Origin: Clostridia bacterium
GTDB taxonomy: Bacteria > Bacillota > Clostridia > Oscillospirales > CAG-382
Reading direction: 5' to 3'
Assembly: GCA_017537345.1 (NCBI GenBank)
Contig: JAFYKY010000005.1
Coordinates: 186,001-250,000 of the forward strand
DNA length: 64,000 nt
Below are positions 1-64,000 of this stretch, one piece after another (the first letter of the stretch is position 1; each line of letters starts with the position of its first letter). Below the pieces are notes generated by a model. That model was not told where the DNA came from. It saw nothing but the letters and a program-made list of their open reading frames with translations, and did no database searches. A program made the position numbers and the translations under genes.

Positions 1-2140
1 GCTCGGCATAGATATTATAGAAGAAGGTAAATACTCTGCTGAGCAAGCTTGTAAACAGAACGGCTACGAACATTACGAACATCATAAAGATGACGGTTGC
101 AACGGTAATAATAATATTTTTGAACAAACCGTAATCGTGGATAACCATCATACCGAAGAACCAGAGCAGTGCTGTCCAGCCCCAAGCGATGGTTTCGATC
201 ATGGTAAGTATTCCCTGCTCGCTTACGGTAACGAAGTTGGATACCATAACTGTGGGAAGAACGAGCATTACAACGGGGAGCAAGGAATAGCAGGTTGCAA
301 TGTAAACATCGGTAAAGCTGCCTTCACCGTCAAACAAGGTGGTAAGACACCAGTTGGAAACGGTAAGCAGAACAACGGGAAGCACGATAGAGCTTATCTG
401 AAGTACGTAGTTTACACCGGTTCCTTCATATTTATTATAAAGGAAGCCTCTGCCCACGGACTGATATACGAAGGTGAAAACAGTGAGAAGCAGAATTATG
501 GTTGCGCCGCGTACGGAACCGCGCTTTTCGTGTTTAAGATCCCAGAAGCCGTCAAAGGGATGCACTATAACGTGGAAGCCATAGCAAACCTCTTCGTACC
601 ACTTACGCTTTTCGGAATACTTAAGACCGGCAGCATTAACCTTGTTGACCCACTTGGCGAACAACAATACTGCAACGATAACTGCTACGATGATGAGAGC
701 AAGTATCCAAAGGTTGGACTCCATCCATCCCTTGCGGTAATGCTGGTAAGCTTCGGAATAGCTTGCCTGATCGTATGCGTACTTGTAGTACTGCATTGCG
801 GTAATATAATCGCCTTCGCGGTACTTAGCGTCACCGATAGCGATGTAAGCCTGGTCAAAGTTGTTGTTTCTCTGAAGAATACCCATGTAGTAATCAACGG
901 AAGCGGCATAGTCACCGTCTTCGATAGACTGTACAGCGGATATAAGCAGGTCACCGTATTCGGTACGCTTGTAAATAGTAATAGAATTGGTGGTTTCATC
1001 AAGGAGAAGCATATAAGATCCCTGATAATCCATAGCGGTAAGACGCTGGATGTTACCAAACTGATCGCCCATATCACCGAAAGCGAACAGCAAGTTACCG
1101 TTGCTGTCGTAGGTGAATACGCGGCTACGCTTCTGGTCGATGATAGACCAGGTATTTGCTTCACCGAGAGCAACGTCTACGATAGTAGAGTTACCGGTAA
1201 CGGAGTACTCGGTGCTGTTGGTGGAAGTTACGGTAACTTCACCGGACGGCGGATGGAAACCGTTTCTGTTAAGAACGTCACTTCCCTTAGGGTTGAGCTT
1301 CTTAATAGGAACCTGAGTTGTATCTGCGCTCTGGGTTGCATATACAAATCCGTCTGCGTCGATAGTGATGTTATTGTACTCGATAGAAACAACTGCATTA
1401 CTTGCATCTATCTGTTCCTGTGTCTGGAAGTTTCTCCAGAACATATCCCAAGCATTTGCCTGCTGGGTAATAGCACCTACGAATCCGTTGAAGGAACCAT
1501 CACGGTTAAGAGAAATAATACCGTAGTTGGTAGCCTTACCTACAACGTAAATACGTCCTGCGGAGTCAACCGCTACTGCGGAAGGCTTGTAAACGGAGTT
1601 TTCGGGCATTACTTCGGAAACAGGCTCGTGAACGATATCTCTGAAGTTACCCAGCTTATCGAAAATAACGATACGGGATTTTTCGGTATCTGCAACGTAT
1701 ATCTCGGTATCGGTTGCAAATACGCCTTCGGGTGAAGCCAAAGTATCGGGAACACCCTGATCATTTACGAATTCCTTAATGATGAGGTGCAGACGATACT
1801 GTTCATCAAGAATTACTATACGGCTGTTGCCGGTATCGGCAATGTATATATAGTTGAGATCGTCTACAAAAACATCCTTAGGTGTTGCGAGAGCACCGAA
1901 ATCCTCGGCAGAATATTTAGCAGAGGCAGGATTGGATTCATTAAGAGAAGCGAGCAGAGATGCGGTTGTGATCTGCTTATAGGGAACGTAAACATCGGGA
2001 CTTTCCTGCATGAAAGCGTCTATATCATAAGTATAAGTGGTATAGGGAACGCTTGCGTTTGCAGTAATCGGAAGAGTGAATGCGCCTATAAGAAGGAAGC
2101 AGACACAAAAGAGGAGAGATTTTGTAAGTATTCTTTTCAT
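1..2140 (-). CDS. NHL-repeat / TPR / YIP1-domain membrane protein, C-terminus off the window
   Basis: My translation of the minus strand stays open for 713 codons from an ATG with a good AGGAGA ribosome site to the left edge, so the C-terminus is missing. A signal peptide (about residues 1-29) is followed by NHL-like repeats (motifs such as YIADTGNSRIVILD and IYVADTEKSRIVIFD, roughly residues 90-230). Further propeller-like sequence follows, then a TPR-like helical segment (DYAASVDYYMGILQRNNNF, near residues 430-480). A transmembrane helix near residue 490 leads into a multi-pass YIP1-like domain. It is the last visible gene of a sugar-type ABC importer operon, 17 bases after a permease gene. 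A structural or ligand-sensing role at the membrane next to the importer is inference; no enzyme motif is visible. Confidence 0.82.
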   Translation of the reverse strand, partial: MKRILTKSLLFCVCFLLIGAFTLPITANASVPYTTYTYDIDAFMQESPDVYVPYKQITTASLLASLNESNPASAKYSAEDFGALATPKDVFVDDLNYIYIADTGNSRIVILDEQYRLHLIIKEFVNDQGVPDTLASPEGVFATDTEIYVADTEKSRIVIFDKLGNFRDIVHEPVSEVMPENSVYKPSAVAVDSAGRIYVVGKATNYGIISLNRDGSFNGFVGAITQQANAWDMFWRNFQTQEQIDASNAVVSIEYNNITIDADGFVYATQSADTTQVPIKKLNPKGSDVLNRNGFHPPSGEVTVTSTNSTEYSVTGNSTIVDVALGEANTWSIIDQKRSRVFTYDSNGNLLFAFGDMGDQFGNIQRLTAMDYQGSYMLLLDETTNSITIYKRTEYGDLLISAVQSIEDGDYAASVDYYMGILQRNNNFDQAYIAIGDAKYREGDYITAMQYYKYAYDQASYSEAYQHYRKGWMESNLWILALIIVAVIVAVLLFAKWVNKVNAAGLKYSEKRKWYEEVCYGFHVIVHPFDGFWDLKHEKRGSVRGATIILLLTVFTFVYQSVGRGFLYNKYEGTGVNYVLQISSIVLPVVLLTVSNWCLTTLFDGEGSFTDVYIATCYSLLPVVMLVLPTVMVSNFVTVSEQGILTMIETIAWGWTALLWFFGMMVIHDYGLFKNIIITVATVIFMMFVMFVAVLFTSLLSRVFTFFYNIYAE

Positions 2141-2157
2141 ATAATATATCTCCTCTC

Positions 2158-3075
2158 TTAGTCTTTCATGCCCGAAGTGGACATTGTCTGAATAACGTTA
2201 CTTTGTGTAATATAGAATACTGCACAAGGTACGATCATCATTACCACGGTAGAAGCGGCAGATACACCGGTACGTGCAACACCGCTGGTTACCAACTGGC
2301 TGATCGCATAGTTAAAGGTTTTAAGTTCTTCGCTGTAAATATAGGTGCTGGCGCCGGAGTTCCACAGATCTTTGAATGCAAAGATAATAAGTGTGATCCA
2401 AGCGGGCTTAACCATAGGCATTGCGATCTTCCAGAAGATTCTGAACTCCCCTGCACCGTCAATACGGGCAGATTCAAGAACAGCATCTGTAACGGAGGAT
2501 TCCATAAACTGCTTCATAAGGTACAGACCGAAGGTCGTACAGCAAGCAGGAACGATAACTGCCCAATATGTATCTATCATCTTAAGATAGCTCATAAGAA
2601 GGAAGTTGGTAATACCGGTAACGGTAGAGTTAAACATCAAAGAGTAAACTATGGTCTGGAACAGCATTCCTCTTCCGGGGAACGGGATCTTTGCGATAGC
2701 GTACGCAGCGAAAGAAGAAAGGATAACGTTACCAAACGTACCGGATATGGAAATAAGAACCGTATTGAAAATGTATCTGGAGAAAGGTACCCAGGAATCT
2801 CCCATCAATCTGAACAAGTCAACGAAGTTATCGATAACCCATCTGTTGGGGAAGAAGTGAGGGGGGAACAACCAAAGCTCATCAAGAGGCTTGAAGGACT
2901 GTCCGATAGCGTATATTACGGGCAAGGACATTGCCAACGCACACACCAGAAGGAAGAAGAGTACGCCAAAGTCACCGCCGGCAGAACGGTTAATAGAGCG
3001 TTTGAACTGCTCTTTGGGCTGTTTGCCTTTTGCAACGCGGCGCATTTCTATTTTCTCGGAAAGTTTTTTGAACAT
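2158..3075 (-). CDS. ABC transporter permease, MalG/carbohydrate type
   Basis: Inner-membrane permease of a carbohydrate-type ABC importer (305 aa, usual length 270-310). Six hydrophobic segments are visible. The cytoplasmic EAA loop that docks the ATPase reads ARIDGAGEFRIFWKI followed by AMPMVKP, near residues 200-225. The N-terminus has a basic cytoplasmic extension of about 35 residues before the first membrane helix. It starts 2 bases after the partner permease gene stops, so the two are very probably translationally coupled. The operon shows no ATPase gene, as is common for Firmicutes sugar importers that share an MsmX-type ATPase (family knowledge). Substrate cannot be read from the permease. 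Confidence 0.93.
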   Translation of the reverse strand: MFKKLSEKIEMRRVAKGKQPKEQFKRSINRSAGGDFGVLFFLLVCALAMSLPVIYAIGQSFKPLDELWLFPPHFFPNRWVIDNFVDLFRLMGDSWVPFSRYIFNTVLISISGTFGNVILSSFAAYAIAKIPFPGRGMLFQTIVYSLMFNSTVTGITNFLLMSYLKMIDTYWAVIVPACCTTFGLYLMKQFMESSVTDAVLESARIDGAGEFRIFWKIAMPMVKPAWITLIIFAFKDLWNSGASTYIYSEELKTFNYAISQLVTSGVARTGVSAASTVVMMIVPCAVFYITQSNVIQTMSTSGMKD

Positions 3076-3077
3076 AA

Positions 3078-4016
3078 TTATGAACCTACCTTTCTGAGAA
3101 TTCGAGTAATAAGCAAGTTACAACCGATCATCATAAAGAACAATATGGTTGCGATCGCGGAAGCGTAACCCATTTCATAACGGGCTCCGCCGTAGTCATC
3201 GAGATGGTGCATTATGGTATGTACGCAGTAATCGGGGGACGGGAAGCCAACGAGAGCAGTAATAACGCCGCCGAAACCGAAAGCACCGGTGATGGAGAGG
3301 ATTGCGGAAAGCATCATCTGAGGACGCATAGAAGGAAGGGTGATATACCAAAGTTCCTGCCAACGGTTTTTGATACCGTCGATAGCGCCTGCTTCGTAAA
3401 GGTCTTTATTAACGACCTGGAAACCTGCGATAAAGGTAAGGAAGCTGGTACCCAGAGAGGTCCACAATGCTACTACGATAATGAGGGGGAAGATGGTATC
3501 GGTATCCTGGAACCAGAGAACAGGTTCGTTGATAATACCGAACTCGATAAGATATGCGTTCACGAAACCGTATTGGTCACTGGAGAAGAACACTGCCCAG
3601 ATAAGATATACCGCGCCGGAAATAGAAGGAGCGTAGAATATCAAGGTAAGCAAAGCACGGAGCTTGGGGCGGAGTTCGTTAATGAACCAAGCGAAGAAGA
3701 GTGAAAGCAAATAGGATGCAGGGCCGGTAATTACAGCGAATATAAGGGTATTTTTAATAGCTGTAATAAACACTTCGTCATCAAACAGAAGTCTTATATA
3801 GTTATCAAAGAATACGAATTCGGGGAACTCCAGCATATTGAACACTGTAAAGCTCAATACTACGGACAAAACAACAGGAACGACATAGAACATTATGAAG
3901 AGAATAAAGAAGGGGGCAACCATAAGATAAGCTACCTTATGTTTCCTTATCTCGTTTAAAGTCCAACTGAATCTGGAAATGTCTTTCCTGACGACAGCTT
4001 GTTCTTTTTTAGCCAT
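3078..4016 (-). CDS. ABC transporter permease, MalF/UgpA type
   Basis: First permease of the importer (312 aa). A basic cytoplasmic N-terminus precedes six membrane helices. The EAA loop AGAIDGIKNRWQELWYI followed by TLPSMRP identifies the binding-protein-dependent permease family. It lies 21 bases downstream of the solute-binding fusion gene and 2 bases upstream of the second permease. With that pair it forms the heterodimeric channel expected for oligosaccharide or polyol uptake. The exact substrate is unknown. Confidence 0.93.
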   Translation of the reverse strand: MAKKEQAVVRKDISRFSWTLNEIRKHKVAYLMVAPFFILFIMFYVVPVVLSVVLSFTVFNMLEFPEFVFFDNYIRLLFDDEVFITAIKNTLIFAVITGPASYLLSLFFAWFINELRPKLRALLTLIFYAPSISGAVYLIWAVFFSSDQYGFVNAYLIEFGIINEPVLWFQDTDTIFPLIIVVALWTSLGTSFLTFIAGFQVVNKDLYEAGAIDGIKNRWQELWYITLPSMRPQMMLSAILSITGAFGFGGVITALVGFPSPDYCVHTIMHHLDDYGGARYEMGYASAIATILFFMMIGCNLLITRILRKVGS

Positions 4017-4037
4017 TAGATAATTCCCTCCTTATAA

Positions 4038-7000
4038 TTATTTATCATCTTCTGCAACGGAACCAAGTTCTTTGAAGGTATCCGTAGTAGGAAGATCGAA
4101 TTCCTGACGCTTACGAGTAAGCTCTGCGTTGATATCGTCAAGGTAAGAACGCATTTTTTCTACAGGGTTGTCATCGTTGTTATAAGCGCCCAAGAAAGCG
4201 AAGCTGGTGAAACGTCCGATGATGTAAGAACCGGGATATTCGGGTGTACACTCAACTGCGTTGAACTGTGCAACCAGATTATCAAGCTCGTCCTTGGACC
4301 AGCTCATTTCCTGAAGTGCTTCTATATTTGCTGTGGAGTATTTAGCGGAAGGACCGAGCAGAGCGATCTTTTCGTTACCGAAGGTAGACTGAACCTCTGC
4401 GCTGGACCACCACTGCATAAACGTCCAAGCGGAAAGCGCGTTTTTATCGGTTGCGCCTCTCATCATAATGAGAGAGGAAACAGCTGCGATAGTGCTGTTG
4501 TTGATAGTTTCGGTTTCGGGATCGAAAGTACCGGGAAGCGGAGTGAATTCCCACAGACCGGAAATTTCGGGAGCAAAGATTACCATAGTATTATATGTAG
4601 AAACGTAATCTGCTATTGCCAAAGGCATAATACCCTGACGGAAACGGGTTGCGATACTGTAGGAGTACGGGAAGTCGTAATCGGTAAACAGTTCGCATAC
4701 CTTCTTAAAGGTTTCAAGCATGGTGTTACTGCCCAGGTTGATCTCCATACCGTCGATCTTGGGGCGAACCTTGCCGTTTGCATCGGTGTATACCCAGCCC
4801 ATTTCAACCAGTTCGTCCATAGAATACTGAGTAAGAAGCTGATCAAGATATGCATCATATTCTTCATCGGTATAGGTTACGAACAGGTCATCATTCTGCT
4901 GATAAGCCCAGATGAAAGAGCCGCCGGTTCCCTGAGGGAAGCCGATATCAAGAGAGTTGGACTGCATAGTGTAAATGAGGTCATAGAAATCGTCCCAGGT
5001 GTTGGGAACTTCCATACCAAGTTCTACAAAGAGGTCTTTTCTGTAGAACATCATAGAGAAGGACATGGTATCTGCAATAGCGTATGCTTCACCGTAAAGG
5101 GTGAAGGGAACCATTGCAGCGGGAGCGAAACGCTCTGTCACTTCATCGAAAGTAGCGATATCGTCAATAAATTCGCCGTATACGGGGTGATCTGCCCACT
5201 TGGAAAGATCGTTGAAGTTATAGCCGTGAGCTTCGCTGTTAAGTGAATAAACAGCAGAACGGATAGCAAAGTTAACGGGGTCGCTCTGACCTGCGCCCAT
5301 ATATACATCGGGACCGGTACCTGCAAGTGTAGCGGGAAGCAAAGTTCCGCCTACAACCAGCTTAACGGTTACGGGGATGCTGTAACGTTCATTGAAGGAA
5401 TCGTCTACCAGGTTACGGATGATGGTAGCTTCTTCACGGGAGTTAGCTGTCCATACTTCGATAGCGCACTCCTGAAGAGCTTCATCGGAGTAATCCTTTT
5501 CAACAAGAGAACCGATAGAGTTGTAATCTGCGGAGAAGGAGCCGATGAACTTAAGTATCTCTGCCCACATGGAAGCAAAGAAGCCTGCTTCTGCCTTGGG
5601 AGGCTTTGAATCTACAGCCTGGAATGCTACGTAATCGAGAAGCAGAGGCTGAGAAGTGTTATCGGAAAGCCAAGTACCGAGAGTAGCGGTATATTCCTTA
5701 AGAGTGTTCATATAGCCGGCAATTTCGGAGGGGTGTTTACCCATACGCTCAACTATAACCGCAACCTTCTTAAGAGTACCTGTCTGGTCGCCGGCACTAC
5801 CGGAAATAAGAATGATCTCTTCAGCGATCTGGTTAAGATTTTCCGCTTCCTGCTTGAAGCCCTTGAGTACGTCGGGAATAAGCTTCTGGAACTTATAGTC
5901 ACGGGTATCGTCGGGTTCTGCGCCGGTGATCATGAGTATTTTTCTGTAGTATTCGTTAAGGTTGGAAAGAGAATCAGAAACGCGGCCGAGAATATCGGAC
6001 ATATCACCGAGAACAACCTGGAAACGAATGGTGTGCTGACCCTTTTCAAGATAGAACTTGAATTCGGTCTCGCCGTTGTTAAGAACGTCGGTACGCCAAG
6101 AGGTAGAGTAATTGAATCTGAGGTTCTGCGCTTCTACGAAGGGAAGGTCGCCGTCGATAAGGATCATTCTGGAAACGAAGGATCCCATAAACTCTTCCTG
6201 CTTGGAACGGGGAATTATGGTATAGAAACCGGATTCCTCAACGTCTATGGTGTACTCTATCCACTGGCCAACGTACTGCCACTTGTTGGAACCGATACTG
6301 TTGTAACGGATAAGAGTGGAGTCCTGAGGCTCGGAAACAGAGGACTTACGATCGTTTATCTGATACAGAGTACGGTCGGAAGTTAATACGGGATACTCTG
6401 CCTGGATCTTAAGAGTTTCACCTGCATAATCCTTTGCGCCCGCAGCGGTGTACTCTGCGATGTATTCATCGTAAGTAGGAGCAACGGTAGCGGACTTAAG
6501 AACTATGCGCTTAATAGCCATAGGCTCGGTAATAGTCTCAATATTAAGGGTGTGAGCACCTTCGGTGAGATAATATTTGAGAGGGTTGGGATAGTATCCG
6601 CTGGTATCGTAAGCAAAGGAGCCGGTCCACATGCCGTAAAGCTCTTTGGTGGGCTTTGCTTCGTTGCCGTTGGTATCATACGGGAAAAGACGATCGCTGT
6701 CGGGAGACATATTCGCCTGATCGCGCACGAAATCAAGGAAGAAATCGCTTACGGAATCGAAGTAGGATTTGGAATTATCGTCTTCGATCTTGGTGTAAAC
6801 ATCCTTCCACGCACGGGTGAATGTAAGAGAACGGGATTCCTTGAAGGAAACCGATTCGTCAAAATAGATAATACGTTCGATATCTGCGGATTTACCTACA
6901 GCGGCAACAGCGCCGGAAGCATCGAGCACTTCGATATTACCGGTCCAGTATTCGATATAAACGGAATACATAGCCGTTTCGGGAACGTCGATATCAAACA

Positions 7001-7343
7001 CGATCTTTCCGTCATCGCCCATCAAAAGGACGGTGCCTTCAGCCCCCTCGTAACCTTCTTTGAGGTTAACGGTGGCAGTGCTGTCTTCCTTGTAAGCAGA
7101 AAGATCGATCACAATTTCTTTGCTCGCGTCCTTTACATCTTTGTAGATTTCAAGGTAGCTCGAATAGGAAACCGAAGTAAGAAGTTTTTCGATCTCACTA
7201 AGCGAGGTGCGAACCAAAGAATCCGAACCGTCGACAGACTCTACTTTTGCATACGCGCCGATAAGAGCATAATCGCCCAGCAGCATTACGCAAACAAGCA
7301 GGACCGCCATCAGTTTGGAAAAGCAGTTCTTAAACCTGGTCAT
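4038..7343 (-). CDS. Extracellular solute-binding protein with large N-terminal carbohydrate-binding-like region
   Basis: The ORF can extend 58 codons upstream, but the ATG chosen here is preceded by GGGAGGAA at 7-base spacing and begins a clear signal peptide (MTRFKNCFSKLMAVLLVCVM, cleavage likely after IGAYA). That gives a 1101-residue product. There is no lipobox cysteine, so anchoring must be by other means. The C-terminal 400 or so residues resemble a family 1 sugar-binding protein, including a segment with TGPDVYMGAG and TLYGEAYAIADTMSFSMMFY. The first 650 or so residues hold two beta-sandwich-like regions (VDVPETAMYSVYIEYW and YTIDVEESGFYTIIPR) that resemble CBM6/CBM35-type modules, joined by a long helical segment. 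This is more than twice the usual 420-550 residues. The gene heads the importer operon. Binding and presenting a polysaccharide at the cell surface is inference. Confidence 0.85.
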   Translation of the reverse strand: MTRFKNCFSKLMAVLLVCVMLLGDYALIGAYAKVESVDGSDSLVRTSLSEIEKLLTSVSYSSYLEIYKDVKDASKEIVIDLSAYKEDSTATVNLKEGYEGAEGTVLLMGDDGKIVFDIDVPETAMYSVYIEYWTGNIEVLDASGAVAAVGKSADIERIIYFDESVSFKESRSLTFTRAWKDVYTKIEDDNSKSYFDSVSDFFLDFVRDQANMSPDSDRLFPYDTNGNEAKPTKELYGMWTGSFAYDTSGYYPNPLKYYLTEGAHTLNIETITEPMAIKRIVLKSATVAPTYDEYIAEYTAAGAKDYAGETLKIQAEYPVLTSDRTLYQINDRKSSVSEPQDSTLIRYNSIGSNKWQYVGQWIEYTIDVEESGFYTIIPRSKQEEFMGSFVSRMILIDGDLPFVEAQNLRFNYSTSWRTDVLNNGETEFKFYLEKGQHTIRFQVVLGDMSDILGRVSDSLSNLNEYYRKILMITGAEPDDTRDYKFQKLIPDVLKGFKQEAENLNQIAEEIILISGSAGDQTGTLKKVAVIVERMGKHPSEIAGYMNTLKEYTATLGTWLSDNTSQPLLLDYVAFQAVDSKPPKAEAGFFASMWAEILKFIGSFSADYNSIGSLVEKDYSDEALQECAIEVWTANSREEATIIRNLVDDSFNERYSIPVTVKLVVGGTLLPATLAGTGPDVYMGAGQSDPVNFAIRSAVYSLNSEAHGYNFNDLSKWADHPVYGEFIDDIATFDEVTERFAPAAMVPFTLYGEAYAIADTMSFSMMFYRKDLFVELGMEVPNTWDDFYDLIYTMQSNSLDIGFPQGTGGSFIWAYQQNDDLFVTYTDEEYDAYLDQLLTQYSMDELVEMGWVYTDANGKVRPKIDGMEINLGSNTMLETFKKVCELFTDYDFPYSYSIATRFRQGIMPLAIADYVSTYNTMVIFAPEISGLWEFTPLPGTFDPETETINNSTIAAVSSLIMMRGATDKNALSAWTFMQWWSSAEVQSTFGNEKIALLGPSAKYSTANIEALQEMSWSKDELDNLVAQFNAVECTPEYPGSYIIGRFTSFAFLGAYNNDDNPVEKMRSYLDDINAELTRKRQEFDLPTTDTFKELGSVAEDDK

Positions 7344-7413
7344 TGAAAAGTTCCTCCCAAATAAATACTCAGAAAAATGCGTAAATCTATACGCATTATA
7401 TTCGATACTATGA

Positions 7414-7442
7414 ATAATACCACTCCTACCCCGTTTTGTCAA
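7414..7442 (-). promoter_or_regulatory. Sigma-A type promoter for the ABC importer operon
   Basis: On the minus strand TTGACA (7437-7442) and TATTAT (7414-7419) are separated by exactly 17 bases. The site lies about 70 bases upstream of the chosen start of the solute-binding protein. That supports the shorter start, because the 58-codon upstream extension would begin inside or before this promoter. Confidence 0.75.
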
Positions 7443-7671
7443 TAGTGTATATATATCGAGGTAGTTTTTTGTGCGGTTTTTACCTATTTGCACTAACCGG
7501 CAAAATTTCGTTTTCACCCTATTAATATATATGTAATAAACTGCACAAAACTCAAATGTTGTAAATTAAGGTACAATTTGTCACACGGCACCAAAGCCAA
7601 GAGGAAAAACAGTGCGCTTTTCCCCGATTTTCGTGGTTTTTTCCGTACGTCCGCTTTCCGCGGCATCTCCT

Positions 7672-7715
7672 ATGTGAAATTTTCGGTTAACAAATTGTAA
7701 ATCAAAATTTCACAT
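7672..7715. repeat. 12-bp perfect inverted repeat with 20-base centre
   Basis: ATGTGAAATTTT (7672-7683) is repeated in inverse as AAAATTTCACAT (7704-7715). The 20-base centre contains GTTAAC and TTGTAAAT. It lies about 230 bases upstream of the importer promoter. It could be a two-site operator or an RNA hairpin. No trailing T-run is visible, so it is not a normal terminator. Confidence 0.6.
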
Positions 7716-7898
7716 TTGGCGCACCCGAATATATAAAGAACATTTTTTGCGAAAATTCGTCATTTTGCCCCTTTGATTCAATGTGCACTATGCACAAAAA
7801 CCCGCACACATTTTCGGCACTTTGCTACCCATACCAAAACATTAGTTCGTGCGTTTTTGAGCATTATTTTGGCGTGATTTTAACCAAAAAACGCAAAA

Positions 7899-7926
7899 AA
7901 AGAAGGAAGGCGAACCTTCCTTCTTT
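7899..7926 (-). terminator. Rho-independent terminator after the VanY-like gene
   Basis: Perfect 12-bp stem AAAGAAGGAAGG / CCTTCCTTCTTT with a 4-base loop. On the minus strand it is followed by a run of T, directly downstream of the VanY-like stop codon. Confidence 0.85.
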
Positions 7927-7939
7927 ATAAAGAATGCAT

Positions 7940-8902
7940 TCATCCTGTAACGGTAATTATAAATCCATCGTAATTATTGCCGGAAATAAGGTAGGTCGAA
8001 TCGTTGGGCACGTTAATGCCGGATGTAAGACCATCCTCCATAGGCTGATAATATACCTCGTAGGATTTATTTTGCACGTCGATGATCAGGGGATCTTCGG
8101 GAGTATATTGCTTGAGCAATTCCAGATACTCCTCAAGACACAGGTTGTTTTTGTACATATAGTACGCGTGGCAAACGCCCACGTAACGGTATATACCTTT
8201 GTGTGCAGCGTGTCCCGTAGCCGCGTCCTTTCCTTCGGGATATCTGAGAATGAATCCGTAGGAATAGCAGTTGTCCAAGAACCAGGAGAACTTCCCTTCC
8301 CCTATAGTTCCTACCTTGGAAGGCCACGCCATAAGTCTTATGGAGTTTCCGATATGATAATCACTTGCGCCGGCAACGTCTGCGCCCTCTTTTTCCAATG
8401 CTTTTTCATAAGAAAGATAAGCGTCGTGAACGAGAACACCGGAGTTCAAGCCGGATTCGGCATAAAACGCTTCACACATTGCCTTGAGTGACTTTGCGGC
8501 AGTGGTGTTGAGATACAATCCCGAACCACTGAAAGAAACGTTACTGTCTTTCAACGAAGCGTAAAGATTGACCATATCGGTTTCCGACGGAAATGCGTAT
8601 CGGTTATCCGAATTGACCAAAAGAAGCAATCCGTTGTTGACCTCTGAATTATCGACGGATGCGAGAGTGAATCTGGAGATCTCACTCTCTTCACCGAGGA
8701 AACCGGAGGTTTCGTTATCCGGTTGCGAAGTAGCCGATGCCGACGAATTATTATCCACAGGTCCCGAAGGATTCGGTTTTTTAAACAAGCCGGAGCCGAA
8801 TACCATTAACGCAACAACCAAAGCGACAACTACGCAGGCGACAATGGACAGTAAATATACATACATATATCCGTCGCCGGATGAGTACTTATCTCTTGAC
8901 AT
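7940..8902 (-). CDS. Membrane-anchored VanY/M15B-like protein with substituted active site
   Basis: A 320-residue protein with one N-terminal membrane helix (about residues 14-38), a Ser/Asn-rich linker to about residue 70, and an extracytoplasmic domain that matches the D-Ala-D-Ala carboxypeptidase M15B layout. Visible family features are GLLLLVN (91-97) and the YGFILRYPEGK...YRYVG block (215-242). In the family the zinc ligands sit in SxHxxGxAxD and ExWHxRYVG. Here the equivalent segments read SDYHIGNSIR (180-189) and HKGIYRYVG (234-242), so the ligand His, Asp and His become Tyr, Arg and Ile. The catalytic Glu becomes His. It probably binds rather than cuts peptidoglycan peptides (inference). 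It sits 28 bases after nifJ with its own GGAGG site and ends at a strong terminator. Confidence 0.75.
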   Translation of the reverse strand: MSRDKYSSGDGYMYVYLLSIVACVVVALVVALMVFGSGLFKKPNPSGPVDNNSSASATSQPDNETSGFLGEESEISRFTLASVDNSEVNNGLLLLVNSDNRYAFPSETDMVNLYASLKDSNVSFSGSGLYLNTTAAKSLKAMCEAFYAESGLNSGVLVHDAYLSYEKALEKEGADVAGASDYHIGNSIRLMAWPSKVGTIGEGKFSWFLDNCYSYGFILRYPEGKDAATGHAAHKGIYRYVGVCHAYYMYKNNLCLEEYLELLKQYTPEDPLIIDVQNKSYEVYYQPMEDGLTSGINVPNDSTYLISGNNYDGFIITVTG

Positions 8903-8930
8903 AACTAACCTCCGTTAATTTAGCATTAAA

Positions 8931-11900
8931 CTATTTTTGTTCTGCAAGTTCCTTATAAGTTTCGTACTTGATAGCAGCCTGTTCCTTTGCCTTTTCGAAG
9001 AGTTCTTTAGCTCTTTCGGGGAACGCCTGAACAAGACGGCTGTATCTGGTTTCGCTGCTGATAAAGTCGATATAATCTGCAGTGGGAGCCTTGGAATCCA
9101 ATGTGAAGGGATTCTTTCCGTCTGCCTTAAGGAGAGGATTATAACGGAACATCTGCCAGTAACCTGCGTCAACCGCGCGCTTCATTTCGTTCTGGCAGTT
9201 AGCCATACCGCCCTTAACACCGTGCATTTCGCAAGGAGCGTAGCCGATGATAAGAGAAGGTCCGGGATAAGCTTCTGCTTCAAGGATAGCCTTGAGAGTC
9301 TGGTTCTTATCTGCGCCCATAGCGATCTGTGCAACGTAAACGTAACCGTAGGACATTGCGATAGCCGCAAGATTCTTCTTGCCGATAGCCTTACCTGCAG
9401 CTGCGAACTGAGCTACCTGACCGATCTGAGAAGCCTTGGAAGCCTGTCCGCCGGTGTTGGAGTATACTTCGGTATCGAATACCATAATATTAACGTCTTC
9501 GCCGGAAGCGATAACGTGGTCAAGACCGCCGAAGCCGATATCGTAAGCCCAGCCGTCACCACCAAAGATCCATACGGATTTCTTTGCAAGGTAATCCTTG
9601 TCTGCGAGGATCTTCTTGGAAGCTTCGCAACCTGCTGCGGACCATTTTTCAAGAAGCTCTACGAGAGCTGCGGTAGCAGCTTCATTTGCCTTACCGTCGT
9701 TAACGGTATTGAGATAATTATCGATAACTGCCTGATCAGCTTCATTTTCTGCCTTAAGAGCCTTAACGTAGCCGATAAGACGCTCACGGATAGCCTTCTG
9801 ACCGAGGTGGATACCCAAGCCGTGTTCAGCGTTGTCTTCGAACAAGCTGTTTGCCCAAGCAGGACCGCGGCCGCTGTCTCTGTTTACAGTGTAAGGAGTA
9901 GCGGGTGCGGAGCCGCCCCAGATGGAAGAACATCCGGTAGCGTTGGAAATATACATTCTCTCACCGAAAAGCTGGGTGATAAGACGTGCGTAAGAGGTTT
10001 CTGCACAGCCTGCGCAAGAACCGGAGAACTCGAGGAGAGGCTGCTGGAACTGGCTGCCCTTAAGAGTGTTGGCGGCAAAAGGAAGATCCTTCTTGCTTAC
10101 CTTATCTACACAGTAAGACCAAGCTTCTGCCTGCTCGGACTGGGATTCCTGACTCTTCATAACGAGCGCCTTTTCCTTTGCGGGACAAGCGGAAACGCAG
10201 AGAGTACAGCCCATACAGTCAAGAGGGCTTACAGCCATAGTGAATACGTAATTTTCGCATCCCTTACCTACCATCTTCTTGGTCTTTACGGAAGCGGGAG
10301 CGTTTGCGGCTTCTTCTTCGTTAAGAGCGTAAGGACGGATGGTTGCGTGAGGACAAACGAAAGCACACTGGTTACACTGGATACAGTTTTCGGGGATCCA
10401 TTCGGGAACGTCAACAGCAACGCCGCGCTTTTCATAAGCAGCAGAGCCCTGAGGGAAGGTACCGTCAACGTAATCTACGAATGCGCTTACGGGGAGAGAA
10501 TCGCCGTTCATCTTACCTACGGGAAGAACAACGCTTTCTACGAACTTAACAACTTCGGGTCTGCCGGAAACGGTAGAAGCAGAAGCTGCGGATGCGGAAA
10601 CTGTCTTCCATGATTCGGGAACTTCGATCTTGACAAGAGCTTCAACACCTGCGTCAATAGCCTTGTAGTTCATTTCAACTACAGCTTCGCCCTTCTTCAT
10701 ATAGGACTTCTTTGCCATATACTTCATATACTCTACTGCGTTTTCAATAGGCATAATGTTTGCAAGAGCAAAGAAAGCAGCCTGAAGAATGGTATTGGTT
10801 CTCTTGCCCATACCGATCTCGCGAGCCTTATCTATTGCGTTAACGGTGTAGAACTTGATATCGTTATCAGCGATATAACGCTTAACCTCTGCGGGAAGGT
10901 GTTCTTCAAGTTCTTCTGCGCTCCACTGGCAGTTAAGCAGGAAGGTGCCGCCGGGCTTAACGTCGTTAACTATCTTGTAACCCTTTGCAATATAGCTGGG
11001 GTTATGGCAGGCAACGAAGTTTGCCTTTGTAATATAATAAGGAGATTTAATAGGCTTATCACCGAAGCGGAGGTGAGAAATGGTAACACCGCCGGTCTTC
11101 TTGGAGTCATACTGGAAGTATGCCTGAATGAACTTATCGGTATGGTCGCCTATGATCTTGATAGAGTTCTTGTTTGCACCAACGGTACCGTCGCCGCCCA
11201 AGCCCCAGAATTTGCAGGAAATAGTTCCTTCGGGAGCTGTATCGGGGCAAACCTCTTCGGGAAGAGAAAGTCCGGTAACGTCGTCTACGATACCGAGAGT
11301 AAAGCTGTTCTTGGGTTCTTCGGCATCAAGATTCTTAAAGGTTGCAAAGATAACGGAAGGAGGAGTATCCTTGCTTCCGAGACCGTATCTGCCGCCTACG
11401 ATAGTACCGGTAAAGCCGTTCTGACGGAGAGCCGCAACAACGTCAAGGTAAAGGGGTTCGCCGAGAGAGCCGGGTTCCTTTGTACGGTCAAGCACTGCGA
11501 TCTTCTTTGCGGTAGCGGGGATAGCGGAAATAAGGTGCTTTGCGGAGAAAGGTCTGTAAAGTCTTACTTTAACAAGACCGACCTTTTCGCCCTTTGCGGT
11601 AAGGTAATCTATAACTTCTTCAGCTACGTCGCATACGGAACCCATAGCAACGATAACCTTTTCTGCATCGGGAGCGCCGTAATAGTTAAAGAGCTTGTAA
11701 TCGGTACCGATCTTTTCGTTTACCTTACTCATATACTCTTCTACTACTGCGGGGAAAGCTTCGTAATAAGAGTTACAAGCTTCTCTGTGCTGGAAGAAGA
11801 TATCGCCGTTTTCTGCGGAGCCGCGGAGAACGGGATGTGCGGGGTTGAGAGATCTTGCGCGGAAAGCCGCAACAGCGTCTTTATCCAGCATTTCTTCAAG

Positions 11901-12470
11901 ATCCTTGTAATCCCACTCTTCGATCTTCTGGATCTCGTGAGAGGTTCTGAAGCCATCGAAATAGTTAAGAACGGGAACTCTGCCCTTTATAGCGGAAAGA
12001 TGAGCAACGGCGGCAAGATCCATAACTTCCTGAGGGTTGGATTCAGCCATCATTGCAAAACCTGTCTGACGGCAGGCGTATACGTCGGAATGGTCACCGA
12101 AAATGTTGAGCGCGTGGGTAGCTACGCAACGTGCGGAGCAGTGGATAACGCAGGGCAACAATTCACCGGCGATCTTATACATATTGGGGATCATAAGAAG
12201 CAGACCCTGAGAAGCGGTGAAGGTGGTGGTAAGAGCACCTGCTGCAAGAGAACCGTGAACGGTACCTGCCGCACCTGCTTCGGACTGCATTTCAATAACC
12301 TTAACCTCATCACCGAAGACATTCTTCTGACCTGATGCGGACCAAGCGTCTGTAAGTTCAGCCATAACGCTGGAAGGGGTAATGGGATAAATAGCGGCAA
12401 CTTCGGTAAACGCATACGCTACGTGAGCGGCAGCTGTATTACCATCCATTGACCTTTTGTTTCTGGACAT
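8931..12470 (-). CDS. nifJ: Pyruvate:ferredoxin (flavodoxin) oxidoreductase
   Basis: Single-chain PFOR of 1179 residues (family about 1170-1200). It oxidises pyruvate and CoA to acetyl-CoA and CO2 and reduces ferredoxin or flavodoxin in the cytosol. The N-terminus has the pyruvate-binding motif YPITPSSVMAE. The ferredoxin-like part carries two cluster motifs, CIQCNQCAFVCP near residue 694 and CMGCTLCVSACP near residue 750. A further cysteine motif, SCAGCAETSYARL, and the TPP-binding region GCSSIWGGSAPATPYTVN near residue 850 follow. The ATG is preceded by AGGAGG and by a 17-spaced promoter. Codon use looks strongly biased, consistent with high expression. It marks the organism as an anaerobe. 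Confidence 0.97.
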   Translation of the reverse strand: MSRNKRSMDGNTAAAHVAYAFTEVAAIYPITPSSVMAELTDAWSASGQKNVFGDEVKVIEMQSEAGAAGTVHGSLAAGALTTTFTASQGLLLMIPNMYKIAGELLPCVIHCSARCVATHALNIFGDHSDVYACRQTGFAMMAESNPQEVMDLAAVAHLSAIKGRVPVLNYFDGFRTSHEIQKIEEWDYKDLEEMLDKDAVAAFRARSLNPAHPVLRGSAENGDIFFQHREACNSYYEAFPAVVEEYMSKVNEKIGTDYKLFNYYGAPDAEKVIVAMGSVCDVAEEVIDYLTAKGEKVGLVKVRLYRPFSAKHLISAIPATAKKIAVLDRTKEPGSLGEPLYLDVVAALRQNGFTGTIVGGRYGLGSKDTPPSVIFATFKNLDAEEPKNSFTLGIVDDVTGLSLPEEVCPDTAPEGTISCKFWGLGGDGTVGANKNSIKIIGDHTDKFIQAYFQYDSKKTGGVTISHLRFGDKPIKSPYYITKANFVACHNPSYIAKGYKIVNDVKPGGTFLLNCQWSAEELEEHLPAEVKRYIADNDIKFYTVNAIDKAREIGMGKRTNTILQAAFFALANIMPIENAVEYMKYMAKKSYMKKGEAVVEMNYKAIDAGVEALVKIEVPESWKTVSASAASASTVSGRPEVVKFVESVVLPVGKMNGDSLPVSAFVDYVDGTFPQGSAAYEKRGVAVDVPEWIPENCIQCNQCAFVCPHATIRPYALNEEEAANAPASVKTKKMVGKGCENYVFTMAVSPLDCMGCTLCVSACPAKEKALVMKSQESQSEQAEAWSYCVDKVSKKDLPFAANTLKGSQFQQPLLEFSGSCAGCAETSYARLITQLFGERMYISNATGCSSIWGGSAPATPYTVNRDSGRGPAWANSLFEDNAEHGLGIHLGQKAIRERLIGYVKALKAENEADQAVIDNYLNTVNDGKANEAATAALVELLEKWSAAGCEASKKILADKDYLAKKSVWIFGGDGWAYDIGFGGLDHVIASGEDVNIMVFDTEVYSNTGGQASKASQIGQVAQFAAAGKAIGKKNLAAIAMSYGYVYVAQIAMGADKNQTLKAILEAEAYPGPSLIIGYAPCEMHGVKGGMANCQNEMKRAVDAGYWQMFRYNPLLKADGKNPFTLDSKAPTADYIDFISSETRYSRLVQAFPERAKELFEKAKEQAAIKYETYKELAEQK

Positions 12471-12499
12471 ATTAACAACCTCCTATTTTCATTCAGTTT

Positions 12500-12528
12500 A
12501 TAATAACACTTTTTTCTCAATCTGTAAA
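12500..12528 (-). promoter_or_regulatory. Promoter of nifJ
   Basis: TTTACA (12523-12528) and TATTAT (12500-12505) on the minus strand with a 17-base spacer, 30 bases upstream of the nifJ start. A divergent promoter for yifB lies about 90 bases away. Confidence 0.65.
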
Positions 12529-12619
12529 GATGATTTTCGTTTTTTCCAAAAAAATTGTTGTTAAATATCTTATAAGGTAAAATAATAAAAGACAAATTAT
12601 GAATTTTCTGTGTGAAATC

Positions 12620-12648
12620 TTGATTAAAATAAATATATGTGATATTAT
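12620..12648 (+). promoter_or_regulatory. Promoter of the yifB operon
   Basis: TTGATT (12620-12625) and TATTAT (12643-12648) with a 17-base spacer, about 28 bases upstream of the chosen yifB ATG. A start at the first in-frame codon (12652) would leave almost no leader, which supports the later ATG. Confidence 0.6.
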
Positions 12649-12675
12649 AAAGTGAAGTTTTTTTCGGAGGTCGTT

Positions 12676-14205
12676 ATGATAACTGTTATAAACTCGGTAG
12701 CTTTGTCCGGCATTGACGGTATAATGGTATCCGTCGAATCCGGCGCTTCTTCTTCCAACAAGCCGAGATTGGATATTATCGGTTTGCCCGACGCCGCTGT
12801 TAAAGAAGCCTCCGGCAGAGTATATTCCGCCGCGCGTTCAAGCTGTATAAACCTTAAAAAAGGCGTGCTTACGGTAAACCTCGCACCTGCGGATCTTCGA
12901 AAAGAAGGTTCGGTTTACGATCTTCCCATACTGCTTTCCATTACCGATGAAACAAAGCTTAACCTGTGCGATCTTTCGCAAAAATGCTTTGTGGGTGAAC
13001 TATCGCTTAACGGCGACGTACGCAGTGTCAACGGCTGTCTTGCCATGGCAGTAGCCGCAAGAGATAACGGATTCAAAGAAATATACGTGCCTGCGGCAAA
13101 CGCAAACGAAGCCTCCGCCGCAGAAGGAATCGACGTATTTCCGGTCAAAAACGTTCGTCAGCTCATAAACCACCTTATCGGCGCCGAACCTATAGAAAAA
13201 ACTTCATTTAACCGCGATGATTTTTTAAAAGACATTTCGGCTCATCCTCTGGATTTCAGCGACGTTAAAGGACAAAGCGCCGCAAAATTCGCCGCAGAGA
13301 TTGCCGCGGCAGGCGGACACAATCTGCTGCTTATCGGCCCTCCCGGCTCGGGAAAGAGTATGATAGCATCCAGACTTCCTTCCATACTCCCTCCCCTTTC
13401 GCTTAAAGAATCCATAGAATGTACGGAAATATATTCGGTAGCGGGATTGCTTACGGACGGGCTTATCACAAAACGTCCTTACAGAAGCCCCCACCATTCC
13501 GCTTCTCCCAACGCTTTGGTGGGCGGCGGCGCGATACCCCGCCCCGGCGAGATATCACTTGCCCACAACGGCGTGCTTTTCCTTGATGAATTCACCGAAT
13601 TCCCCAAGGTGACGAGAGAAGCTCTGCGTCAGCCGCTTGAAAGCAGAAGCGTAACGGTCTCACGTGTGAACAACACTATTACATACCCCGCATCCTTTAT
13701 GCTGGTGTGCGCGATGAACCCCTGCAAGTGCGGTTATTTTGGGCATCCCACAAGAGAATGCACCTGCTCGCCCGCTTCACGTCACGATTATATTTCAAGA
13801 GTTTCCGGTCCTCTGCTCGACAGAATCGATATTCAGACCGAGGTTCCGCCGCTGGATTACAAAGATCTGCATTGTGACGAAACAGCAGAAACCAGCGCGC
13901 AGATCCGTGAAAGAGTCATAAACGCAAGAGAATTTGCTTTACGCAGATTTTCGGATAAAAGCGAGTTCGTTTCCAACGCCGCGCTTACATCTTCCGAAAT
14001 GAGAAAGCACTGCGCTATGACGGCGGAAGCAGAGCAAACGCTTGAAAAAGCATACAAGGTGCTTTCCCTCTCCGCAAGAGGACACGACAGACTGCTTAAG
14101 GTTGCAAGAACGATCGCGGACATAAAAGAAAGCGAAAAAATTGAAAGAGCGCATATAGCTCAGGCGATGCATTTGCGTTCTCTTGACAGAAAATACTGGT
14201 CATAA
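12676..14205 (+). CDS. yifB: YifB/ComM family Mg-chelatase-like AAA+ ATPase
   Basis: Chosen start gives MITVINSVALSGIDG, the conserved family N-terminus, behind CGGAGG at 5-base spacing (509 aa, family about 500-515). An N-terminal Lon-protease-S5-like domain (about residues 1-170) is followed by the AAA+ core. That core has Walker A GPPGSGKS near residue 220, Walker B VLFLDEF and the cysteine motif NPCKCGYFGHP. A C-terminal Mg-chelatase lid domain follows. In Gram-negatives ComM is a branch-migration helicase for natural transformation; the role in Clostridia is less certain. It leads a probable operon with two membrane proteins, with 12 bases to the next start. Confidence 0.94.
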   Translation: MITVINSVALSGIDGIMVSVESGASSSNKPRLDIIGLPDAAVKEASGRVYSAARSSCINLKKGVLTVNLAPADLRKEGSVYDLPILLSITDETKLNLCDLSQKCFVGELSLNGDVRSVNGCLAMAVAARDNGFKEIYVPAANANEASAAEGIDVFPVKNVRQLINHLIGAEPIEKTSFNRDDFLKDISAHPLDFSDVKGQSAAKFAAEIAAAGGHNLLLIGPPGSGKSMIASRLPSILPPLSLKESIECTEIYSVAGLLTDGLITKRPYRSPHHSASPNALVGGGAIPRPGEISLAHNGVLFLDEFTEFPKVTREALRQPLESRSVTVSRVNNTITYPASFMLVCAMNPCKCGYFGHPTRECTCSPASRHDYISRVSGPLLDRIDIQTEVPPLDYKDLHCDETAETSAQIRERVINAREFALRRFSDKSEFVSNAALTSSEMRKHCAMTAEAEQTLEKAYKVLSLSARGHDRLLKVARTIADIKESEKIERAHIAQAMHLRSLDRKYWS

Positions 14206-14217
14206 ACGAGGTTACCG

Positions 14218-14925
14218 ATGGATTATGAAGGCAAACACTTTCCGGAGCAGGAAAGACAAGAAGAAAAAGAACGCTCATCCAAACTGGGCTGGACGATAAA
14301 GCAGATATTCAGATACACTTTCTGGGGCGTTTGCGCTTTGGTTTGGGGTATTATACTGTTCCGTATCTTCACAAGCACGGACGCAAGGCTGTTCAAGCAA
14401 ATGTATTTTTCCGATGATGCGGCAGTTATCGCGCAGAAATTGGGAGATGATTTTACCGTATATTCCCTGCAGACCGCTTCCACGATGAACGAAGACGGAA
14501 CTGTGCAGGTACGTAACAATTTTTACGCGGAAGACGCAAAGGAATTTGAGGTCGGTCTCCGCTACCGTATGAAGCATTTTACCGGCGAAAAGGACAAGGA
14601 ACTACCATTCACGGTTGAGCTGGTAGACAACAACGGTGTAAAACACCCCGTTTGCAACGTGGAATTTACCACCAAAAACGATTACGGCTTTGCCCGTGTT
14701 TCCTTTCAGGGCGTAGAGATAGACAAGACCACTAACCAGTACTATTTTGAAGACGGAGATTTTTCTCACGATACGCCGGATATTAACTCGGAAAACGGTC
14801 AGGTGCTGAACACACGCACATCTTTGTATCTGTATGTTTATTACGAAGGCAAAGAGGTTGCCAAACTGCAGGTCTACCACGATTTTGCAATTCTTGAAGA
14901 AGTAGACTATAAACCCGGGAGATAA
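14218..14925 (+). CDS. Single-pass membrane protein of unknown function
   Basis: Product of 235 residues that I do not recognise. A charged, Glu/Arg-rich cytoplasmic N-terminus (about 1-30) is followed by one membrane helix (FWGVCALVWGIILFRIF, about 36-52). The soluble extracytoplasmic domain of about 180 residues is rich in beta-strand pattern, with pieces such as YRMKHFTGEKDKELPFTVEL and LYLYVYYEGKEVAKLQVYHD. The ATG follows GAGG at good spacing, 12 bases after yifB and 5 bases before the next gene. That spacing suggests one transcript. Confidence 0.72.
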   Translation: MDYEGKHFPEQERQEEKERSSKLGWTIKQIFRYTFWGVCALVWGIILFRIFTSTDARLFKQMYFSDDAAVIAQKLGDDFTVYSLQTASTMNEDGTVQVRNNFYAEDAKEFEVGLRYRMKHFTGEKDKELPFTVELVDNNGVKHPVCNVEFTTKNDYGFARVSFQGVEIDKTTNQYYFEDGDFSHDTPDINSENGQVLNTRTSLYLYVYYEGKEVAKLQVYHDFAILEEVDYKPGR

Positions 14926-14930
14926 ATAAA

Positions 14931-15821
14931 ATGGGAAAAGCTACAAAACTTTACAACAAAACAAAACGAAAAGGCTTGTTTTCCGCAATTGCGGGCGGTG
15001 TTATGACCGCCGCAGGCATTGTGTTTTTGATCCTTCCTCTCGCCGTTGTTTCTGGAGTTGACGAAATAATACAAAACCTTGTGTTCCTTGGTGTGGGCGC
15101 GGTTTTGCTGATATCCGGTTTTTGCCTGCTTATTTCGGGGCTGACTCAATGGATGGTACGTCCCTATGCGGTGGTGTTCACCGATGAAGGCTTGTACGAT
15201 TTTACGGGAAAGCATAAAAACGGAATGTTTATTGAATGGAACAACATAAAAGATGCGCGTATTTACGGCAAAGGCGAATCCGCTTTTATCGGTATCGACC
15301 TTATAAGTCTTGATATGGCATACAAATACATATCCTCAAAGCAAAAACGGGAGATATGCGAAAACATTTCCAACAATATGCCCGCCGTAATTATCAGCCA
15401 GTACGAGATCGCAGAGCCTATCGGAAGCGTTGTAAAAGCAATTCTCCAGATACGATTGGGAACGAAAGCCGATATGTTCAGGATGGAAGAGCTTGAAAAC
15501 GCAGTGAATGTTGCGGAAGCGCCCGTTTTCTCCAAAGAGGAAATGGAAGAGCTGAACAAAACCGGCGACGTTGATTTTTCTTCCAAAGAAAAAGACGTTG
15601 AAAAAACGGAAGCAGTTTTGCCCGTTGCCGAAGAAACGGTTACCGAAATGTTGAATCCGCCGGAAGAACCCGAAGAGCCCGAAGAAGTTTCCGAAGAAGA
15701 GCTTAAAAAGCTTGATACCGCAGAAATAAACATTACCTCAACGGAAATGGCGAAAAAGATGTCCGATACAGCTTCTATCGACGATCTGCTTAAGATGCTT
15801 TCTATCGGCGACGATAAATAA
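14931..15821 (+). CDS. Two-helix membrane protein with PH-like domain and acidic tail
   Basis: A 296-residue protein not assigned to a named family. Two membrane helices (about residues 18-40 and 50-72) are followed by a segment (AVVFTDEGLYDFTGKHKNGM...IEWNNIKDARIYG) that has the pattern of bacterial PH-like or YcxB-like domains. The tail (about 190-296) is dominated by Glu, Pro and Lys and is probably disordered, ending in a short predicted helix. It shares its architecture of two helices plus PH-like domain with the gene after the sigma-factor fusion. It ends at a strong terminator, so the yifB transcript probably stops here. Confidence 0.7.
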   Translation: MGKATKLYNKTKRKGLFSAIAGGVMTAAGIVFLILPLAVVSGVDEIIQNLVFLGVGAVLLISGFCLLISGLTQWMVRPYAVVFTDEGLYDFTGKHKNGMFIEWNNIKDARIYGKGESAFIGIDLISLDMAYKYISSKQKREICENISNNMPAVIISQYEIAEPIGSVVKAILQIRLGTKADMFRMEELENAVNVAEAPVFSKEEMEELNKTGDVDFSSKEKDVEKTEAVLPVAEETVTEMLNPPEEPEEPEEVSEEELKKLDTAEINITSTEMAKKMSDTASIDDLLKMLSIGDDK

Positions 15822-15827
15822 ACTTTT

Positions 15828-15856
15828 AAAAAGCGCGGAAACACCGTGCTTTTTTT
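15828..15856 (+). terminator. Rho-independent terminator of the yifB operon
   Basis: Stem AAAAAGCGCGG with loop AAACA and arm CCGTGCTTTTTTT, including one G-T pair. It starts 7 bases after the stop codon and ends in seven T. Confidence 0.88.
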
Positions 15857-15972
15857 ATGCGCAACCAATGATTGAGAGACGTTCAACTATCAAGTTATTG
15901 ACTCTTGCTGCGAAAAAGATGTATATTTAGGTAACGCGTTTTTAAAAATTTTCCGTTATTTTAATTATTCAC

Positions 15973-15985
15973 CCAACCTTTTTAA
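15973..15985 (+). promoter_or_regulatory. Putative ECF-type -35 element upstream of the sigma-factor fusion
   Basis: CCAACCTTTTTAA is identical over 13 bases to a site upstream of the other extended sigma-factor gene at 46.0 kb. AACC-containing -35 elements are typical of ECF promoters (family knowledge). The -10 is not clear here; TATAAG near 16000-16005 or GACAC at 15993-15997 are candidates. It lies 60-75 bases before the start codon, fitting autoregulation. Confidence 0.5.
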
Positions 15986-16047
15986 GCTTTTTGACACTCT
16001 TATAAGTGAAAGCCCGAAAAAGGCGACAAAAATTATGAGGATAAGTA

Positions 16048-18678
16048 ATGAACGGTTACAAAAACACTATTGACAAGGATCTGGTCAAAATGACTCTGGT
16101 CGGCGATGAAAAGGCGTACGAGGAATTGGTAACGCGGCACGAAAGAAGCGTGCACGGTACTGCTTTCAAGATAACCAAAAACAGGTATTCCGCGGAGGAC
16201 GCTTCGCAGGATGCTTTCGTTGCCGCCTGGACAAAGCTGGATACTCTTAAAGAAGGGGAAAAGTTCGGTTCGTGGATATGCGCCATTGCAAGAAACTGCG
16301 CGTTGCGTATTGCCAGCCACTACCGCTGCGCCGCGGCTGACATTAGCTTTGACGCTGTACAGTTCGCATTATACGAAGAAGGCGAAGGCGGCGAAACCGC
16401 TTCCCTGCCCGACCTTGCGTTTTTGAACGAAAGCGACCGATACGAAACCCTGCGAGATGCAGTGGAGGCGCTGACCGAGAAGCTGAGGGAAACCGTAAAA
16501 CTGCATTACTTTGAAGAATTATCTGTTGCCGAGATCGCCGAAAAGCTTTCCCTGCCGGTGGGGACGGTTAAATGGCGTCTTTCCGAAGGGCGTAAACAGC
16601 TCAGAAAGGAATACGGAATAATGGATAAAGAATACAACGAAAACGAAACCATTGTTGAACGCGTTATGAGGCAGGTCGAAGCGCTCAAGCTGCTTGCAAA
16701 GCAGACAGACAAGACCGAATTTAAAAAAGAATATAAAAAGGTGCTTGCAAACGTTGAAAGTCTGAGGGATTCAAAGGAAAAATCCCACGCGCTGGCAGAC
16801 GTGCTTATGCACGGCGTCTGGTGGACGGATGGCGAAAAAAGCGAAGAACTGTTTGAACGTATAAAAGCCGAGGCTATGGCAGGGCATAACGATGAGGTTA
16901 TGCAATCCGTGGTTTCGAGAGAAGCAGGTAAATACCACGGAAAAGAACGGGTGGATTATATGATAAACACTCAGGTTCCTTTTCTGGAAGAGAATAATCT
17001 TCCTCTTTCTCTTGGCTTTACGTGGTTCTGGGCAGGCTGGTCATACTCCTGCGAAAACGAAACCGAAAACGCCATAAAATGCTTTGACAAAGTCTTGGAT
17101 GTGCTTAAGCCCACGGACGTATATTACGCCAACGCGTTATCTGCAAAGAAATGTGAAAAATTCAGAGAAACTCACAGAAACAAGCAACGCAAGCAATATG
17201 GCGGCGGAGCAACGGGAGAGATATATAAGCTTATAAACGGCAGACTTATGTTCTGGTCCCAGCCGGGATATTCTTTCGGAAACACTCATAACGGCGAAAG
17301 TATATTCTGGAACGCGAGCCGATGCGACTGCATAGTATACGACGAAAATATGCAACCCGGCGACACGTACGTCTGCTCCGACAAGAAGAGCACGCTTGAA
17401 TACCGCGAAAACGGTATTACAGTGGAAACCAAAGCGGGAGTTTTTGAAAACTGCTCTCTTTGGATCTTCAAAGGGGACAGATACGGACTGACATACTGCG
17501 AAACCTATATCTGCCCCGGAGTGGGAATCGTTAAGCAACGCTCCGAAAGATACGAAGAGGATAACGTCTGGGAGTTGACAGCGTACACCGTAAAGGGCGG
17601 AAGCGGTCTTATACCCTTTGAAAAGGGCAACCGCTGGGAATACGCTCCCCTGCCCACGGACGGACCTGTAATAGCGGCAGACAGTTATTTTGAGGTGATC
17701 TCCTGCGAAAGCAATACCTTCGTAGTTACTGCGGGACACACGTCTCAGCTTTTGGGCTTGGGACACCCCACCACCTGGGAAGGCGCTATGAGTTGCTTCA
17801 CGCAAGGACATTATGTAAACGATGAGCACTTCAAACCGAAGATGATCGACGTAGAGGAGTATGTATGCCTTGCGGAAAAGTACGCGCAAACAAAGCGTGA
17901 AAAGGTTATAACCGCTGTTTCTGCCGACGTAATGCGGAGAATCCAAAGATGCTATCCTCCCATTAACCCCGATTACACAGAAAAAGGTAAATGGAACTTT
18001 TTCAGCACGCAAGCCGTTAACCAAAAGCCGGACGGAACGTTATGTGTAAATAGTTCTAAAAAGTTTTCCAACTACGGCTTCACCTGGAAGGGCAATATGT
18101 GGAATATCGGCACAGAGGGATACAAGGTGCTGTACGGCAATTTCCTTTTGGAGATACAGCAAGCTATAGGCTGTGTTTGGTCCGACGAATGGATACCCGG
18201 ATACAAAAAGACCTCCCCCTCCCGCGCGCAAAAGGGAGCGGAATATACGCTTGAAGTTTTGGATGACGAAACTGTCGTTACCCCCTGCGGAACATTTGAA
18301 AACTGCCGTCACGTAACCTACGAGCTTAAGGGAATGGATAAACACGGCGCCCAGTTCCAGGGCGGTAAAAAGGATATATGGTATGCGCAGGGAATCGGAA
18401 TAGTGAAATTCCAAACCGATTACTGGTATGACCGCACTCTTTCCTGCTTCTGGGAATTGAAGGCATACAAAGGAACGGGAGAAGGCTACTTCCCCGTTAT
18501 TGACGGCGCATACAGAAAATATGCTCCCGACACCATAGGAGACGGATGGAACGCTTCCGTTGAGCATACCTACGATACCGACGAAAGCGGAACTATAATC
18601 TTACACAACGTGCTGGGCACGAGAAACAGAGCGGAATACGAAGCGGACGATAACTGCAACGATTCCGAATACGATTGA
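16048..18678 (+). CDS. ECF sigma factor fused to a long repeated C-terminal domain
   Basis: The first 190 or so residues are a standard ECF sigma factor. Region 2 (about 20-85) contains YEELVTRHERSVHGTAFKI and DASQDAFVAAWTKL. Region 4 (about 135-190) contains LSVAEIAEKLSLPVGTVKWR. About 690 further residues follow, against a usual total of 160-200. A helical, TPR-like stretch (about 200-370) leads into two copies of a domain. Each copy has GxFENC (17437 and 18286 in DNA) followed 30-45 residues later by PGVGIVKQ or AQGIGIVKF. I see no membrane helix, so the extension appears cytoplasmic. No anti-sigma gene is adjacent, and the extension may do that job (inference). The start is chosen for GAGG at 8 bases. 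Confidence 0.82.
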   Translation: MNGYKNTIDKDLVKMTLVGDEKAYEELVTRHERSVHGTAFKITKNRYSAEDASQDAFVAAWTKLDTLKEGEKFGSWICAIARNCALRIASHYRCAAADISFDAVQFALYEEGEGGETASLPDLAFLNESDRYETLRDAVEALTEKLRETVKLHYFEELSVAEIAEKLSLPVGTVKWRLSEGRKQLRKEYGIMDKEYNENETIVERVMRQVEALKLLAKQTDKTEFKKEYKKVLANVESLRDSKEKSHALADVLMHGVWWTDGEKSEELFERIKAEAMAGHNDEVMQSVVSREAGKYHGKERVDYMINTQVPFLEENNLPLSLGFTWFWAGWSYSCENETENAIKCFDKVLDVLKPTDVYYANALSAKKCEKFRETHRNKQRKQYGGGATGEIYKLINGRLMFWSQPGYSFGNTHNGESIFWNASRCDCIVYDENMQPGDTYVCSDKKSTLEYRENGITVETKAGVFENCSLWIFKGDRYGLTYCETYICPGVGIVKQRSERYEEDNVWELTAYTVKGGSGLIPFEKGNRWEYAPLPTDGPVIAADSYFEVISCESNTFVVTAGHTSQLLGLGHPTTWEGAMSCFTQGHYVNDEHFKPKMIDVEEYVCLAEKYAQTKREKVITAVSADVMRRIQRCYPPINPDYTEKGKWNFFSTQAVNQKPDGTLCVNSSKKFSNYGFTWKGNMWNIGTEGYKVLYGNFLLEIQQAIGCVWSDEWIPGYKKTSPSRAQKGAEYTLEVLDDETVVTPCGTFENCRHVTYELKGMDKHGAQFQGGKKDIWYAQGIGIVKFQTDYWYDRTLSCFWELKAYKGTGEGYFPVIDGAYRKYAPDTIGDGWNASVEHTYDTDESGTIILHNVLGTRNRAEYEADDNCNDSEYD

Positions 18679-18698
18679 TTTAAAAGGAGAATTCCCAA

Positions 18699-19397
18699 TT
18701 GGAAAAGAAAAATTTTAAGAAATATTTTACCCAAAGCAATCTGCTGTTTATTATCGGTGTTCTGACCGCAGTAGCAGGAGCGCTTCTTTACGGAATAAAC
18801 TATCTTTTCATACACGAATACTTTTTCTGGCAGAGCTCCGTGCTTATACTCGTTGCGGGCGCGGTAATGGTAATTTGCCATTTCTCTATCCGCGTACGTG
18901 ACGGCGCGGTGGATGAATACGCACAGTCATTCCACAGAGTAGCGGAAGAAGAGCTGGAAGCGTTTGTAAACGAAACCGAAAAAAGACCCGTAAAGGTATT
19001 TAATTTCACTACCGGATGTTACGCATCCGACGATCCCGACGTTAAAAATATGGTCGTAGGCGGTGATTCCACGCCGAGATGTGAAAAATATGCAAGCACG
19101 GCAATGGTGTATACAACACATAATCTTTTTACCGTAAACGCGCGTATCGATCTTATTACCGGTGACGTAACTGCCGAAAAAGCGGTGATCCCGCTTTCGG
19201 AAATAGTTAACGTACAGGTTTGCGATAAGAGCTATACAAAAGAGATCAAGGGTAAAAACAGATACGTTGAATGCTTTAAGCTTTTGGTTGAAACAAAGGA
19301 TAATACGCTTGTGTTCAACGTGCGCAACGATGCACTTACCGACGAAGCGGTTGCAAAGATAAGCCGCACTGCAGAAAGTAAACGTCAAGAAAGCTAA
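18699..19397 (+). CDS. Two-helix membrane protein with PH-like domain
   Basis: Starts with TTG, 8 bases after AAGGAGA; no better start is visible. Two membrane helices (about residues 14-35 and 42-62) precede a soluble domain. That domain contains a segment (MVYTTHNLFTVNARIDL...EKAVIPLSEIVNVQV) with the pattern of a bacterial PH-like domain. It begins 20 bases after the sigma-factor fusion and ends at a strong terminator, so the two are probably co-transcribed. A membrane partner or target of the sigma factor is possible, but nothing in the sequence proves it. Confidence 0.7.
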   Translation: MEKKNFKKYFTQSNLLFIIGVLTAVAGALLYGINYLFIHEYFFWQSSVLILVAGAVMVICHFSIRVRDGAVDEYAQSFHRVAEEELEAFVNETEKRPVKVFNFTTGCYASDDPDVKNMVVGGDSTPRCEKYASTAMVYTTHNLFTVNARIDLITGDVTAEKAVIPLSEIVNVQVCDKSYTKEIKGKNRYVECFKLLVETKDNTLVFNVRNDALTDEAVAKISRTAESKRQES

Positions 19398-19418
19398 TAC
19401 ATCTGCATTTTGAATGCA

Positions 19419-19453
19419 AAAAGAAAAGCAGGGAATTTCCCTGCTTTTCTTTT
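19419..19453. terminator. Bidirectional terminator between convergent genes
   Basis: Long stem AAAAGAAAAGCAGGG / CCCTGCTTTTCTTTT, with A-tract and T-tract on both sides. It lies 22 bases after the plus-strand stop and overlaps the stop codon of the minus-strand PHP gene. Confidence 0.85.
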
Positions 19454-20225
19454 ATTCAAACCAATTTACTTTTCTGCTGTTTGCGTGGGCGTACCATTTT
19501 TCAAACTCGAAGCAAAGCATATCGCTTCGGTGGGAATCGCTGTTAAGTAAAAAGCTTCCGCCTTTTTCTGTTATTTTATCAAGAATAAGATCCGAAGGAT
19601 AAGGTCTGTCCTTGTATCCCCGTATAATTACGCCGGTATTTATTTCGAAAGGAATATTCTTTTTTATAAGAACGTCTATTGCTTTAACCGCGGCGTTTAT
19701 ATATCTGGGATGCTGTTCGTCAAACATAACCGCCTTTTGATTGAATTTGGTTATCAAATCAAAATGTCCGATAATATCTATCTTTTTATCAAAAAGCAAT
19801 TCTACGGTTCCGTAATACGCTTCGGTAAGCGCATACACGTCGCCGCCAAAATGCTCCGACACGGCGTTTTGCAGAACGTCTGCGGAAAGATCCACCGGGA
19901 TATAGCACCCGTCTTTTTTGATATAGTGGGCAGAGCCTATGGCGTAATCAAAAAGGGACATGTCAATATCCGAATAAGCGTCCAGCTCTATTCCGCACAG
20001 AATATTTATTTTATCCCCGTACTTTTCTTTTAAAAGCGTTATCTCGTTTATGTATTTTTCCGTTTTTTCCGGTGTCATACAATAATCCGTATCAAAGGGG
20101 GTATATGAATGTCCGGAAAATCCAAGGGTATGGACTCCGCGGGATATGGCTGCTTTTACAGTTTCTTCTGCGGTGCTTTTTCCGTCGCAATAGGTGGTAT
20201 GAACGTGGTAATCCTTTAAAACCAT
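19452..20225 (-). CDS. PHP-domain phosphoesterase, histidinol-phosphatase-like (HisK type)
   Basis: A 257-residue PHP metallohydrolase. Metal-binding motifs are visible in order: HVHTTYCDG at the N-terminus, GIELDAY, IGHFDLITKFN and NSDSHRSD near the C-terminus. Histidinol-phosphate phosphatase (HisK/HisJ) is the closest known function. The gene is not with other his genes, so another phosphoester substrate is possible. The ATG is preferred over an upstream in-frame TTG because AAGG sits 8 bases before it. It is the last gene after prsA. Confidence 0.83.
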   Translation of the reverse strand: MVLKDYHVHTTYCDGKSTAEETVKAAISRGVHTLGFSGHSYTPFDTDYCMTPEKTEKYINEITLLKEKYGDKINILCGIELDAYSDIDMSLFDYAIGSAHYIKKDGCYIPVDLSADVLQNAVSEHFGGDVYALTEAYYGTVELLFDKKIDIIGHFDLITKFNQKAVMFDEQHPRYINAAVKAIDVLIKKNIPFEINTGVIIRGYKDRPYPSDLILDKITEKGGSFLLNSDSHRSDMLCFEFEKWYAHANSRKVNWFE

Positions 20226-20244
20226 ATATTTTACCTTGTACAAA

Positions 20245-20266
20245 GGCGGCTTATAAAAAGCCGCCC
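20245..20266 (-). terminator. Hairpin between prsA and the PHP gene
   Basis: GGCGGC / GCCGCC stem with a 9-base AT-rich loop. On the minus strand it is followed by only TTTGT, so it is a weak or partial terminator that may reduce read-through from prsA. Confidence 0.5.
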
Positions 20267-20280
20267 GAATTTATTTTTAC

Positions 20281-21669
20281 TTATTTTCCGGAAAAGAAGG
20301 TACGAACCGTCTTGATATCGTACTTTGCCATTTCCGCTTCGTTTATCTCTACGGATTTTGCAAGCTCGTTAATATATTTGGTGAACTTTTCGCCCAGAAT
20401 GGTTGCGGAGATCTTTTCGGAATATTCCTCTATATCTTTGGAATCAAATTCAACTCTCTTGAAAATATAGTATCCGTAAGAGCCGTACTGATACATAAAG
20501 TATCCGCCAACTTCGGTTTCCTTGAAGAGATTGTAAAGCTCTTCGTCGAGAGAATCGTCCTCGTTATGAACGACCATTCCTTCGCCGTACTGATAAGCAT
20601 CGTCTTCGGATTTCTTGAATTCTTCTTCGCCGTTTTCAAGCTTTTCAAGGAACGCCTGCGCCTTTTCCTTGATTCTGGAAGCGGTCACGGCTGCCTTTAC
20701 GTCACTTTTCATATTATCGAAAGCAGACTCATCCAGCTCTTGCTTTTCCATAAGGTGATAGCCGTATGCCGTCTTGACAAGGCGGACTTCGCCGGGTTCC
20801 ATTTCAAAGGCTGCTTTTTCGAATTCGGAAACCATTTCTCCGTAAGTAAAGGTATACTGAAGATTGCTGTCTTCGTTATCGCTCTTGAAATCTTCAAACT
20901 TTTTCTCGCCGGACTGAATAGCGGCAAGGCTCGCTTCTGCTTTTGTCTTTTTCTCTGCCTGCTTATCTTCGGAAAGATTCTGGGTAAGGTAAAGAACGTG
21001 CTTTACAGTTACGTAATCGGAAAGGAAGTATTCCTTTGCCTGCTCGTCGGTTATATCAGCATCAACAATAGGCTTGTTGGAGGAATCCAACGTTGAGAAG
21101 AGAACGTAATCGAAATTCCAATAATCGGAAAGGTATTCCACAACCTCCGCATCGCTTACGGCAAGGGTTCCGTCGGAAACGAGATATTCCTGCATAAGAT
21201 TGATATACTCATAGCTGCGGAGATACTCGACCAGCATATCGTAATCTGCGCCGTATTCGGCAAGCTCCAGATTAAGAAGATCCTTGCTTCCCGCGGTCTT
21301 TATATAATCCTGAATAAGCTCATCGATATCCGCGGCGATACTTTCATCGGACATACTGATACCGTGATCCTTGCAGAATTTCATTGCAACGAGCATATTG
21401 CAGAATTCGGTCTGCACGTAATCTGTCCAGGTTATCTTGTTATCCTGATCATAATACTCATCCCAGAAAGCGGGGGTACTGCTTATGTCCATCTTATAAT
21501 AGTAGTAAAGATACTCCTGAATAGCTCTTTTCTCTATGGCGAGATGCAGAGCGTACATAGAGCTGTCAAGTGTCATTCCCTCGTAAGTGGCAATATCCAC
21601 GCTGTTACAAGCACAAAGGGATAATAACAATACCGCGCACAGCAATGCGCATAAAACTTTTTTAAACAT
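20281..21669 (-). CDS. prsA: PrsA-like peptidyl-prolyl cis-trans isomerase lipoprotein
   Basis: Signal peptide with lipobox LCAC (cysteine near residue 20) predicts an extracytoplasmic lipoprotein of 462 residues. A SurA/trigger-factor-like N-terminal helical region is followed by a parvulin domain with VTVKHVLYLTQNL, FTYGEMVSEFEKAAFEMEPGE and VKTAYGYHLMEKQEL. That is the typical order of PrsA foldases, which help secreted proteins fold. A second partial parvulin-like segment (YQYGEGMVVHNE...GGYFMYQYGSYGYYIFKRVE) follows, making it longer than the usual 290-350 residues. It begins 44 bases after mfd, with GGAGG at 8-base spacing. Confidence 0.88.
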   Translation of the reverse strand: MFKKVLCALLCAVLLLSLCACNSVDIATYEGMTLDSSMYALHLAIEKRAIQEYLYYYYKMDISSTPAFWDEYYDQDNKITWTDYVQTEFCNMLVAMKFCKDHGISMSDESIAADIDELIQDYIKTAGSKDLLNLELAEYGADYDMLVEYLRSYEYINLMQEYLVSDGTLAVSDAEVVEYLSDYWNFDYVLFSTLDSSNKPIVDADITDEQAKEYFLSDYVTVKHVLYLTQNLSEDKQAEKKTKAEASLAAIQSGEKKFEDFKSDNEDSNLQYTFTYGEMVSEFEKAAFEMEPGEVRLVKTAYGYHLMEKQELDESAFDNMKSDVKAAVTASRIKEKAQAFLEKLENGEEEFKKSEDDAYQYGEGMVVHNEDDSLDEELYNLFKETEVGGYFMYQYGSYGYYIFKRVEFDSKDIEEYSEKISATILGEKFTKYINELAKSVEINEAEMAKYDIKTVRTFFSGK

Positions 21670-21713
21670 CTGAAAAATCCTCCATTGGTCATAGGTCTAT
21701 TATATTACAAAAA

Positions 21714-24700
21714 TCAACCGTTGTCTACCCCGTTTTGAAGTAAAATTTTGAACTTTTCTAGAATTTTTGCAACGGTATCCAATACATCCTCTTTTTCTTT
21801 GGGTCTGTAAGCAAAATGGGGCTTGCCTCCCAAAGAAAGCAGCATTCTTCCTCTGTACTCGGGATCGGATGCAAGAACGGTGCAGGCGCGAACGTCTATC
21901 TGCTCCGGGAAAAAGGATATCAGTCCCCGCTTTTGCTCGATAAGCTTAATACCGCAGGCGCAGGCGCCGTTACGGATAAGAGATACTCTTACCAGATTCC
22001 ACAGCGTGGGAGGAATATCTCCGAAACGGTCCAGCAGTTCGTCAAGCAGATCATCTCTGTCTGCTTCGGATTCGATACAAGCTATCTTACGGTAAACGTC
22101 GATACGCATCTGGGAAGAGGGAATATAATCCTCGGGAATAAACGCGCTTACGGAAATATCTACCGTACAATCGCTCTTTAACATTCCGGGTTTGCCCTTA
22201 AGCTCGTTAACGGCTTCTTCGAGGATTTTAACGTACAGATCGTAACCGATAGCTTCCATCTGTCCGCTTTGCTCTGCGCCCAGCACGTTACCTGCGCCGC
22301 GCAGCTCCAGATCACGCATCGCGATCTTGAATCCGCTTCCGAATTCGGTAAATTCACGAATAGCGTCAAGACGCTTTTCCGCGATCTCCTTAAGGATGCT
22401 TCCCGTTCTGTAGGTAAAATATGCATACGCCTTACGGGCGGAGCGTCCTACGCGCCCTCTCAACTGATGAAGCTGTGAAAGCCCCATATGATCGGCATTT
22501 TCTATAACAAGCGTGTTTGCGTTGGGTACGTCGATACCCGTTTCTATAATGGTGGTGCAGACAAGCACGTCAATTTCGCCCCGCACCATATTTTCCCAAA
22601 TTTCGCCAAGCTCGTCCTTGCTCATTTTTCCGTGAGCAACGGCGACCACCGCTTCGGGAAACGCTTCCGAAAGCTTTTTGGCAGATGAATAAATGGTTTC
22701 CACAACGTTGTGCAGATAGAACACCTGACCTCCGCGGCGAAGTTCGCGGCGGATAGCCTCGTGTATCACTGCGTCATCGTGCTCGAGAACGAAGGTCTGT
22801 ACGGGAATTCTGTCCGAAGGCGCTTCTTCAAGCACCGACATATCGCGGATGCCCGAAAGCGCCATATTAAGGGTTCTGGGAATGGGAGTTGCGGTAAGAG
22901 TAAGAACATCCACGTTTTCGGAAAGCTGTTTTAATTTTTCCTTGTGGGTAACTCCGAACCGTTGCTCTTCGTCCACGATAAGCAAGCCCAGATCCTTGAA
23001 TTTTATATCGCTTTGGAGTATACGGTGGGTTCCCACAACAATATCGGTCTTTCCGATACGAAGGTCCTCAATGGTCTGCGCCTGCTCCGCTTTGGTGCGG
23101 AAGCGGGACATCATTGCCACCTTTACGGGAAACGCGCGGAAGCGGGACAGCATAGTCTGATAATGCTGCATTGCAAGAATGGTGGTAGGAACCAGAACCG
23201 CAACCTGTTTTCCCGAAACCACCGCTTTGAAAGCGGCGCGCAAAGCCACCTCGGTCTTTCCGAAGCCAACGTCGCCGCACAGCAGACGGTCCATAGGAAC
23301 GGGACTTTCCATATCCTTTTTGATATCCTCTGCGGCACGGAGCTGGTCATCGGTTTCGTCATACTCGAACATAGACTCGAATTCTTCCTGCATTTCCTCA
23401 TCGGGAGGGTACGCAAAGCCTTCTTTAAGCTGGCGGGCGGCATAAAGGGCGATAAGCTCTTTTGCAATATCCTTTGCGGCGCTTTTCGCTCTCGCTTTGG
23501 TGCGCTGCCATTCGGAAGTGCCCATTTTGGAAAGCTTGGTGTTTTCGTTTCCGATATATTTGGAAACAAGATCAAGCTGGTTGCAGGGTACGTACAAGGT
23601 ATCCGTACCCGCATAGCGGATTTTTATATAATCTTTTGAAACGCCTTCGACGGTAAGATTGGTTATACCTTCAAACCGACCGATACCGTGGTTGGCGTGA
23701 ACGACGAGATCTCCGAAAGCAAGATCTGCATAAGAAGCTATACGCTCGCTTTTGGTAACCTTTTTGCGCACACGCTCTTTACGGCGGGCGGAAACGTTCT
23801 GCAGAGTATCCGTATCGGTATACAAAACGAAATTTGCTCTGGGAAGTTCAAATCCGCAAAGCGATTGGTTTCCGTCCAGCGTGCCCACACCGGCAAGTCC
23901 TTTATGAAGCTCGCCGCTGAAGCGGTAACATCCTATATTTCTTTCGTTGAGCGCAGACAGCATATTATCCGCGGCACGCTCGCTTACCGTTAAAACGAGC
24001 ACGTTGCGCTTAAGATCGACAGAGGATTTAAGATCGTCCGCCAAAAGCTCCAGATTGGAAAGATATGAATTTACAGATTTGGTTAAAACCGTGTATTCAT
24101 CACGGTAATCAAACATTTTGTTGGCGCCGGAAAAATAATCCAGAGCCAATGTCTTTTTTGACAAAGAGGACACGAGCGTATCCGTATCCATATGAGGAAG
24201 CTCGCTTCCGGCGGGGAGAATTCCGCTTTCCGCAAGAGAGGCGAAGGTCTGCTCGTTTTGCCAGCAGAACGCCCCTGCCCTTTCTTTTAGACGGGAGGTG
24301 TTTACAGCTATTACCGCAAAATCCGAAAGATAATCCAGAACTGTTGCTTTTTCCTCGTATACAAATGACGCGTATTTATCAAGAGCGGTAATTCTTATAT
24401 GGTTTTCGCAGTTTTCTTTTTCTTTTATAAGAAGATCTCTGAGCTTTTCACTGCCGGTAATTTTTTTTATCTGCTTTCCGATATGGAAAGCTATATTTTC
24501 GTAGGCAAGATTATCGGGCAAAAGCTCGTACACGGGAAGAATGCTTACGGTTTCGGTGTTTTCGTAACGTCTTTGGGAGGTTATATCAAAAAAGCCGATA
24601 AGATCGATCTCATCACCGAAAAAATCTATACGGAACGGATTGGGATACGAGGGAGAGAACACATCCACAATACCGCCTCGCACGGCAAACTGCCCCTCGC

Positions 24701-25202
24701 CCTCCACCTGCTCGGTGCGTTGGTAGCCCAACAGCGCAAGCCAGGAGGAAAGCTGTGAAACGGAAATGGTTTCGCCCGTACGGACGTGCAGCGTTATATC
24801 CTGAAGTATCTCCGGCGGAACGGTATACTGCATTACCGCATCCGGTACCGTTATTACCGCATCCGCTTTCCCGTCCAGAAGCGCGGACAGAACGCCGATA
24901 CGCTGCTGCTCGAATTCACGGGAATAGCTTTTTACGTTATCAAAAACAAAATCTCTTGCAGGGAAAAACAAAACGTTTTCCATATAATATTCAAGCTCGG
25001 AGCGAAGCCTCTGGGCTTCCCTCTCATCAGGCATTATAATGAGCAGTTTTTTGCCCGTTTCCCCTGAAAAAGCCGTGCAGAAAAGGGGGCGGGCAGCGTC
25101 GCACACCCCTGTTGCAACGCACGGAACCCGTCCCTTTTTAAAATTTTCGGTAAGCGCCGAAAACTCGGTATCAAGTAAAAATTGTGAAATTACGGTATTC
25201 AT
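21714..25202 (-). CDS. mfd: Transcription-repair coupling factor Mfd
   Basis: Large ATP-dependent translocase (1162 aa, family about 1150-1180) that removes stalled RNA polymerase and recruits UvrA. UvrB-like N-terminal domains (about 1-350) are followed by the RNA-polymerase-interacting domain (about 497-547, GDLVVHANHGIGRFEG). The helicase core has Walker A CGDVGFGKT (642-650) and DEEQ (744-747), plus TATPIPRTL and QLRGRVGRS motifs. A C-terminal TRCF domain closes the protein. Its ATG lies 1 base after the pth stop codon, so translation is probably coupled to pth. Confidence 0.97.
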   Translation of the reverse strand: MNTVISQFLLDTEFSALTENFKKGRVPCVATGVCDAARPLFCTAFSGETGKKLLIIMPDEREAQRLRSELEYYMENVLFFPARDFVFDNVKSYSREFEQQRIGVLSALLDGKADAVITVPDAVMQYTVPPEILQDITLHVRTGETISVSQLSSWLALLGYQRTEQVEGEGQFAVRGGIVDVFSPSYPNPFRIDFFGDEIDLIGFFDITSQRRYENTETVSILPVYELLPDNLAYENIAFHIGKQIKKITGSEKLRDLLIKEKENCENHIRITALDKYASFVYEEKATVLDYLSDFAVIAVNTSRLKERAGAFCWQNEQTFASLAESGILPAGSELPHMDTDTLVSSLSKKTLALDYFSGANKMFDYRDEYTVLTKSVNSYLSNLELLADDLKSSVDLKRNVLVLTVSERAADNMLSALNERNIGCYRFSGELHKGLAGVGTLDGNQSLCGFELPRANFVLYTDTDTLQNVSARRKERVRKKVTKSERIASYADLAFGDLVVHANHGIGRFEGITNLTVEGVSKDYIKIRYAGTDTLYVPCNQLDLVSKYIGNENTKLSKMGTSEWQRTKARAKSAAKDIAKELIALYAARQLKEGFAYPPDEEMQEEFESMFEYDETDDQLRAAEDIKKDMESPVPMDRLLCGDVGFGKTEVALRAAFKAVVSGKQVAVLVPTTILAMQHYQTMLSRFRAFPVKVAMMSRFRTKAEQAQTIEDLRIGKTDIVVGTHRILQSDIKFKDLGLLIVDEEQRFGVTHKEKLKQLSENVDVLTLTATPIPRTLNMALSGIRDMSVLEEAPSDRIPVQTFVLEHDDAVIHEAIRRELRRGGQVFYLHNVVETIYSSAKKLSEAFPEAVVAVAHGKMSKDELGEIWENMVRGEIDVLVCTTIIETGIDVPNANTLVIENADHMGLSQLHQLRGRVGRSARKAYAYFTYRTGSILKEIAEKRLDAIREFTEFGSGFKIAMRDLELRGAGNVLGAEQSGQMEAIGYDLYVKILEEAVNELKGKPGMLKSDCTVDISVSAFIPEDYIPSSQMRIDVYRKIACIESEADRDDLLDELLDRFGDIPPTLWNLVRVSLIRNGACACGIKLIEQKRGLISFFPEQIDVRACTVLASDPEYRGRMLLSLGGKPHFAYRPKEKEDVLDTVAKILEKFKILLQNGVDNG

Positions 25203-25203
25203 A

Positions 25204-25791
25204 TCAGTTAAAAAGATTCATTGCTTTATCGGTTTCGCCGGAAACTATAAGCTCCACAGCCTTTGAAACGTCGTCAAAACGGCTACATACGGATTTAAAT
25301 TCCGACTGTGAAAAGTTGGAAAGCACCCAATCCGCCATATCGTAATCGGGATGGGGCTTTTCGCCCACGCCTATCTTAACCCGGGGAAAATCCTGGGTAC
25401 CCAAATGCTCGATAAGAGATTTTATACCGTTATGACCGCCTGCGCTTCCCTTTCTGCGTATACGTATTTCCCCTACGCCGATAGCGCAATCGTCGAACAA
25501 AACTATTATTTTTTCGGGCGGAACCTTATAAAAATCCATAGCGCTTCTTACAGCTTCACCGGAATGATTCATATACGTCTGAGGCTTTAAAAGCAAAACC
25601 TTTTTACCCGCTATTTCCGTTTTGCCGCAAAGGGCGCGGTGCTTCAAAGAGTTTATGCGGACACCTCGTTGTTCCGCAAGGTGATCTATTGCCCTGAACC
25701 CTGCGTTGTGGCGGGTAGTATCGTACTTCGGCTCCGGATTTCCCAGACCGACGATGATATACTCTATTCCGCCGGATGAAAATAAACCCAT
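25204..25791 (-). CDS. pth: Peptidyl-tRNA hydrolase
   Basis: A 195-residue enzyme that frees tRNA from dropped-off peptidyl-tRNA. The family motif IIVGLGNPEPKYDTTRHNAGF contains the catalytic His, and LLKPQTYMNHSG, FDDCAIGVGEIRIRRKGS and GGHNGIKSL are all present. The start has GGAGG at 9-base spacing and a 17-spaced promoter upstream. It is the first gene of pth-mfd-prsA, a common Firmicutes order for the first two. Confidence 0.96.
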   Translation of the reverse strand: MGLFSSGGIEYIIVGLGNPEPKYDTTRHNAGFRAIDHLAEQRGVRINSLKHRALCGKTEIAGKKVLLLKPQTYMNHSGEAVRSAMDFYKVPPEKIIVLFDDCAIGVGEIRIRRKGSAGGHNGIKSLIEHLGTQDFPRVKIGVGEKPHPDYDMADWVLSNFSQSEFKSVCSRFDDVSKAVELIVSGETDKAMNLFN

Positions 25792-25815
25792 AGCGAAAAC
25801 CTCCTTCGGTGTGTA

Positions 25816-25844
25816 AGTTTATCCTTTTTAAGACGTTTTGTCAA
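25816..25844 (-). promoter_or_regulatory. Promoter of the pth-mfd operon
   Basis: TTGACA (25839-25844) and TAAACT (25816-25821) on the minus strand, 17-base spacer, 25 bases upstream of the pth start. Confidence 0.65.
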
Positions 25845-25896
25845 GTGCAATAAGTATACAAATTATATAATATGAAATAAAGTTTTGAAAAAAGTA

Positions 25897-25924
25897 TGGA
25901 CAAAACCAATTTTTGTGTTATAAT
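25897..25924 (+). promoter_or_regulatory. Promoter of ppdK
   Basis: TGGACA (25897-25902) and TATAAT (25919-25924) with a 16-base spacer, 30 bases upstream of the chosen ppdK ATG. The longest-ORF start at 25913 would begin inside the -10, so it is rejected. Confidence 0.65.
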
Positions 25925-25954
25925 ATATCGATTAAATTTTACGGAGGTACACAC

Positions 25955-28576
25955 ATGGCAGAAAAAAAGTATGTCTATTTGTTTTCAGAAGGCAACGGCT
26001 CCATGCGCGAATTACTTGGCGGTAAAGGTGCAAACCTTGCAGAGATGACAAATCTGGGCTTGCCCGTTCCCCAGGGATTTACAATTACTACGGAGGCTTG
26101 TACCCGTTATTACGATGACGGCAAAAAGATCGGCGACGATATAAAAGCGCAGATTTTGGAATATATAGGTAAGATGGAAGAGGTTACCGGCAAAAAGTTC
26201 GGCGACCTTGAAAATCCTCTCCTCGTTTCGGTAAGATCCGGCGCACGCGCTTCTATGCCCGGTATGATGGACACTATCCTCAACCTCGGTCTTAACGAAG
26301 ATGTTGTTAACGTTATTGCAGAAAAATCCGGCAATCCCCGCTGGGCTTGGGACTGCTACAGAAGATTTATTCAGATGTATTCCGACGTTGTTATGGAAGT
26401 CGGTAAAAAATATTTCGAACAGCTTATAGACAAGCTTAAGGAAGAAAAAGGCGTAACTCAGGACGTTGACCTTACGGCAGACGATCTTAAGTATCTTGCT
26501 ACCCAGTTCAAGCAGGAATACAAGGACAAGATCGGTCAGGACTTCCCCAACGATCCTATCGAGCAGCTCTTCGGCGCCGTAACCGCAGTATTCAGAAGCT
26601 GGGATAACCCCAGAGCAAACGTATACAGAAGAGATAACGATATTCCCTACAGCTGGGGCACCGCTGTTAACGTACAGATGATGGCGTTCGGTAATATGGG
26701 CGATACCTCCGGTACCGGCGTTGCATTTACCCGTGACCCCGCAACCGGTGAAAAGCGTCTTATGGGCGAATTCCTTATGAACGCTCAGGGCGAAGACGTT
26801 GTTGCAGGTGTTCGTACTCCTCTTCCCATTGCAAAGATGGCAGAAGTTATGCCCGAATGCTTTGAACAGTTCACCAAGATCTGCAGCATTCTTGAAAACC
26901 ATTACCGCGATATGCAGGATATGGAATTCACCATTGAAGACAGAAAACTGTTTATGCTTCAGACCAGAAACGGTAAGAGAACCGCACAGGCAGCTCTTAA
27001 GATTGCCTGCGATCTGGTTGATGAAGGTATGATTACCGAAGAAAAAGCAGTTCTTATGATAGACCCCAGAAATCTGGATACCCTTCTCCATCCCCAGTTC
27101 AGCACCGAAGCTTTGAAGAAGGCTGTTCCTATGGCAAAGGCTCTTGCAGCTTCCCCCGGAGCGGCTTGCGGTAAGGTAGTATTCACCGCAGAGGATGCAA
27201 AGGCTTGGAACGAGCGCGGCGAAAAGGTTATTCTTGTAAGACTTGAGACCTCTCCCGAAGATATCGAGGGTATGAAGGCGGCTCAGGGTATTCTTACCGT
27301 ACGCGGCGGTATGACCAGCCACGCAGCGGTTGTAGCACGCGGAATGGGTACCTGCTGTGTATCCGGATGCTCCGCTATTGCTATGGACGAAGAAAACAAG
27401 AAGTTTGTTCTTGCAGGCAAGACCTTTAACGAAGGCGACGAAATTTCCATTGACGGTTCTACCGGTAATATCTACGACGGTATCATCCCCACTGTTGACG
27501 CAAAGATCGTTGGCGAGCTGGGCAGAATCATGGCTTGGGCAGACAAGTTCAGAAAGCTTAAGATCCGCACCAACGCAGATACCGAAAAGGATGCAAAGAA
27601 GGCATTCGAGCTTGGCGCAGAAGGTATCGGTCTTTGCCGTACCGAGCACATGTTCTTCGATAAGATAGATGCTATACGTGAAATGATCTGTTCCGACACC
27701 GTTGAGCAGAGAGAAATTGCCCTTGAAAAGATACTTCCTCTCCAGCAGGCAGACTTTGAAAGCCTTTACGAGGCAATGCAGGGCAATCCCGTAACCATCC
27801 GTTACTTGGATCCCCCTCTCCACGAGTTCGTTCCCACCGAGGAAAAGGATATAGAAAAGCTTGCCGAAACTCAGGGCAAGACTGTTAAGCAGATCAAGGA
27901 TATTATCGCTTCTCTCCACGAATTCAACCCCATGATGGGTCACAGAGGATGCCGTCTTGCGGTAACTTATCCCGAGATTGCGGCTATGCAGACAAGAGCT
28001 GTTATCCGCGCGGCTCTCAACGTTCAGGCTCGTCATCCCGAATGGACTATGGTTCCCGAAATCATGATCCCTCTCGTTGGCGACGTAAAAGAGCTTGCAT
28101 ACGTTAAGAAGACGGTTGTAAACACCGCAAACGAAGAGCTTGCAAACGCCGGCAGCGATATGCAGTACAAGGTCGGTACTATGATCGAGATCCCCCGCGC
28201 TGCTCTTACCGCAGACGAGATCGCAAAAGAAGCTGAATTCTTCTCCTTCGGTACCAATGACCTTACTCAGATGACCTTCGGCTTCTCCCGTGATGACGCA
28301 GGTAAGTTCCTGGATGCATATTATGACAGCAAGATCTACGAAAGCGATCCCTTCGCACGTCTCGACCAGAACGGCGTAGGCAAGCTGGTTGAAATGGCAG
28401 CAAGACTGGGCAAGCAGACCCGTCCCGATATCAAGCTGGGTATCTGCGGCGAACACGGCGGAGATCCTTCTTCCGTTGAATTCTGCCACAAGGTAGGTCT
28501 GTCTTACGTTTCCTGCTCTCCCTTCAGAGTTCCCATTGCACGCCTTGCCGCTGCACAGGCTGCTCTCAAAGACTAA
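25955..28576 (+). CDS. ppdK: Pyruvate, phosphate dikinase
   Basis: Reversible conversion of pyruvate, ATP and phosphate to phosphoenolpyruvate, AMP and pyrophosphate. The product is 873 residues, as usual. The start MAEKKYVYLFSEGN follows ACGGAGG. The nucleotide-binding domain has LLGGKGANLAEM and SGARASMPGMMDT. The swivelling phosphohistidine domain has GGMTSHAAVVARGMG (catalytic His near residue 455). The PEP-binding TIM barrel has GLCRTEHMF and ends with GICGEHGGDP (catalytic Cys near residue 831). Together with nifJ and gap it outlines pyrophosphate-linked anaerobic glycolysis. Codon bias is strong and leaves a long open frame on the opposite strand. Confidence 0.97.
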   Translation: MAEKKYVYLFSEGNGSMRELLGGKGANLAEMTNLGLPVPQGFTITTEACTRYYDDGKKIGDDIKAQILEYIGKMEEVTGKKFGDLENPLLVSVRSGARASMPGMMDTILNLGLNEDVVNVIAEKSGNPRWAWDCYRRFIQMYSDVVMEVGKKYFEQLIDKLKEEKGVTQDVDLTADDLKYLATQFKQEYKDKIGQDFPNDPIEQLFGAVTAVFRSWDNPRANVYRRDNDIPYSWGTAVNVQMMAFGNMGDTSGTGVAFTRDPATGEKRLMGEFLMNAQGEDVVAGVRTPLPIAKMAEVMPECFEQFTKICSILENHYRDMQDMEFTIEDRKLFMLQTRNGKRTAQAALKIACDLVDEGMITEEKAVLMIDPRNLDTLLHPQFSTEALKKAVPMAKALAASPGAACGKVVFTAEDAKAWNERGEKVILVRLETSPEDIEGMKAAQGILTVRGGMTSHAAVVARGMGTCCVSGCSAIAMDEENKKFVLAGKTFNEGDEISIDGSTGNIYDGIIPTVDAKIVGELGRIMAWADKFRKLKIRTNADTEKDAKKAFELGAEGIGLCRTEHMFFDKIDAIREMICSDTVEQREIALEKILPLQQADFESLYEAMQGNPVTIRYLDPPLHEFVPTEEKDIEKLAETQGKTVKQIKDIIASLHEFNPMMGHRGCRLAVTYPEIAAMQTRAVIRAALNVQARHPEWTMVPEIMIPLVGDVKELAYVKKTVVNTANEELANAGSDMQYKVGTMIEIPRAALTADEIAKEAEFFSFGTNDLTQMTFGFSRDDAGKFLDAYYDSKIYESDPFARLDQNGVGKLVEMAARLGKQTRPDIKLGICGEHGGDPSSVEFCHKVGLSYVSCSPFRVPIARLAAAQAALKD

Positions 28577-28600
28577 ATAATTAAGTTTACCACACATTAT

Positions 28601-28628
28601 GTGCGGATGCGAAAATCCGCATCCGCAC
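28601..28628 (+). terminator. Hairpin terminator after ppdK
   Basis: Perfect 11-bp GC-rich stem GTGCGGATGCG / CGCATCCGCAC with a 6-base loop, 24 bases after the stop codon. The following sequence is AT-rich but lacks a full T-run, so termination may be partial. Confidence 0.65.
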
Positions 28629-28654
28629 ATTGCTTATATTTAACTATTGATATT

Positions 28655-29659
28655 ATGACATACGCTTCGATAACACAAAACATTTACAACGATAATAAAA
28701 AGACCTATAAAGCGGGAAAAAAGCGTGTAAAATGGGTTTTGTTTTCTGCGGCACTCTGCCTTGCTTTTATTAATTTTCTGGGTTATATCATCAGGTATCC
28801 TATAAGTCTTGTGGTCCCCCACGTTGAAAAGGTAATGCCTCTCTCCACCTTCAGTCTCTTGCTGAGCATGGCAATGTATATCTTTTGTCTGGTGGTGCCC
28901 TTCGGTATCTCAATGATATTCTGCAGAGAAAAAATCAAAGCGGTTTTTCCCATTAAACCACGGCTTACCAAAAACCCCATAGGATATACTCTGTTTGTTT
29001 TCGGAATATGCTTGCTTTTTAACCTTGCAATGAATTTTCTGTTCCCCTGGTATAGAGAGATATTCGTTTCCGAGTCTGAAATTTACGAAAGCACTGTGGA
29101 TATAATCCTTAATTTTGTAAGCATAGCGATTTTGCCCGCAATATTCGAAGAATTGGTGTTCAGAGGAATATGCATTTCCTGCCTGCGCCCTATGGGAACT
29201 CGATTTGCCGTAGTAGTTTCCGCAATCATCTTCGGACTTTCCCACGTGGATCCGCTTCAAAGCATGTTTGCTTTCCTTTTTGGATTGCTTATAGGCGGTG
29301 CATTCGTTGCAACCGGCTCTATTTGGCCCGGAGTTATTCTGCACTTTTTCAATAACGCCGTTTCCGTTCTTTTAGGATACGGTCACGATGCGGTGGTATA
29401 CGTTTTGAGTGTGCTTATCTGGGGAGCTTTGATTTACTCTTTGATATATCTTTACAAGTTTTCAAAACTACCCGGCAGATTCCCTATTTTTGTAAAATCA
29501 GAAAGAGAAGATCTTCTTACGGGAAGCGGTTTCACACCGGTTCGAGCACTGTTTTCCAACGCGTGGACCTATATGTTTGCAGTTGTATATTTTATGGCGT
29601 TGATTATTCGCTTTTTCCCCGAGTTTTTTAATGTTTTTGCATTTTTGCTCGGTAAATAA
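28655..29659 (+). CDS. CPBP family intramembrane metalloprotease (CAAX protease-like)
   Basis: Multi-pass membrane protein of 334 residues. The CPBP (Abi) domain shows its three motifs: EELVFRG near residue 164, FGLSHVDPLQS, and HFFNNAVSV. These carry the Glu, His and Asn/His residues expected for a membrane-embedded metal-dependent protease. The ATG has no clear ribosome site. An upstream in-frame GTG lies in the ppdK terminator hairpin and is less likely. It is followed 18 bases later by tadA. The substrate is unknown; family members act in bacteriocin immunity or protein maturation. Confidence 0.87.
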   Translation: MTYASITQNIYNDNKKTYKAGKKRVKWVLFSAALCLAFINFLGYIIRYPISLVVPHVEKVMPLSTFSLLLSMAMYIFCLVVPFGISMIFCREKIKAVFPIKPRLTKNPIGYTLFVFGICLLFNLAMNFLFPWYREIFVSESEIYESTVDIILNFVSIAILPAIFEELVFRGICISCLRPMGTRFAVVVSAIIFGLSHVDPLQSMFAFLFGLLIGGAFVATGSIWPGVILHFFNNAVSVLLGYGHDAVVYVLSVLIWGALIYSLIYLYKFSKLPGRFPIFVKSEREDLLTGSGFTPVRALFSNAWTYMFAVVYFMALIIRFFPEFFNVFAFLLGK

Positions 29660-29677
29660 ACAGCGGAAGGTTTTCAG

Positions 29678-30151
29678 ATGAAAGAAAAATTTATGCGCCG
29701 CGCTATGAACTATGCGCGCAAAGCCGCCGAAAAGGGCGAAGTGCCCGTCGGCGCAGTGATCGTGAAGGACGGAAAAGTAATAGCTTCCGGATATAATAAA
29801 CGGGAAGAAAAGAAAAACGCCCTTATGCACGCAGAGATGATCGCCATTGACAGAGCCTGCAAAAAGCTGGGCGCGTGGCGGTTGGAGGATTGCGAACTGT
29901 ACGTAACCCTTGAGCCCTGCCCCATGTGCGCGGGAGCCGTGGCAAACGCCCGTATTAAAAAGGTTTATTTCGGCGCTTACGATACGAAAATGGGCGCTGT
30001 AAGCAGTGTTATTGATTTAAGCAAATACAATTTCAACCATCACTTCGAAGCGGAGGGCGGTATTCTGAAAGATGAGTGCGCTTTCCTGCTTTCGGATTTT
30101 TTCAAAAAACTAAGAAATAAAAACGAAAGGCAATGCGCAAATGAACAATAA
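29678..30151 (+). CDS. tadA: tRNA-specific adenosine deaminase
   Basis: A 157-residue zinc deaminase that converts A34 to inosine in tRNA-Arg. The catalytic HAEMIAI and zinc-ligand PCPMCAGA motifs are present, as is GEVPVGAVIV at the N-terminus. It overlaps metG by 11 bases in another frame, indicating one transcript. The final residues (about 145-157, rich in Asn, Lys and Arg) extend past the core domain. Confidence 0.95.
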   Translation: MKEKFMRRAMNYARKAAEKGEVPVGAVIVKDGKVIASGYNKREEKKNALMHAEMIAIDRACKKLGAWRLEDCELYVTLEPCPMCAGAVANARIKKVYFGAYDTKMGAVSSVIDLSKYNFNHHFEAEGGILKDECAFLLSDFFKKLRNKNERQCANEQ

Positions 30152-32108
30152 AGAGAAATTTTATATTACCACCGCCATTGCATACACCTCAAAGCTTCCC
30201 CATATCGGCAATATATATGAAATTATCCTTACGGATGCTATTGCCAGATACAAAAAGAAAAAGGGATACGACGTATTCTTCCTCACCGGAACCGACGAAC
30301 ACGGACAGAAGATACAGTCCGAAGCGGAGGCAAGCGGCGTTTCTCCCCAGGAGTACGTCGATAAGATCGCAGGCGGTATAAAGGATCTTTGGGATCTTTA
30401 CCAGTGCGAATACGATAAATTCATACGTACCACCGATAAACAGCACGAAAAAGTAGTAAGCCATATCTATACCAAGCTTTATGAGCAGGGAGATATTTAC
30501 AAGAGTGCCTATGAAGGACATTACTGCACCCCCTGCGAATCCTTCTGGACAGATTCCCAGCTTGTAGATGGAAAGTGCCCCGATTGCGGCAGAGAGGTTA
30601 AAAAAGCAAAGGAAGAAGCTTACTTCCTTCGTCTTTCCAAATATGCTGATAAGCTGCTTGAGTACTACGAATCCCACCCCGAATTTATTACTCCCGTTTC
30701 CAGAAAGAACGAAATGGTAAACAACTTCTTGAAGCCGGGACTTCAGGATCTATGCGTTTCCAGAAGCAGCTTTACCTGGGGCGTTCCCTTGGAATTTGAT
30801 CCCAAGCACGTTTCTTACGTATGGATAGACGCGCTTTCCAACTATATAACCGCTATCGGCTATGATACGGAAAACCCCGATGAACTCTATAATAAGCTGT
30901 GGCCTGCCGACCTTCACGTTATCGGCAAGGATATAGTTCGTTTCCACACAATATACTGGCCCATAATCCTTATGGCGCTTAACGTTCCCCTGCCCAAAAA
31001 GGTTTTGGGACACCCTTGGCTTCTCTTCGGCGAAAACAAAATGTCCAAATCCCGCGGCAACGTGCTTTACGGCGATAAGCTGGCAGAGCAGTTTGGTGTT
31101 GATGCGGTAAGATATTATCTCCTTTCCGAAATGGGCTTTTATAATGACGGAAGCATTACCTACGAAAGCCTTATAGCCCGTACCAACTCCGATCTCGCAA
31201 ACATTATAGGTAACCTTGTAAGCCGTACTTCCGCAATGATAAAGCAGTATTTCGGCGGTGTGGTTCCCGCACCCACGTCTGCTGTGGGCGAAGCGGACGA
31301 GACCCTTAAAAACGCCGTTAACGCCGCAAAGGAAGCCTTTATGGCGAAGATGGACGAATATCTTGTAGCAGACGCATCCGAAGCGGTGCTCAACGGCTTC
31401 AAGGCGTGCAACAAGTATATTGACGAGACCACTCCCTGGGTTCTTGCAAAGAGCGAGGACAGCCGTGAAAGACTTGCCACCGTTATGGCAAATCTGGTAC
31501 AGAGCATCCGTATCTGTACTGCAATGCTTTATCCCTATATTCCTTCCACCGCAAAGCGTATCGCAGAAGTATTTGCTTACGGTGAAGACGCTTACGATTA
31601 CGATAAGCTATGCTACTGCTACAAGGTAGACGGCGTAACCGTAAACGCAGACGGCGCAAAGCTTTTTGAGCGTATAGACGAAAAGAAGTTTATGGCGGCT
31701 ATCGAAGCAGAGCAAAAGGAAAAAGAAAAAGAACGCAAAAAAGAAGAAAAGAAGGCTGAAAAAGCCGAAAAGAAGGCTGAAAAAGCAAAAGAGCTTATCG
31801 GTATTGATGATTTTGCAAAGGTAGAGCTTACCGTAGGCAAGATACTCACCTGCGAAAAGGTGGAAAAATCCGATAAACTGTTAAAGCTTACCGTTGATAT
31901 CGGCGAAGTAAGACAGGTAGTTTCAGGAATTGCAAAGTGGTATACGCCCGACGATCTTATCGGCAAGAAGATAATACTGGTATCCAATCTCCGTCCCGCA
32001 GTTCTTCGCGGCGTAGAGAGCAACGGTATGATCCTTGCGTCCGGTGAAGACGACGTTAAGGTCGTATTCATTGATGACAGCGTTCCCGTAGGAAGCAAGG
32101 TACGATAA
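30141..32108 (+). CDS. metG: Methionyl-tRNA synthetase
   Basis: Class I synthetase of 655 residues. It has the HIGH-like motif LPHIGN (about 20-24), a zinc knuckle of CxxC pairs (CTPC and CPDC, near 129-150), and KMSKS as NKMSKSRGN near residue 300. A Lys/Glu-rich linker (near 525-550) leads to a C-terminal tRNA-binding OB domain (VELTVGKILTCEKVEKSDKL, about 555-655) that forms dimers in this subfamily. The stop codon overlaps the tatD start as TAATG. No T-box leader is seen, since the gene sits inside an operon. Confidence 0.97.
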   Translation: MNNKEKFYITTAIAYTSKLPHIGNIYEIILTDAIARYKKKKGYDVFFLTGTDEHGQKIQSEAEASGVSPQEYVDKIAGGIKDLWDLYQCEYDKFIRTTDKQHEKVVSHIYTKLYEQGDIYKSAYEGHYCTPCESFWTDSQLVDGKCPDCGREVKKAKEEAYFLRLSKYADKLLEYYESHPEFITPVSRKNEMVNNFLKPGLQDLCVSRSSFTWGVPLEFDPKHVSYVWIDALSNYITAIGYDTENPDELYNKLWPADLHVIGKDIVRFHTIYWPIILMALNVPLPKKVLGHPWLLFGENKMSKSRGNVLYGDKLAEQFGVDAVRYYLLSEMGFYNDGSITYESLIARTNSDLANIIGNLVSRTSAMIKQYFGGVVPAPTSAVGEADETLKNAVNAAKEAFMAKMDEYLVADASEAVLNGFKACNKYIDETTPWVLAKSEDSRERLATVMANLVQSIRICTAMLYPYIPSTAKRIAEVFAYGEDAYDYDKLCYCYKVDGVTVNADGAKLFERIDEKKFMAAIEAEQKEKEKERKKEEKKAEKAEKKAEKAKELIGIDDFAKVELTVGKILTCEKVEKSDKLLKLTVDIGEVRQVVSGIAKWYTPDDLIGKKIILVSNLRPAVLRGVESNGMILASGEDDVKVVFIDDSVPVGSKVR

Positions 32109-32869
32109 TGTTTGATTCCCACGCGCATTACGATGATAAGCAGTTTGACGAGGACAGGGACATCCTTATCCCTTCCCTCTTTGAACAAGGTGTAAAAGGA
32201 TTTTTGAACGCTTCTTCGGATATTGCTTCTTCCCGCGCTTCTCTTGCTTTGGCTCATAAATACGAAAACGTATACGCCGCCGTGGGTGTTCATCCCCACG
32301 AAGCGGCTGAAGTAAGCGAAGACTGGCTGAACGAGCTGGACAAAATTTCAAGTGATAAAAAAGCTGTGGCTATCGGCGAGATAGGCTTGGATTACCACTA
32401 TGATTTTTCTCCCCGCGACTTACAAATGAAGGTGTTTGAAGCACAGATGGCGTTTGCGGAAGAAAAGAATATGCCGGTAGTAATCCACGACCGTGAAGCT
32501 CACGGAGATACGCTCGCAGTAATAGACAGATTTCCAAAGGTAAAAGGCGTGCTTCACAGCTTTTCGGGCAGCTACGAAATGGCTGAATATCTGGTTCGCA
32601 AGGGATGGTATATTTCCTTTTCCGGTTCGGTCACCTTCAAAACCGCAGAAAAGCTCCGCCACGCGGTAACCGCTGTTCCCATTGACAGAGTTATGTGCGA
32701 AACCGACGCGCCCTATCTTGCTCCCGTTCCCTTGCGGGGCAGGCGCAACGACAGTATCAAGATGCGTCACACCGTAGAAAAGCTGGCGGAAATATACGGT
32801 ATTTCCTTTGAAGAGATGGCGGAAATCTGTTTAAACAACGCTTATACCCTTTTCGGTATAGTAAAATAA
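32108..32869 (+). CDS. tatD: TatD family metal-dependent hydrolase
   Basis: A 253-residue TIM-barrel hydrolase, usually a DNase or exonuclease acting on 3' ends. Metal-binding motifs are all present: FDSHAHYDD, GEIGLDYHYD, VIHDREAH, LHSFSGSYE and CETDAPYLAP. The start overlaps the metG stop (TAATG). The metG-tatD order is common in Firmicutes, which supports co-expression. Confidence 0.95.
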   Translation: MFDSHAHYDDKQFDEDRDILIPSLFEQGVKGFLNASSDIASSRASLALAHKYENVYAAVGVHPHEAAEVSEDWLNELDKISSDKKAVAIGEIGLDYHYDFSPRDLQMKVFEAQMAFAEEKNMPVVIHDREAHGDTLAVIDRFPKVKGVLHSFSGSYEMAEYLVRKGWYISFSGSVTFKTAEKLRHAVTAVPIDRVMCETDAPYLAPVPLRGRRNDSIKMRHTVEKLAEIYGISFEEMAEICLNNAYTLFGIVK

Positions 32870-32931
32870 CCCAAAAACCAAAGAGATTTTAGAAAAGTTT
32901 TATAAAAAACACAAAATTTACAAAAAACCCC

Positions 32932-32958
32932 TTGTTTTTTATCAATATATGGTATAAA
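32932..32958 (+). promoter_or_regulatory. Probable promoter of gap
   Basis: TTGTTT (32932-32937) and TATAAA (32953-32958) with a 15-base spacer, about 57 bases upstream of the start. The spacing is short, but no better match is seen in this gene-free stretch. Confidence 0.4.
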
Positions 32959-33014
32959 ATAAATCGGTTTAAAAAATTATTAACACTCACAAACATTTTT
33001 TTGGAGGAATTAAA

Positions 33015-34034
33015 ATGGCAGTAAAAGTTGCAATTAACGGTTTCGGCCGTATCGGTCGTCTCGCATTCAGACAGATGTTCGGCGCAAAGGGTTATCAGGT
33101 AGTTGCTATCAACGACCTCACCAGCCCCTCCATGCTCGCTCATCTTCTCAAGTATGACTCTGCACAGGGCAGATACAATCACGAAGTTTCCGCTAACGAT
33201 GAAGAAGGCACCATCACCGTAGACGGCAAGACCATCAAGATCTACGCTGAAAAGGACGCTAACAACTGTCCTTGGAAGAAGCTCAAGGTTGACGTTGTTC
33301 TCGAATGCACCGGTTTCTACACCAGCAAGGCAAAGGCATCTGCTCACATCAACGCAGGCGCAAAGAAGGTAGTTATCTCTGCTCCCGCAGGAAACGATCT
33401 TCCCACTATCGTTTACAACGTAAACGAAAACACCCTTACCGCAGAAGACAACGTAATTTCCGCTGCTTCCTGCACCACCAACTGCCTCGCTCCCATGGCT
33501 AAGGCTCTCAATGATTACGCTCCCATCCAGAGCGGTATCATGACCACCGTTCACGCTTACACCGGCGACCAGATGGTTCTCGACGGTCCTCACAGAAAGG
33601 GTGACTTCCGCAGAGCACGTGCTGCTGCTGAAAACATCATCCCCAACAGCACCGGCGCTGCAAAGGCTATCGGTCTTGTTATCCCCGAACTCAACGGCAA
33701 GCTCATCGGCTCCGCTCAGAGAGTTCCCGTTCCTACCGGTTCTTCCACCCTTCTCGTTGCAGTTGTTAAGGGCAAGGACGTTACCAAGGAAGGCATCAAC
33801 GCTGCTATGAAGGCTGCTTCCAACGAATCCTTCGGTTACACTGAAGAACAGCTCGTTTCCAGCGATATCGTTGGTATCACCTACGGTTCTCTGTTCGATG
33901 CAACTCAGACCATGGTTTCCAAGATCGACGATGATACCTATCAGGTACAGGTAGTTTCTTGGTACGATAACGAAAACAGCTACACCAGCCAGATGGTTCG
34001 TACTATCAAGTACTTCGCTGAACTCAGCAAATAA
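33015..34034 (+). CDS. gap: Glyceraldehyde-3-phosphate dehydrogenase, type I
   Basis: Glycolytic NAD-dependent dehydrogenase of 339 residues. The N-terminal Rossmann motif [14 protein letters not shown], the catalytic SCTTNCLAP (Cys near residue 153) and the C-terminal [12 protein letters not shown] are present. GGAGG lies 7 bases before the ATG. Codon use is highly biased (C-ending Asn, Thr and Ile codons), typical of a very abundant protein. It is transcribed alone, since a terminator follows and no other glycolysis gene is adjacent. Confidence 0.98.
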
Positions 34035-34053
34035 GAAGCATTTTAAAAATTCA

Positions 34054-34085
34054 AGTGCCGCGGTATATTCGCGGCACTGATTTTA
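34054..34085 (+). terminator. Terminator after gap
   Basis: 9-bp stem AGTGCCGCG / CGCGGCACT with a 7-base loop, then GATTTTAT, 20 bases after the gap stop codon. Confidence 0.8.
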
Positions 34086-34119
34086 TATCTTGGTATCATA
34101 AACATTTTAAGAGGTAATT

Positions 34120-34701
34120 ATGCCCACACTTATCTTTAACAGCATTTTACTCGGAATAGGTCTTGCTATGGACGCTTTTTCGGTTTCCCTGGCAAACGGG
34201 CTCAACGAGCCGTGTATGTCAAAAAAGAAAATATGCGGCGTTGCGGGAACTTTTGCCGTTTTTCAGGCAATAATGCCCCTTATCGGCTGGCTGTGCGTTC
34301 ACACCGTAGTTCAGTATTTCACAGCGTTTGAAAGCTTTATCCCCTGGATAGCTCTTGTGTTGCTGGGCTTTATCGGCGGTAAGATGATATACGAAAGCGC
34401 CACCTGTAAAGAAGAAGGCGGATGCGAATGTAAAAAGCTGGGAATAGGCGCTTTGATCGTTCAGGGCATAGCCACTTCCATAGACGCTCTTTCCGTTGGG
34501 TTTACCATTTCCGATTACGACCTTACAAAAGCGCTGTTATGTGTCGCTATAATCGCGATACTGACGTTTGCCATCTGTTTTGCAGGTGTTATTATCGGCA
34601 AAAGAGCGGGCACAAAGCTGGCAGGAAAAGCAGGATACCTTGGTGGCATCATACTGATAATAATCGGGCTTGAAATATTCATAAAAGGAATATTCTTTTA
34701 A
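34120..34701 (+). CDS. mntP: Manganese efflux pump MntP (YebN family)
   Basis: A 193-residue protein with six membrane helices. The two repeated halves carry the conserved acidic motifs GLAMDAFSVSLANG and IATSIDALSVGFT, which line the Mn2+ path in this family. A Cys- and Glu-containing loop (CKEEGGCECKK) sits between the halves. The upstream gap of about 85 bases is mostly terminator, so a yybP-ykoY manganese riboswitch would not fit. The gene has AAGAGG before its ATG. Confidence 0.92.
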   Translation: MPTLIFNSILLGIGLAMDAFSVSLANGLNEPCMSKKKICGVAGTFAVFQAIMPLIGWLCVHTVVQYFTAFESFIPWIALVLLGFIGGKMIYESATCKEEGGCECKKLGIGALIVQGIATSIDALSVGFTISDYDLTKALLCVAIIAILTFAICFAGVIIGKRAGTKLAGKAGYLGGIILIIIGLEIFIKGIFF

Positions 34702-34719
34702 TCTTAAAATCACAAAAAA

Positions 34720-34760
34720 ATACCTGCTTTGGCATGAAACGCAAAGCAGGTATAATTTTT
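34720..34760. terminator. Bidirectional terminator between mntP and the S-component gene
   Basis: 12-bp stem ATACCTGCTTTG / CAAAGCAGGTAT with a 10-base loop, flanked by A7 on the left and ATTTTTTAT on the right. It serves both convergent genes. Confidence 0.85.
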
Positions 34761-35344
34761 TATTTTCTGTTTTTCTGAAGAGCAAAAACGATTGCGGGGC
34801 ACAAAGCAACGCAGGTAATAACCTCTATAATAAAATTAACACCCACAAGTCCCAAAAAGATATAAGATACAACCGTAGCGCTTTGAGCAGATGCCCACTC
34901 ATGCAACAGAGGGTTAAACAGTGTTATGAACGCTATGAGGAAAAATCCGGTATTAAAAACGGGCAGCAAAGCCGAAAGCAGAAAAGAACGCCACTTTTTT
35001 TCCTTGAATTTTGCGGTAAGCGCACTCACAAGAACAACACAGCAAGCTGCAAGTATAACTCTTAACGCAGAGCCTATAAAGGTTTTTACAGGGCTTAAAG
35101 CAAACATTATTCCTCCGCCCACATCAAAGCCTATGGCACATTCAACAAAAAGGGTTATTCCCATTGCCGCAGAAACAATTATGCCGCATTTTGCACCGTA
35201 GTGTATACAAGCAACGGCAACCGGAATAAGAGCCAGTGTAAGAGAAAACTGTAGATAATTTGTCATTAAAGTGGACAGTATCTGCAAGACCACAGTAAGC
35301 GAGCACAGAATAGCGCAATCCACAATGAATTTGCTTTTTTTCAC
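34760..35344 (-). CDS. ECF transporter S component, vitamin-uptake type (ThiT/QueT-like)
   Basis: A 194-residue membrane protein with about six hydrophobic helices, the size of the substrate-binding S component of an energy-coupling-factor transporter. The N-terminal SLTVVLQILS and the LIPVAVACIHYGAKCG region fit the family. The A and T components are not in the window and are probably shared. The vitamin or other substrate cannot be decided; thiamine is one possibility. The GTG start is chosen for GAGG at 7-base spacing over an upstream in-frame GTG. Confidence 0.78.
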   Translation of the reverse strand: MKKSKFIVDCAILCSLTVVLQILSTLMTNYLQFSLTLALIPVAVACIHYGAKCGIIVSAAMGITLFVECAIGFDVGGGIMFALSPVKTFIGSALRVILAACCVVLVSALTAKFKEKKWRSFLLSALLPVFNTGFFLIAFITLFNPLLHEWASAQSATVVSYIFLGLVGVNFIIEVITCVALCPAIVFALQKNRK

Positions 35345-35378
35345 AGCTGCACCTCGATTCGAATTTTTGTGCACAAAT

Positions 35379-35406
35379 ATTATAAATAAAATTACAAAAA
35401 AATCAA
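35379..35406 (-). promoter_or_regulatory. Promoter of the S-component gene
   Basis: TTGATT (35401-35406) and TATAAT (35379-35384) on the minus strand with a 16-base spacer, 35 bases before the GTG start. No riboswitch-sized leader fits between promoter and start. Confidence 0.55.
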
Positions 35407-35460
35407 TACTTATATGGAAAAAGGATTAAAAAACATCTTTATTTTTTTTTAAACATATGT

Positions 35461-35466
35461 TATAAT
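35461..35466 (+). promoter_or_regulatory. -10 element of murC
   Basis: TATAAT preceded by TGT, 33 bases before the murC start. No good -35 is seen 17 bases upstream, where the sequence is a T-run, so this may be an extended -10 promoter. Confidence 0.45.
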
Positions 35467-35498
35467 ATTGCGATAATTTTATTAAGAGGTGCTTGTTT

Positions 35499-36884
35499 TT
35501 GGATATAAATAATATCTCGCATAACGGCAATATATATTTTGTAGGTATCGGCGGAATTTCTATGTCCTCTCTGGCAGAGATACTGCACAGAAAAGGATAT
35601 AAAGTAAGCGGTTACGACTGTTGCTCCTCCCCTGCCACAGACCATCTTAAAGAGCTTGGTATACCCGTATACCACCAAACGGAAAAAGAACATTTTGACG
35701 GCGTAACAGCGGCAATAGTTACCGCCGCAGTACACGAAGATAACCCTGAGATTATCGAGCTTCGCTCAAGAAACATTCCCTGCTATTCCCGTGCAGAGCT
35801 TTTGGGTGCATTGGGAAGTAAATATGCAAATTCAATTGCAGTGGCGGGGACTCACGGAAAATCCACCACCACAGGTATGCTGAGTGATATTTTTACCACA
35901 GCAAAAAATTCCGACCCTACCATTCTCGCAGGCGCAATAGTGCCCGAGCTGGGAAGCACCTTCAGACTGGGAACCGACGAAAACTTTATTTACGAAGCTT
36001 GTGAATATACCGATTCGTTTTTGTCCTTTTATCCCCATATTGCCGCAGTTCTTAACCTTGAACTGGACCACACGGATTATTTCCCCGATATAGCGGCTTT
36101 GGAAAGATCTTTTTCCAAATTCATAAACAATGCGGGAAAAGACGGAATTGCTGTTGTAAATATGGATTCTCTGCACACCATGGAAGCGGTTAAGGGATGC
36201 GTGCCCAAAGTAGTTACCTACTCCCCTGCCGGTAACAAAGAAGCAGATTATTACGTTACAGACCTTGAGTTTGATCACGGCTTTGCAAGATATAAAATTT
36301 GGCACAACTGCAAAATGCTTGCCGAGATATCTTTATCCGTTCCCGGTGTTCACAATGTGGCGGATTCCCTCTGTGCCGCCGTATGCGCCGATTTAAGCGG
36401 CATAGAAGCAAACGATATTGTTGCCGGTTTAAAGATGTTTAAAGGCGTTTCCAGACGTTTTGAGCTTAAAGGCACACTTAACGGCGCACCCGTATTTGAC
36501 GATTACGCCCACCATCCCGACGAGATAAAAGCAACCCTCTCCGCCGCAAAAATGATGGAATACGAGCGTGTAATAACCGTATTCCAGCCCCATACTTATT
36601 CAAGATTACACGATCTGTTTGAAGATTTCGCAAATTCCTTTAAAGATTCCGATATTACCGTATTTGCAGAGATCTTTTCCGCATCCAGAGAAAAGGATGT
36701 TTTCGGTATCTCTTCAAAGAATCTTGCCGAAAAGGTTTCCGGCGCGGTATACTTCCCTACCTTTGCAGAAATTGAGGAATATTTGCAAAAAGAAGTGCGC
36801 AAAGGCGATATTGTTATCGTTATGGGCGCAGGGGACGTAACGAAGATTAGCAAAGATTTGATAAAAAGCGAAAAAAACAGTTGA
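35499..36884 (+). CDS. murC: UDP-N-acetylmuramate--L-alanine ligase
   Basis: Cytosolic Mur ligase adding L-Ala to UDP-MurNAc. The N-terminal Rossmann motif NIYFVGIGGISMSSLAEIL, the ATP-binding GTHGKSTTTGMLSDI, and FDDYAHHPDEIKATL in the C-terminal part are present. A TTG start giving 461 residues is chosen because GAGG lies 9 bases before it. The TTG two codons earlier would leave only a few bases. The gene stands alone, outside a dcw cluster, as often seen in Clostridia. Its TGA stop lies inside the -35 box of the rpmB promoter. Confidence 0.95.
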   Translation: MDINNISHNGNIYFVGIGGISMSSLAEILHRKGYKVSGYDCCSSPATDHLKELGIPVYHQTEKEHFDGVTAAIVTAAVHEDNPEIIELRSRNIPCYSRAELLGALGSKYANSIAVAGTHGKSTTTGMLSDIFTTAKNSDPTILAGAIVPELGSTFRLGTDENFIYEACEYTDSFLSFYPHIAAVLNLELDHTDYFPDIAALERSFSKFINNAGKDGIAVVNMDSLHTMEAVKGCVPKVVTYSPAGNKEADYYVTDLEFDHGFARYKIWHNCKMLAEISLSVPGVHNVADSLCAAVCADLSGIEANDIVAGLKMFKGVSRRFELKGTLNGAPVFDDYAHHPDEIKATLSAAKMMEYERVITVFQPHTYSRLHDLFEDFANSFKDSDITVFAEIFSASREKDVFGISSKNLAEKVSGAVYFPTFAEIEEYLQKEVRKGDIVIVMGAGDVTKISKDLIKSEKNS

Positions 36885-36909
36885 CAAACAAAGAATTTTA
36901 TAGTATTAT
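36881..36909 (+). promoter_or_regulatory. Strong promoter of rpmB overlapping the murC stop codon
   Basis: TTGACA (36881-36886), 17-base spacer, TATTAT (36904-36909). The murC stop TGA occupies 36882-36884, inside the -35 box. Confidence 0.78.
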
Positions 36910-36953
36910 AAGGTGTTCGAATTTTTATAGCATTTGATTTGGAGGTGTAATAG

Positions 36954-37139
36954 ATGGCAAAGTGTTCCGTATGTGGAAAGAGCGTTACTTTCGGTCACAA
37001 CGTTTCCCATTCCAACAGAAAGACCAACAGAGTTTGGAAGCCCAACATAAGAAAGGTTAAGGCTGTTGTAAACGGCAGCAATACTACCGTTTCCGTATGC
37101 TCCCGCTGCCTTCGTTCCGGCAAGGTTGAAAGAGCTTAA
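36954..37139 (+). CDS. rpmB: 50S ribosomal protein L28
   Basis: A 61-residue basic ribosomal protein with MAKCSVCGKSVTFGHNVSHS and VSVCSRCLRSGKV. It keeps both CxxC pairs, so it is the zinc-binding (C+) form. GGAGG lies 9 bases before the ATG, and a strong promoter and terminator bracket it as a single-gene unit. Confidence 0.97.
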   Translation: MAKCSVCGKSVTFGHNVSHSNRKTNRVWKPNIRKVKAVVNGSNTTVSVCSRCLRSGKVERA

Positions 37140-37160
37140 TTTCTGAACAAAACGACCAAA

Positions 37161-37199
37161 AAACAAATCCGACAGAGTTTATCTGTCGGATTTTTGTTT
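37161..37199. terminator. Bidirectional terminator after rpmB
   Basis: Stem AAACAAATCCGACAG / CTGTCGGATTTTTGTTT with a 7-base loop and A- and T-rich flanks. It serves rpmB and the convergent sensor gene. Confidence 0.85.
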
Positions 37200-37207
37200 A
37201 GGTTGTT

Positions 37208-39973
37208 TTAGCAGGTATAATCCAAATTTTTCACCATACTGACAGCTTGGAAATCAAATTCCGAAAGATCGTATTCTATGTTTTCTTTCGGGATTTCTAT
37301 AAATACATAGTAATGTGTCATCCAATACTTCTCTTGCTTATCTCTGTCTTTATCCATATCCCAAACAAAATATAACGTTTGGGGATGATCGTCTTCTTCA
37401 ACAGTATATACACCGGTGCCCTTGCAATCAAAGGTAGGCACGTATGATATAAACTTTATAAGATAATTATCTTCAAACCACTCATCTGTGTATTTCGTTA
37501 TATGCTTTTCATAGTTTTCTGTGTCGTAGCACATATTGTGATAGTCATCGAAAACCAGCCGTTCCGGATCGGTAACAAAGAATCCGTTATTAAAATTCCC
37601 TGCGATACCGTGGTTTTCATACACAAGAGGCATTTTTATAATTTCCACGTTGTAATCGAATTGTAGGTTTTCCAGCTCGCCTTTGAGTGAAGGCTCTTCG
37701 GAAAGCTTATAACCGTAAGCTTCCGCCCATTCCGGTGACAATGCTCTGAAGAAGAACACGGATTGTTCAAAACTAATACCTTCTGTTTTATAGGTTTCCC
37801 CTATATCATACGGAATATCTTTTTTGGATATTTCAACAAAAGCATATGAGCCGTAAGTTCTATCCCACTTAAAATCCGAATCTCCTTCATCGTATATAAA
37901 GAGCATTATCGGTTGTTTTCCGTCCTCAAAATGGAATCCTATATGCTTTAGGTCGAATTCATAACGGGTTCCAAGGAAGACGATCAACCAGTTTTCTTCA
38001 AACCATTCGTCGGTATATTTTTGTATCCATTGGTTGTATGAAGGTTCGCCTTCATCGGGCTTCCAGTATTCTGCTCCATTGCCATCAAGAAGCAGCCATT
38101 CCGGTGACAACGCGATGTTTCCATTCCACATATATTGACCTGCCGCCAAAGCCGGTTCCAACAAAGGCACGGTGATAACGTTTACTTCAAAGGGGATATC
38201 GAGGAACTCTACTTGCCCTTTAACCTCGGGTATGCTTGTTTCGGGATTTTTTTCGCTTTCCCACCCCAAAACCGTACTGTCAATAGCGTTTACTCTGACT
38301 TTGTATTCGTAGTCTTCGATTTTCACCGTTACCACGTAGATCATTGTTTCGCTATCGAATTTATGGGACACGCTTTGCACTTTTATATCAAGCCCCTGCT
38401 CGGTTCGCAGATACGCAATAGCCGCGTTTCTTGCTTCCAACGCTGTAATATAATCTTTACTTACGCTGTCGCTTTCTTCGGAAGGTTGAGAGGTTTGGCT
38501 TTCATTGTCCGGCGGAATTGAAAGATTTAATTTATATGAAAATATAACGCATTGTTTTCCTTGTTGCAGTACAGATACAGAAACGAGGGCATTTTCAGTA
38601 TCGACAGAGTCTATATTTTCAATTCTCTGGGTGAACATAAAATTGTTCGCCAGCGAATATACAATAATCTCATCACTGCCATGCACATAAATATAATAAT
38701 AGCCGCACCACTCCTGATGATCCGTAACATTTTCGGCAAGAAGCATTTTTTCTCCTATGCCAAACAAAGGTGAAACGTACAAGGAGTACACCGATTTGTG
38801 ACTATCGCGAGTTACCTCAAAAAGATCCTGCTGTGTGAATTCATAGCTTTCGGTTACATCAACGCTGTCGGCAAGACGAATGACGACAGACTCACTATAA
38901 CCGGTTTCACTGTTCGAAGCCTTTTGAAATATTGCGGCGTCTTCTCTTGCGGTAAACTTTTTAAATGTTCCCTCCGCGAAAAAGCTCTCTCCTGTTTCCA
39001 AATCAAAAATTTTCCAACGATTGGCCCTGCCATTCACAGAAGCGAGGTACTCACTGACATAGTATGCTTGCAGGTAATATCTGCAGTCAGGTGAAAAAAC
39101 ACCGGTTTTACTTGCGTAATATTTATCGGTAACAGAGGTAATCTCTGTTTTGATCATAGTTTCGGTGTTCAAAACGAAAATCCGATAGCCTTTATCTGTG
39201 GCTTTCCAGGTAGCGATATATTTATAATCCGCAGAGATTTTAAAGATATTTCCCGAAGGAAGCCTCTTTATTTCACCCGTTTCTATATTTGCCATATATA
39301 GCTCGCCTGTAACCTCCACAGTACACCATTCTTCGCTTGCGCCAAGCTCCACAAGATTAATATCGAAGCAAGTGATACCGTGGCCCAAAACCTTTTTGGA
39401 ATCAAGTTCAATTATTCGGTTACCAAGACTGAAAATTTCGCATGTTTGAATATCGTATATTATATTATGCCCCATTTCTGCTATGACATCTTTGTATTTG
39501 GGCCACTCACATGTAAGTTGGATGTATCTGTCGTTTAATTGATATGCGCCGTATACCCATTCAGGTAAGCTATACGTGTTTTTTTCTGTTGCCGACATTA
39601 ATCTGACTGCGCTTCGCTTTTGTGCTATAATAAGATCGGCATTACCGCTGAGTCCCAGTCCTTTCGCAGCAAACTCGCCCGGAGCATACCAATCCTGCAA
39701 TCCGTCAAAGCAGACAATCTCGTTTGAAAAGCGCAATGTGTCTTCTTTGCCGCGTAGTTTATATACAACTGCGCCTATCGCAAGAAACAGTATAAGGCAA
39801 GCAGCTAATGCCGCAACGTATTTATAATTTAAAATACGTTTTCTTTTGGGCAAATCTTTGATCATATCGTTTTCCGAAACGCCGGCAAGGATATCGCCTT
39901 TCGGCAGCGCAAAGCTTTCGGCTTCTGCAGTATAATATTCTTTTAATGCTTTTTCAATGTCTGTAGCTTTCAT
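37208..39973 (-). CDS. Membrane sensor / putative anti-sigma protein with propeller, PepSY and duplicated C-terminal domains
   Basis: Starts 1 base after the adjacent sigma-factor gene stops, with GGAGG before the ATG. The longest ORF would add 15 codons inside the sigma gene and is rejected. The 921 residues contain a short cytoplasmic part (1-45), one membrane helix (about 47-68), and a long extracytoplasmic region with propeller-like repeats (FSADYKYIATW, GVFSPDCRYYLQ). A PepSY domain follows (about 505-570, ITALEARNAAIAYLRTEQGL). Then come two copies of a 140-residue domain, each containing KYTDEWFE and a late KKDIPYD or KENIEYD. Position and topology suggest it holds the sigma factor inactive until an outside signal arrives (inference). 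The fold and ligand of the doubled domain are unknown to me. Confidence 0.78.
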   Translation of the reverse strand: MKATDIEKALKEYYTAEAESFALPKGDILAGVSENDMIKDLPKRKRILNYKYVAALAACLILFLAIGAVVYKLRGKEDTLRFSNEIVCFDGLQDWYAPGEFAAKGLGLSGNADLIIAQKRSAVRLMSATEKNTYSLPEWVYGAYQLNDRYIQLTCEWPKYKDVIAEMGHNIIYDIQTCEIFSLGNRIIELDSKKVLGHGITCFDINLVELGASEEWCTVEVTGELYMANIETGEIKRLPSGNIFKISADYKYIATWKATDKGYRIFVLNTETMIKTEITSVTDKYYASKTGVFSPDCRYYLQAYYVSEYLASVNGRANRWKIFDLETGESFFAEGTFKKFTAREDAAIFQKASNSETGYSESVVIRLADSVDVTESYEFTQQDLFEVTRDSHKSVYSLYVSPLFGIGEKMLLAENVTDHQEWCGYYYIYVHGSDEIIVYSLANNFMFTQRIENIDSVDTENALVSVSVLQQGKQCVIFSYKLNLSIPPDNESQTSQPSEESDSVSKDYITALEARNAAIAYLRTEQGLDIKVQSVSHKFDSETMIYVVTVKIEDYEYKVRVNAIDSTVLGWESEKNPETSIPEVKGQVEFLDIPFEVNVITVPLLEPALAAGQYMWNGNIALSPEWLLLDGNGAEYWKPDEGEPSYNQWIQKYTDEWFEENWLIVFLGTRYEFDLKHIGFHFEDGKQPIMLFIYDEGDSDFKWDRTYGSYAFVEISKKDIPYDIGETYKTEGISFEQSVFFFRALSPEWAEAYGYKLSEEPSLKGELENLQFDYNVEIIKMPLVYENHGIAGNFNNGFFVTDPERLVFDDYHNMCYDTENYEKHITKYTDEWFEDNYLIKFISYVPTFDCKGTGVYTVEEDDHPQTLYFVWDMDKDRDKQEKYWMTHYYVFIEIPKENIEYDLSEFDFQAVSMVKNLDYTC

Positions 39974-39974
39974 T

Positions 39975-40520
39975 TTACCGTCCTCCTTCACAGTAGTTTT
40001 TAAGCTTTTCCAACGCACGCTGATATTTTTTGCGCACCGATACCGTGTTCTTTTCGATTACGTTTGCTATCTCCGAATGAGAAAGACCTGCGTAAATACG
40101 AAGCTTTACTATCAGCTTTTCTTCATCGGAAAGAGTGTTCAGCGCATCCCGAAGCATAATTTGTTCAAGCGTTTGGGGCTCAAAAGCACTTTGAGCTTTT
40201 TCTTTTTCCGAAATTTCTTCCAAAGACAAAGTGTGCTTTTTTTCTTTGATCTTGTCTACAGCGCTGTTTTTTGTTACCTTCAATACCCACGCTTTTGGGT
40301 TTGTTCCCTTTTTATAGGTATGTGAAAGGCGGAGAATCCTTACCATCGTATCCTGCAGCACGTCTTCAGCTTCCCCAAAATCTCCCGTTATCTGGTATGC
40401 AACGGAAAGTATCATACGTCCGTATTCGTGATAAACGCGTTCAAGTGCGTTTTTATTGCCCAAAGCGATTTCCGCAATGGCAATATCGCAGGGATCTACC
40501 AAATTCCAAAATAGGATCAT
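39975..40520 (-). CDS. ECF-type RNA polymerase sigma factor
   Basis: A 181-residue sigma factor. Region 2 holds LERVYHEYGRMILSVAYQI and EAEDVLQDTMVRIL. Region 4 holds LSHSEIANVIEKNTVSVRKK. The start MILFWNLVDP follows GAGAGGTG and is preferred over an ORF start 24 codons upstream that lacks a ribosome site. It is coupled to the downstream membrane sensor gene. I cannot identify its own promoter with confidence. Confidence 0.92.
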   Translation of the reverse strand: MILFWNLVDPCDIAIAEIALGNKNALERVYHEYGRMILSVAYQITGDFGEAEDVLQDTMVRILRLSHTYKKGTNPKAWVLKVTKNSAVDKIKEKKHTLSLEEISEKEKAQSAFEPQTLEQIMLRDALNTLSDEEKLIVKLRIYAGLSHSEIANVIEKNTVSVRKKYQRALEKLKNYCEGGR

Positions 40521-40638
40521 ATAAACACCTCTCTTTCCTGTTTCATACAATATAACCGTAATTAAGATCAAAACGTGACACGTGGCCAACAAAAATTTTC
40601 ATCTGTTTTATGAAGGAGTTTACGGAAATATAATAACA

Positions 40639-40668
40639 CAAAAGGCTGTGTTTTTCCACAGCCTTTTG
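40639..40668 (-). terminator. Terminator after the RsgI-type gene
   Basis: 12-bp stem CAAAAGGCTGTG / CACAGCCTTTTG with a 6-base loop. On the minus strand it follows the RsgI-type stop codon by about 10 bases and ends in TTTTG. Confidence 0.72.
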
Positions 40669-40678
40669 CAACATTTTA

Positions 40679-42133
40679 TTAATCGTCTATATCCCGCTCG
40701 TAGCTTATGATCTCGCCGGTATCTGCGTTTACCTCGGCTTCGTATTCATATTTGCCGCAGCGGAATTCTATTTCGTATTTCCACAGATTGTCATCGTGGT
40801 CCAGTTCTATTGTCAGCCCTTTTATATCGTTTTCGCCGAGACCTGCGCGCTCAAGTACCTTATTGAGTGCATCTTCTTTGGCAATCAGGCCTTTGTTTGA
40901 AGGCGTATCGTTATTCACGACGTTATCGCGATTGTATCTGTCAGTCTCAACACAAATTATATCGCCCGTTACCGCATTCAATTCAAACTCGTAGTCGATC
41001 CCGTTATAGGACAGCTCCACCTCGTAAACGACGATTCCGTCGTCGGTTTGAAGCTCACATTCAAAGCCCGCCCACTTTTCGGTATCGGGGCAATAAGCGG
41101 CGATGATGTCTCTGACGGCTTGCTCGGTGATATATTTTCGTGAAAGTGCGTCGTGGATATAAAATCTTTCCTCTTTCTTGCAGGAAACTATATCGCCGCT
41201 AAGAGCGTTTACTTCGATTTCGTATTTATTCATTTCGGTAAAAAGCTCTATTTCGTAAAGCATAATACCGTCATCGTGCTCCAATTCGATATCAATGATA
41301 CCGTCAATATCATCCTCGGAAAGGGAGATATATTCAAGCGCAACAGCCTTTGCCTTTTTTTCGCCTATATACGCCTTATCGCTTGCAGTGCCGTTTACCT
41401 CGCCGTTTACCTCTGCGCCCACGCCTTTAAGAATAAGAGAAAGCTCGTTGATGCCCAGCTTTGCCAGAGCGGCGGGGTCGTACTTGGTATTGCAGGCGCA
41501 CAGGTCAAGTATAAGCTGCGCTTTTCCCAAAGTGATGTTCAGCTCCGATGCAAGAGAAGCCGCGTCGGTATTGGTGCGGTCTATCTGCAGGGAGATCACT
41601 GCCCCCTCTGAAGTATCTGTAGCGATAAGACTGCGGATAATACCGTTCAGCTTTTCACGGAGAGCGGCGTTTTTATCGGCGTCGTTATTATCCACGCTTA
41701 CCAGCACCGAATTTGCAAGCTCATCTATATATCCGTTGGTGATCATTGAACCGATAAGCGCGTTCAGCGCCACCTCTATGTCGGTTCCCACAAGGTCCAT
41801 ATTGCCCAGTATCTTTTGTCCGTCCTCGTTAAGAGCCTTTATCTCCACGACAACGTCTTTTTTATTGAGTTTCATTTCGATACTTGGATTTACGTCTATG
41901 GAAACAACGCTTGCAACCGCGTTATTTCCCGTATACACAAGTACACCCGCAAGCACGCCGAACAGCATAACGAATGCTGCCGCGGCGGCAACGATAGCTA
42001 TGGGTAATCTTCTTTTTTGTTTCACGAGCATCGCCGTTCCTTTCCCGCTTACGCTGTCAGAAACAACGGTTTCGAGAATATCGGGGGTGATAGCCGTAAA
42101 AGCATTTTTAATTTTGTTTTCTGTTTGTTTCAT
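40679..42133 (-). CDS. RsgI-family anti-sigma factor with three PepSY domains
   Basis: A 484-residue single-pass membrane protein. The short N-terminus MKQTENKIKNAFTAITPDIL is cytoplasmic, and the membrane helix lies at about 43-69. The extracytoplasmic region begins VVSIDVNPSIEMKLN and contains EIKALNEDGQKIL, the hallmark of the RsgI middle domain. Three PepSY-like repeats follow, ending in VNALSGDIVS, LNAVTGDIIC and VNADTGEIIS. Its start overlaps the sigma-factor stop by 4 bases. RsgI proteins sense polysaccharide or envelope state and sequester a sigma factor (family knowledge). The partner here is ECF-like rather than SigI. Confidence 0.9.
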   Translation of the reverse strand: MKQTENKIKNAFTAITPDILETVVSDSVSGKGTAMLVKQKRRLPIAIVAAAAAFVMLFGVLAGVLVYTGNNAVASVVSIDVNPSIEMKLNKKDVVVEIKALNEDGQKILGNMDLVGTDIEVALNALIGSMITNGYIDELANSVLVSVDNNDADKNAALREKLNGIIRSLIATDTSEGAVISLQIDRTNTDAASLASELNITLGKAQLILDLCACNTKYDPAALAKLGINELSLILKGVGAEVNGEVNGTASDKAYIGEKKAKAVALEYISLSEDDIDGIIDIELEHDDGIMLYEIELFTEMNKYEIEVNALSGDIVSCKKEERFYIHDALSRKYITEQAVRDIIAAYCPDTEKWAGFECELQTDDGIVVYEVELSYNGIDYEFELNAVTGDIICVETDRYNRDNVVNNDTPSNKGLIAKEDALNKVLERAGLGENDIKGLTIELDHDDNLWKYEIEFRCGKYEYEAEVNADTGEIISYERDIDD

Positions 42134-42708
42134 TCCGTTCCTCCGTCAGCAAGTATCTTTCTTAATTTTCGTATTGCGCGGCTGTATTTTGAAAGAACAG
42201 TCGGCAAAGGCAGAGAAAGAATATCCGCAATTTCCCGATGCTTGAAACCGGAAACCGCGTGAAGAGTAACGATACGCAATTCCTCGTCCGAAAGCTTTTC
42301 CATACACATACGGATGATCACAGCATCCTCGGTGGAAACATCGGAAGACAACGCAAAGGTTTCTTCCCAATTTTCAGGGCAGTAATCTGCGTTTTTTGCT
42401 CTTTTTCTAAGCTTCATAAGACAGTGGTTTTTGGTTATTGTAAGCATCCACGCCAGCGGTTTTCCTCTGTCTTCATAGCTCGCCGCAGAGGCGGAAACGG
42501 TGAGATACACGTCGTGCATAACGTCTTCCGCATCGTGACTGTTTTTTAAAATTGACAGCGCAAAGGAGTATATACTTACAGAGGTTAATTTATACAGTTC
42601 ACCCAGACTATGAGCGTCGCCGCCGGCAATCGATAAAATGAGCTCTGCCAGCCTGCGGTCATCCGTGTGAACGGTTTTGTGCGCCGTTGATAAGCCGCTT
42701 AACATCAT
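42130..42708 (-). CDS. ECF-type sigma factor paired with the RsgI/PepSY protein
   Basis: A 192-residue sigma factor. Region 2 is LGELYKLTSVSIYSFALSI and DAEDVMHDVYLTV. Region 4 is FKHREIADILSLPLPTVLSK. The start MMLSGLSTAH lies behind AAAGGAGGAA, whereas the longest ORF start has no ribosome site. The stop overlaps the start of the anti-sigma gene. It follows a GNAT gene by 69 bases and may share its promoter. Confidence 0.93.
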   Translation of the reverse strand: MMLSGLSTAHKTVHTDDRRLAELILSIAGGDAHSLGELYKLTSVSIYSFALSILKNSHDAEDVMHDVYLTVSASAASYEDRGKPLAWMLTITKNHCLMKLRKRAKNADYCPENWEETFALSSDVSTEDAVIIRMCMEKLSDEELRIVTLHAVSGFKHREIADILSLPLPTVLSKYSRAIRKLRKILADGGTE

Positions 42709-42777
42709 CTGTATTCCTCCTTTCATAACATTAATGCGGAAAAACGCCGTTTTATTGCAAAACAAAAAAATATTTTT

Positions 42778-43350
42778 TTATTTTTTCCAGTTTTCTTTTT
42801 TAAGGGAGTAATAATGAATAATTCTGTCTTCTCCCTTTACGTTGAGCGGTTCTTCCCCGATTTTTACAAAATCAAATCCCAGCCGCTCTGCCAGACGCAC
42901 GGAAGATCTGTTTTCTTCCATTATACGGAGATCGACTCTTTCAAGTCCTATTCGTTCGAAAGCAACGGAAAGAATGGCGGAAACAGCTTCTGTCATATAT
43001 CCGTTTCCCTGATACGCGGGGTTCAAAACGTATCCCACTTCGCCTACGTTGTTTTCGAAATCGAAATCCGCAAATCCGGTAGTGCCGATAAGCCTTCCTT
43101 CGCTTTTCAAAAAAACTCCCCAATCCGCATACGCGCCTTTTTTGTACTGGCGGTTCAAAAACTCTATATATCCGCGTGTATCGTCTATATTAAGATGGGG
43201 GGACCAAAGCAAAAATCTGGTAACGGAGTTCAACGAAGCGTATGAATACATATCCTCTGCATCGGAAACGGAAATTTTTTTAAGGATAAGTCTGTCCGTT
43301 TCTATTTCCGGAAGGTCGCGGAACACTCTTCTGAAATTCATATTATTCAT
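42778..43350 (-). CDS. GNAT N-acetyltransferase, RimJ/RimL-like
   Basis: A 190-residue acetyltransferase. The family start ETDRLILKKISVSDAEDMY, the acetyl-CoA loop NPAYQGNGYMTEAV and the C-terminal NRSSVRLAERLGF are all visible. The ATG is chosen for GGAG at 8-base spacing. An upstream in-frame GTG overlaps that site. Family members acetylate ribosomal protein N-termini or small molecules; the substrate here is unknown. It may be the first gene of the transcript that carries the sigma/RsgI pair. Confidence 0.9.
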   Translation of the reverse strand: MNNMNFRRVFRDLPEIETDRLILKKISVSDAEDMYSYASLNSVTRFLLWSPHLNIDDTRGYIEFLNRQYKKGAYADWGVFLKSEGRLIGTTGFADFDFENNVGEVGYVLNPAYQGNGYMTEAVSAILSVAFERIGLERVDLRIMEENRSSVRLAERLGFDFVKIGEEPLNVKGEDRIIHYYSLKKENWKK

Positions 43351-43383
43351 AGTCAACACTCCTTGTTGGTCATTTTGTAATAA

Positions 43384-43412
43384 TTATACTATCTCTTTTT
43401 GTGCATTTCAAT
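43384..43412 (-). promoter_or_regulatory. Promoter of the GNAT gene
   Basis: TTGAAA (43407-43412) and TATAAT (43384-43389) on the minus strand with a 17-base spacer, 33 bases before the ATG. Confidence 0.68.
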
Positions 43413-43453
43413 ATACATTTGATAAATATTAATATTTTGAATGGAAATTAACC

Positions 43454-43482
43454 TTGACACCGGCACCGCAATAGTGTATAAT
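43454..43482 (+). promoter_or_regulatory. Perfect consensus promoter of the 799-residue lipoprotein
   Basis: TTGACA (43454-43459) and TATAAT (43477-43482) match consensus in all 12 positions with a 17-base spacer, 30 bases before the ATG. Strong constitutive expression is expected. Confidence 0.82.
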
Positions 43483-43512
43483 TCATTTGATTAGATATAT
43501 GGAGGTACCGTA

Positions 43513-45912
43513 ATGAAAAACCGCGTTGCAGCGTTACTGCTGATCGTACTTATGCTCTTACCCGTTCTGGCTTCTTGTAGCAAAGAAGTTCCCCCTACAG
43601 AAACCGAGGTAACCGTCTATACTCTTCATATGATTAAGGGAGAAACCACTACCGAAGAAGCTATAAAGAAAGTGGAACTTGCTCTTAACCGTATACTGTT
43701 CTACCGTCTGGGAAGCTGTGTTGAAATACTCGCTTACACAGAGGACGAATATTATGACGCCATTGAAGCAAAATATGCCGAAATGGAAGAGTATAAGATT
43801 AAAAAAGAAGAAGAAAAGAAAAATAATAAAAATAACAAAGATAAGAACAAGAACGAATCTTCCGAAGAAGTTTCTGTTGACGTTTTCACCGGTGACGATT
43901 ATCTCGATCTCCTTATGGAGGGCGGCGAATACGTAAGAGAAGAACCCAGATTCGATATCTTCCTTATCAACGATTACGAAAAGTATTATGAATACGCTAC
44001 CGAAGGAAAACTTTCTGATATCAAAGACGTTCTCGGCAGCGAATGCAAGATACTTAAAGACTACATCCACCCCACCATTCTTTCTGCTGCAGTTATAGAC
44101 AAAAAGACTTACGGCGTTCCTCTTAACACCATTATCGGCGAATATTCCTATATGGTGTTTGACAAAGAACTGCTCGATGAGCACGGCGTGGATTACCAGA
44201 CAATGAAATCTCTGGACGACCTTCAGGATTATCTTTCTGTTATTGCAGAAAAGAATCCCGACGTTGTTCCCCTTTCCAACACTGCGGATCCTACCTCTGT
44301 TGATTATATTTTCAATTCTCTCTCCCCTGCTTACGTAAAGAACAAGTTCGTTTATTCTTCCTTCGAAAGCAGTGAGCTTGCATCCTATTATTCCGTTATC
44401 CAGATGTTCAACTCTATGGGTTATCTCCGCGAAGCTGACGAAGATGACAGAGTTGCAGTTCAGTTCATCTCCGGTAACGAAGAAACTATCGCAAAGCTTG
44501 AAGCCGAAACCGGCAGAGAATACGAATTCACCGTATACAGCAATCCTGTTGCTACCAATGAAAACTGTATAAACGGTATCTTCGCATTCAGCTCCTTCTG
44601 TACAGCAAACGAACTCAAGGCTGCAATGGAGCTTGTTACCGCTATCTACACCAACCCCGAACTTGCAAACCTTTTTGCATACGGTGTTGAAGGCGAACAC
44701 TACCTTATCAACGATGACGGTCAGGTAGAACGCAGAAACGAAGATTATATTATCGACCCCGAATATGCAGGCAACCGCTTCCTCACCTACACCGTTGCAG
44801 GCGACGACGCTGAAAAATGGGAAAAGGCAAAGCTTCAGAACCTGAACGCCAAAGTTGCTGTTGATATCGGCTTCAATCTCCAGCCCGAAGAATTCACCTG
44901 GGATATCGAAATTGAAGTTGAAGAAGGCAAAACGGAAAAAGAAGAGATCGTTGTTTCCGAACCCGATTATATCGAGATCATCAACAAGATTTCCTCCAAG
45001 TACTATAACGATATAGTAAACGGTAACGCTCTTGAGCTTGATCTCGAAGCTCTTTACGCAGAAGCCGAAGCAGGTATCGAAGACACTCTCCGCGCAAGCC
45101 TTGAAAAGACATACGCTACGAGAATTCAGAACAATTACTCCAACACCATTCAGGCAAGATACGGTCTTGAAACCACAGAAGGCAAAAAGCTTTACAACGA
45201 AGCTGCCGCAACCATCAACTCCACTCTTTACGAAAGAGTTTATGACGAGCAGTACTTAAAGCACAAGAAAACCATTATCGAAGAGCTTACTCCTTTGTAT
45301 GATGATGAAGACAAGCTTATGGCTGCTGTTGAAGAACGTCTTACCAAGCTTTTGACCGATGACTTCATCAACGAAGCTATCGAAAGAGATTACGCCGATA
45401 AGATCGAAGATTTCATTATGGCTGAATTCAACAAGAACGTTCAGACTAAGGTTGACAGCGCTGTTAAGGCATACCTCCTTACCGAACAGTATCTTGCAGA
45501 ATACGAAGCAGCAATAGTATCCGACGAATTCAACGCAGAGCTTGAAGAAGCGCTCAATTCCGACCTTTCCTCTACCATCAGCTCTTCCGTTAACACTTTG
45601 ATCACCACTATGATGAGCGATTATTTCGCAGTTATCATAGCTGAGTGCAACGAAGAACTTGAAGTTGCTCTTGAAGAGTTTATTGCAGAAGTAGTTGCAG
45701 CTTCCGCAAAGTATGACGGCGAAGAGGCTATGACAGAAGACGAAGTTCGCTTTGAACTGGGTCTTATGACCAAGGAAACCGAATCCGACGAAGAAGGTAA
45801 TGTTACCAGCGAAACTTACGTTCCCGTTGACATTACCGCTTACGAATACGTAATTCAGAAGATCACCAAGCAGTATTACGATATGTTCGGTGACCCCACC
45901 AAGCCCGCTTAA
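43513..45912 (+). CDS. Solute-binding-like lipoprotein with long helical C-terminus
   Basis: A lipoprotein (lipobox LASC, Cys near residue 22) of 799 residues. Residues about 30-450 look like a family 1 extracellular solute-binding protein, with segments DIFLINDYEKYYEYA, GVPLNTIIGEYSYMVFDKEL and INGIFAFSSFCTANELKAAM. A charged low-complexity insertion (KNNKNNKDKNKNE, about residues 103-115) interrupts the first lobe. The last 300 or so residues are strongly helical, acidic and coiled-coil-like, which is not normal for such proteins. No permease gene is adjacent. GGAGG precedes the ATG, and the promoter is perfect consensus. A surface receptor or envelope structural role is possible. Confidence 0.78.
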   Translation: MKNRVAALLLIVLMLLPVLASCSKEVPPTETEVTVYTLHMIKGETTTEEAIKKVELALNRILFYRLGSCVEILAYTEDEYYDAIEAKYAEMEEYKIKKEEEKKNNKNNKDKNKNESSEEVSVDVFTGDDYLDLLMEGGEYVREEPRFDIFLINDYEKYYEYATEGKLSDIKDVLGSECKILKDYIHPTILSAAVIDKKTYGVPLNTIIGEYSYMVFDKELLDEHGVDYQTMKSLDDLQDYLSVIAEKNPDVVPLSNTADPTSVDYIFNSLSPAYVKNKFVYSSFESSELASYYSVIQMFNSMGYLREADEDDRVAVQFISGNEETIAKLEAETGREYEFTVYSNPVATNENCINGIFAFSSFCTANELKAAMELVTAIYTNPELANLFAYGVEGEHYLINDDGQVERRNEDYIIDPEYAGNRFLTYTVAGDDAEKWEKAKLQNLNAKVAVDIGFNLQPEEFTWDIEIEVEEGKTEKEEIVVSEPDYIEIINKISSKYYNDIVNGNALELDLEALYAEAEAGIEDTLRASLEKTYATRIQNNYSNTIQARYGLETTEGKKLYNEAAATINSTLYERVYDEQYLKHKKTIIEELTPLYDDEDKLMAAVEERLTKLLTDDFINEAIERDYADKIEDFIMAEFNKNVQTKVDSAVKAYLLTEQYLAEYEAAIVSDEFNAELEEALNSDLSSTISSSVNTLITTMMSDYFAVIIAECNEELEVALEEFIAEVVAASAKYDGEEAMTEDEVRFELGLMTKETESDEEGNVTSETYVPVDITAYEYVIQKITKQYYDMFGDPTKPA

Positions 45913-45929
45913 CCCAAACCTATACAACA

Positions 45930-45961
45930 AACGCCCGAATTACTTCGGGCGTTGTTTTTTT
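45930..45961 (+). terminator. Terminator after the 799-residue lipoprotein
   Basis: 10-bp stem AACGCCCGAA / TTCGGGCGTT with a 4-base loop, then GTTTTTTT. Confidence 0.88.
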
Positions 45962-46011
45962 CTTACGATGTTTGACTATTTAAAAATTTTGTGATAATAT
46001 TTTTAAAAGTT

Positions 46012-46038
46012 CCAACCTTTTTAAAACACAGTGTCTAT
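46012..46038 (+). promoter_or_regulatory. Putative ECF-type promoter of the sigma/wHTH gene
   Basis: CCAACCTTTTTAA (46012-46024) followed 15 bases after AACC by GTCTAT (46033-46038). Both parts fit the general ECF pattern of an AAC-type -35 and a GTC-type -10. The 13-base -35 region is identical to that upstream of the other extended sigma gene at 15973. Confidence 0.58.
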
Positions 46039-46069
46039 ATGGTTGAAAGCTTGCAAGCGAGGAAAACAA

Positions 46070-47734
46070 ATGAACAGACAAGACGCCGAAAAAATTATAA
46101 CCGAATATCTTAAGCCAATATTCGGATTTGCGCTGAAGCGGTGCAAGAACGCCCAAGATGCGGAAGATCTTTCGCAGGATATCGTTTTAAAAGCATTTAA
46201 AGCGCTTATTGTAAAGGAAAATATCGAAAACACCGATAAATATATCTGGACTATTGCCCACAATGCGCTGAGCAATTACTACCGCGATACAGCTAAAAGC
46301 GTTATCGGAATATCGGTTGAGGAATTTTCTGAAACAATTGCAGATCCCGATTACAAGGAATTTACCGATGAAAACGAGGAATCGTTGATGCGCCTTCAAA
46401 GCGAGATAGCATATCTATCCAAGCTTCAAAGGAAGATCGTGATTGCGTATTATTTTGAAAATAAAAAGCAAGCAGATATTGCAAAAGCTCTGAATATTCC
46501 TCTCGGTACGGTTAAATGGCACTTGTTTGAAGCAAAAAAAGAGTTAAAAAAAGGTATGGATATTATGAGAAAATCGAGCGAACTAAAATTCAATCCAATA
46601 AAATTCACTTCATACGGAATCAACGGTTCTGTAGGCAAAAGATTTCCCGACGAATTCTTCCGTTCTGCGCTTACGCAAAATATTTGCTACTGTGTACGTA
46701 ATACGGCAAAGACCGTTAACGAGATCGCAGATGACCTTGGCGTTTCTCCCGTGTACGTGGAAACAGAAGTTGAATTCCTTGAAGAATACGGCTTCCTGCA
46801 AGCACAAAATAATAAGTTTATTGTAAACTTCATTATCAGCGAGCCTACTGCAGAATTACTTACCATACAGAATAATATGTACAAGAGCGCGGCAAAGCTG
46901 TTCGCCAACGATCTATTTGATGAGCTGACCACATCCGGCATTCTTGACGATCCCGACATTTGGTGCGGACAGACTGATATGCCCATCTCCTTAACAGAGT
47001 CTCCCAAAGCGGACAAAAACTTCGTTTTATGGTCGCTGATCCCCTACATTGCCGCTTTGTCGGGCGAAAAGCTGATGGATGAAAAAATTTCTTTTGAAGA
47101 TGTTGCAACGATCCGTCCGGATGGTGCACATAACATCTACCACGCATCTGTGGTGCCGGATGAAACAGTTTTTCCTGATGACTATGTTTATATGAAAAAC
47201 TGGTGCGGTCCCAGGTGGAACGGCTACGGGGAACACATCCTTTGGCAGATCGACAGCGAATGGTCCAGCCGAGAAGATGATTTCAGGCTTAAGTATTCTG
47301 AAGAATCCGCGCGAATTCTTTCACTCTATGAAAGAGAGTTTGAAGGCTGTCTTTCAAAGGACGAGTATACTTGGCTTTCAGAGCGCGGATACGTGAAAAC
47401 CAACGGAGATTATGATGGCTACTTCAAGTCAGCGTGGCAGATCGTTGTGCTGGCAAGCGAAGGTATTAAGGATAGACTCCTTAACATCGGTGAACGAATC
47501 AAAGAAAAGTACAAGACTGATTTTGACACGCTGAAGGCACCTTATGCGGCGGCTATATTAAAATCGGTTCCCGCACATCTGCGAAAAGCAAAAGAGTATG
47601 AGCTGCAGTTTGTGTTTCATTCCGACGGATGGTTTCTGCTTCACTGCATTACAGCGTTACTGAATAACGGCAAACTGAAACTGCCCACCGAAGAACAAAA
47701 GAAATCTCTTACCACGCTGATAATCAAAAACTAA
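46070..47734 (+). CDS. ECF sigma factor with C-terminal winged-helix and unknown domains
   Basis: The ATG is chosen for GAGG at 7-base spacing; a longer ORF start would lie inside the putative promoter. The 554 residues begin with a sigma factor. Region 2 (about 8-75) contains DAEDLSQDIVLKAFKAL, and region 4 (about 115-165) contains KQADIAKALNIPLGTVKWHL. A winged-helix-like segment follows (about 205-255, NEIADDLGVSPVYVETEVEF), then about 290 residues of unknown fold rich in Trp and acidic residues. No membrane helix is visible and no anti-sigma gene is adjacent. Control by the C-terminal extension is inferred. Confidence 0.85.
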   Translation: MNRQDAEKIITEYLKPIFGFALKRCKNAQDAEDLSQDIVLKAFKALIVKENIENTDKYIWTIAHNALSNYYRDTAKSVIGISVEEFSETIADPDYKEFTDENEESLMRLQSEIAYLSKLQRKIVIAYYFENKKQADIAKALNIPLGTVKWHLFEAKKELKKGMDIMRKSSELKFNPIKFTSYGINGSVGKRFPDEFFRSALTQNICYCVRNTAKTVNEIADDLGVSPVYVETEVEFLEEYGFLQAQNNKFIVNFIISEPTAELLTIQNNMYKSAAKLFANDLFDELTTSGILDDPDIWCGQTDMPISLTESPKADKNFVLWSLIPYIAALSGEKLMDEKISFEDVATIRPDGAHNIYHASVVPDETVFPDDYVYMKNWCGPRWNGYGEHILWQIDSEWSSREDDFRLKYSEESARILSLYEREFEGCLSKDEYTWLSERGYVKTNGDYDGYFKSAWQIVVLASEGIKDRLLNIGERIKEKYKTDFDTLKAPYAAAILKSVPAHLRKAKEYELQFVFHSDGWFLLHCITALLNNGKLKLPTEEQKKSLTTLIIKN

Positions 47735-47755
47735 ACTAAATTATCCAAAACAACA

Positions 47756-47794
47756 AATCACCCCAAGAGGCTTTGAATGCTTCTTGGGGTGATT
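47756..47794. terminator. Bidirectional terminator between convergent genes
   Basis: 13-bp stem AATCACCCCAAGA / TCTTGGGGTGATT around a 13-base loop, between the sigma/wHTH stop and the M18 stop. Confidence 0.75.
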
Positions 47795-47807
47795 AACTTA
47801 TTAAATC

Positions 47808-49178
47808 TTAAGATGCGTAGAAGGCTTTATCGGCTTTATACATCATATAGATATCGCCTTTGGAGGCAAGCTCGCCGGTGGAGTGCATGGAAAGGATGGG
47901 AACACCGCAATCCACTACGTCGATATTCAAAGCGGCAACCTCGGTAGCAACAGTGCCTGCTCCGCCCTGATCAACCTTGCCGTATTCGCCGCACTGCCAG
48001 ATAACGCCTGCTTTATCAAACATTAAAGCTATGCGGGAAACCACTTCTGCGGAAGCATCGGAACATCCGCCTTTACCGCGGGAGCCGGTGTATTTAACGA
48101 TAACGGGACCGTTATTGATATATGCAGAGTTCTTGGGGTCATACGCACCGCCGAAATTGGGGTCGTATGCGCCGCCAACATCGGAAGAGAGGCAGATGGA
48201 GTTTGCACAGCAAGCAATATAATCGCTGTTATCGTTTGCACAAAGATCCATAAGGAAGTGAGGAAGGAAATCGGAGCGCAAACCGGTTACGCCCTCGGAG
48301 CCTATTTCCTCTTTATCCGCAAAAGCGGCAATGCAGGTATGCTCGGGTATATCCAGATCAAAAAGTGCAGTATAGGCGGGATAAGCGCATATACGGTCAT
48401 CATGTCCGTAAGCCATTATCATGCTGCGGTCAAGACCAACTTCACGGGAGCGGGTTGCGGGAGTAGCAATAAGCTCTGCAGTAATAAGGTCACGCTCGGT
48501 AATACCGTATTTTTCGTTAAGTATATTCAAAAGATTAAGCTTTACGCCGTCTTCTTCGTCGTAAGGTGCGCTTGCGGCTACGAGATTAAGTCCCTCACCC
48601 GTAATGCCTTCCGCAAGTGTTTTTGCATACTGGTCCTTTGCAATATGGGGCATAAGGTCGGTTATGTAGAATACGGGTTCGCTTTCATCCTCGCCGATAC
48701 ATATCTTAACCTCGCTTCCGTCAGCACGGTAGATAACGCCGTGAAGAGAAAGAGGAATTGCCGTCCACTGATATTTCTTGATACCGCCGTAATAATGAGT
48801 TTTGAGTAAAGCAAGGTTCGCTTCCTCGTAAAGAGGCTTTTGCTTGAGATCGAGTCTGGGACAATCGGTATGGGCAATTATCATACGTACACCGGTCTCT
48901 GTCTTTTCTTTTCCGATAACCGCAAGATATATTCCTTTTTTGCGGTTAACATAATATACTCTGTCGCCGGGCTTGTAGCTTGCCTTGCGGTCATAAGCAA
49001 CAAAACCGTTCTTTTCTGCCTGCATAACAGCGTAATCAACCGCTTCACGTTCTGTTTTTGCACTATCGATAAATTCGCGGTAGCCTTTGCAGTACTCATC
49101 TGCGTTTTGCTTTACGTCTTCGTTAAGAAAAACATTTAAGGGCTTGTATAAGAGTTTTTTAGAGAGTTCCTTATCCAT
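47808..49178 (-). CDS. M18 family aminopeptidase (bacterial APE1-like subgroup)
   Basis: A 456-residue zinc aminopeptidase. The metal-site motifs IIAHTDCPRLDLK near the N-terminus, AFADKEEIGSEG in the middle and LSMHSTGELASKGD at the C-terminus are present. The DVGGAYDPNFGGAYDPKN block contains a short internal repeat that fits the family pattern. It removes acidic or neutral N-terminal residues in the cytosol (family knowledge). It overlaps the lytic transglycosylase gene by 8 bases and is last in a five-gene operon that begins with a second, divergent M18 enzyme. Confidence 0.92.
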   Translation of the reverse strand: MDKELSKKLLYKPLNVFLNEDVKQNADEYCKGYREFIDSAKTEREAVDYAVMQAEKNGFVAYDRKASYKPGDRVYYVNRKKGIYLAVIGKEKTETGVRMIIAHTDCPRLDLKQKPLYEEANLALLKTHYYGGIKKYQWTAIPLSLHGVIYRADGSEVKICIGEDESEPVFYITDLMPHIAKDQYAKTLAEGITGEGLNLVAASAPYDEEDGVKLNLLNILNEKYGITERDLITAELIATPATRSREVGLDRSMIMAYGHDDRICAYPAYTALFDLDIPEHTCIAAFADKEEIGSEGVTGLRSDFLPHFLMDLCANDNSDYIACCANSICLSSDVGGAYDPNFGGAYDPKNSAYINNGPVIVKYTGSRGKGGCSDASAEVVSRIALMFDKAGVIWQCGEYGKVDQGGAGTVATEVAALNIDVVDCGVPILSMHSTGELASKGDIYMMYKADKAFYAS

Positions 49179-49725
49179 TTTTACTTTCCTCCGTATAGTA
49201 TAATTGAATATAATAGCCGCGTGCCGTTTTTATACGGTTTACGAACTGTTTTGTTTCCCCATAAGGTATTTCCTTGAGCGTTACTCCATCGTTGCTGTAT
49301 CGCTCGTCCGCGAGCCAACCGCCCACCGTTCCCTGCCCTGCGTTGTATGCGGCAAATACGGTTTCCCAATTCGAAAAGATTCCGTACAGATATTTAAGCA
49401 TACAAGCACCGGTTCGGATATTTGATTCGGGGTCGAATATATTTTCCGCAATACATTCTTCCTTCATTTTATAGGTTATAAGCCATTCATAGGTTACGGG
49501 CATTAACTGCATCAAACCGCAAGCCCCTACCGGCGAAACCGCTTCCGGACGAAAGTCGCTTTCGCATTTTATTACCGCATATATAATGTCCTCCGGTACG
49601 CCGAATTCTATCGAGGCGGCGGTTACGAAGCTTTCGTAGACTCTGGGGTAGGTTTCCTCAAGAGAAGGACCGCAGGAGGTTAAAAGAAGAACGGCAACAC
49701 ATAATACTATAAATAATTTACGCAT
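49171..49725 (-). CDS. Lytic transglycosylase lipoprotein (Slt family)
   Basis: A lipoprotein (lipobox LTSC, Cys near residue 18) of 184 residues with a transglycosylase SLT domain. The catalytic Glu lies in AVIKCESDFRPEA, followed by GACGLMQLMPVTYEW and the substrate-binding FAAYNAGQGTVGGW. It cleaves peptidoglycan glycan strands outside the membrane. It begins 1 base after coaE stops, an association of coaE and slt-like genes often seen in Clostridia. Confidence 0.94.
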   Translation of the reverse strand: MRKLFIVLCVAVLLLTSCGPSLEETYPRVYESFVTAASIEFGVPEDIIYAVIKCESDFRPEAVSPVGACGLMQLMPVTYEWLITYKMKEECIAENIFDPESNIRTGACMLKYLYGIFSNWETVFAAYNAGQGTVGGWLADERYSNDGVTLKEIPYGETKQFVNRIKTARGYYIQLYYTEESKNG

Positions 49726-49726
49726 A

Positions 49727-50299
49727 CTACGCCCCCACGCATTGAAGGAACAAAGCTATCTTCCGGTAAAGCTCCTCTGCAGTGCCGTTATTTTCTATAA
49801 CGTAATCGCAGTTTGCTTTTAGAAAATCATCGTCGTGCTGGCGGCTTAACCGTTCACGGAAATCTGCTTCTGTAAATCTGCCGTTCATACGCTCAAGCAA
49901 TATTTCAAAAGGCGCGGTAAGAGCAAGGGTCACGTCGCACTCTTTGTCAAAACCGCTTTCAAACAGCAGAGGCGCCGCCACGACACAGTTTTTGCCCTTT
50001 TGCTTTATCCAATTGCGTACATAAGACAGTATATGATAATGGGTAATCTCGTTGAGTTTTTTGGTATTTTCGTGGGAAGAAAAGCACTTTTTTGCAAGAG
50101 CGGGTCTGTTGAGTGTGCCGTCTTCAAACAGAATATCGGCGCCAAAAACAGAAACCAATTCTTTTAAACACTTTTCACCGGGAAGGCAGACAAGACGGGA
50201 AACGTCATCGCAATCGATCACGTTCAACCCAAGGGAAGCGAAGCACTTAAGAGCTTCGGATTTTCCCGTTCCCATTCGTCCGCAAAGACCTATTACCAT
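49727..50299 (-). CDS. coaE: Dephospho-CoA kinase
   Basis: Last step of coenzyme A synthesis. The product is 190 residues starting MVIGLCGRMGTGKSEALKCF with the P-loop at residues 8-15. CDDVSRLV, VAAPLLFESGF and SRQHDDDF match family motifs. The frame stays open 76 codons further upstream, but that part lies over tsaC in another frame. The ATG with GAGGTGATAGGGGA in front is chosen. It overlaps tsaC by 7 bases. Confidence 0.95.
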   Translation of the reverse strand: MVIGLCGRMGTGKSEALKCFASLGLNVIDCDDVSRLVCLPGEKCLKELVSVFGADILFEDGTLNRPALAKKCFSSHENTKKLNEITHYHILSYVRNWIKQKGKNCVVAAPLLFESGFDKECDVTLALTAPFEILLERMNGRFTEADFRERLSRQHDDDFLKANCDYVIENNGTAEELYRKIALFLQCVGA

Positions 50300-50931
50300 T
50301 CCCCTATCACCTCTTTGATCATAGTTTCGGTTACGGCGCCCTGACGTAAAATAACGGGTTTGCTTTCTGTAAGAGAAATGATCGTAGACGGAACGCCAAC
50401 GGAAGTTAATCCCGAATCTATGATCGCGTCCACTCTGTCGCCCAGAGAGCGCATTACCGATTCGGCTTCCGCAGGGCTTGCCTCGCCCGAAATATTTGCG
50501 CTGGTTGCCGCAATGGGAAAACCGCATTTTTTTGCAAGAGCCAAAAATACGTTGTTTGAGGGAAATCGCAATCCCACGGTATCCATACCCGAGGTCACGT
50601 TATCGCCGATACACGGCTTCTTTTTAACAATGACCGTAAGCGGGCCGGGTGTAAATGCCTTTATAAGCGCTTTTGCGGTATCGTCAAGATAACCGATCTC
50701 GCCCGCCTGCTCCACAGAATACAGATGGCACAAAAGCGCCTTTTCTTTGGGACGGCATTTTGCGGTATACAGACGATCTATTGCCTTTTTATCAAAAACG
50801 TTTGCGCCTACGCCGTACACGGTTTCCGTGGGAAACACGGCTATTCCTCCGGCGGTAAGAATATCTGCGCATATATCAATACTTTCGGTATTCGGGTCTG
50901 TTTCCGAAACGAAGAAATACTTTGCTTTCAT
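50293..50931 (-). CDS. tsaC: Threonylcarbamoyl-AMP synthase (Sua5/YciO/YrdC/YwlC family)
   Basis: Makes the threonylcarbamoyl-AMP needed for t6A37 tRNA modification. The 212 residues are the YrdC domain plus a short tail. Motifs GIAVFPTETVYGVGANVF, TPGPLTVIVKKK, GLRFPSN and PIAATSANISGEASP are present. It lacks the full C-terminal Sua5 domain. It starts 3 bases after the M18 gene and overlaps coaE. Confidence 0.94.
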   Translation of the reverse strand: MKAKYFFVSETDPNTESIDICADILTAGGIAVFPTETVYGVGANVFDKKAIDRLYTAKCRPKEKALLCHLYSVEQAGEIGYLDDTAKALIKAFTPGPLTVIVKKKPCIGDNVTSGMDTVGLRFPSNNVFLALAKKCGFPIAATSANISGEASPAEAESVMRSLGDRVDAIIDSGLTSVGVPSTIISLTESKPVILRQGAVTETMIKEVIGEW

Positions 50932-50934
50932 AAG

Positions 50935-52242
50935 TTACTTAACAACGTACTCCCCGTCCCCAAGACGGCGGATACGGGCAGAATAAAATGCTGTAAGAGC
51001 GTTTATCATATGAGTAATATCTTCGCTTCCCGCAGTTTCGTAAGAAGAATGCATTGCAAGCTGGGCTATACCGATATCCACGGTATTTACGGAAACGTGA
51101 GTTGCGGAAATATTGCCAAGGGTAGAGCCGCCCGCCATATCCGCGCGGTTGGTATAGCGCTGTACGGGAACGCCGGCTTCGTTGCAGATGCGGGTAAAGA
51201 TCGCATCGGAAACGGAATCTGTTGTATATTTCTGGTTGGCATTATATTTTATAACCACACCGCCGTTAATATACACCTTTGAAGTGGGATCTGAGTATTC
51301 GGGATGGTTGGGATGTACTGCGTGAGCATTGTCTGCCGAAACCAAAAAGCTGTTTGCCAAAGCGGCAAGCTTTTTACCGCCTGAAAATCCAAAGGATTCG
51401 CATATACGGGAGATCACGTCATCAAGGAAGGTGGAATCCGCGCCCTGCTTGGTGGTGCTTCCAACCTCTTCGTTATCCAGAACGGCAAGTACGGGAACGG
51501 TGTCCGTTTCGTTTGCCGCAAGAAATCCCTGCAAGGAAGCGTATACGCACTCAAGATCGTCAAGTCTGGGGCAAGAAATGAATTCTCCGTTTGCGCCCCA
51601 CTGAACACCGTTGTCGTTGTTGATAAGAAACAGATCGGTGCTGATGATATCTTCGGCTGATATCTGCAATTCCTCCGCTATGCGTTTACGCAAAGTACAG
51701 CAATCTCCGCTGCCCCACAAAGGAACCATATCCACGTTTGCTTTATATTCAAAGCCGGTATTCGCGGCGCGGTTCATATGTATCGCAACGTTGGGAATGA
51801 GCACCATAGGCTCTTCGGAAGAATACAGAACGGAGCGTATACGGTCATCCTCTTTAACCATTATTTTTCCCGCAACGCACAGGGGTCTGTCAAGCCAGGT
51901 AGCGCACAGCATACCGCCGTAACGCTCGGTATTAAGACGCACGTAGGGCTTTGAATTCATTTCTGCCTGCTCTTTGATCTTGAACGAAGGAGAATCGCTG
52001 TGGCTGGCGGTCATCATAAATCCGTTAAAGCCTTCCGCGGGAATTCTGAAAGCAATTATCGAAGATAAATTACGGGTAACGAAATACTCTCTGCCCGGTT
52101 CAAGCTTCCATTCGGACGATTCCCACAGTTCGGTGTATCCGTTTTCCGTAAGTATATTTTTAACCTCGTCCACAGCGTGAAAAGGTCCCGTGCTCTTTTT
52201 TATAAACTTAAAAAGTGAAGAAATGGTATATTTATCTGCCAT
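50935..52242 (-). CDS. M18 family aminopeptidase 2 (ApeB-like)
   Basis: A 435-residue zinc aminopeptidase of the classical ApeB/aspartyl-aminopeptidase subgroup. The N-terminal FIKKSTGPFHAVDEV, metal-site MTASHSDSPSFKIKE and LDNEEVGSTTKQGA, and C-terminal IAQLAMHSSYETAG are characteristic. It shares the family but few local motifs with the M18 protein 1.8 kb downstream, so the pair is not a recent tandem duplication. First gene of the M18-tsaC-coaE-slt-M18 operon. Confidence 0.94.
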   Translation of the reverse strand: MADKYTISSLFKFIKKSTGPFHAVDEVKNILTENGYTELWESSEWKLEPGREYFVTRNLSSIIAFRIPAEGFNGFMMTASHSDSPSFKIKEQAEMNSKPYVRLNTERYGGMLCATWLDRPLCVAGKIMVKEDDRIRSVLYSSEEPMVLIPNVAIHMNRAANTGFEYKANVDMVPLWGSGDCCTLRKRIAEELQISAEDIISTDLFLINNDNGVQWGANGEFISCPRLDDLECVYASLQGFLAANETDTVPVLAVLDNEEVGSTTKQGADSTFLDDVISRICESFGFSGGKKLAALANSFLVSADNAHAVHPNHPEYSDPTSKVYINGGVVIKYNANQKYTTDSVSDAIFTRICNEAGVPVQRYTNRADMAGGSTLGNISATHVSVNTVDIGIAQLAMHSSYETAGSEDITHMINALTAFYSARIRRLGDGEYVVK

Positions 52243-52260
52243 AAAATACTCCGCCTACAA

Positions 52261-52288
52261 CAAAGTGCGTGCCGAAGCGCGCACTTTG
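52261..52288 (-). terminator. Terminator after the orphan solute-binding lipoprotein
   Basis: 9-bp stem CAAAGTGCG / CGCACTTTG with a 10-base loop, just after the lipoprotein stop on the minus strand. The T-run is short (TTTGTTGT), so some read-through into the M18 operon is possible. Confidence 0.55.
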
Positions 52289-52304
52289 TGTAATGTAATG
52301 TTTA

Positions 52305-53768
52305 TTATTTCAAATCTTCTACGAATTTATCGATAGCGCTCTGGGTCGTACCGGAAATGGTTTCGAACGCAGAGGAGAAGGTGTTGGAACCGCTGAACGC
52401 AACAGTGTTCATAAAGGTGGTAAGTGCGTTTGCATCCCACATGCTTGAAGCACCCCAGTTATAAACTGCGGCAAGGTCAAACACACGGTTGTTGAAGATG
52501 ATATCAAGCATTGCAACGCCGTCGTCATCCTGAAGCTTTCTGTACTTAAGCATAGTATCATAGTAGCTGGTCTTAACGGTATCGGTAGAAGCCTGACACA
52601 TAGCGTCAAGAATTACAGCGCTCATTTCCGCATCCTTTGCGGAAATGGGGATTATTGCGCTGGAAGCGTAAATAACGGAAACGTAGGAATAGTAATCTTC
52701 CTGATCTTCATCAAACTTGGGAGTGGGAATGATACCGAAGTTACATTCGTAGTTACCAAGCTCCTGAATATCAACTACTGCCATAGAACGGAAAAGCGCC
52801 TTCTTGTTTGCAATAGCTTCGCTTGCCTTGGTATATACGTCATCATAAGTACCAACGTAATCTTCAATAAGGGCAACCTTGTCGCTGTTGCAAATATCGA
52901 AGATCTTGTTGAATACGGTTACCGCTCTTTCGCCGTTTACGGAAATTATGGGCAGGTCATCGGTATTTTTGCTGGTAAGAGTTTCGCCTGCGCCGAAGTA
53001 AAGAGAAGTAGCGTAGTTGTTGTTGATAAGGAAGCCCCAGGTATCGTCAAGATCGGTCTTGCCGTCGCCGTCCTCATAGGAAACGACCTTTGCCATGGAA
53101 AGGAGCTTATCCATTGTCCATTCGCCGTCGTAAACAAGATCGTAGGGGTTATCAAGGTTGTTATCTGCAACAACGTCCTTGTTGAAAACTATACAGTGAG
53201 TACAATCGTAAGCAAGAAGGTTCATATCGCCTACAACGAAAAAGCTCTTACCGCCTACGGAAAGGCTTTCAACAGCGGTAGTATCCCAATAATCCTTATC
53301 GAGATGGAGATTTTCAAACTCTGCAAGGTCGTGCAAAGCGCCGCCTGCAGCAAGAGTGCCTGCGTTGGGCAGATATGCCATTACAGCATCATAAGTCTTT
53401 GTACCGGTTGCAATTTCGGTCTGTACGTTGGTAACCATTTCGGTAGAGTTCGCTGTACGGATCTCTTTGATCTCTACGCCGAAATGCTGTTCAACACGGG
53501 CGTTACGCTCAAGAACCGCTTCAGCGATAATAAGGGGACCGCCTTCATAGGGAACTACCTCGATAGACTTATATCTGTCAAGATAATCACCTTCTACGTA
53601 AACAGTAAAAGTGGTATTATATTTTTTTGCGGGAAGATTGGAAAAGAGTTCTTCGGTGTCTTCCAAAGACGTATCCGATTTGGAATTTTCGGACGAAGTA
53701 TCGTTACAAGATACCAAAAGAACGCACAAAGTAAGAAGCGCCAAAAGCAAAGCTGTGATTTTGCGCAT
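52305..53768 (-). CDS. Extracellular solute-binding lipoprotein, orphan
   Basis: A lipoprotein (lipobox LVSC, Cys near residue 21) with a short Ser/Asp-rich linker and a family 1-type solute-binding domain, 487 residues in all. Segments such as YDAVMAYLPNAGTLAAGGAL, VVGDMNLLAYDCTHCIVFNK and TWGFLINNNYATSLYFGAG fit. No permease or ATPase gene lies nearby, so it may feed a distant importer. The ATG has AGGAGG at 8 bases and a strong promoter. Confidence 0.86.
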   Translation of the reverse strand: MRKITALLLALLTLCVLLVSCNDTSSENSKSDTSLEDTEELFSNLPAKKYNTTFTVYVEGDYLDRYKSIEVVPYEGGPLIIAEAVLERNARVEQHFGVEIKEIRTANSTEMVTNVQTEIATGTKTYDAVMAYLPNAGTLAAGGALHDLAEFENLHLDKDYWDTTAVESLSVGGKSFFVVGDMNLLAYDCTHCIVFNKDVVADNNLDNPYDLVYDGEWTMDKLLSMAKVVSYEDGDGKTDLDDTWGFLINNNYATSLYFGAGETLTSKNTDDLPIISVNGERAVTVFNKIFDICNSDKVALIEDYVGTYDDVYTKASEAIANKKALFRSMAVVDIQELGNYECNFGIIPTPKFDEDQEDYYSYVSVIYASSAIIPISAKDAEMSAVILDAMCQASTDTVKTSYYDTMLKYRKLQDDDGVAMLDIIFNNRVFDLAAVYNWGASSMWDANALTTFMNTVAFSGSNTFSSAFETISGTTQSAIDKFVEDLK

Positions 53769-53801
53769 AGGATTTTCCTCCTAATAATTATTATTGAAAC
53801 A

Positions 53802-53830
53802 AGTATACCACTTTCTTCCGATTTAGTCAA
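53802..53830 (-). promoter_or_regulatory. Promoter of the orphan solute-binding lipoprotein
   Basis: TTGACT (53825-53830) and TATACT (53802-53807) on the minus strand, 17-base spacer, 34 bases before the ATG. Confidence 0.68.
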
Positions 53831-53849
53831 TGACATTATTAAAAAACTA

Positions 53850-53878
53850 TGTACAAAACGCAAAAACTGTGGTATTAT
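53850..53878 (+). promoter_or_regulatory. Probable promoter of phoH operon
   Basis: TGTACA (53850-53855) and TATTAT (53873-53878) with a 17-base spacer, 20 bases before the phoH ATG. The -35 is a weak match. Confidence 0.48.
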
Positions 53879-53897
53879 ATATCTTGAGGTGATATAT

Positions 53898-54899
53898 ATG
53901 TTTGAAAAGATCTTAAGTGATTTGAGCATTGATTTTGTGCTTAAGCTGTTCGGAACTTTAGACAGCAACACGGAAAAAATCGAAAACGAGTTCGGTGTGA
54001 CCGTTTCCAGCCGTGAAGGCGGTGTAAGAGTATCGGGCAACAGCGCCGCGGACGTTAACCAGGCATGCGAATGTATAACCCAATTAAGCAAGGTCAGTGC
54101 CGTTTCGGATACGATCGACGAAAACACGATCAACTATATCATTTCTATGGTGAGAGAGGACAGACAGTCCGAGCTTTCCGCCATATATTCCGATTGCATT
54201 TGTCTTACCAACAAGGGCAAGCCCATTAAGGCAAAAACGGTGGGACAGCAAAAATACGTTGACAGTATAAAGAAAAATACCATTGTGTTCGGTATCGGAC
54301 CCGCAGGCACCGGTAAAACGTTTCTTGCGGTTGCCATGGCGGTCACCGCCTTGAAGCAAAAGCAGATATCCCGCATAATACTCACCCGCCCTGCCGTTGA
54401 AGCAGGTGAAAAGCTGGGATTTCTGCCCGGAGATCTGCAAAGCAAGATCGACCCATACCTGCGTCCTTTGTACGATGCGTTGGGAGAGATGCTGGGCGGC
54501 GAAAGCTTTAACAAGCATCTGGAGAAAAACGTTATCGAGATCGCGCCCCTCGCTTATATGAGAGGACGCACCCTTGACGATGCGTTTATTATCCTTGACG
54601 AAGCGCAAAACACCACTCCCGAGCAAATGAAGATGTTTTTGACCAGACTCGGCAACAATTCAAAAGCAATCATCACCGGTGACGTTACCCAGATAGACCT
54701 TCCCTTTATAAAAGCGAGCGGTCTTGTGGAAGCTGTTGAAATACTCGACGATATCGAAGGAATTGATATTTTCAAGTTTACTCATAAAGACGTGGTGCGT
54801 CATCCTCTGGTGCAAAAGATAATACTGGCATACGAAAAAAACAGAAAAGAACCCGTTAAGGGAGAAACAAAAACGTTTAGGAGAAAGCCCAATGCTTAA
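53898..54899 (+). CDS. phoH: PhoH family ATPase
   Basis: A 333-residue PhoH-like protein. An N-terminal KH-like region (about 1-70) is followed by the PhoH ATPase core with Walker A GPAGTGKT near residue 135, LTRPAVEAGEKLGFLPGDL and FIILDEAQNTTPEQMK. The longest ORF would run about 700 bases upstream over the opposite-strand lipoprotein. The ATG behind TTGAGGTGAT is the real start. PhoH next to ybeY points to RNA metabolism or ribosome maturation. It overlaps ybeY by 8 bases. Confidence 0.95.
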   Translation: MFEKILSDLSIDFVLKLFGTLDSNTEKIENEFGVTVSSREGGVRVSGNSAADVNQACECITQLSKVSAVSDTIDENTINYIISMVREDRQSELSAIYSDCICLTNKGKPIKAKTVGQQKYVDSIKKNTIVFGIGPAGTGKTFLAVAMAVTALKQKQISRIILTRPAVEAGEKLGFLPGDLQSKIDPYLRPLYDALGEMLGGESFNKHLEKNVIEIAPLAYMRGRTLDDAFIILDEAQNTTPEQMKMFLTRLGNNSKAIITGDVTQIDLPFIKASGLVEAVEILDDIEGIDIFKFTHKDVVRHPLVQKIILAYEKNRKEPVKGETKTFRRKPNA

Positions 54900-55341
54900 A
54901 GTATACACAGAAAATCTTTGTAACGCGCCTATAAGCGAATACGCTTTTAGGCAGATGAAAAAGGTTATTAAAGAAACCGTTTCGGAGCAATACCCCAACC
55001 ACAAGTTTGAAGTGAATCTTACTGTATGCGATAACGGGTATATTCGGGATATTAATCGCGAATACCGCGGCATTGATAAAGAAACCGACGTTTTGTCCTT
55101 TCCCATGATGGATTTTGATACCCCCGAAATAACCGTTATTCTGGGAGATATAATCATCTCATACGAAAAGGCGGTTGCGCAGGCAGAGGAATACGGACAT
55201 TCCTTGAAGCGGGAGCTGTGCTTTTTGTGCTGTCACTCCGCTTTGCATCTGCTGGGATATGACCACGAAACCGAAGACGAACGCACCCAAATGGAAACAA
55301 AACAAAAAGAAATTCTTGAAAGGTTAAATATTAAAAGATGA
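54892..55341 (+). CDS. ybeY: Endoribonuclease YbeY, 16S rRNA maturation factor
   Basis: A 149-residue zinc endoribonuclease for 16S rRNA 3'-end processing and ribosome quality control. The family motif HxxxHxxGxDH is intact as HSALHLLGYDHETEDE near residues 112-127. YRGIDKETDVLSFPM is also typical. AGGAG lies 8 bases before the ATG. The stop overlaps the era start as ATGA. Confidence 0.96.
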   Translation: MLKVYTENLCNAPISEYAFRQMKKVIKETVSEQYPNHKFEVNLTVCDNGYIRDINREYRGIDKETDVLSFPMMDFDTPEITVILGDIIISYEKAVAQAEEYGHSLKRELCFLCCHSALHLLGYDHETEDERTQMETKQKEILERLNIKR

Positions 55342-56225
55342 CCAGAAGTTTATTTGTAATGATAACCGGCAAGCCCAACGCAGGTAAATCCACCCTGCTT
55401 AACGCTCTGCTGGGAGAAAAAATAGCCATAGTAAGCGCAAAACCCCAGACCACCCGTAATAATATTACCGGTATACTTACTGAAGGAGAGGACCAGATAG
55501 TATTTATCGATACTCCCGGTCTTCACCGCCCCAAAACGCTTTTGGGCGAATATATGATGAAATCCGTAGGCAACGCCTCCGAAGGAGCAGACGTTATAAT
55601 GTTTGTTACCGAAGCGGGCAAAAAGCTTACCGTAGCGGAAAGAGAAGCTCTTAGAAAGTATTCCGCAGGGGACAATCTGTTGTTTCTTATCATAAACAAG
55701 GTCGATACCTGCGATAAGGGCAGACTTGCGGAATATATCGGCGATATTGCAAACGAATATGATTTCGATTGCGTTATTCCCATTTCCGCAATGAAAAAGG
55801 ACGGAACCGATATAGTTCTCAAGGAGCTTAAAAAGCACCTTGTGGAATCTCCTCATTTCTTCCCCGATGACGTTATGACCGACCAGCCCGAAAAGCAGAT
55901 TTTCGCAGAGATAATCCGCGAAAAAGCTCTGCGCTTACTTTCCGATGAAATTCCCCACGGCGTTGCGGTAGTCATTGAAGAGCTGAAGGACGAAAACGAC
56001 GTTATCCGTGTCCGCGCGGAAATATTCTGCGAAAGAGAATCCCACAAGGGAATAATTATCGGCAAGAACGGCGAAATGCTTAAAAAGATAGGCTCTTACG
56101 CCCGCGAGGATGCGGAGGAGCTGTTCGGCGCAAAGGTTTATATGGACCTTTGGGTAAAGATAAAAGAAAACTGGCGGGACAGCCGCGCGCAGCTGAGCAA
56201 CTTCGGATACAACAATGAAGAATAA
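55338..56225 (+). CDS. era: GTPase Era
   Basis: A 295-residue ribosome-assembly GTPase that binds 16S rRNA. G1 GKPNAGKSTL, G2-region KPQTTRNNITGI, G3 DTPGLHRPK and G4 NKVD are in the N-terminal half. The C-terminal KH domain carries GIIIGKNGEMLKKIG. It overlaps ybeY by 4 and recO by 11 bases, so translation is tightly coupled. Confidence 0.97.
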   Translation: MTRSLFVMITGKPNAGKSTLLNALLGEKIAIVSAKPQTTRNNITGILTEGEDQIVFIDTPGLHRPKTLLGEYMMKSVGNASEGADVIMFVTEAGKKLTVAEREALRKYSAGDNLLFLIINKVDTCDKGRLAEYIGDIANEYDFDCVIPISAMKKDGTDIVLKELKKHLVESPHFFPDDVMTDQPEKQIFAEIIREKALRLLSDEIPHGVAVVIEELKDENDVIRVRAEIFCERESHKGIIIGKNGEMLKKIGSYAREDAEELFGAKVYMDLWVKIKENWRDSRAQLSNFGYNNEE

Positions 56226-56994
56226 CACCCAGTTTCACGTTAACGGTATCGTTATAAAGGAGCAATCCCACGGCGAGCAGGGCAAATTGCTTACGGTAAT
56301 TACCGAATACAACGGCGTGATAACGGTAAATGCAAAAAACGCCCGTAAGATCAGCGCAGGTTACTTAAAATCCACTCAGGTATTTGCATATTCGAATATG
56401 CTTTTATACAACAAAAACGGATACTATACCCTTTTGGAGGCAGAGCTTAACAACGATTTCTACTCTCTGCGGGAGGATATAGAAACCTTTGCTTTTGCAA
56501 CCTACGCCTGCGAAACGGTGGCGGCGGTCACTACCGAGGGAGAGGACGGAAAGACACTGCTTTCTTTCCTGCTCAACACCCTGTTTATATGCGGTAAAAA
56601 CGTGTTGCCCGTTTCCCAGCAAAAAGCCATATTCGAATTCCGCCTTGCGGTGCTTTGCGGATTTTTACCGGAGCTTGAATACTGCCAGTTCTGCGGCGAA
56701 CCCTTGGAGAGCATAAAAAACAAAAGCTTTGATCTTTCCGAGGGAGCAATATGCTGTACCGCCTGCACGGTTGAGGAAGGTGAAAATCCTTTGAGCTGGA
56801 AGCCTATTTCCGACGGATGCTACAAAGCCCTGCGACATATTGCTTTTGCACAGGGCGCAAAGCTGTACGCTTTTCGGACTGACGAAATCACCCTGCGTGA
56901 ACTGGGCGAGATAACAGAAAAATATCTCCTGCCCAGACTTGAAAAAAAGATAAAAAGCCTTGAGTTTTTCCACTCATTGGAAGGAAAGGTATAA
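56215..56994 (+). CDS. recO: DNA repair protein RecO
   Basis: A 259-residue mediator of RecA loading in the RecFOR pathway. An N-terminal OB fold (GIVIKEQSHGEQGKLLTVIT) is followed by a helical domain. A zinc-type cysteine set, CQFCGEP and CCTAC, lies near residues 160-185. No strong ribosome site is visible, consistent with coupling to era. The era-recO order is standard in Firmicutes. Confidence 0.95.
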   Translation: MKNNTQFHVNGIVIKEQSHGEQGKLLTVITEYNGVITVNAKNARKISAGYLKSTQVFAYSNMLLYNKNGYYTLLEAELNNDFYSLREDIETFAFATYACETVAAVTTEGEDGKTLLSFLLNTLFICGKNVLPVSQQKAIFEFRLAVLCGFLPELEYCQFCGEPLESIKNKSFDLSEGAICCTACTVEEGENPLSWKPISDGCYKALRHIAFAQGAKLYAFRTDEITLRELGEITEKYLLPRLEKKIKSLEFFHSLEGKV

Positions 56995-57000
56995 ACACAG

Positions 57001-59382
57001 ATGAAAGGTTTTACCCGAGCGGCAAAGCTGCTCGAATTTGATAAAGTGCTTTCCGCCGTTTCCGCCTCTGCGGCGACGGAGGGCGCAAAAGAAGCTTTGC
57101 TTTCCCTTACTCCCACGGACGATATCGTTATCGTCAACCGTTTGCAGGGAGAAACGCGGGACGCAAAGCAAATGATAATAAAAAAAGCCGCGCCCCCTTT
57201 CGGCAGAGCCAAGGATATTTTACCCGCGGTTGAACGGGCGGAAAAGGGCGCGTCCCTTACACCGAGAGAGCTTCTGGATATCGCTTCCCTGCTCCGCACG
57301 GTATCTGCTTTAAAAAGATACGCGGGCAACCCTGCGGAAAGCGGACATCTTGAAATATATCTGCTCTCTCTTACGGAAAATAATTTCTTGGAAAAAAAGA
57401 TTTCCTCTGCCGTAATTTCCGAGGATATGATCGCAGACGACGCTTCGGATAACCTCTACCGCATACGCCGCGACCAGAGAAAGTGCGAAAGCGCGGTAAG
57501 AGATCTGCTGGCTTCTTACACAAGCGGACAAAAATCCAAGTATCTGCAGGAAAATATCGTTACTATGCGCGGCGGCAGATACGTCGTACCAGTAAAAGCT
57601 GAATACAGAAACGAAATCAAGGGCTTGGTACACGATTCCTCCGCTTCGGGAGCTACGCTGTTTATAGAGCCTATTGCGGTACTGGAGCAAAACAACCGTC
57701 TGCGGGAATTAAAAGCGGCGGAGGAGGTCGAGATCGAAAAGATACTCAGAGATCTTTCCGACGAAACCGCCCGTTTCGGTAATCAGCTTAACCAAAACTA
57801 CCGTGCGGTGACAGATCTTGCGGTCATCTTCGCAAAGGCGGCTTATGCAATAAACGTCGATGCGTTCGAGCCGAAGCTGACAACGGATAAGCGGGAATAC
57901 GCTCTTTTGAAAGCCCGCCACCCCCTGCTTCCCAAGGAGATCGTTGTGCCCATTTCCGTAACCTTTGGAGAGGACGAAAAGACCTTGGTAATTACCGGCC
58001 CCAACACGGGCGGTAAGACGGTAACCCTTAAAACCATTGGACTTATGGCGCTTATGGCGCAAAGCGGTCTTCAGCTCCCCTGCGCGGAAGGAACCACGGT
58101 TCCCCTGTTTTCCTGCGTGCTGCCCGATATAGGCGACGAGCAGAGTATAGAGCAATCCCTTTCCACATTCTCTGCCCATATGACCAATATCGTGGATATC
58201 TTAAACAACTGCGACAGCCGTTCGCTTACTCTTTTCGATGAGCTTGGCGCAGGCACCGACCCCGTAGAGGGCGCGGCGCTGGCTATATCCATTCTTGAGG
58301 AGGTGCGGGAAAAGGGCGGACTTTGCGCCGCTACCACCCATTACAGCGAGCTTAAGATATACGCGCTTGAATCCCCTTACGTGCTTAACGCTTCCTGCGA
58401 ATTCGACGTGGAATCCCTGCGTCCCACATACCGTCTTATAACCGGTATTCCCGGTAAATCCAATGCTTTTGCCATTTCCGCAAGACTTGGTATAAAGGAA
58501 AGCATTATCGACCGTGCCAAAGCCTTTATGGCGGACGATAACAAAAAGTTTGAGGACGTTATCGCCCGATTGGAGGAATCTGAAAGCAGGCTGGAAAAGG
58601 ACCGCGTTAACGCCGAAAGAGCGAGAGCGGAAGCGGAGCGCATTCTTGCGGAGGCGAGAAGCGAAGCCAAAAAGCTTTACGACCGCGCAAGCAAGGATGC
58701 TGAAAAGGTAAAGGAAAACGCCGCAAGAATTCTGCAAAGCGCAAAATCCTCCAGCGATTACGTGCTTAACGAAATTAAGCGTATGCAGGACGAAAAGGAC
58801 AAAGCCGACGCAAAGCAGCGTCTTGAGGAAACAAGACAGCAGGTGCGTCAGGCGCTTCGTACTGCCGACGGAAAGATAGGCGCTATCAGCGAAGAGGACG
58901 TTGAGCCCGAGGAGGGCGAAGTGCCCGACAGACCCTTGGTGGCAGGGGACAGAGTTATTATCCCCCTTACCAAGCAAAGAGGCGTCGTGGTGGAGATAAA
59001 CGGTAAAAACGCTGTGATCTCCACGGGAAATGCGAGAACGAAGGTTTCTCTGGCTTCTTTGCGTCTGGACGATACACCTGCGGAAGCGCCTAAAAAGGTT
59101 AAATCCTCAGGCAGTGTTACTCCCCTTAGGGACGCAGTGCGAAACGAGATCGACCTGCGCGGCCAGAACGGCGATGACGCTTGGCTTATGGTTGACCGTT
59201 ATTTAGACAGCGCAATTCAAGCCGGCTGGCAGACCGTAACTCTCGTCCACGGAAAAGGAACGGGTGCTTTGCGCGCCGCTCTGTGGAAGGAATTAAAGCG
59301 TGATAAACGAATCGCATCCTACCGTATCGGCAGATACGGCGAAGGCGACTTGGGTGTAACCGTCTGCGAATTAAAGAAATAA
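57001..59382 (+). CDS. mutS2: Endonuclease MutS2
   Basis: A 793-residue MutS-family ATPase without the mismatch-recognition domain; it suppresses recombination or acts in ribosome collision rescue (family knowledge). Walker A GPNTGGKT lies near residue 333, followed by TLFDELGAGTDPVEGAAL. A long Ala/Glu/Arg/Lys-rich coiled coil lies at about 520-630, then a KOW-like segment, and a C-terminal Smr nuclease domain (about 716-793) with EIDLRGQNGDDAW and LVHGKGTGALR. It follows recO by 6 bases and ends the operon. Confidence 0.96.
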   Translation: MKGFTRAAKLLEFDKVLSAVSASAATEGAKEALLSLTPTDDIVIVNRLQGETRDAKQMIIKKAAPPFGRAKDILPAVERAEKGASLTPRELLDIASLLRTVSALKRYAGNPAESGHLEIYLLSLTENNFLEKKISSAVISEDMIADDASDNLYRIRRDQRKCESAVRDLLASYTSGQKSKYLQENIVTMRGGRYVVPVKAEYRNEIKGLVHDSSASGATLFIEPIAVLEQNNRLRELKAAEEVEIEKILRDLSDETARFGNQLNQNYRAVTDLAVIFAKAAYAINVDAFEPKLTTDKREYALLKARHPLLPKEIVVPISVTFGEDEKTLVITGPNTGGKTVTLKTIGLMALMAQSGLQLPCAEGTTVPLFSCVLPDIGDEQSIEQSLSTFSAHMTNIVDILNNCDSRSLTLFDELGAGTDPVEGAALAISILEEVREKGGLCAATTHYSELKIYALESPYVLNASCEFDVESLRPTYRLITGIPGKSNAFAISARLGIKESIIDRAKAFMADDNKKFEDVIARLEESESRLEKDRVNAERARAEAERILAEARSEAKKLYDRASKDAEKVKENAARILQSAKSSSDYVLNEIKRMQDEKDKADAKQRLEETRQQVRQALRTADGKIGAISEEDVEPEEGEVPDRPLVAGDRVIIPLTKQRGVVVEINGKNAVISTGNARTKVSLASLRLDDTPAEAPKKVKSSGSVTPLRDAVRNEIDLRGQNGDDAWLMVDRYLDSAIQAGWQTVTLVHGKGTGALRAALWKELKRDKRIASYRIGRYGEGDLGVTVCELKK

Positions 59383-59394
59383 ATAATGATCGTT

Positions 59395-59421
59395 AAAGCC
59401 CGCAACTGTATTGCGGGCTTT
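59395..59421 (+). terminator. Terminator of the phoH-mutS2 operon
   Basis: 11-bp stem AAAGCCCGCAA / TTGCGGGCTTT with a 5-base loop, 12 bases after the mutS2 stop. Confidence 0.8.
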
Positions 59422-59502
59422 ATGTAAAAAACGGTTATATAAATTTGTTATATATTAATTTGCCGTTTCCTTTTGTAAAATAAACTCGCAAGGAGTGATA
59501 TG

Positions 59503-60237
59503 ATGAATTACGAAAACGGAAAAGATATTTTCCCCGAAGCATTGTTAAAACAAATACAAAAATATGTTTCCGGTAAGGCAGTTTATATCCCTGCAACCGA
59601 TACTAAAAAAGGCTGGGGCGAATCCTCGGGATACAAACAATATCTTGTTGAGCGTAATCAAAACATCAGGAAAAAATTCAACGCAGGCGCCGGTATTGAA
59701 CAATTAGCTGATGAATTCTATCTTTCTTGCGAATCGATCAAAAAGATCGTTTATTCAAAAAAGGAGGAATTAATATTGAATTACAAATGCTCGTTATCTT
59801 GCGCACAAGAATTTTCAAAGCAAGGTAAGCTTGAAGAATGGGTACATACATATTTGCTTTCAGACGGCAGAAACAAGGATTTTTCCGATGGGCTAAAGCT
59901 GTTTGACAGATATTTTATAGGTCCATTAAAAATGCCCTTGTCGTTATTTACCCGATGCTGCGGTCCCGAAGAAAATATGAAATGGCGAATAAACGAGGAA
60001 TGGTTTGAAAAACACGTGTCCGACCTTATGGAAGTTATCAAACGAGAAAAAGATATGCCGCCATTGATAGTACATTTTCTTGTAGAAAACGGAAAAGACT
60101 ATTTTGAACTTAACGATGGCAACCATCGTCTTGAAGCCTACCAGAGGCTCGGTATTGAAGAATATCATGTAATTGTCTGGATAACTGAAAAACACGAATA
60201 CGAATTGTTTATGGAAAAGTATTCAAATCTTTTTTAA
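59503..60237 (+). CDS. CD3324-type HTH domain fused to a ParB-like domain
   Basis: The first 90 or so residues (MNYENGKDIFPEALLKQIQK onward) match the CD3324-type small regulator with a Mor-like helix-turn-helix (IEQLADEFYLSCESIKKIVY). The remaining 150 residues carry a ParB/sulfiredoxin-like signature DGNHRLEAYQRLGIEEYHV near the end. No stop codon separates them. A strong AAGGAGGA followed 8 bases later by an in-frame TTG sits exactly at the junction, so the second domain may also be made alone (153 aa). The second of two adjacent ATGs is chosen for spacing from AGGAG. The DNA or protein target is unknown. Confidence 0.8.
   Translation: MNYENGKDIFPEALLKQIQKYVSGKAVYIPATDTKKGWGESSGYKQYLVERNQNIRKKFNAGAGIEQLADEFYLSCESIKKIVYSKKEELILNYKCSLSCAQEFSKQGKLEEWVHTYLLSDGRNKDFSDGLKLFDRYFIGPLKMPLSLFTRCCGPEENMKWRINEEWFEKHVSDLMEVIKREKDMPPLIVHFLVENGKDYFELNDGNHRLEAYQRLGIEEYHVIVWITEKHEYELFMEKYSNLF
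59761..59778 (+). promoter_or_regulatory. Internal ribosome site and in-frame TTG at the domain junction
   Basis: AAGGAGGA (59761-59768) and TTG (59776-59778), 8 bases after AGGAGG. The TTG is codon 92 of the called frame. This is as strong as the best ribosome sites of the window. Confidence 0.6.
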
Positions 60238-60240
60238 ACA

Positions 60241-60268
60241 AAAAGCACCGATTTTTCTCGGTGCTTTT
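60241..60268. terminator. Bidirectional terminator between convergent genes
   Basis: 11-bp stem AAAAGCACCGA / TCGGTGCTTTT with a 6-base T-rich loop. It serves the HTH/ParB-like gene and the DUF2812 gene. Confidence 0.85.
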
Positions 60269-60274
60269 ATCGTA

Positions 60275-60898
60275 TTATTCAAAAATTTTCATTTCGGTTG
60301 ATATGGTTTTAATTTCCTTTTTTGAACGGCAATAGAGCTTAAAAATATATGCCGACATTATACCGCACACGGTACCTCCGATGATGAACACAAAAAACAG
60401 CGTAGCTCCGATTGGTTCTTTTACAACAATCTCGCCGAATTTTTCCGGATCGTGCACCAAGACCTTTATGGCGGCAGGAAGGACATACAACACGGAAGAA
60501 ACCGCGACAGCAAAAGCGGCAAACGTAGCAATAGCTTCACGTTTTCGGCTTATGCTCAAGCTTTTTTTAAAATCAAGTTTGCTTTGATTATCGGTTAAAA
60601 AATCAATATTTTCGGAATCCACGGGAACATTTATATAAAACAATATGCTTTTGCCCTCGTTAGATTGATGTGCTATCTCGCCGCCGCATTCCGTAACTGT
60701 TCGCACAAAAGTGGTCTGATACTCCCGCTTTACAAAGTGGAGAACTGTCTTGTATTTATTTGGCTCTGTTTTATAAAAGGTATAAAATGAAAATCTAACC
60801 GCCGCAAGTTTCCAGCCTTTTGCATTCATTTCGTTAAGATACGATACTTCTTTTTCCCGATCCACAAAAGCCTTAAACACAGTTTTTCTATCTTGCAT
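60275..60898 (-). CDS. DUF2812 domain membrane protein
   Basis: A 207-residue protein. The N-terminal 110 or so residues fit DUF2812 (FVDREKEVSYLNEMNAKGWK and YTFYKTEPNKYK). Two membrane helices follow (about 120-145 and 160-185), then a basic C-terminus. The ATG with AGGAG at 8 bases is preferred over an upstream in-frame GTG that overlaps the padR stop. DUF2812 proteins are commonly encoded next to PadR regulators and probably act as its membrane partner; the exact function is not known. Confidence 0.87.
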   Translation of the reverse strand: MQDRKTVFKAFVDREKEVSYLNEMNAKGWKLAAVRFSFYTFYKTEPNKYKTVLHFVKREYQTTFVRTVTECGGEIAHQSNEGKSILFYINVPVDSENIDFLTDNQSKLDFKKSLSISRKREAIATFAAFAVAVSSVLYVLPAAIKVLVHDPEKFGEIVVKEPIGATLFFVFIIGGTVCGIMSAYIFKLYCRSKKEIKTISTEMKIFE

Positions 60899-60900
60899 AA

Positions 60901-61218
60901 TCACATCTCCTCTCTCTTGAAGTAAAGAACAGCGTTTTGAGTCAATTCGTTCAAGCGTTTTATTTCGTTTTCTATAACCTCTGTTCCCAGTTCGGTGCGG
61001 ATATAAAGGCGCTTTGACGGGTCATCGGATCTGACTTCGGTTATATATTCTTTTTCTGTCAGCGCACTTAACGCGCCGTAAAGCGTTCCCGCCCCCATAT
61101 TGATCCTACCGTTTGTCAACGCTTTTATATTTTGCATAATAGCGTAACCGTGCAAGGGTCTGGAAAGCGAAAGCAGTATATAAAACACCGTTTCTGTTAA
61201 TGCAGGATATTTATTCAT
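60901..61218 (-). CDS. PadR family transcriptional regulator
   Basis: A 105-residue winged-helix regulator of the short PadR-s2 type. LSRPLHGYAIMQNIKALT and MGAGTLYGALSALTEKEYI are characteristic, followed by a dimerising helix at the C-terminus. GGAGG precedes the ATG. Tandem palindromes lie directly upstream between promoter and start, so it very probably represses its own padR-DUF2812 operon. Confidence 0.94.
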   Translation of the reverse strand: MNKYPALTETVFYILLSLSRPLHGYAIMQNIKALTNGRINMGAGTLYGALSALTEKEYITEVRSDDPSKRLYIRTELGTEVIENEIKRLNELTQNAVLYFKREEM

Positions 61219-61245
61219 TATCCCCGCCTCCTAAATATCGTTTGA

Positions 61246-61270
61246 CGATATATCGTAGCACGATATATCG
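61246..61270 (-). promoter_or_regulatory. Tandem palindromic operator of the PadR operon
   Basis: Two identical perfect palindromes CGATATATCG (61246-61255 and 61261-61270), centres 15 bases apart, plus an ATATCG half site at 61235-61240. They lie between the -10 and the ribosome site, a position suited to repression. Confidence 0.75.
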
Positions 61271-61279
61271 CTTGACTAC

Positions 61280-61308
61280 ACAATAACATGAGTATTTTGG
61301 TTTGTCAA
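61280..61308 (-). promoter_or_regulatory. Promoter of the PadR operon
   Basis: TTGACA (61303-61308) and TATTGT (61280-61285) on the minus strand, 17-base spacer. Confidence 0.65.
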
Positions 61309-61328
61309 TACCTTTTAATATTAAAAAT

Positions 61329-61360
61329 ACCGCCGAGGAGATTAGTTTCTCTTCGGCGGT
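61329..61360 (-). terminator. Terminator after the methyltransferase gene
   Basis: Stem ACCGCCGA-GAGA / TCTC-TCGGCGGT with a short loop. On the minus strand it is followed by ATTTTTAAT, 14 bases after the stop codon. A T-run on the plus side also exists. Confidence 0.78.
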
Positions 61361-61373
61361 GTTTTTTATGGTT

Positions 61374-62036
61374 TTATCTCTTAACGACTGCGTACATCAT
61401 AAAGGGAAAATGGTTTTCGATGGAGGTAAAGCCTTGCTCGATGATTTCAAGATCTGCATCTTTTAATTCTTTTTCAAAGGTTTGGGAGGTTACTATTCTG
61501 CAGGAGGTTTCGGCAACGAGTATCTTTTCCCCTTCGCAGACGCGTTCGCCAAGGTCAAAGGCTATGGAAATATCCGTACTGCGTTCCATTTCACCGTCAC
61601 CCATGGTGCATATAAGGGCGATGCCGTTTTCCGTAAGATGTTCTTTTATAAAGGAATAAAATGCTTTTCTATCTTCATCGGGCACAAGCATATGAATGAC
61701 TGCAACGGAATAGATAAAATCAAATTTTTTATCAAGAGTTCCGCTTACCGCATCCAGCAGGTCAAACCGATCCGCAAATTCCTTGTACTGCTCTTTGCAG
61801 TATAAAACCGCTTGGGGCGAAACGTCGGTCGCCAAAAGGTTATAGCCCTTTTCAAGCAAGGCTATGGCGTCCCTGCCCTCTCCGCATCCTATCTCCAAAA
61901 GGGTGTTTTCCTTGGAGATTCCGTATTTTTGCACTATCTCCGCAACGATCGGAGAGCTTTCATACCCCATCCATCTTAAATTTTTTTGGTGCGCCGCTTT
62001 GTAGCGTTCATCGTACGCTTCGTAATATTTTCTCAT
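61374..62036 (-). CDS. Class I SAM-dependent methyltransferase
   Basis: A 220-residue Rossmann methyltransferase. Motif I is LLEIGCGEGRDAIALLEKG with the following acidic loop LLATDVSPQAV, and motif II region is FDFIYSVAVIHML. The family includes tellurite-resistance and antibiotic-modifying enzymes, and the substrate cannot be read here. It is the last gene after an ABC exporter, 12 bases downstream of a permease, so a role in resistance or tailoring of an exported compound is possible. AAAGGA precedes the ATG. Confidence 0.86.
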   Translation of the reverse strand: MRKYYEAYDERYKAAHQKNLRWMGYESSPIVAEIVQKYGISKENTLLEIGCGEGRDAIALLEKGYNLLATDVSPQAVLYCKEQYKEFADRFDLLDAVSGTLDKKFDFIYSVAVIHMLVPDEDRKAFYSFIKEHLTENGIALICTMGDGEMERSTDISIAFDLGERVCEGEKILVAETSCRIVTSQTFEKELKDADLEIIEQGFTSIENHFPFMMYAVVKR

Positions 62037-62048
62037 TTTACTTTTCCT

Positions 62049-62825
62049 TTAACTTCCCGTGGATTTGTATTTTCTTAAACCGAATCTGAAAAACGCATAG
62101 CAGGGTACTATAAACGCAAAGCCCAGAAGGGGGAGGAGCGCATACCACACGTTTTCGCTTTTGCCGATAAGGTAAAGAAAAGGATAATACTGAAACAACG
62201 CTATGGGAACGACGAAGGTATAGAATTTTAACATTCCCTCTCCGTATACGGAAACGGGGTATTTACCGAATTCACGAGAGCCATCGGTAAAGATATTCAT
62301 AAACTCCAAGCCCTCGATGGTGAAAAAGCTGAACGCCGCGTAGAGAATGAACAGCCCCGTAAAGACGCCCACACCGCCCAGTATCATAAGCGATACCGTA
62401 ATTATCTTCAGCCCCGTCCAATTTATATCGCAGGTGATAAAAGCGTATATAAGCATTACCACCGCCTGCAAAAGCCTGCCGATACGGGAAAAATCCATAT
62501 CCGATGCAAGGACCTGAAACATCTCGTTACGGGGACGCAAAAGTATACGGTCAAGCTCACCGCTTTTGATAAGACGAGGGAATACGTCAAAGCCTCTGAA
62601 AAAGCATTCCGTTAGAGAAAAAGCCATTAACACCACGGAAAAGCATATAAGAACTTCCGAAAAAGTAAATCCCCTTACCGCATTAAAGCGGGAAAACATA
62701 AACACCATACTCAAAAACGTGGTAAAGGATATTAAAAACTGGCCTACTGCCGTCATAAAAAACGAAGCCTTATACTGCATCTGGGATTTTAAAAGCATCC
62801 CTACGTATTTAAAATATAAGCTCAT
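62049..62825 (-). CDS. ABC-2 type transporter permease (COG3694-like)
   Basis: A 258-residue, six-helix permease of the ABC-2 membrane_6 family. The helix pattern, DVFPRLIKSGELDRILLRP, is the hallmark of this family. It lies 3 bases after the paired permease gene, and the two form an export channel with the ATPase upstream. The substrate is unknown; drugs, lipids or peptides are typical. Confidence 0.88.
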   Translation of the reverse strand: MSLYFKYVGMLLKSQMQYKASFFMTAVGQFLISFTTFLSMVFMFSRFNAVRGFTFSEVLICFSVVLMAFSLTECFFRGFDVFPRLIKSGELDRILLRPRNEMFQVLASDMDFSRIGRLLQAVVMLIYAFITCDINWTGLKIITVSLMILGGVGVFTGLFILYAAFSFFTIEGLEFMNIFTDGSREFGKYPVSVYGEGMLKFYTFVVPIALFQYYPFLYLIGKSENVWYALLPLLGFAFIVPCYAFFRFGLRKYKSTGS

Positions 62826-62828
62826 ATC

Positions 62829-63632
62829 CTACCCTCCCTGCACCACGACGCGCTTTAGCGCATAGCGGAAAATAAGCTTACCTGCGCACCACAGCGCAAA
62901 TAGCCATACAGCCTGCAAGCAGATTCCTTTTAACGCTTCCACGCCGCTTAAATAACCGGTATAAATCAAAAACGACGTGTTCTGCATTGAAGCAAAAGGT
63001 AAAGCGTATATAAAGGGCTGTATGCTTTGAGGGAAAAAGGGAATGGGGATAAGTCCGCCGCTGAAAAATTCTATAACCGAGGTGGCAAGCACACGTATTC
63101 CCTTGGGTGATATGGTAAAGAACGCAGTTGCGTGTACCAGCATTGAAAATGCCACTATTACCATAAATCCCAAAAACATAGAAAGCAAGAATAGAGCAAA
63201 GGCGCCGATACTGACGGGAAGAGACATTCCGTAAGGGGACGGCAGGACTGCCGCAAAAACAAGGATTGGCAGACAGCGAAGCGCCGCTTTTGCAAGTCTT
63301 ACCGCGGTGTTTTTGGTAAACCACATATTATAGATATCTATAGGACGGCAAAGCTCGTAAGCGATACTGCCTGAAACTATGCTGTCAAATATTTCGGTAT
63401 CGAAAAACCACGCCATAAAAAGCGCCAGAAACGCCTGCTGTAACCAGATATAGGTTGAAAGGGAATCAAAAGGCATAGGAAAAAGGTTTGAGCCCTCTTC
63501 GTAAAATGCGCGGAACATAAGAATATTCATTCCGCCCCAGGCAAACTGGGTGGAAATACCCGCCCAGGCGGCGGCGCGGTACTGAAGCCCCGCTATGAAA
63601 CGGATCTTAAAGAAAGACAGGTATTTTTTCAT
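62829..63632 (-). CDS. ABC-2 type transporter permease (COG4587-like)
   Basis: A 267-residue, six-helix partner permease. The segment FDSIVSGSIAYELCRPIDIYN parallels the SGELDRILLRP region of the next gene, so both belong to the same ABC-2 subfamily. Its start overlaps the ATPase stop by 4 bases. Ribosome site is weak (coupled). Confidence 0.88.
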   Translation of the reverse strand: MKKYLSFFKIRFIAGLQYRAAAWAGISTQFAWGGMNILMFRAFYEEGSNLFPMPFDSLSTYIWLQQAFLALFMAWFFDTEIFDSIVSGSIAYELCRPIDIYNMWFTKNTAVRLAKAALRCLPILVFAAVLPSPYGMSLPVSIGAFALFLLSMFLGFMVIVAFSMLVHATAFFTISPKGIRVLATSVIEFFSGGLIPIPFFPQSIQPFIYALPFASMQNTSFLIYTGYLSGVEALKGICLQAVWLFALWCAGKLIFRYALKRVVVQGG

Positions 63633-64000
63633 ATGGCAAATTCCTTGTAAAGAGAAACCACGGTTTCGTCTATGGTTTCTCCCGTAACCGAAATATCCTT
63701 TATCTCTACCTGCTCGGATATAAAGGATATCGCCTTAGAAGCGGTTATTATGCGGGTATCGATCAAAACCTCTCCCCGCCCGTTTCCGTCCTTTAAAATT
63801 TTATAGCTTTCACATTCGGGAAGCTTATCTCCCAGATAATCCACGGTAAGCGTTTTTAAGGAGGAATGACGGTTTTTCAGTTCATCAAGCGTTCCGTCCA
63901 AAAGTATGCGGCCTTTTCCGATAAGCAGTATTCTGTCCGTAAGAGCTTCTATATCCTGCATATCGTGGGTGGTAAGGATAACTGTGGTTTTATTTTCTTT
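63629..64000 (-). CDS. ABC exporter ATP-binding protein, C-terminal part only
   Basis: The frame is open to the right edge, so the N-terminus with Walker A and the signature motif is off the window. The visible start of the fragment is VILTTHDMQDIEALTDR, the H-loop region of an ABC ATPase. It is followed by the C-terminal regulatory part with LLIGKGRILLDGTLDELK. It matches the COG4586-type ATPase normally encoded with these two permeases. Confidence 0.9.
   Translation of the reverse strand, partial: KENKTTVILTTHDMQDIEALTDRILLIGKGRILLDGTLDELKNRHSSLKTLTVDYLGDKLPECESYKILKDGNGRGEVLIDTRIITASKAISFISEQVEIKDISVTGETIDETVVSLYKEFAI

Follow-up and report, generated by a model that had tools for sequence, protein, structure and literature searches.

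A clostridial ECF sigma factor with a large, predicted cytoplasmic tail of doubled DUF3108-like units and an ECF-type promoter before its own gene

We analysed a stretch of 64,000 nucleotides from a Clostridia bacterium (the window) and focused on one gene that joins an ECF sigma factor to a long C-terminal tail. ECF sigma factors usually comprise 160-200 residues. The positions of the gene, its parts, its upstream signals and the following gene are collected in Table 1.

Table 1. Features of the sigma-tail fusion locus (positions are those of the window)
Feature	Position	Strand	Basis or remark
AACCAATGATTGA box, before the sigmaA-type promoter	15863..15875	+	alignment of five congeneric species
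sigmaA-type promoter, TTGACT-18-TATATT	15898..15927	+	consensus scan 10/12; conserved in five species of the genus
ECF-type promoter of the fusion gene	15972..16004	+	conserved in five species of the genus; family-wide site
Ribosome-binding site GAGGAT (GAGGA 6 nt before ATG)	16037..16042	+	read from sequence
Sigma-tail fusion gene	16048..18678	+	876 aa, one uninterrupted ORF, ATG start
ECF sigma factor part, residues 7-189	16066..16614	+	profile matches and model
TPR-like helical part, residues 202-375, nine helices	16651..17172	+	AlphaFold2 pLDDT mostly 80-98; TPR profile matches
DUF3108-like beta unit 1, residues 384-514	17197..17589	+	model, profile, hhalign
DUF3108-like beta unit 2, residues 517-812	17596..18483	+	Pfam DUF3108_like, model
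Start of third unit, residues 813-860, truncated here	18484..18627	+	hhalign
Downstream membrane-protein gene	18699..19397	+	21 nt past the stop, own Shine-Dalgarno AAGGAG

The profile search of the 876-aa protein detected region 2 (residues 27-87; Sigma70_r2, E 1.2e-12) and region 4 (residues 133-187; Sigma70_r4_2, E 1.9e-13), and only a short linker lies between them, which is the layout of an ECF (group IV) factor. The motifs of both regions were conserved and the sigma parts intact, and SigW was the nearest of the named families. A Kyte-Doolittle scan of the tail, about 687 residues long, found no hydrophobic stretch over the threshold (19 residues, 1.6). Neither a signal peptide nor a lipobox was present in the fusion protein, whose N-terminus is the sigma factor and contains no hydrophobic segment. 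These results bear out two statements of an earlier note on this DNA, that an ECF sigma factor here carries about 690 extra residues within a single ORF and that its tail has no membrane helix, and the lack of both signal peptide and membrane helix supports a third, that the tail appears cytoplasmic.

The structure prediction that the earlier note had proposed for the tail was run using AlphaFold2 with a 67-sequence alignment, and it yielded confident helices, two beta units and the start of a third. The mean pLDDT was 85.4, with most of the tail above 90. Disorder was limited to residues 91-132 (the sigma2-sigma4 linker), 189-199 (the junction) and the extreme C-terminus; owing to the disordered junctions, the placement of sigma relative to tail in this model is unreliable. 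The TPR-like part noted earlier after region 4 was recovered as nine helices with a TPR-like layout in the model, the TPR profile matches being weak, and no internal repeat was found when this part was tested for one. It contains, just after sigma, the most conserved motif of the tail, HALADVLxxGxWW, and W258, W259 and N281 are invariant in it. The HALADVLxxGxWW region is a reasonable first candidate for the contact between tail and sigma.

Modelled alone, the beta part (residues 380-860) reached a pLDDT of 93.6 and a pTM of 0.86. Unit 1 carries the motifs GVFENC (464-469) and GVGIVK (491-496), and unit 2 begins with GNRWEY, contains a helical insert (577-635) and carries GTFENC (748-753) and GIGIVK (782-787). 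The hhalign comparison of unit 1 (380-516) with unit 2 (700-812) gave a probability of 98.7 and an E-value of 2.6e-16, confirming the doubled GxFENC...GIGIVK domain that had been read from the letters, and the third-unit start (805-866) matched the start of unit 2 at E 1.5e-5. Relatives of about 1,050 aa extend past this start into another TPR-like stretch, with TPR_2 matches at the C-terminus of the paralog L009. The helical insert (575-650) was compared with the TPR-like part, and the two showed no homology. The Pfam family DUF3108_like (PF21347) matched the tail alone at 28.9 bits (cut-off 27) and the whole protein at 22.8 bits, and it matched all 67 aligned members at E <= 0.01. C469 and C753, the only invariant cysteines of the tail, were present in 67/67 members; since they belong to the GxFxNC motif common to exported proteins, a structural role is more likely for them than redox sensing.

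The resemblance of the tail domain to domains of secreted lipoproteins, which the earlier note had pointed out, was confirmed by lipobox-bearing homologues and by two solved structures matching the profile, 4fvs ('putative lipoprotein', E 1.3e-5) and 3fzx ('putative exported protein', E 2.4e-5). Other Clostridia carry a single unit in lipobox signal-peptide proteins of 212-240 aa (L230-L232, L234, L235, L237, L241). A longer exported protein ending in a DUF3108-like unit was also seen (L233). Among 40 genomes around the host, the DUF3108_like matches at E <= 0.01 all fell within this ECF family, bar one weak match. Judged from these sequences, a normally exported domain appears to have been doubled, retained inside the cell and joined to a sigma factor.

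The genome search for sigma factors with the same tail, also proposed earlier, was performed as a collection scan with the tail as query, and it returned at least 186 relatives in Clostridia. The 80 relatives kept come mostly from ruminant and other animal guts and are all labelled Clostridia or close kin, except one MAG labelled Bacteroides. Sigma and tail share one ORF at 75 of these 80 loci, and in the five others the ORF is split (L095, L139), the contig ends (L129) or no in-frame sigma is present (L097, L126). Four orthologs from the same genus, 62-84% identical, are fused at the same place. The fusion was found at E <= 1e-30 in 16 of 60 sampled relatives from the host's family and was absent from the sampled genomes of 23 other families in its order, and a class-wide sample of 291 genomes held full-length members in four further families. 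A divergent branch from other families (L228, L243, L064) has the same architecture at 845-886 aa with weaker tail similarity. Members fall into two size classes, about 850-915 aa and 1,045-1,150 aa; the host genome holds one of each, 36% identical, and two same-genus genomes likewise hold one of each, indicating that the duplication is older than the genus.

Measured against the same-genus orthologs, dN/dS was 0.06-0.21 for each of sigma, the helical part and the beta units, which points to purifying selection over the whole length, with the tail as constrained as sigma. The doubt attached to the earlier note, that the reads hide a frameshift or a missed stop around residue 200, is excluded by the low dN/dS on both sides of the junction and by the fusion at the same place in the four orthologs and dozens more. 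The usual size of ECF factors could suggest that a sequencing or assembly error had fused an ordinary ECF gene with an unrelated one downstream of it, but the same fusion at 75/80 independent loci and in four congeneric species, and the low dN/dS across the junction, leave this reading with a negligible probability; we rejected read-through, frameshift and assembly artefact on these grounds. The architecture is thus real and conserved, and no description of it was found in the literature searched. A mobile origin was rejected as well, because plasmid records gave sigma matches only and none with the tail, and an anti-phage system was rejected because the PADLOC matches were weak and confined to the helix-turn-helix region.

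We clustered the neighbours of the 80 loci. The results showed no gene family common beyond the genus, and no canonical co-encoded anti-sigma gene beside sigma was among such shared families, indicating that no anti-sigma, kinase or partner gene is conserved. The membrane-protein gene that follows the fusion gene was found within the genus only, where the two probably share a transcript, and it has no Pfam family. The two genes before the sigma gene (14931-15821 and 14218-14925) look membrane-anchored and are genus-only, with no Pfam family at threshold. The earlier proposal that the tail replaces an anti-sigma factor gains indirect support: since no neighbour is conserved beyond the genus while the fusion is kept in 75/80 loci, the tail may take that role.

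Upstream of the fusion gene, the ECF-type promoter consists of a -35 element CCCAACCTTTTT at 15972-15983 and a -10 element TCTTATA at 15998-16004. The -35 before the gene appears to be of the AAC type, and the -10 reads TCT/GTCT, not CGT. The exact AACCAATGATTGA box that precedes the sigmaA-type promoter occurs once per genome in the four genus genomes searched, always at this site. Most family members have the pattern CCCAACCTTTT...TCT just upstream: an equivalent site was located near 62-66 of the 79 family ORFs checked, the AACC-to-TCT spacing was 18 nt in 51 of 62 family promoters, and the site stood at 64/75 family genes compared with 6/371 other same-strand genes of the same loci.

A promoter sequence model was built from 20 family promoters and run over 13 whole genomes. 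It recovered a family gene's own promoter in 13/13 genomes, the best matches being family promoters; in most genomes the own promoter scored at E 1e-8 to 1e-5 and other matches lay near chance, with weaker results in G010, G012 and G031. The promoter of the fusion gene was the best genome-wide match (31.5 bits, E 3.1e-7). Recovery of some promoters is expected because some model members came from the same genomes, and the informative point is that no other site comes close to the family promoters. Six matches at E <= 1 were obtained in the host genome: two family promoters, two upstream of other ECF genes (C22:72873, C2:232012) and two inside coding sequences (C1:72425, a LOG-like gene, and C9:30245, purB). 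The regulon search of the host genome, with fixed patterns and the promoter model, gave non-family matches only at E 0.04-0.36. No target beyond family genes was visible in the 13 genomes, which is a limit of detection and not proof of absence. Because the own-gene promoters are conserved and are the strongest model matches, self-activation appears well supported by the sequence. Autoregulation is predicted for about 55% of ECFs, and its positive form is usual (PMC8103513).

Two further sets of observations were made on promoters and on other ECF genes. In 39/62 family promoters the -10 is closely followed by an exact 8-bp palindrome (examples are AAGCGCTT, GCAGCTGC, GAACGTTC and GTAGCTAC), the commonest distance being 7-8 nt after TCT. 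Shuffles gave an expectation of 2.2, and the observed count is inflated by the relatedness of the sequences. The palindromes lie upstream of family genes in L070-L143 and not in the fusion gene's own clade; they vary in sequence and keep their symmetry, and in this they would resemble the operator of a dimeric protein. The host genome also encodes ten further ECFs, 434-574 aa long, whose large tails are soluble and free of membrane helices, one at 46031-47734 (+) of the window and the other nine elsewhere in the host genome, G000 (C1:57k; C2:8k, 21k, 162k, 175k; C4:91k; C7:101k; C16:112k, 155k). In most of the ten, a winged-helix-like stretch follows region 4 at a distance of about 40 residues. 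Several are preceded by a AACCTTTT -35 of their own, combined with -10 elements that differ between them, suggesting a set of separate self-regulated ECFs. A canonical pair was found at L019:2265-4949 (C22 of the host genome), where an ECF of about 190 aa is followed directly by a 703-aa membrane protein, likely its anti-sigma factor, with AACCTTTTT upstream. Two ECF sigma factors of ordinary size lie about 1.5 kb apart in the window, at 39975-40592 and 42130-42765 (-).

With moderate confidence, we favour the reading that the protein is a one-piece cytoplasmic ECF that activates its own gene and is gated in cis by the fused tail acting as a sensor. The sequence itself documents the fusion and its conservation, the identity of the domains, the ECF-type promoter of the gene, and the lack of a membrane helix and of a conserved partner gene. 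In the proposed mechanism, the sigma domain would recruit RNA polymerase to the CCCAACCTTTT...TCT promoter before its own gene, a promoter probably read by this sigma factor itself, and the use of this promoter would give positive feedback over basal sigmaA transcription. The tail, with its TPR-like solenoid and two DUF3108-like beta units, would stand in for the anti-sigma factor; the flexible junction would tether it to sigma and let it cover or release sigma. The tail probably binds a cytoplasmic ligand or a protein partner and would control sigma in cis in response to it, and as the only constantly associated regulator it would set the activity of sigma. By analogy, its action could be inhibitory, as in ECF41, or enabling, as in ECF42 and CorE.

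Against the favoured reading stands that no regulon was seen beyond the own gene, which is odd for a stress switch. Alternatively, the tail itself may be the effector: sigma would then mainly amplify its own gene, and the work, for example binding in the cytoplasm, would be done by a TPR scaffold with beta clamps. The only above-chance promoter matches in the 13 genomes precede family genes, gene context is not conserved, and the tail is constrained as much as sigma, all of which fit this reading. However, real target promoters may differ too much from the self-promoter for the model to pick them up, Pfam and other profile searches of the tail matched no enzymatic or toxin-like family, and joining a sigma domain to an effector is a costly arrangement; we therefore regard an effector role as unlikely. 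A further reading, in which about a dozen one-protein circuits form closed self-amplifying switches, each sigma targeting only its own gene through its own -10 and each tail both sensing and responding, seems quite improbable.

Control of sigma could also come mainly in trans, through a kinase, proteolysis or an anti-sigma factor encoded elsewhere, with the tail only localising the protein through protein contacts. The TPR-like part speaks for this, and ECF42 offers a precedent, where the TPR extension is essential and presumed to bind a protein partner (PMC8999054). However, no conserved neighbour qualifies as the partner and nothing in ECF42 corresponds to the beta units, so control in trans is rather unlikely. 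The beta units may instead form an RseB/MucB-like clam that detects lipid or mislocalised lipoprotein, now intracellular and joined to sigma, which would suit a unit common to lipoproteins; foldseek lists MucA/MucB 6jau at E 4.2e-4 and probability 0.77. The 6jau alignment is poor, though (TM 0.10-0.16, rmsd 22 A), ARO/CYC and SRPBCC folds score as well, and the idea derives from fold search rather than sequence similarity. Foldseek returned only sigma factors and noise with the full model, and with the beta part it returned no match of usable TM-score and no clear ligand-binding precedent. For lack of a usable TM-score, the likeness to RseB/MucB and to ARO/CYC serves only as a lead, and we consider the clam very unlikely.

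C-terminal extensions of ECF sigma factors are known, and the few that have been studied are mostly small. The present family is large and coherent, with its relatives in Clostridia experimentally untouched, and relatives export its tail domain as a lipoprotein. With a single, monocistronic gene one could examine how an anti-sigma factor can be replaced by a fused domain and, because the family promoter appears almost only at its own gene, what purpose a sigma factor serves when it has no other visible targets. The mechanism can be tested with one protein and one promoter. If self-activation gated by the tail holds, gene circuits for anaerobes would gain a useful component, a compact sigma factor that activates itself and carries its own sensor.

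Among known systems, ECF41, ECF42 and ECF238 have cis-acting C-terminal extensions that replace anti-sigma factors; the ECF41 tail is reported to be inhibitory, and the ECF42 and CorE tails are reported to be needed (PMC8999054). ECF42 (Streptomyces venezuelae, Pseudomonas putida ECF-10) is similar in being soluble, in its TPR-like stretch after region 4 and in having no classical anti-sigma factor. However, its tail has about 200 residues, whereas the tail here has about 690, mostly DUF3108-like beta units, and no conserved neighbouring partner gene accompanies the present family, which is found in Clostridia. The TPR-like helices, seen in the model and weakly matched by profiles, are followed here by 500 residues of other folds. 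ECF41 (SnoaL-like; SigJ, Ecf41Bli) likewise has a soluble domain fused to its C-terminus, presumed to act on sigma in cis, and no anti-sigma factor, but the SnoaL-like domain that marks ECF41, ECF56 and ECF205 is absent here, no such family being found after region 4 at E <= 1, and the tail is far larger and of a different fold. CorE/CorE2 (ECF238) likewise carry an on-board sensor, putative in our case, on an autonomous ECF, but their metal-sensing cysteine-rich domain is absent here, the invariant C469 and C753 belonging to GxFxNC. The transmembrane helix in the extension of ECF48/52/53, with their fused membrane anti-sigma factor, is also absent. Since these defining extensions were tested and are absent, the family is not of the ECF41, ECF238 or fused membrane anti-sigma type.

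ECF262, represented by Ruminococcus albus SFB89493.1, appears in a review (PMC8999054, table 2) as a group whose C-terminal extension has no defined mechanism. It resembles the present family as a clostridial ECF with an extension, a likeness known from the review's listing and not from sequence, and the family may belong to this already named group, which has no assigned function. The tail matches none of the defined-function ECF extensions tested, which for these extensions answers the earlier concern that it might be one of them. The exported DUF3108-like lipoproteins (PF21347; 4fvs, 3fzx) have the same beta unit, including GxFxNC...GVGLVK, but theirs is single and exported, whereas here it is doubled, carries a helical insert, is predicted to be cytoplasmic and is fused to sigma. 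The family is unusual in having no other visible target, in the size and make-up of its tail, and in carrying a lipoprotein domain that is now cytoplasmic.
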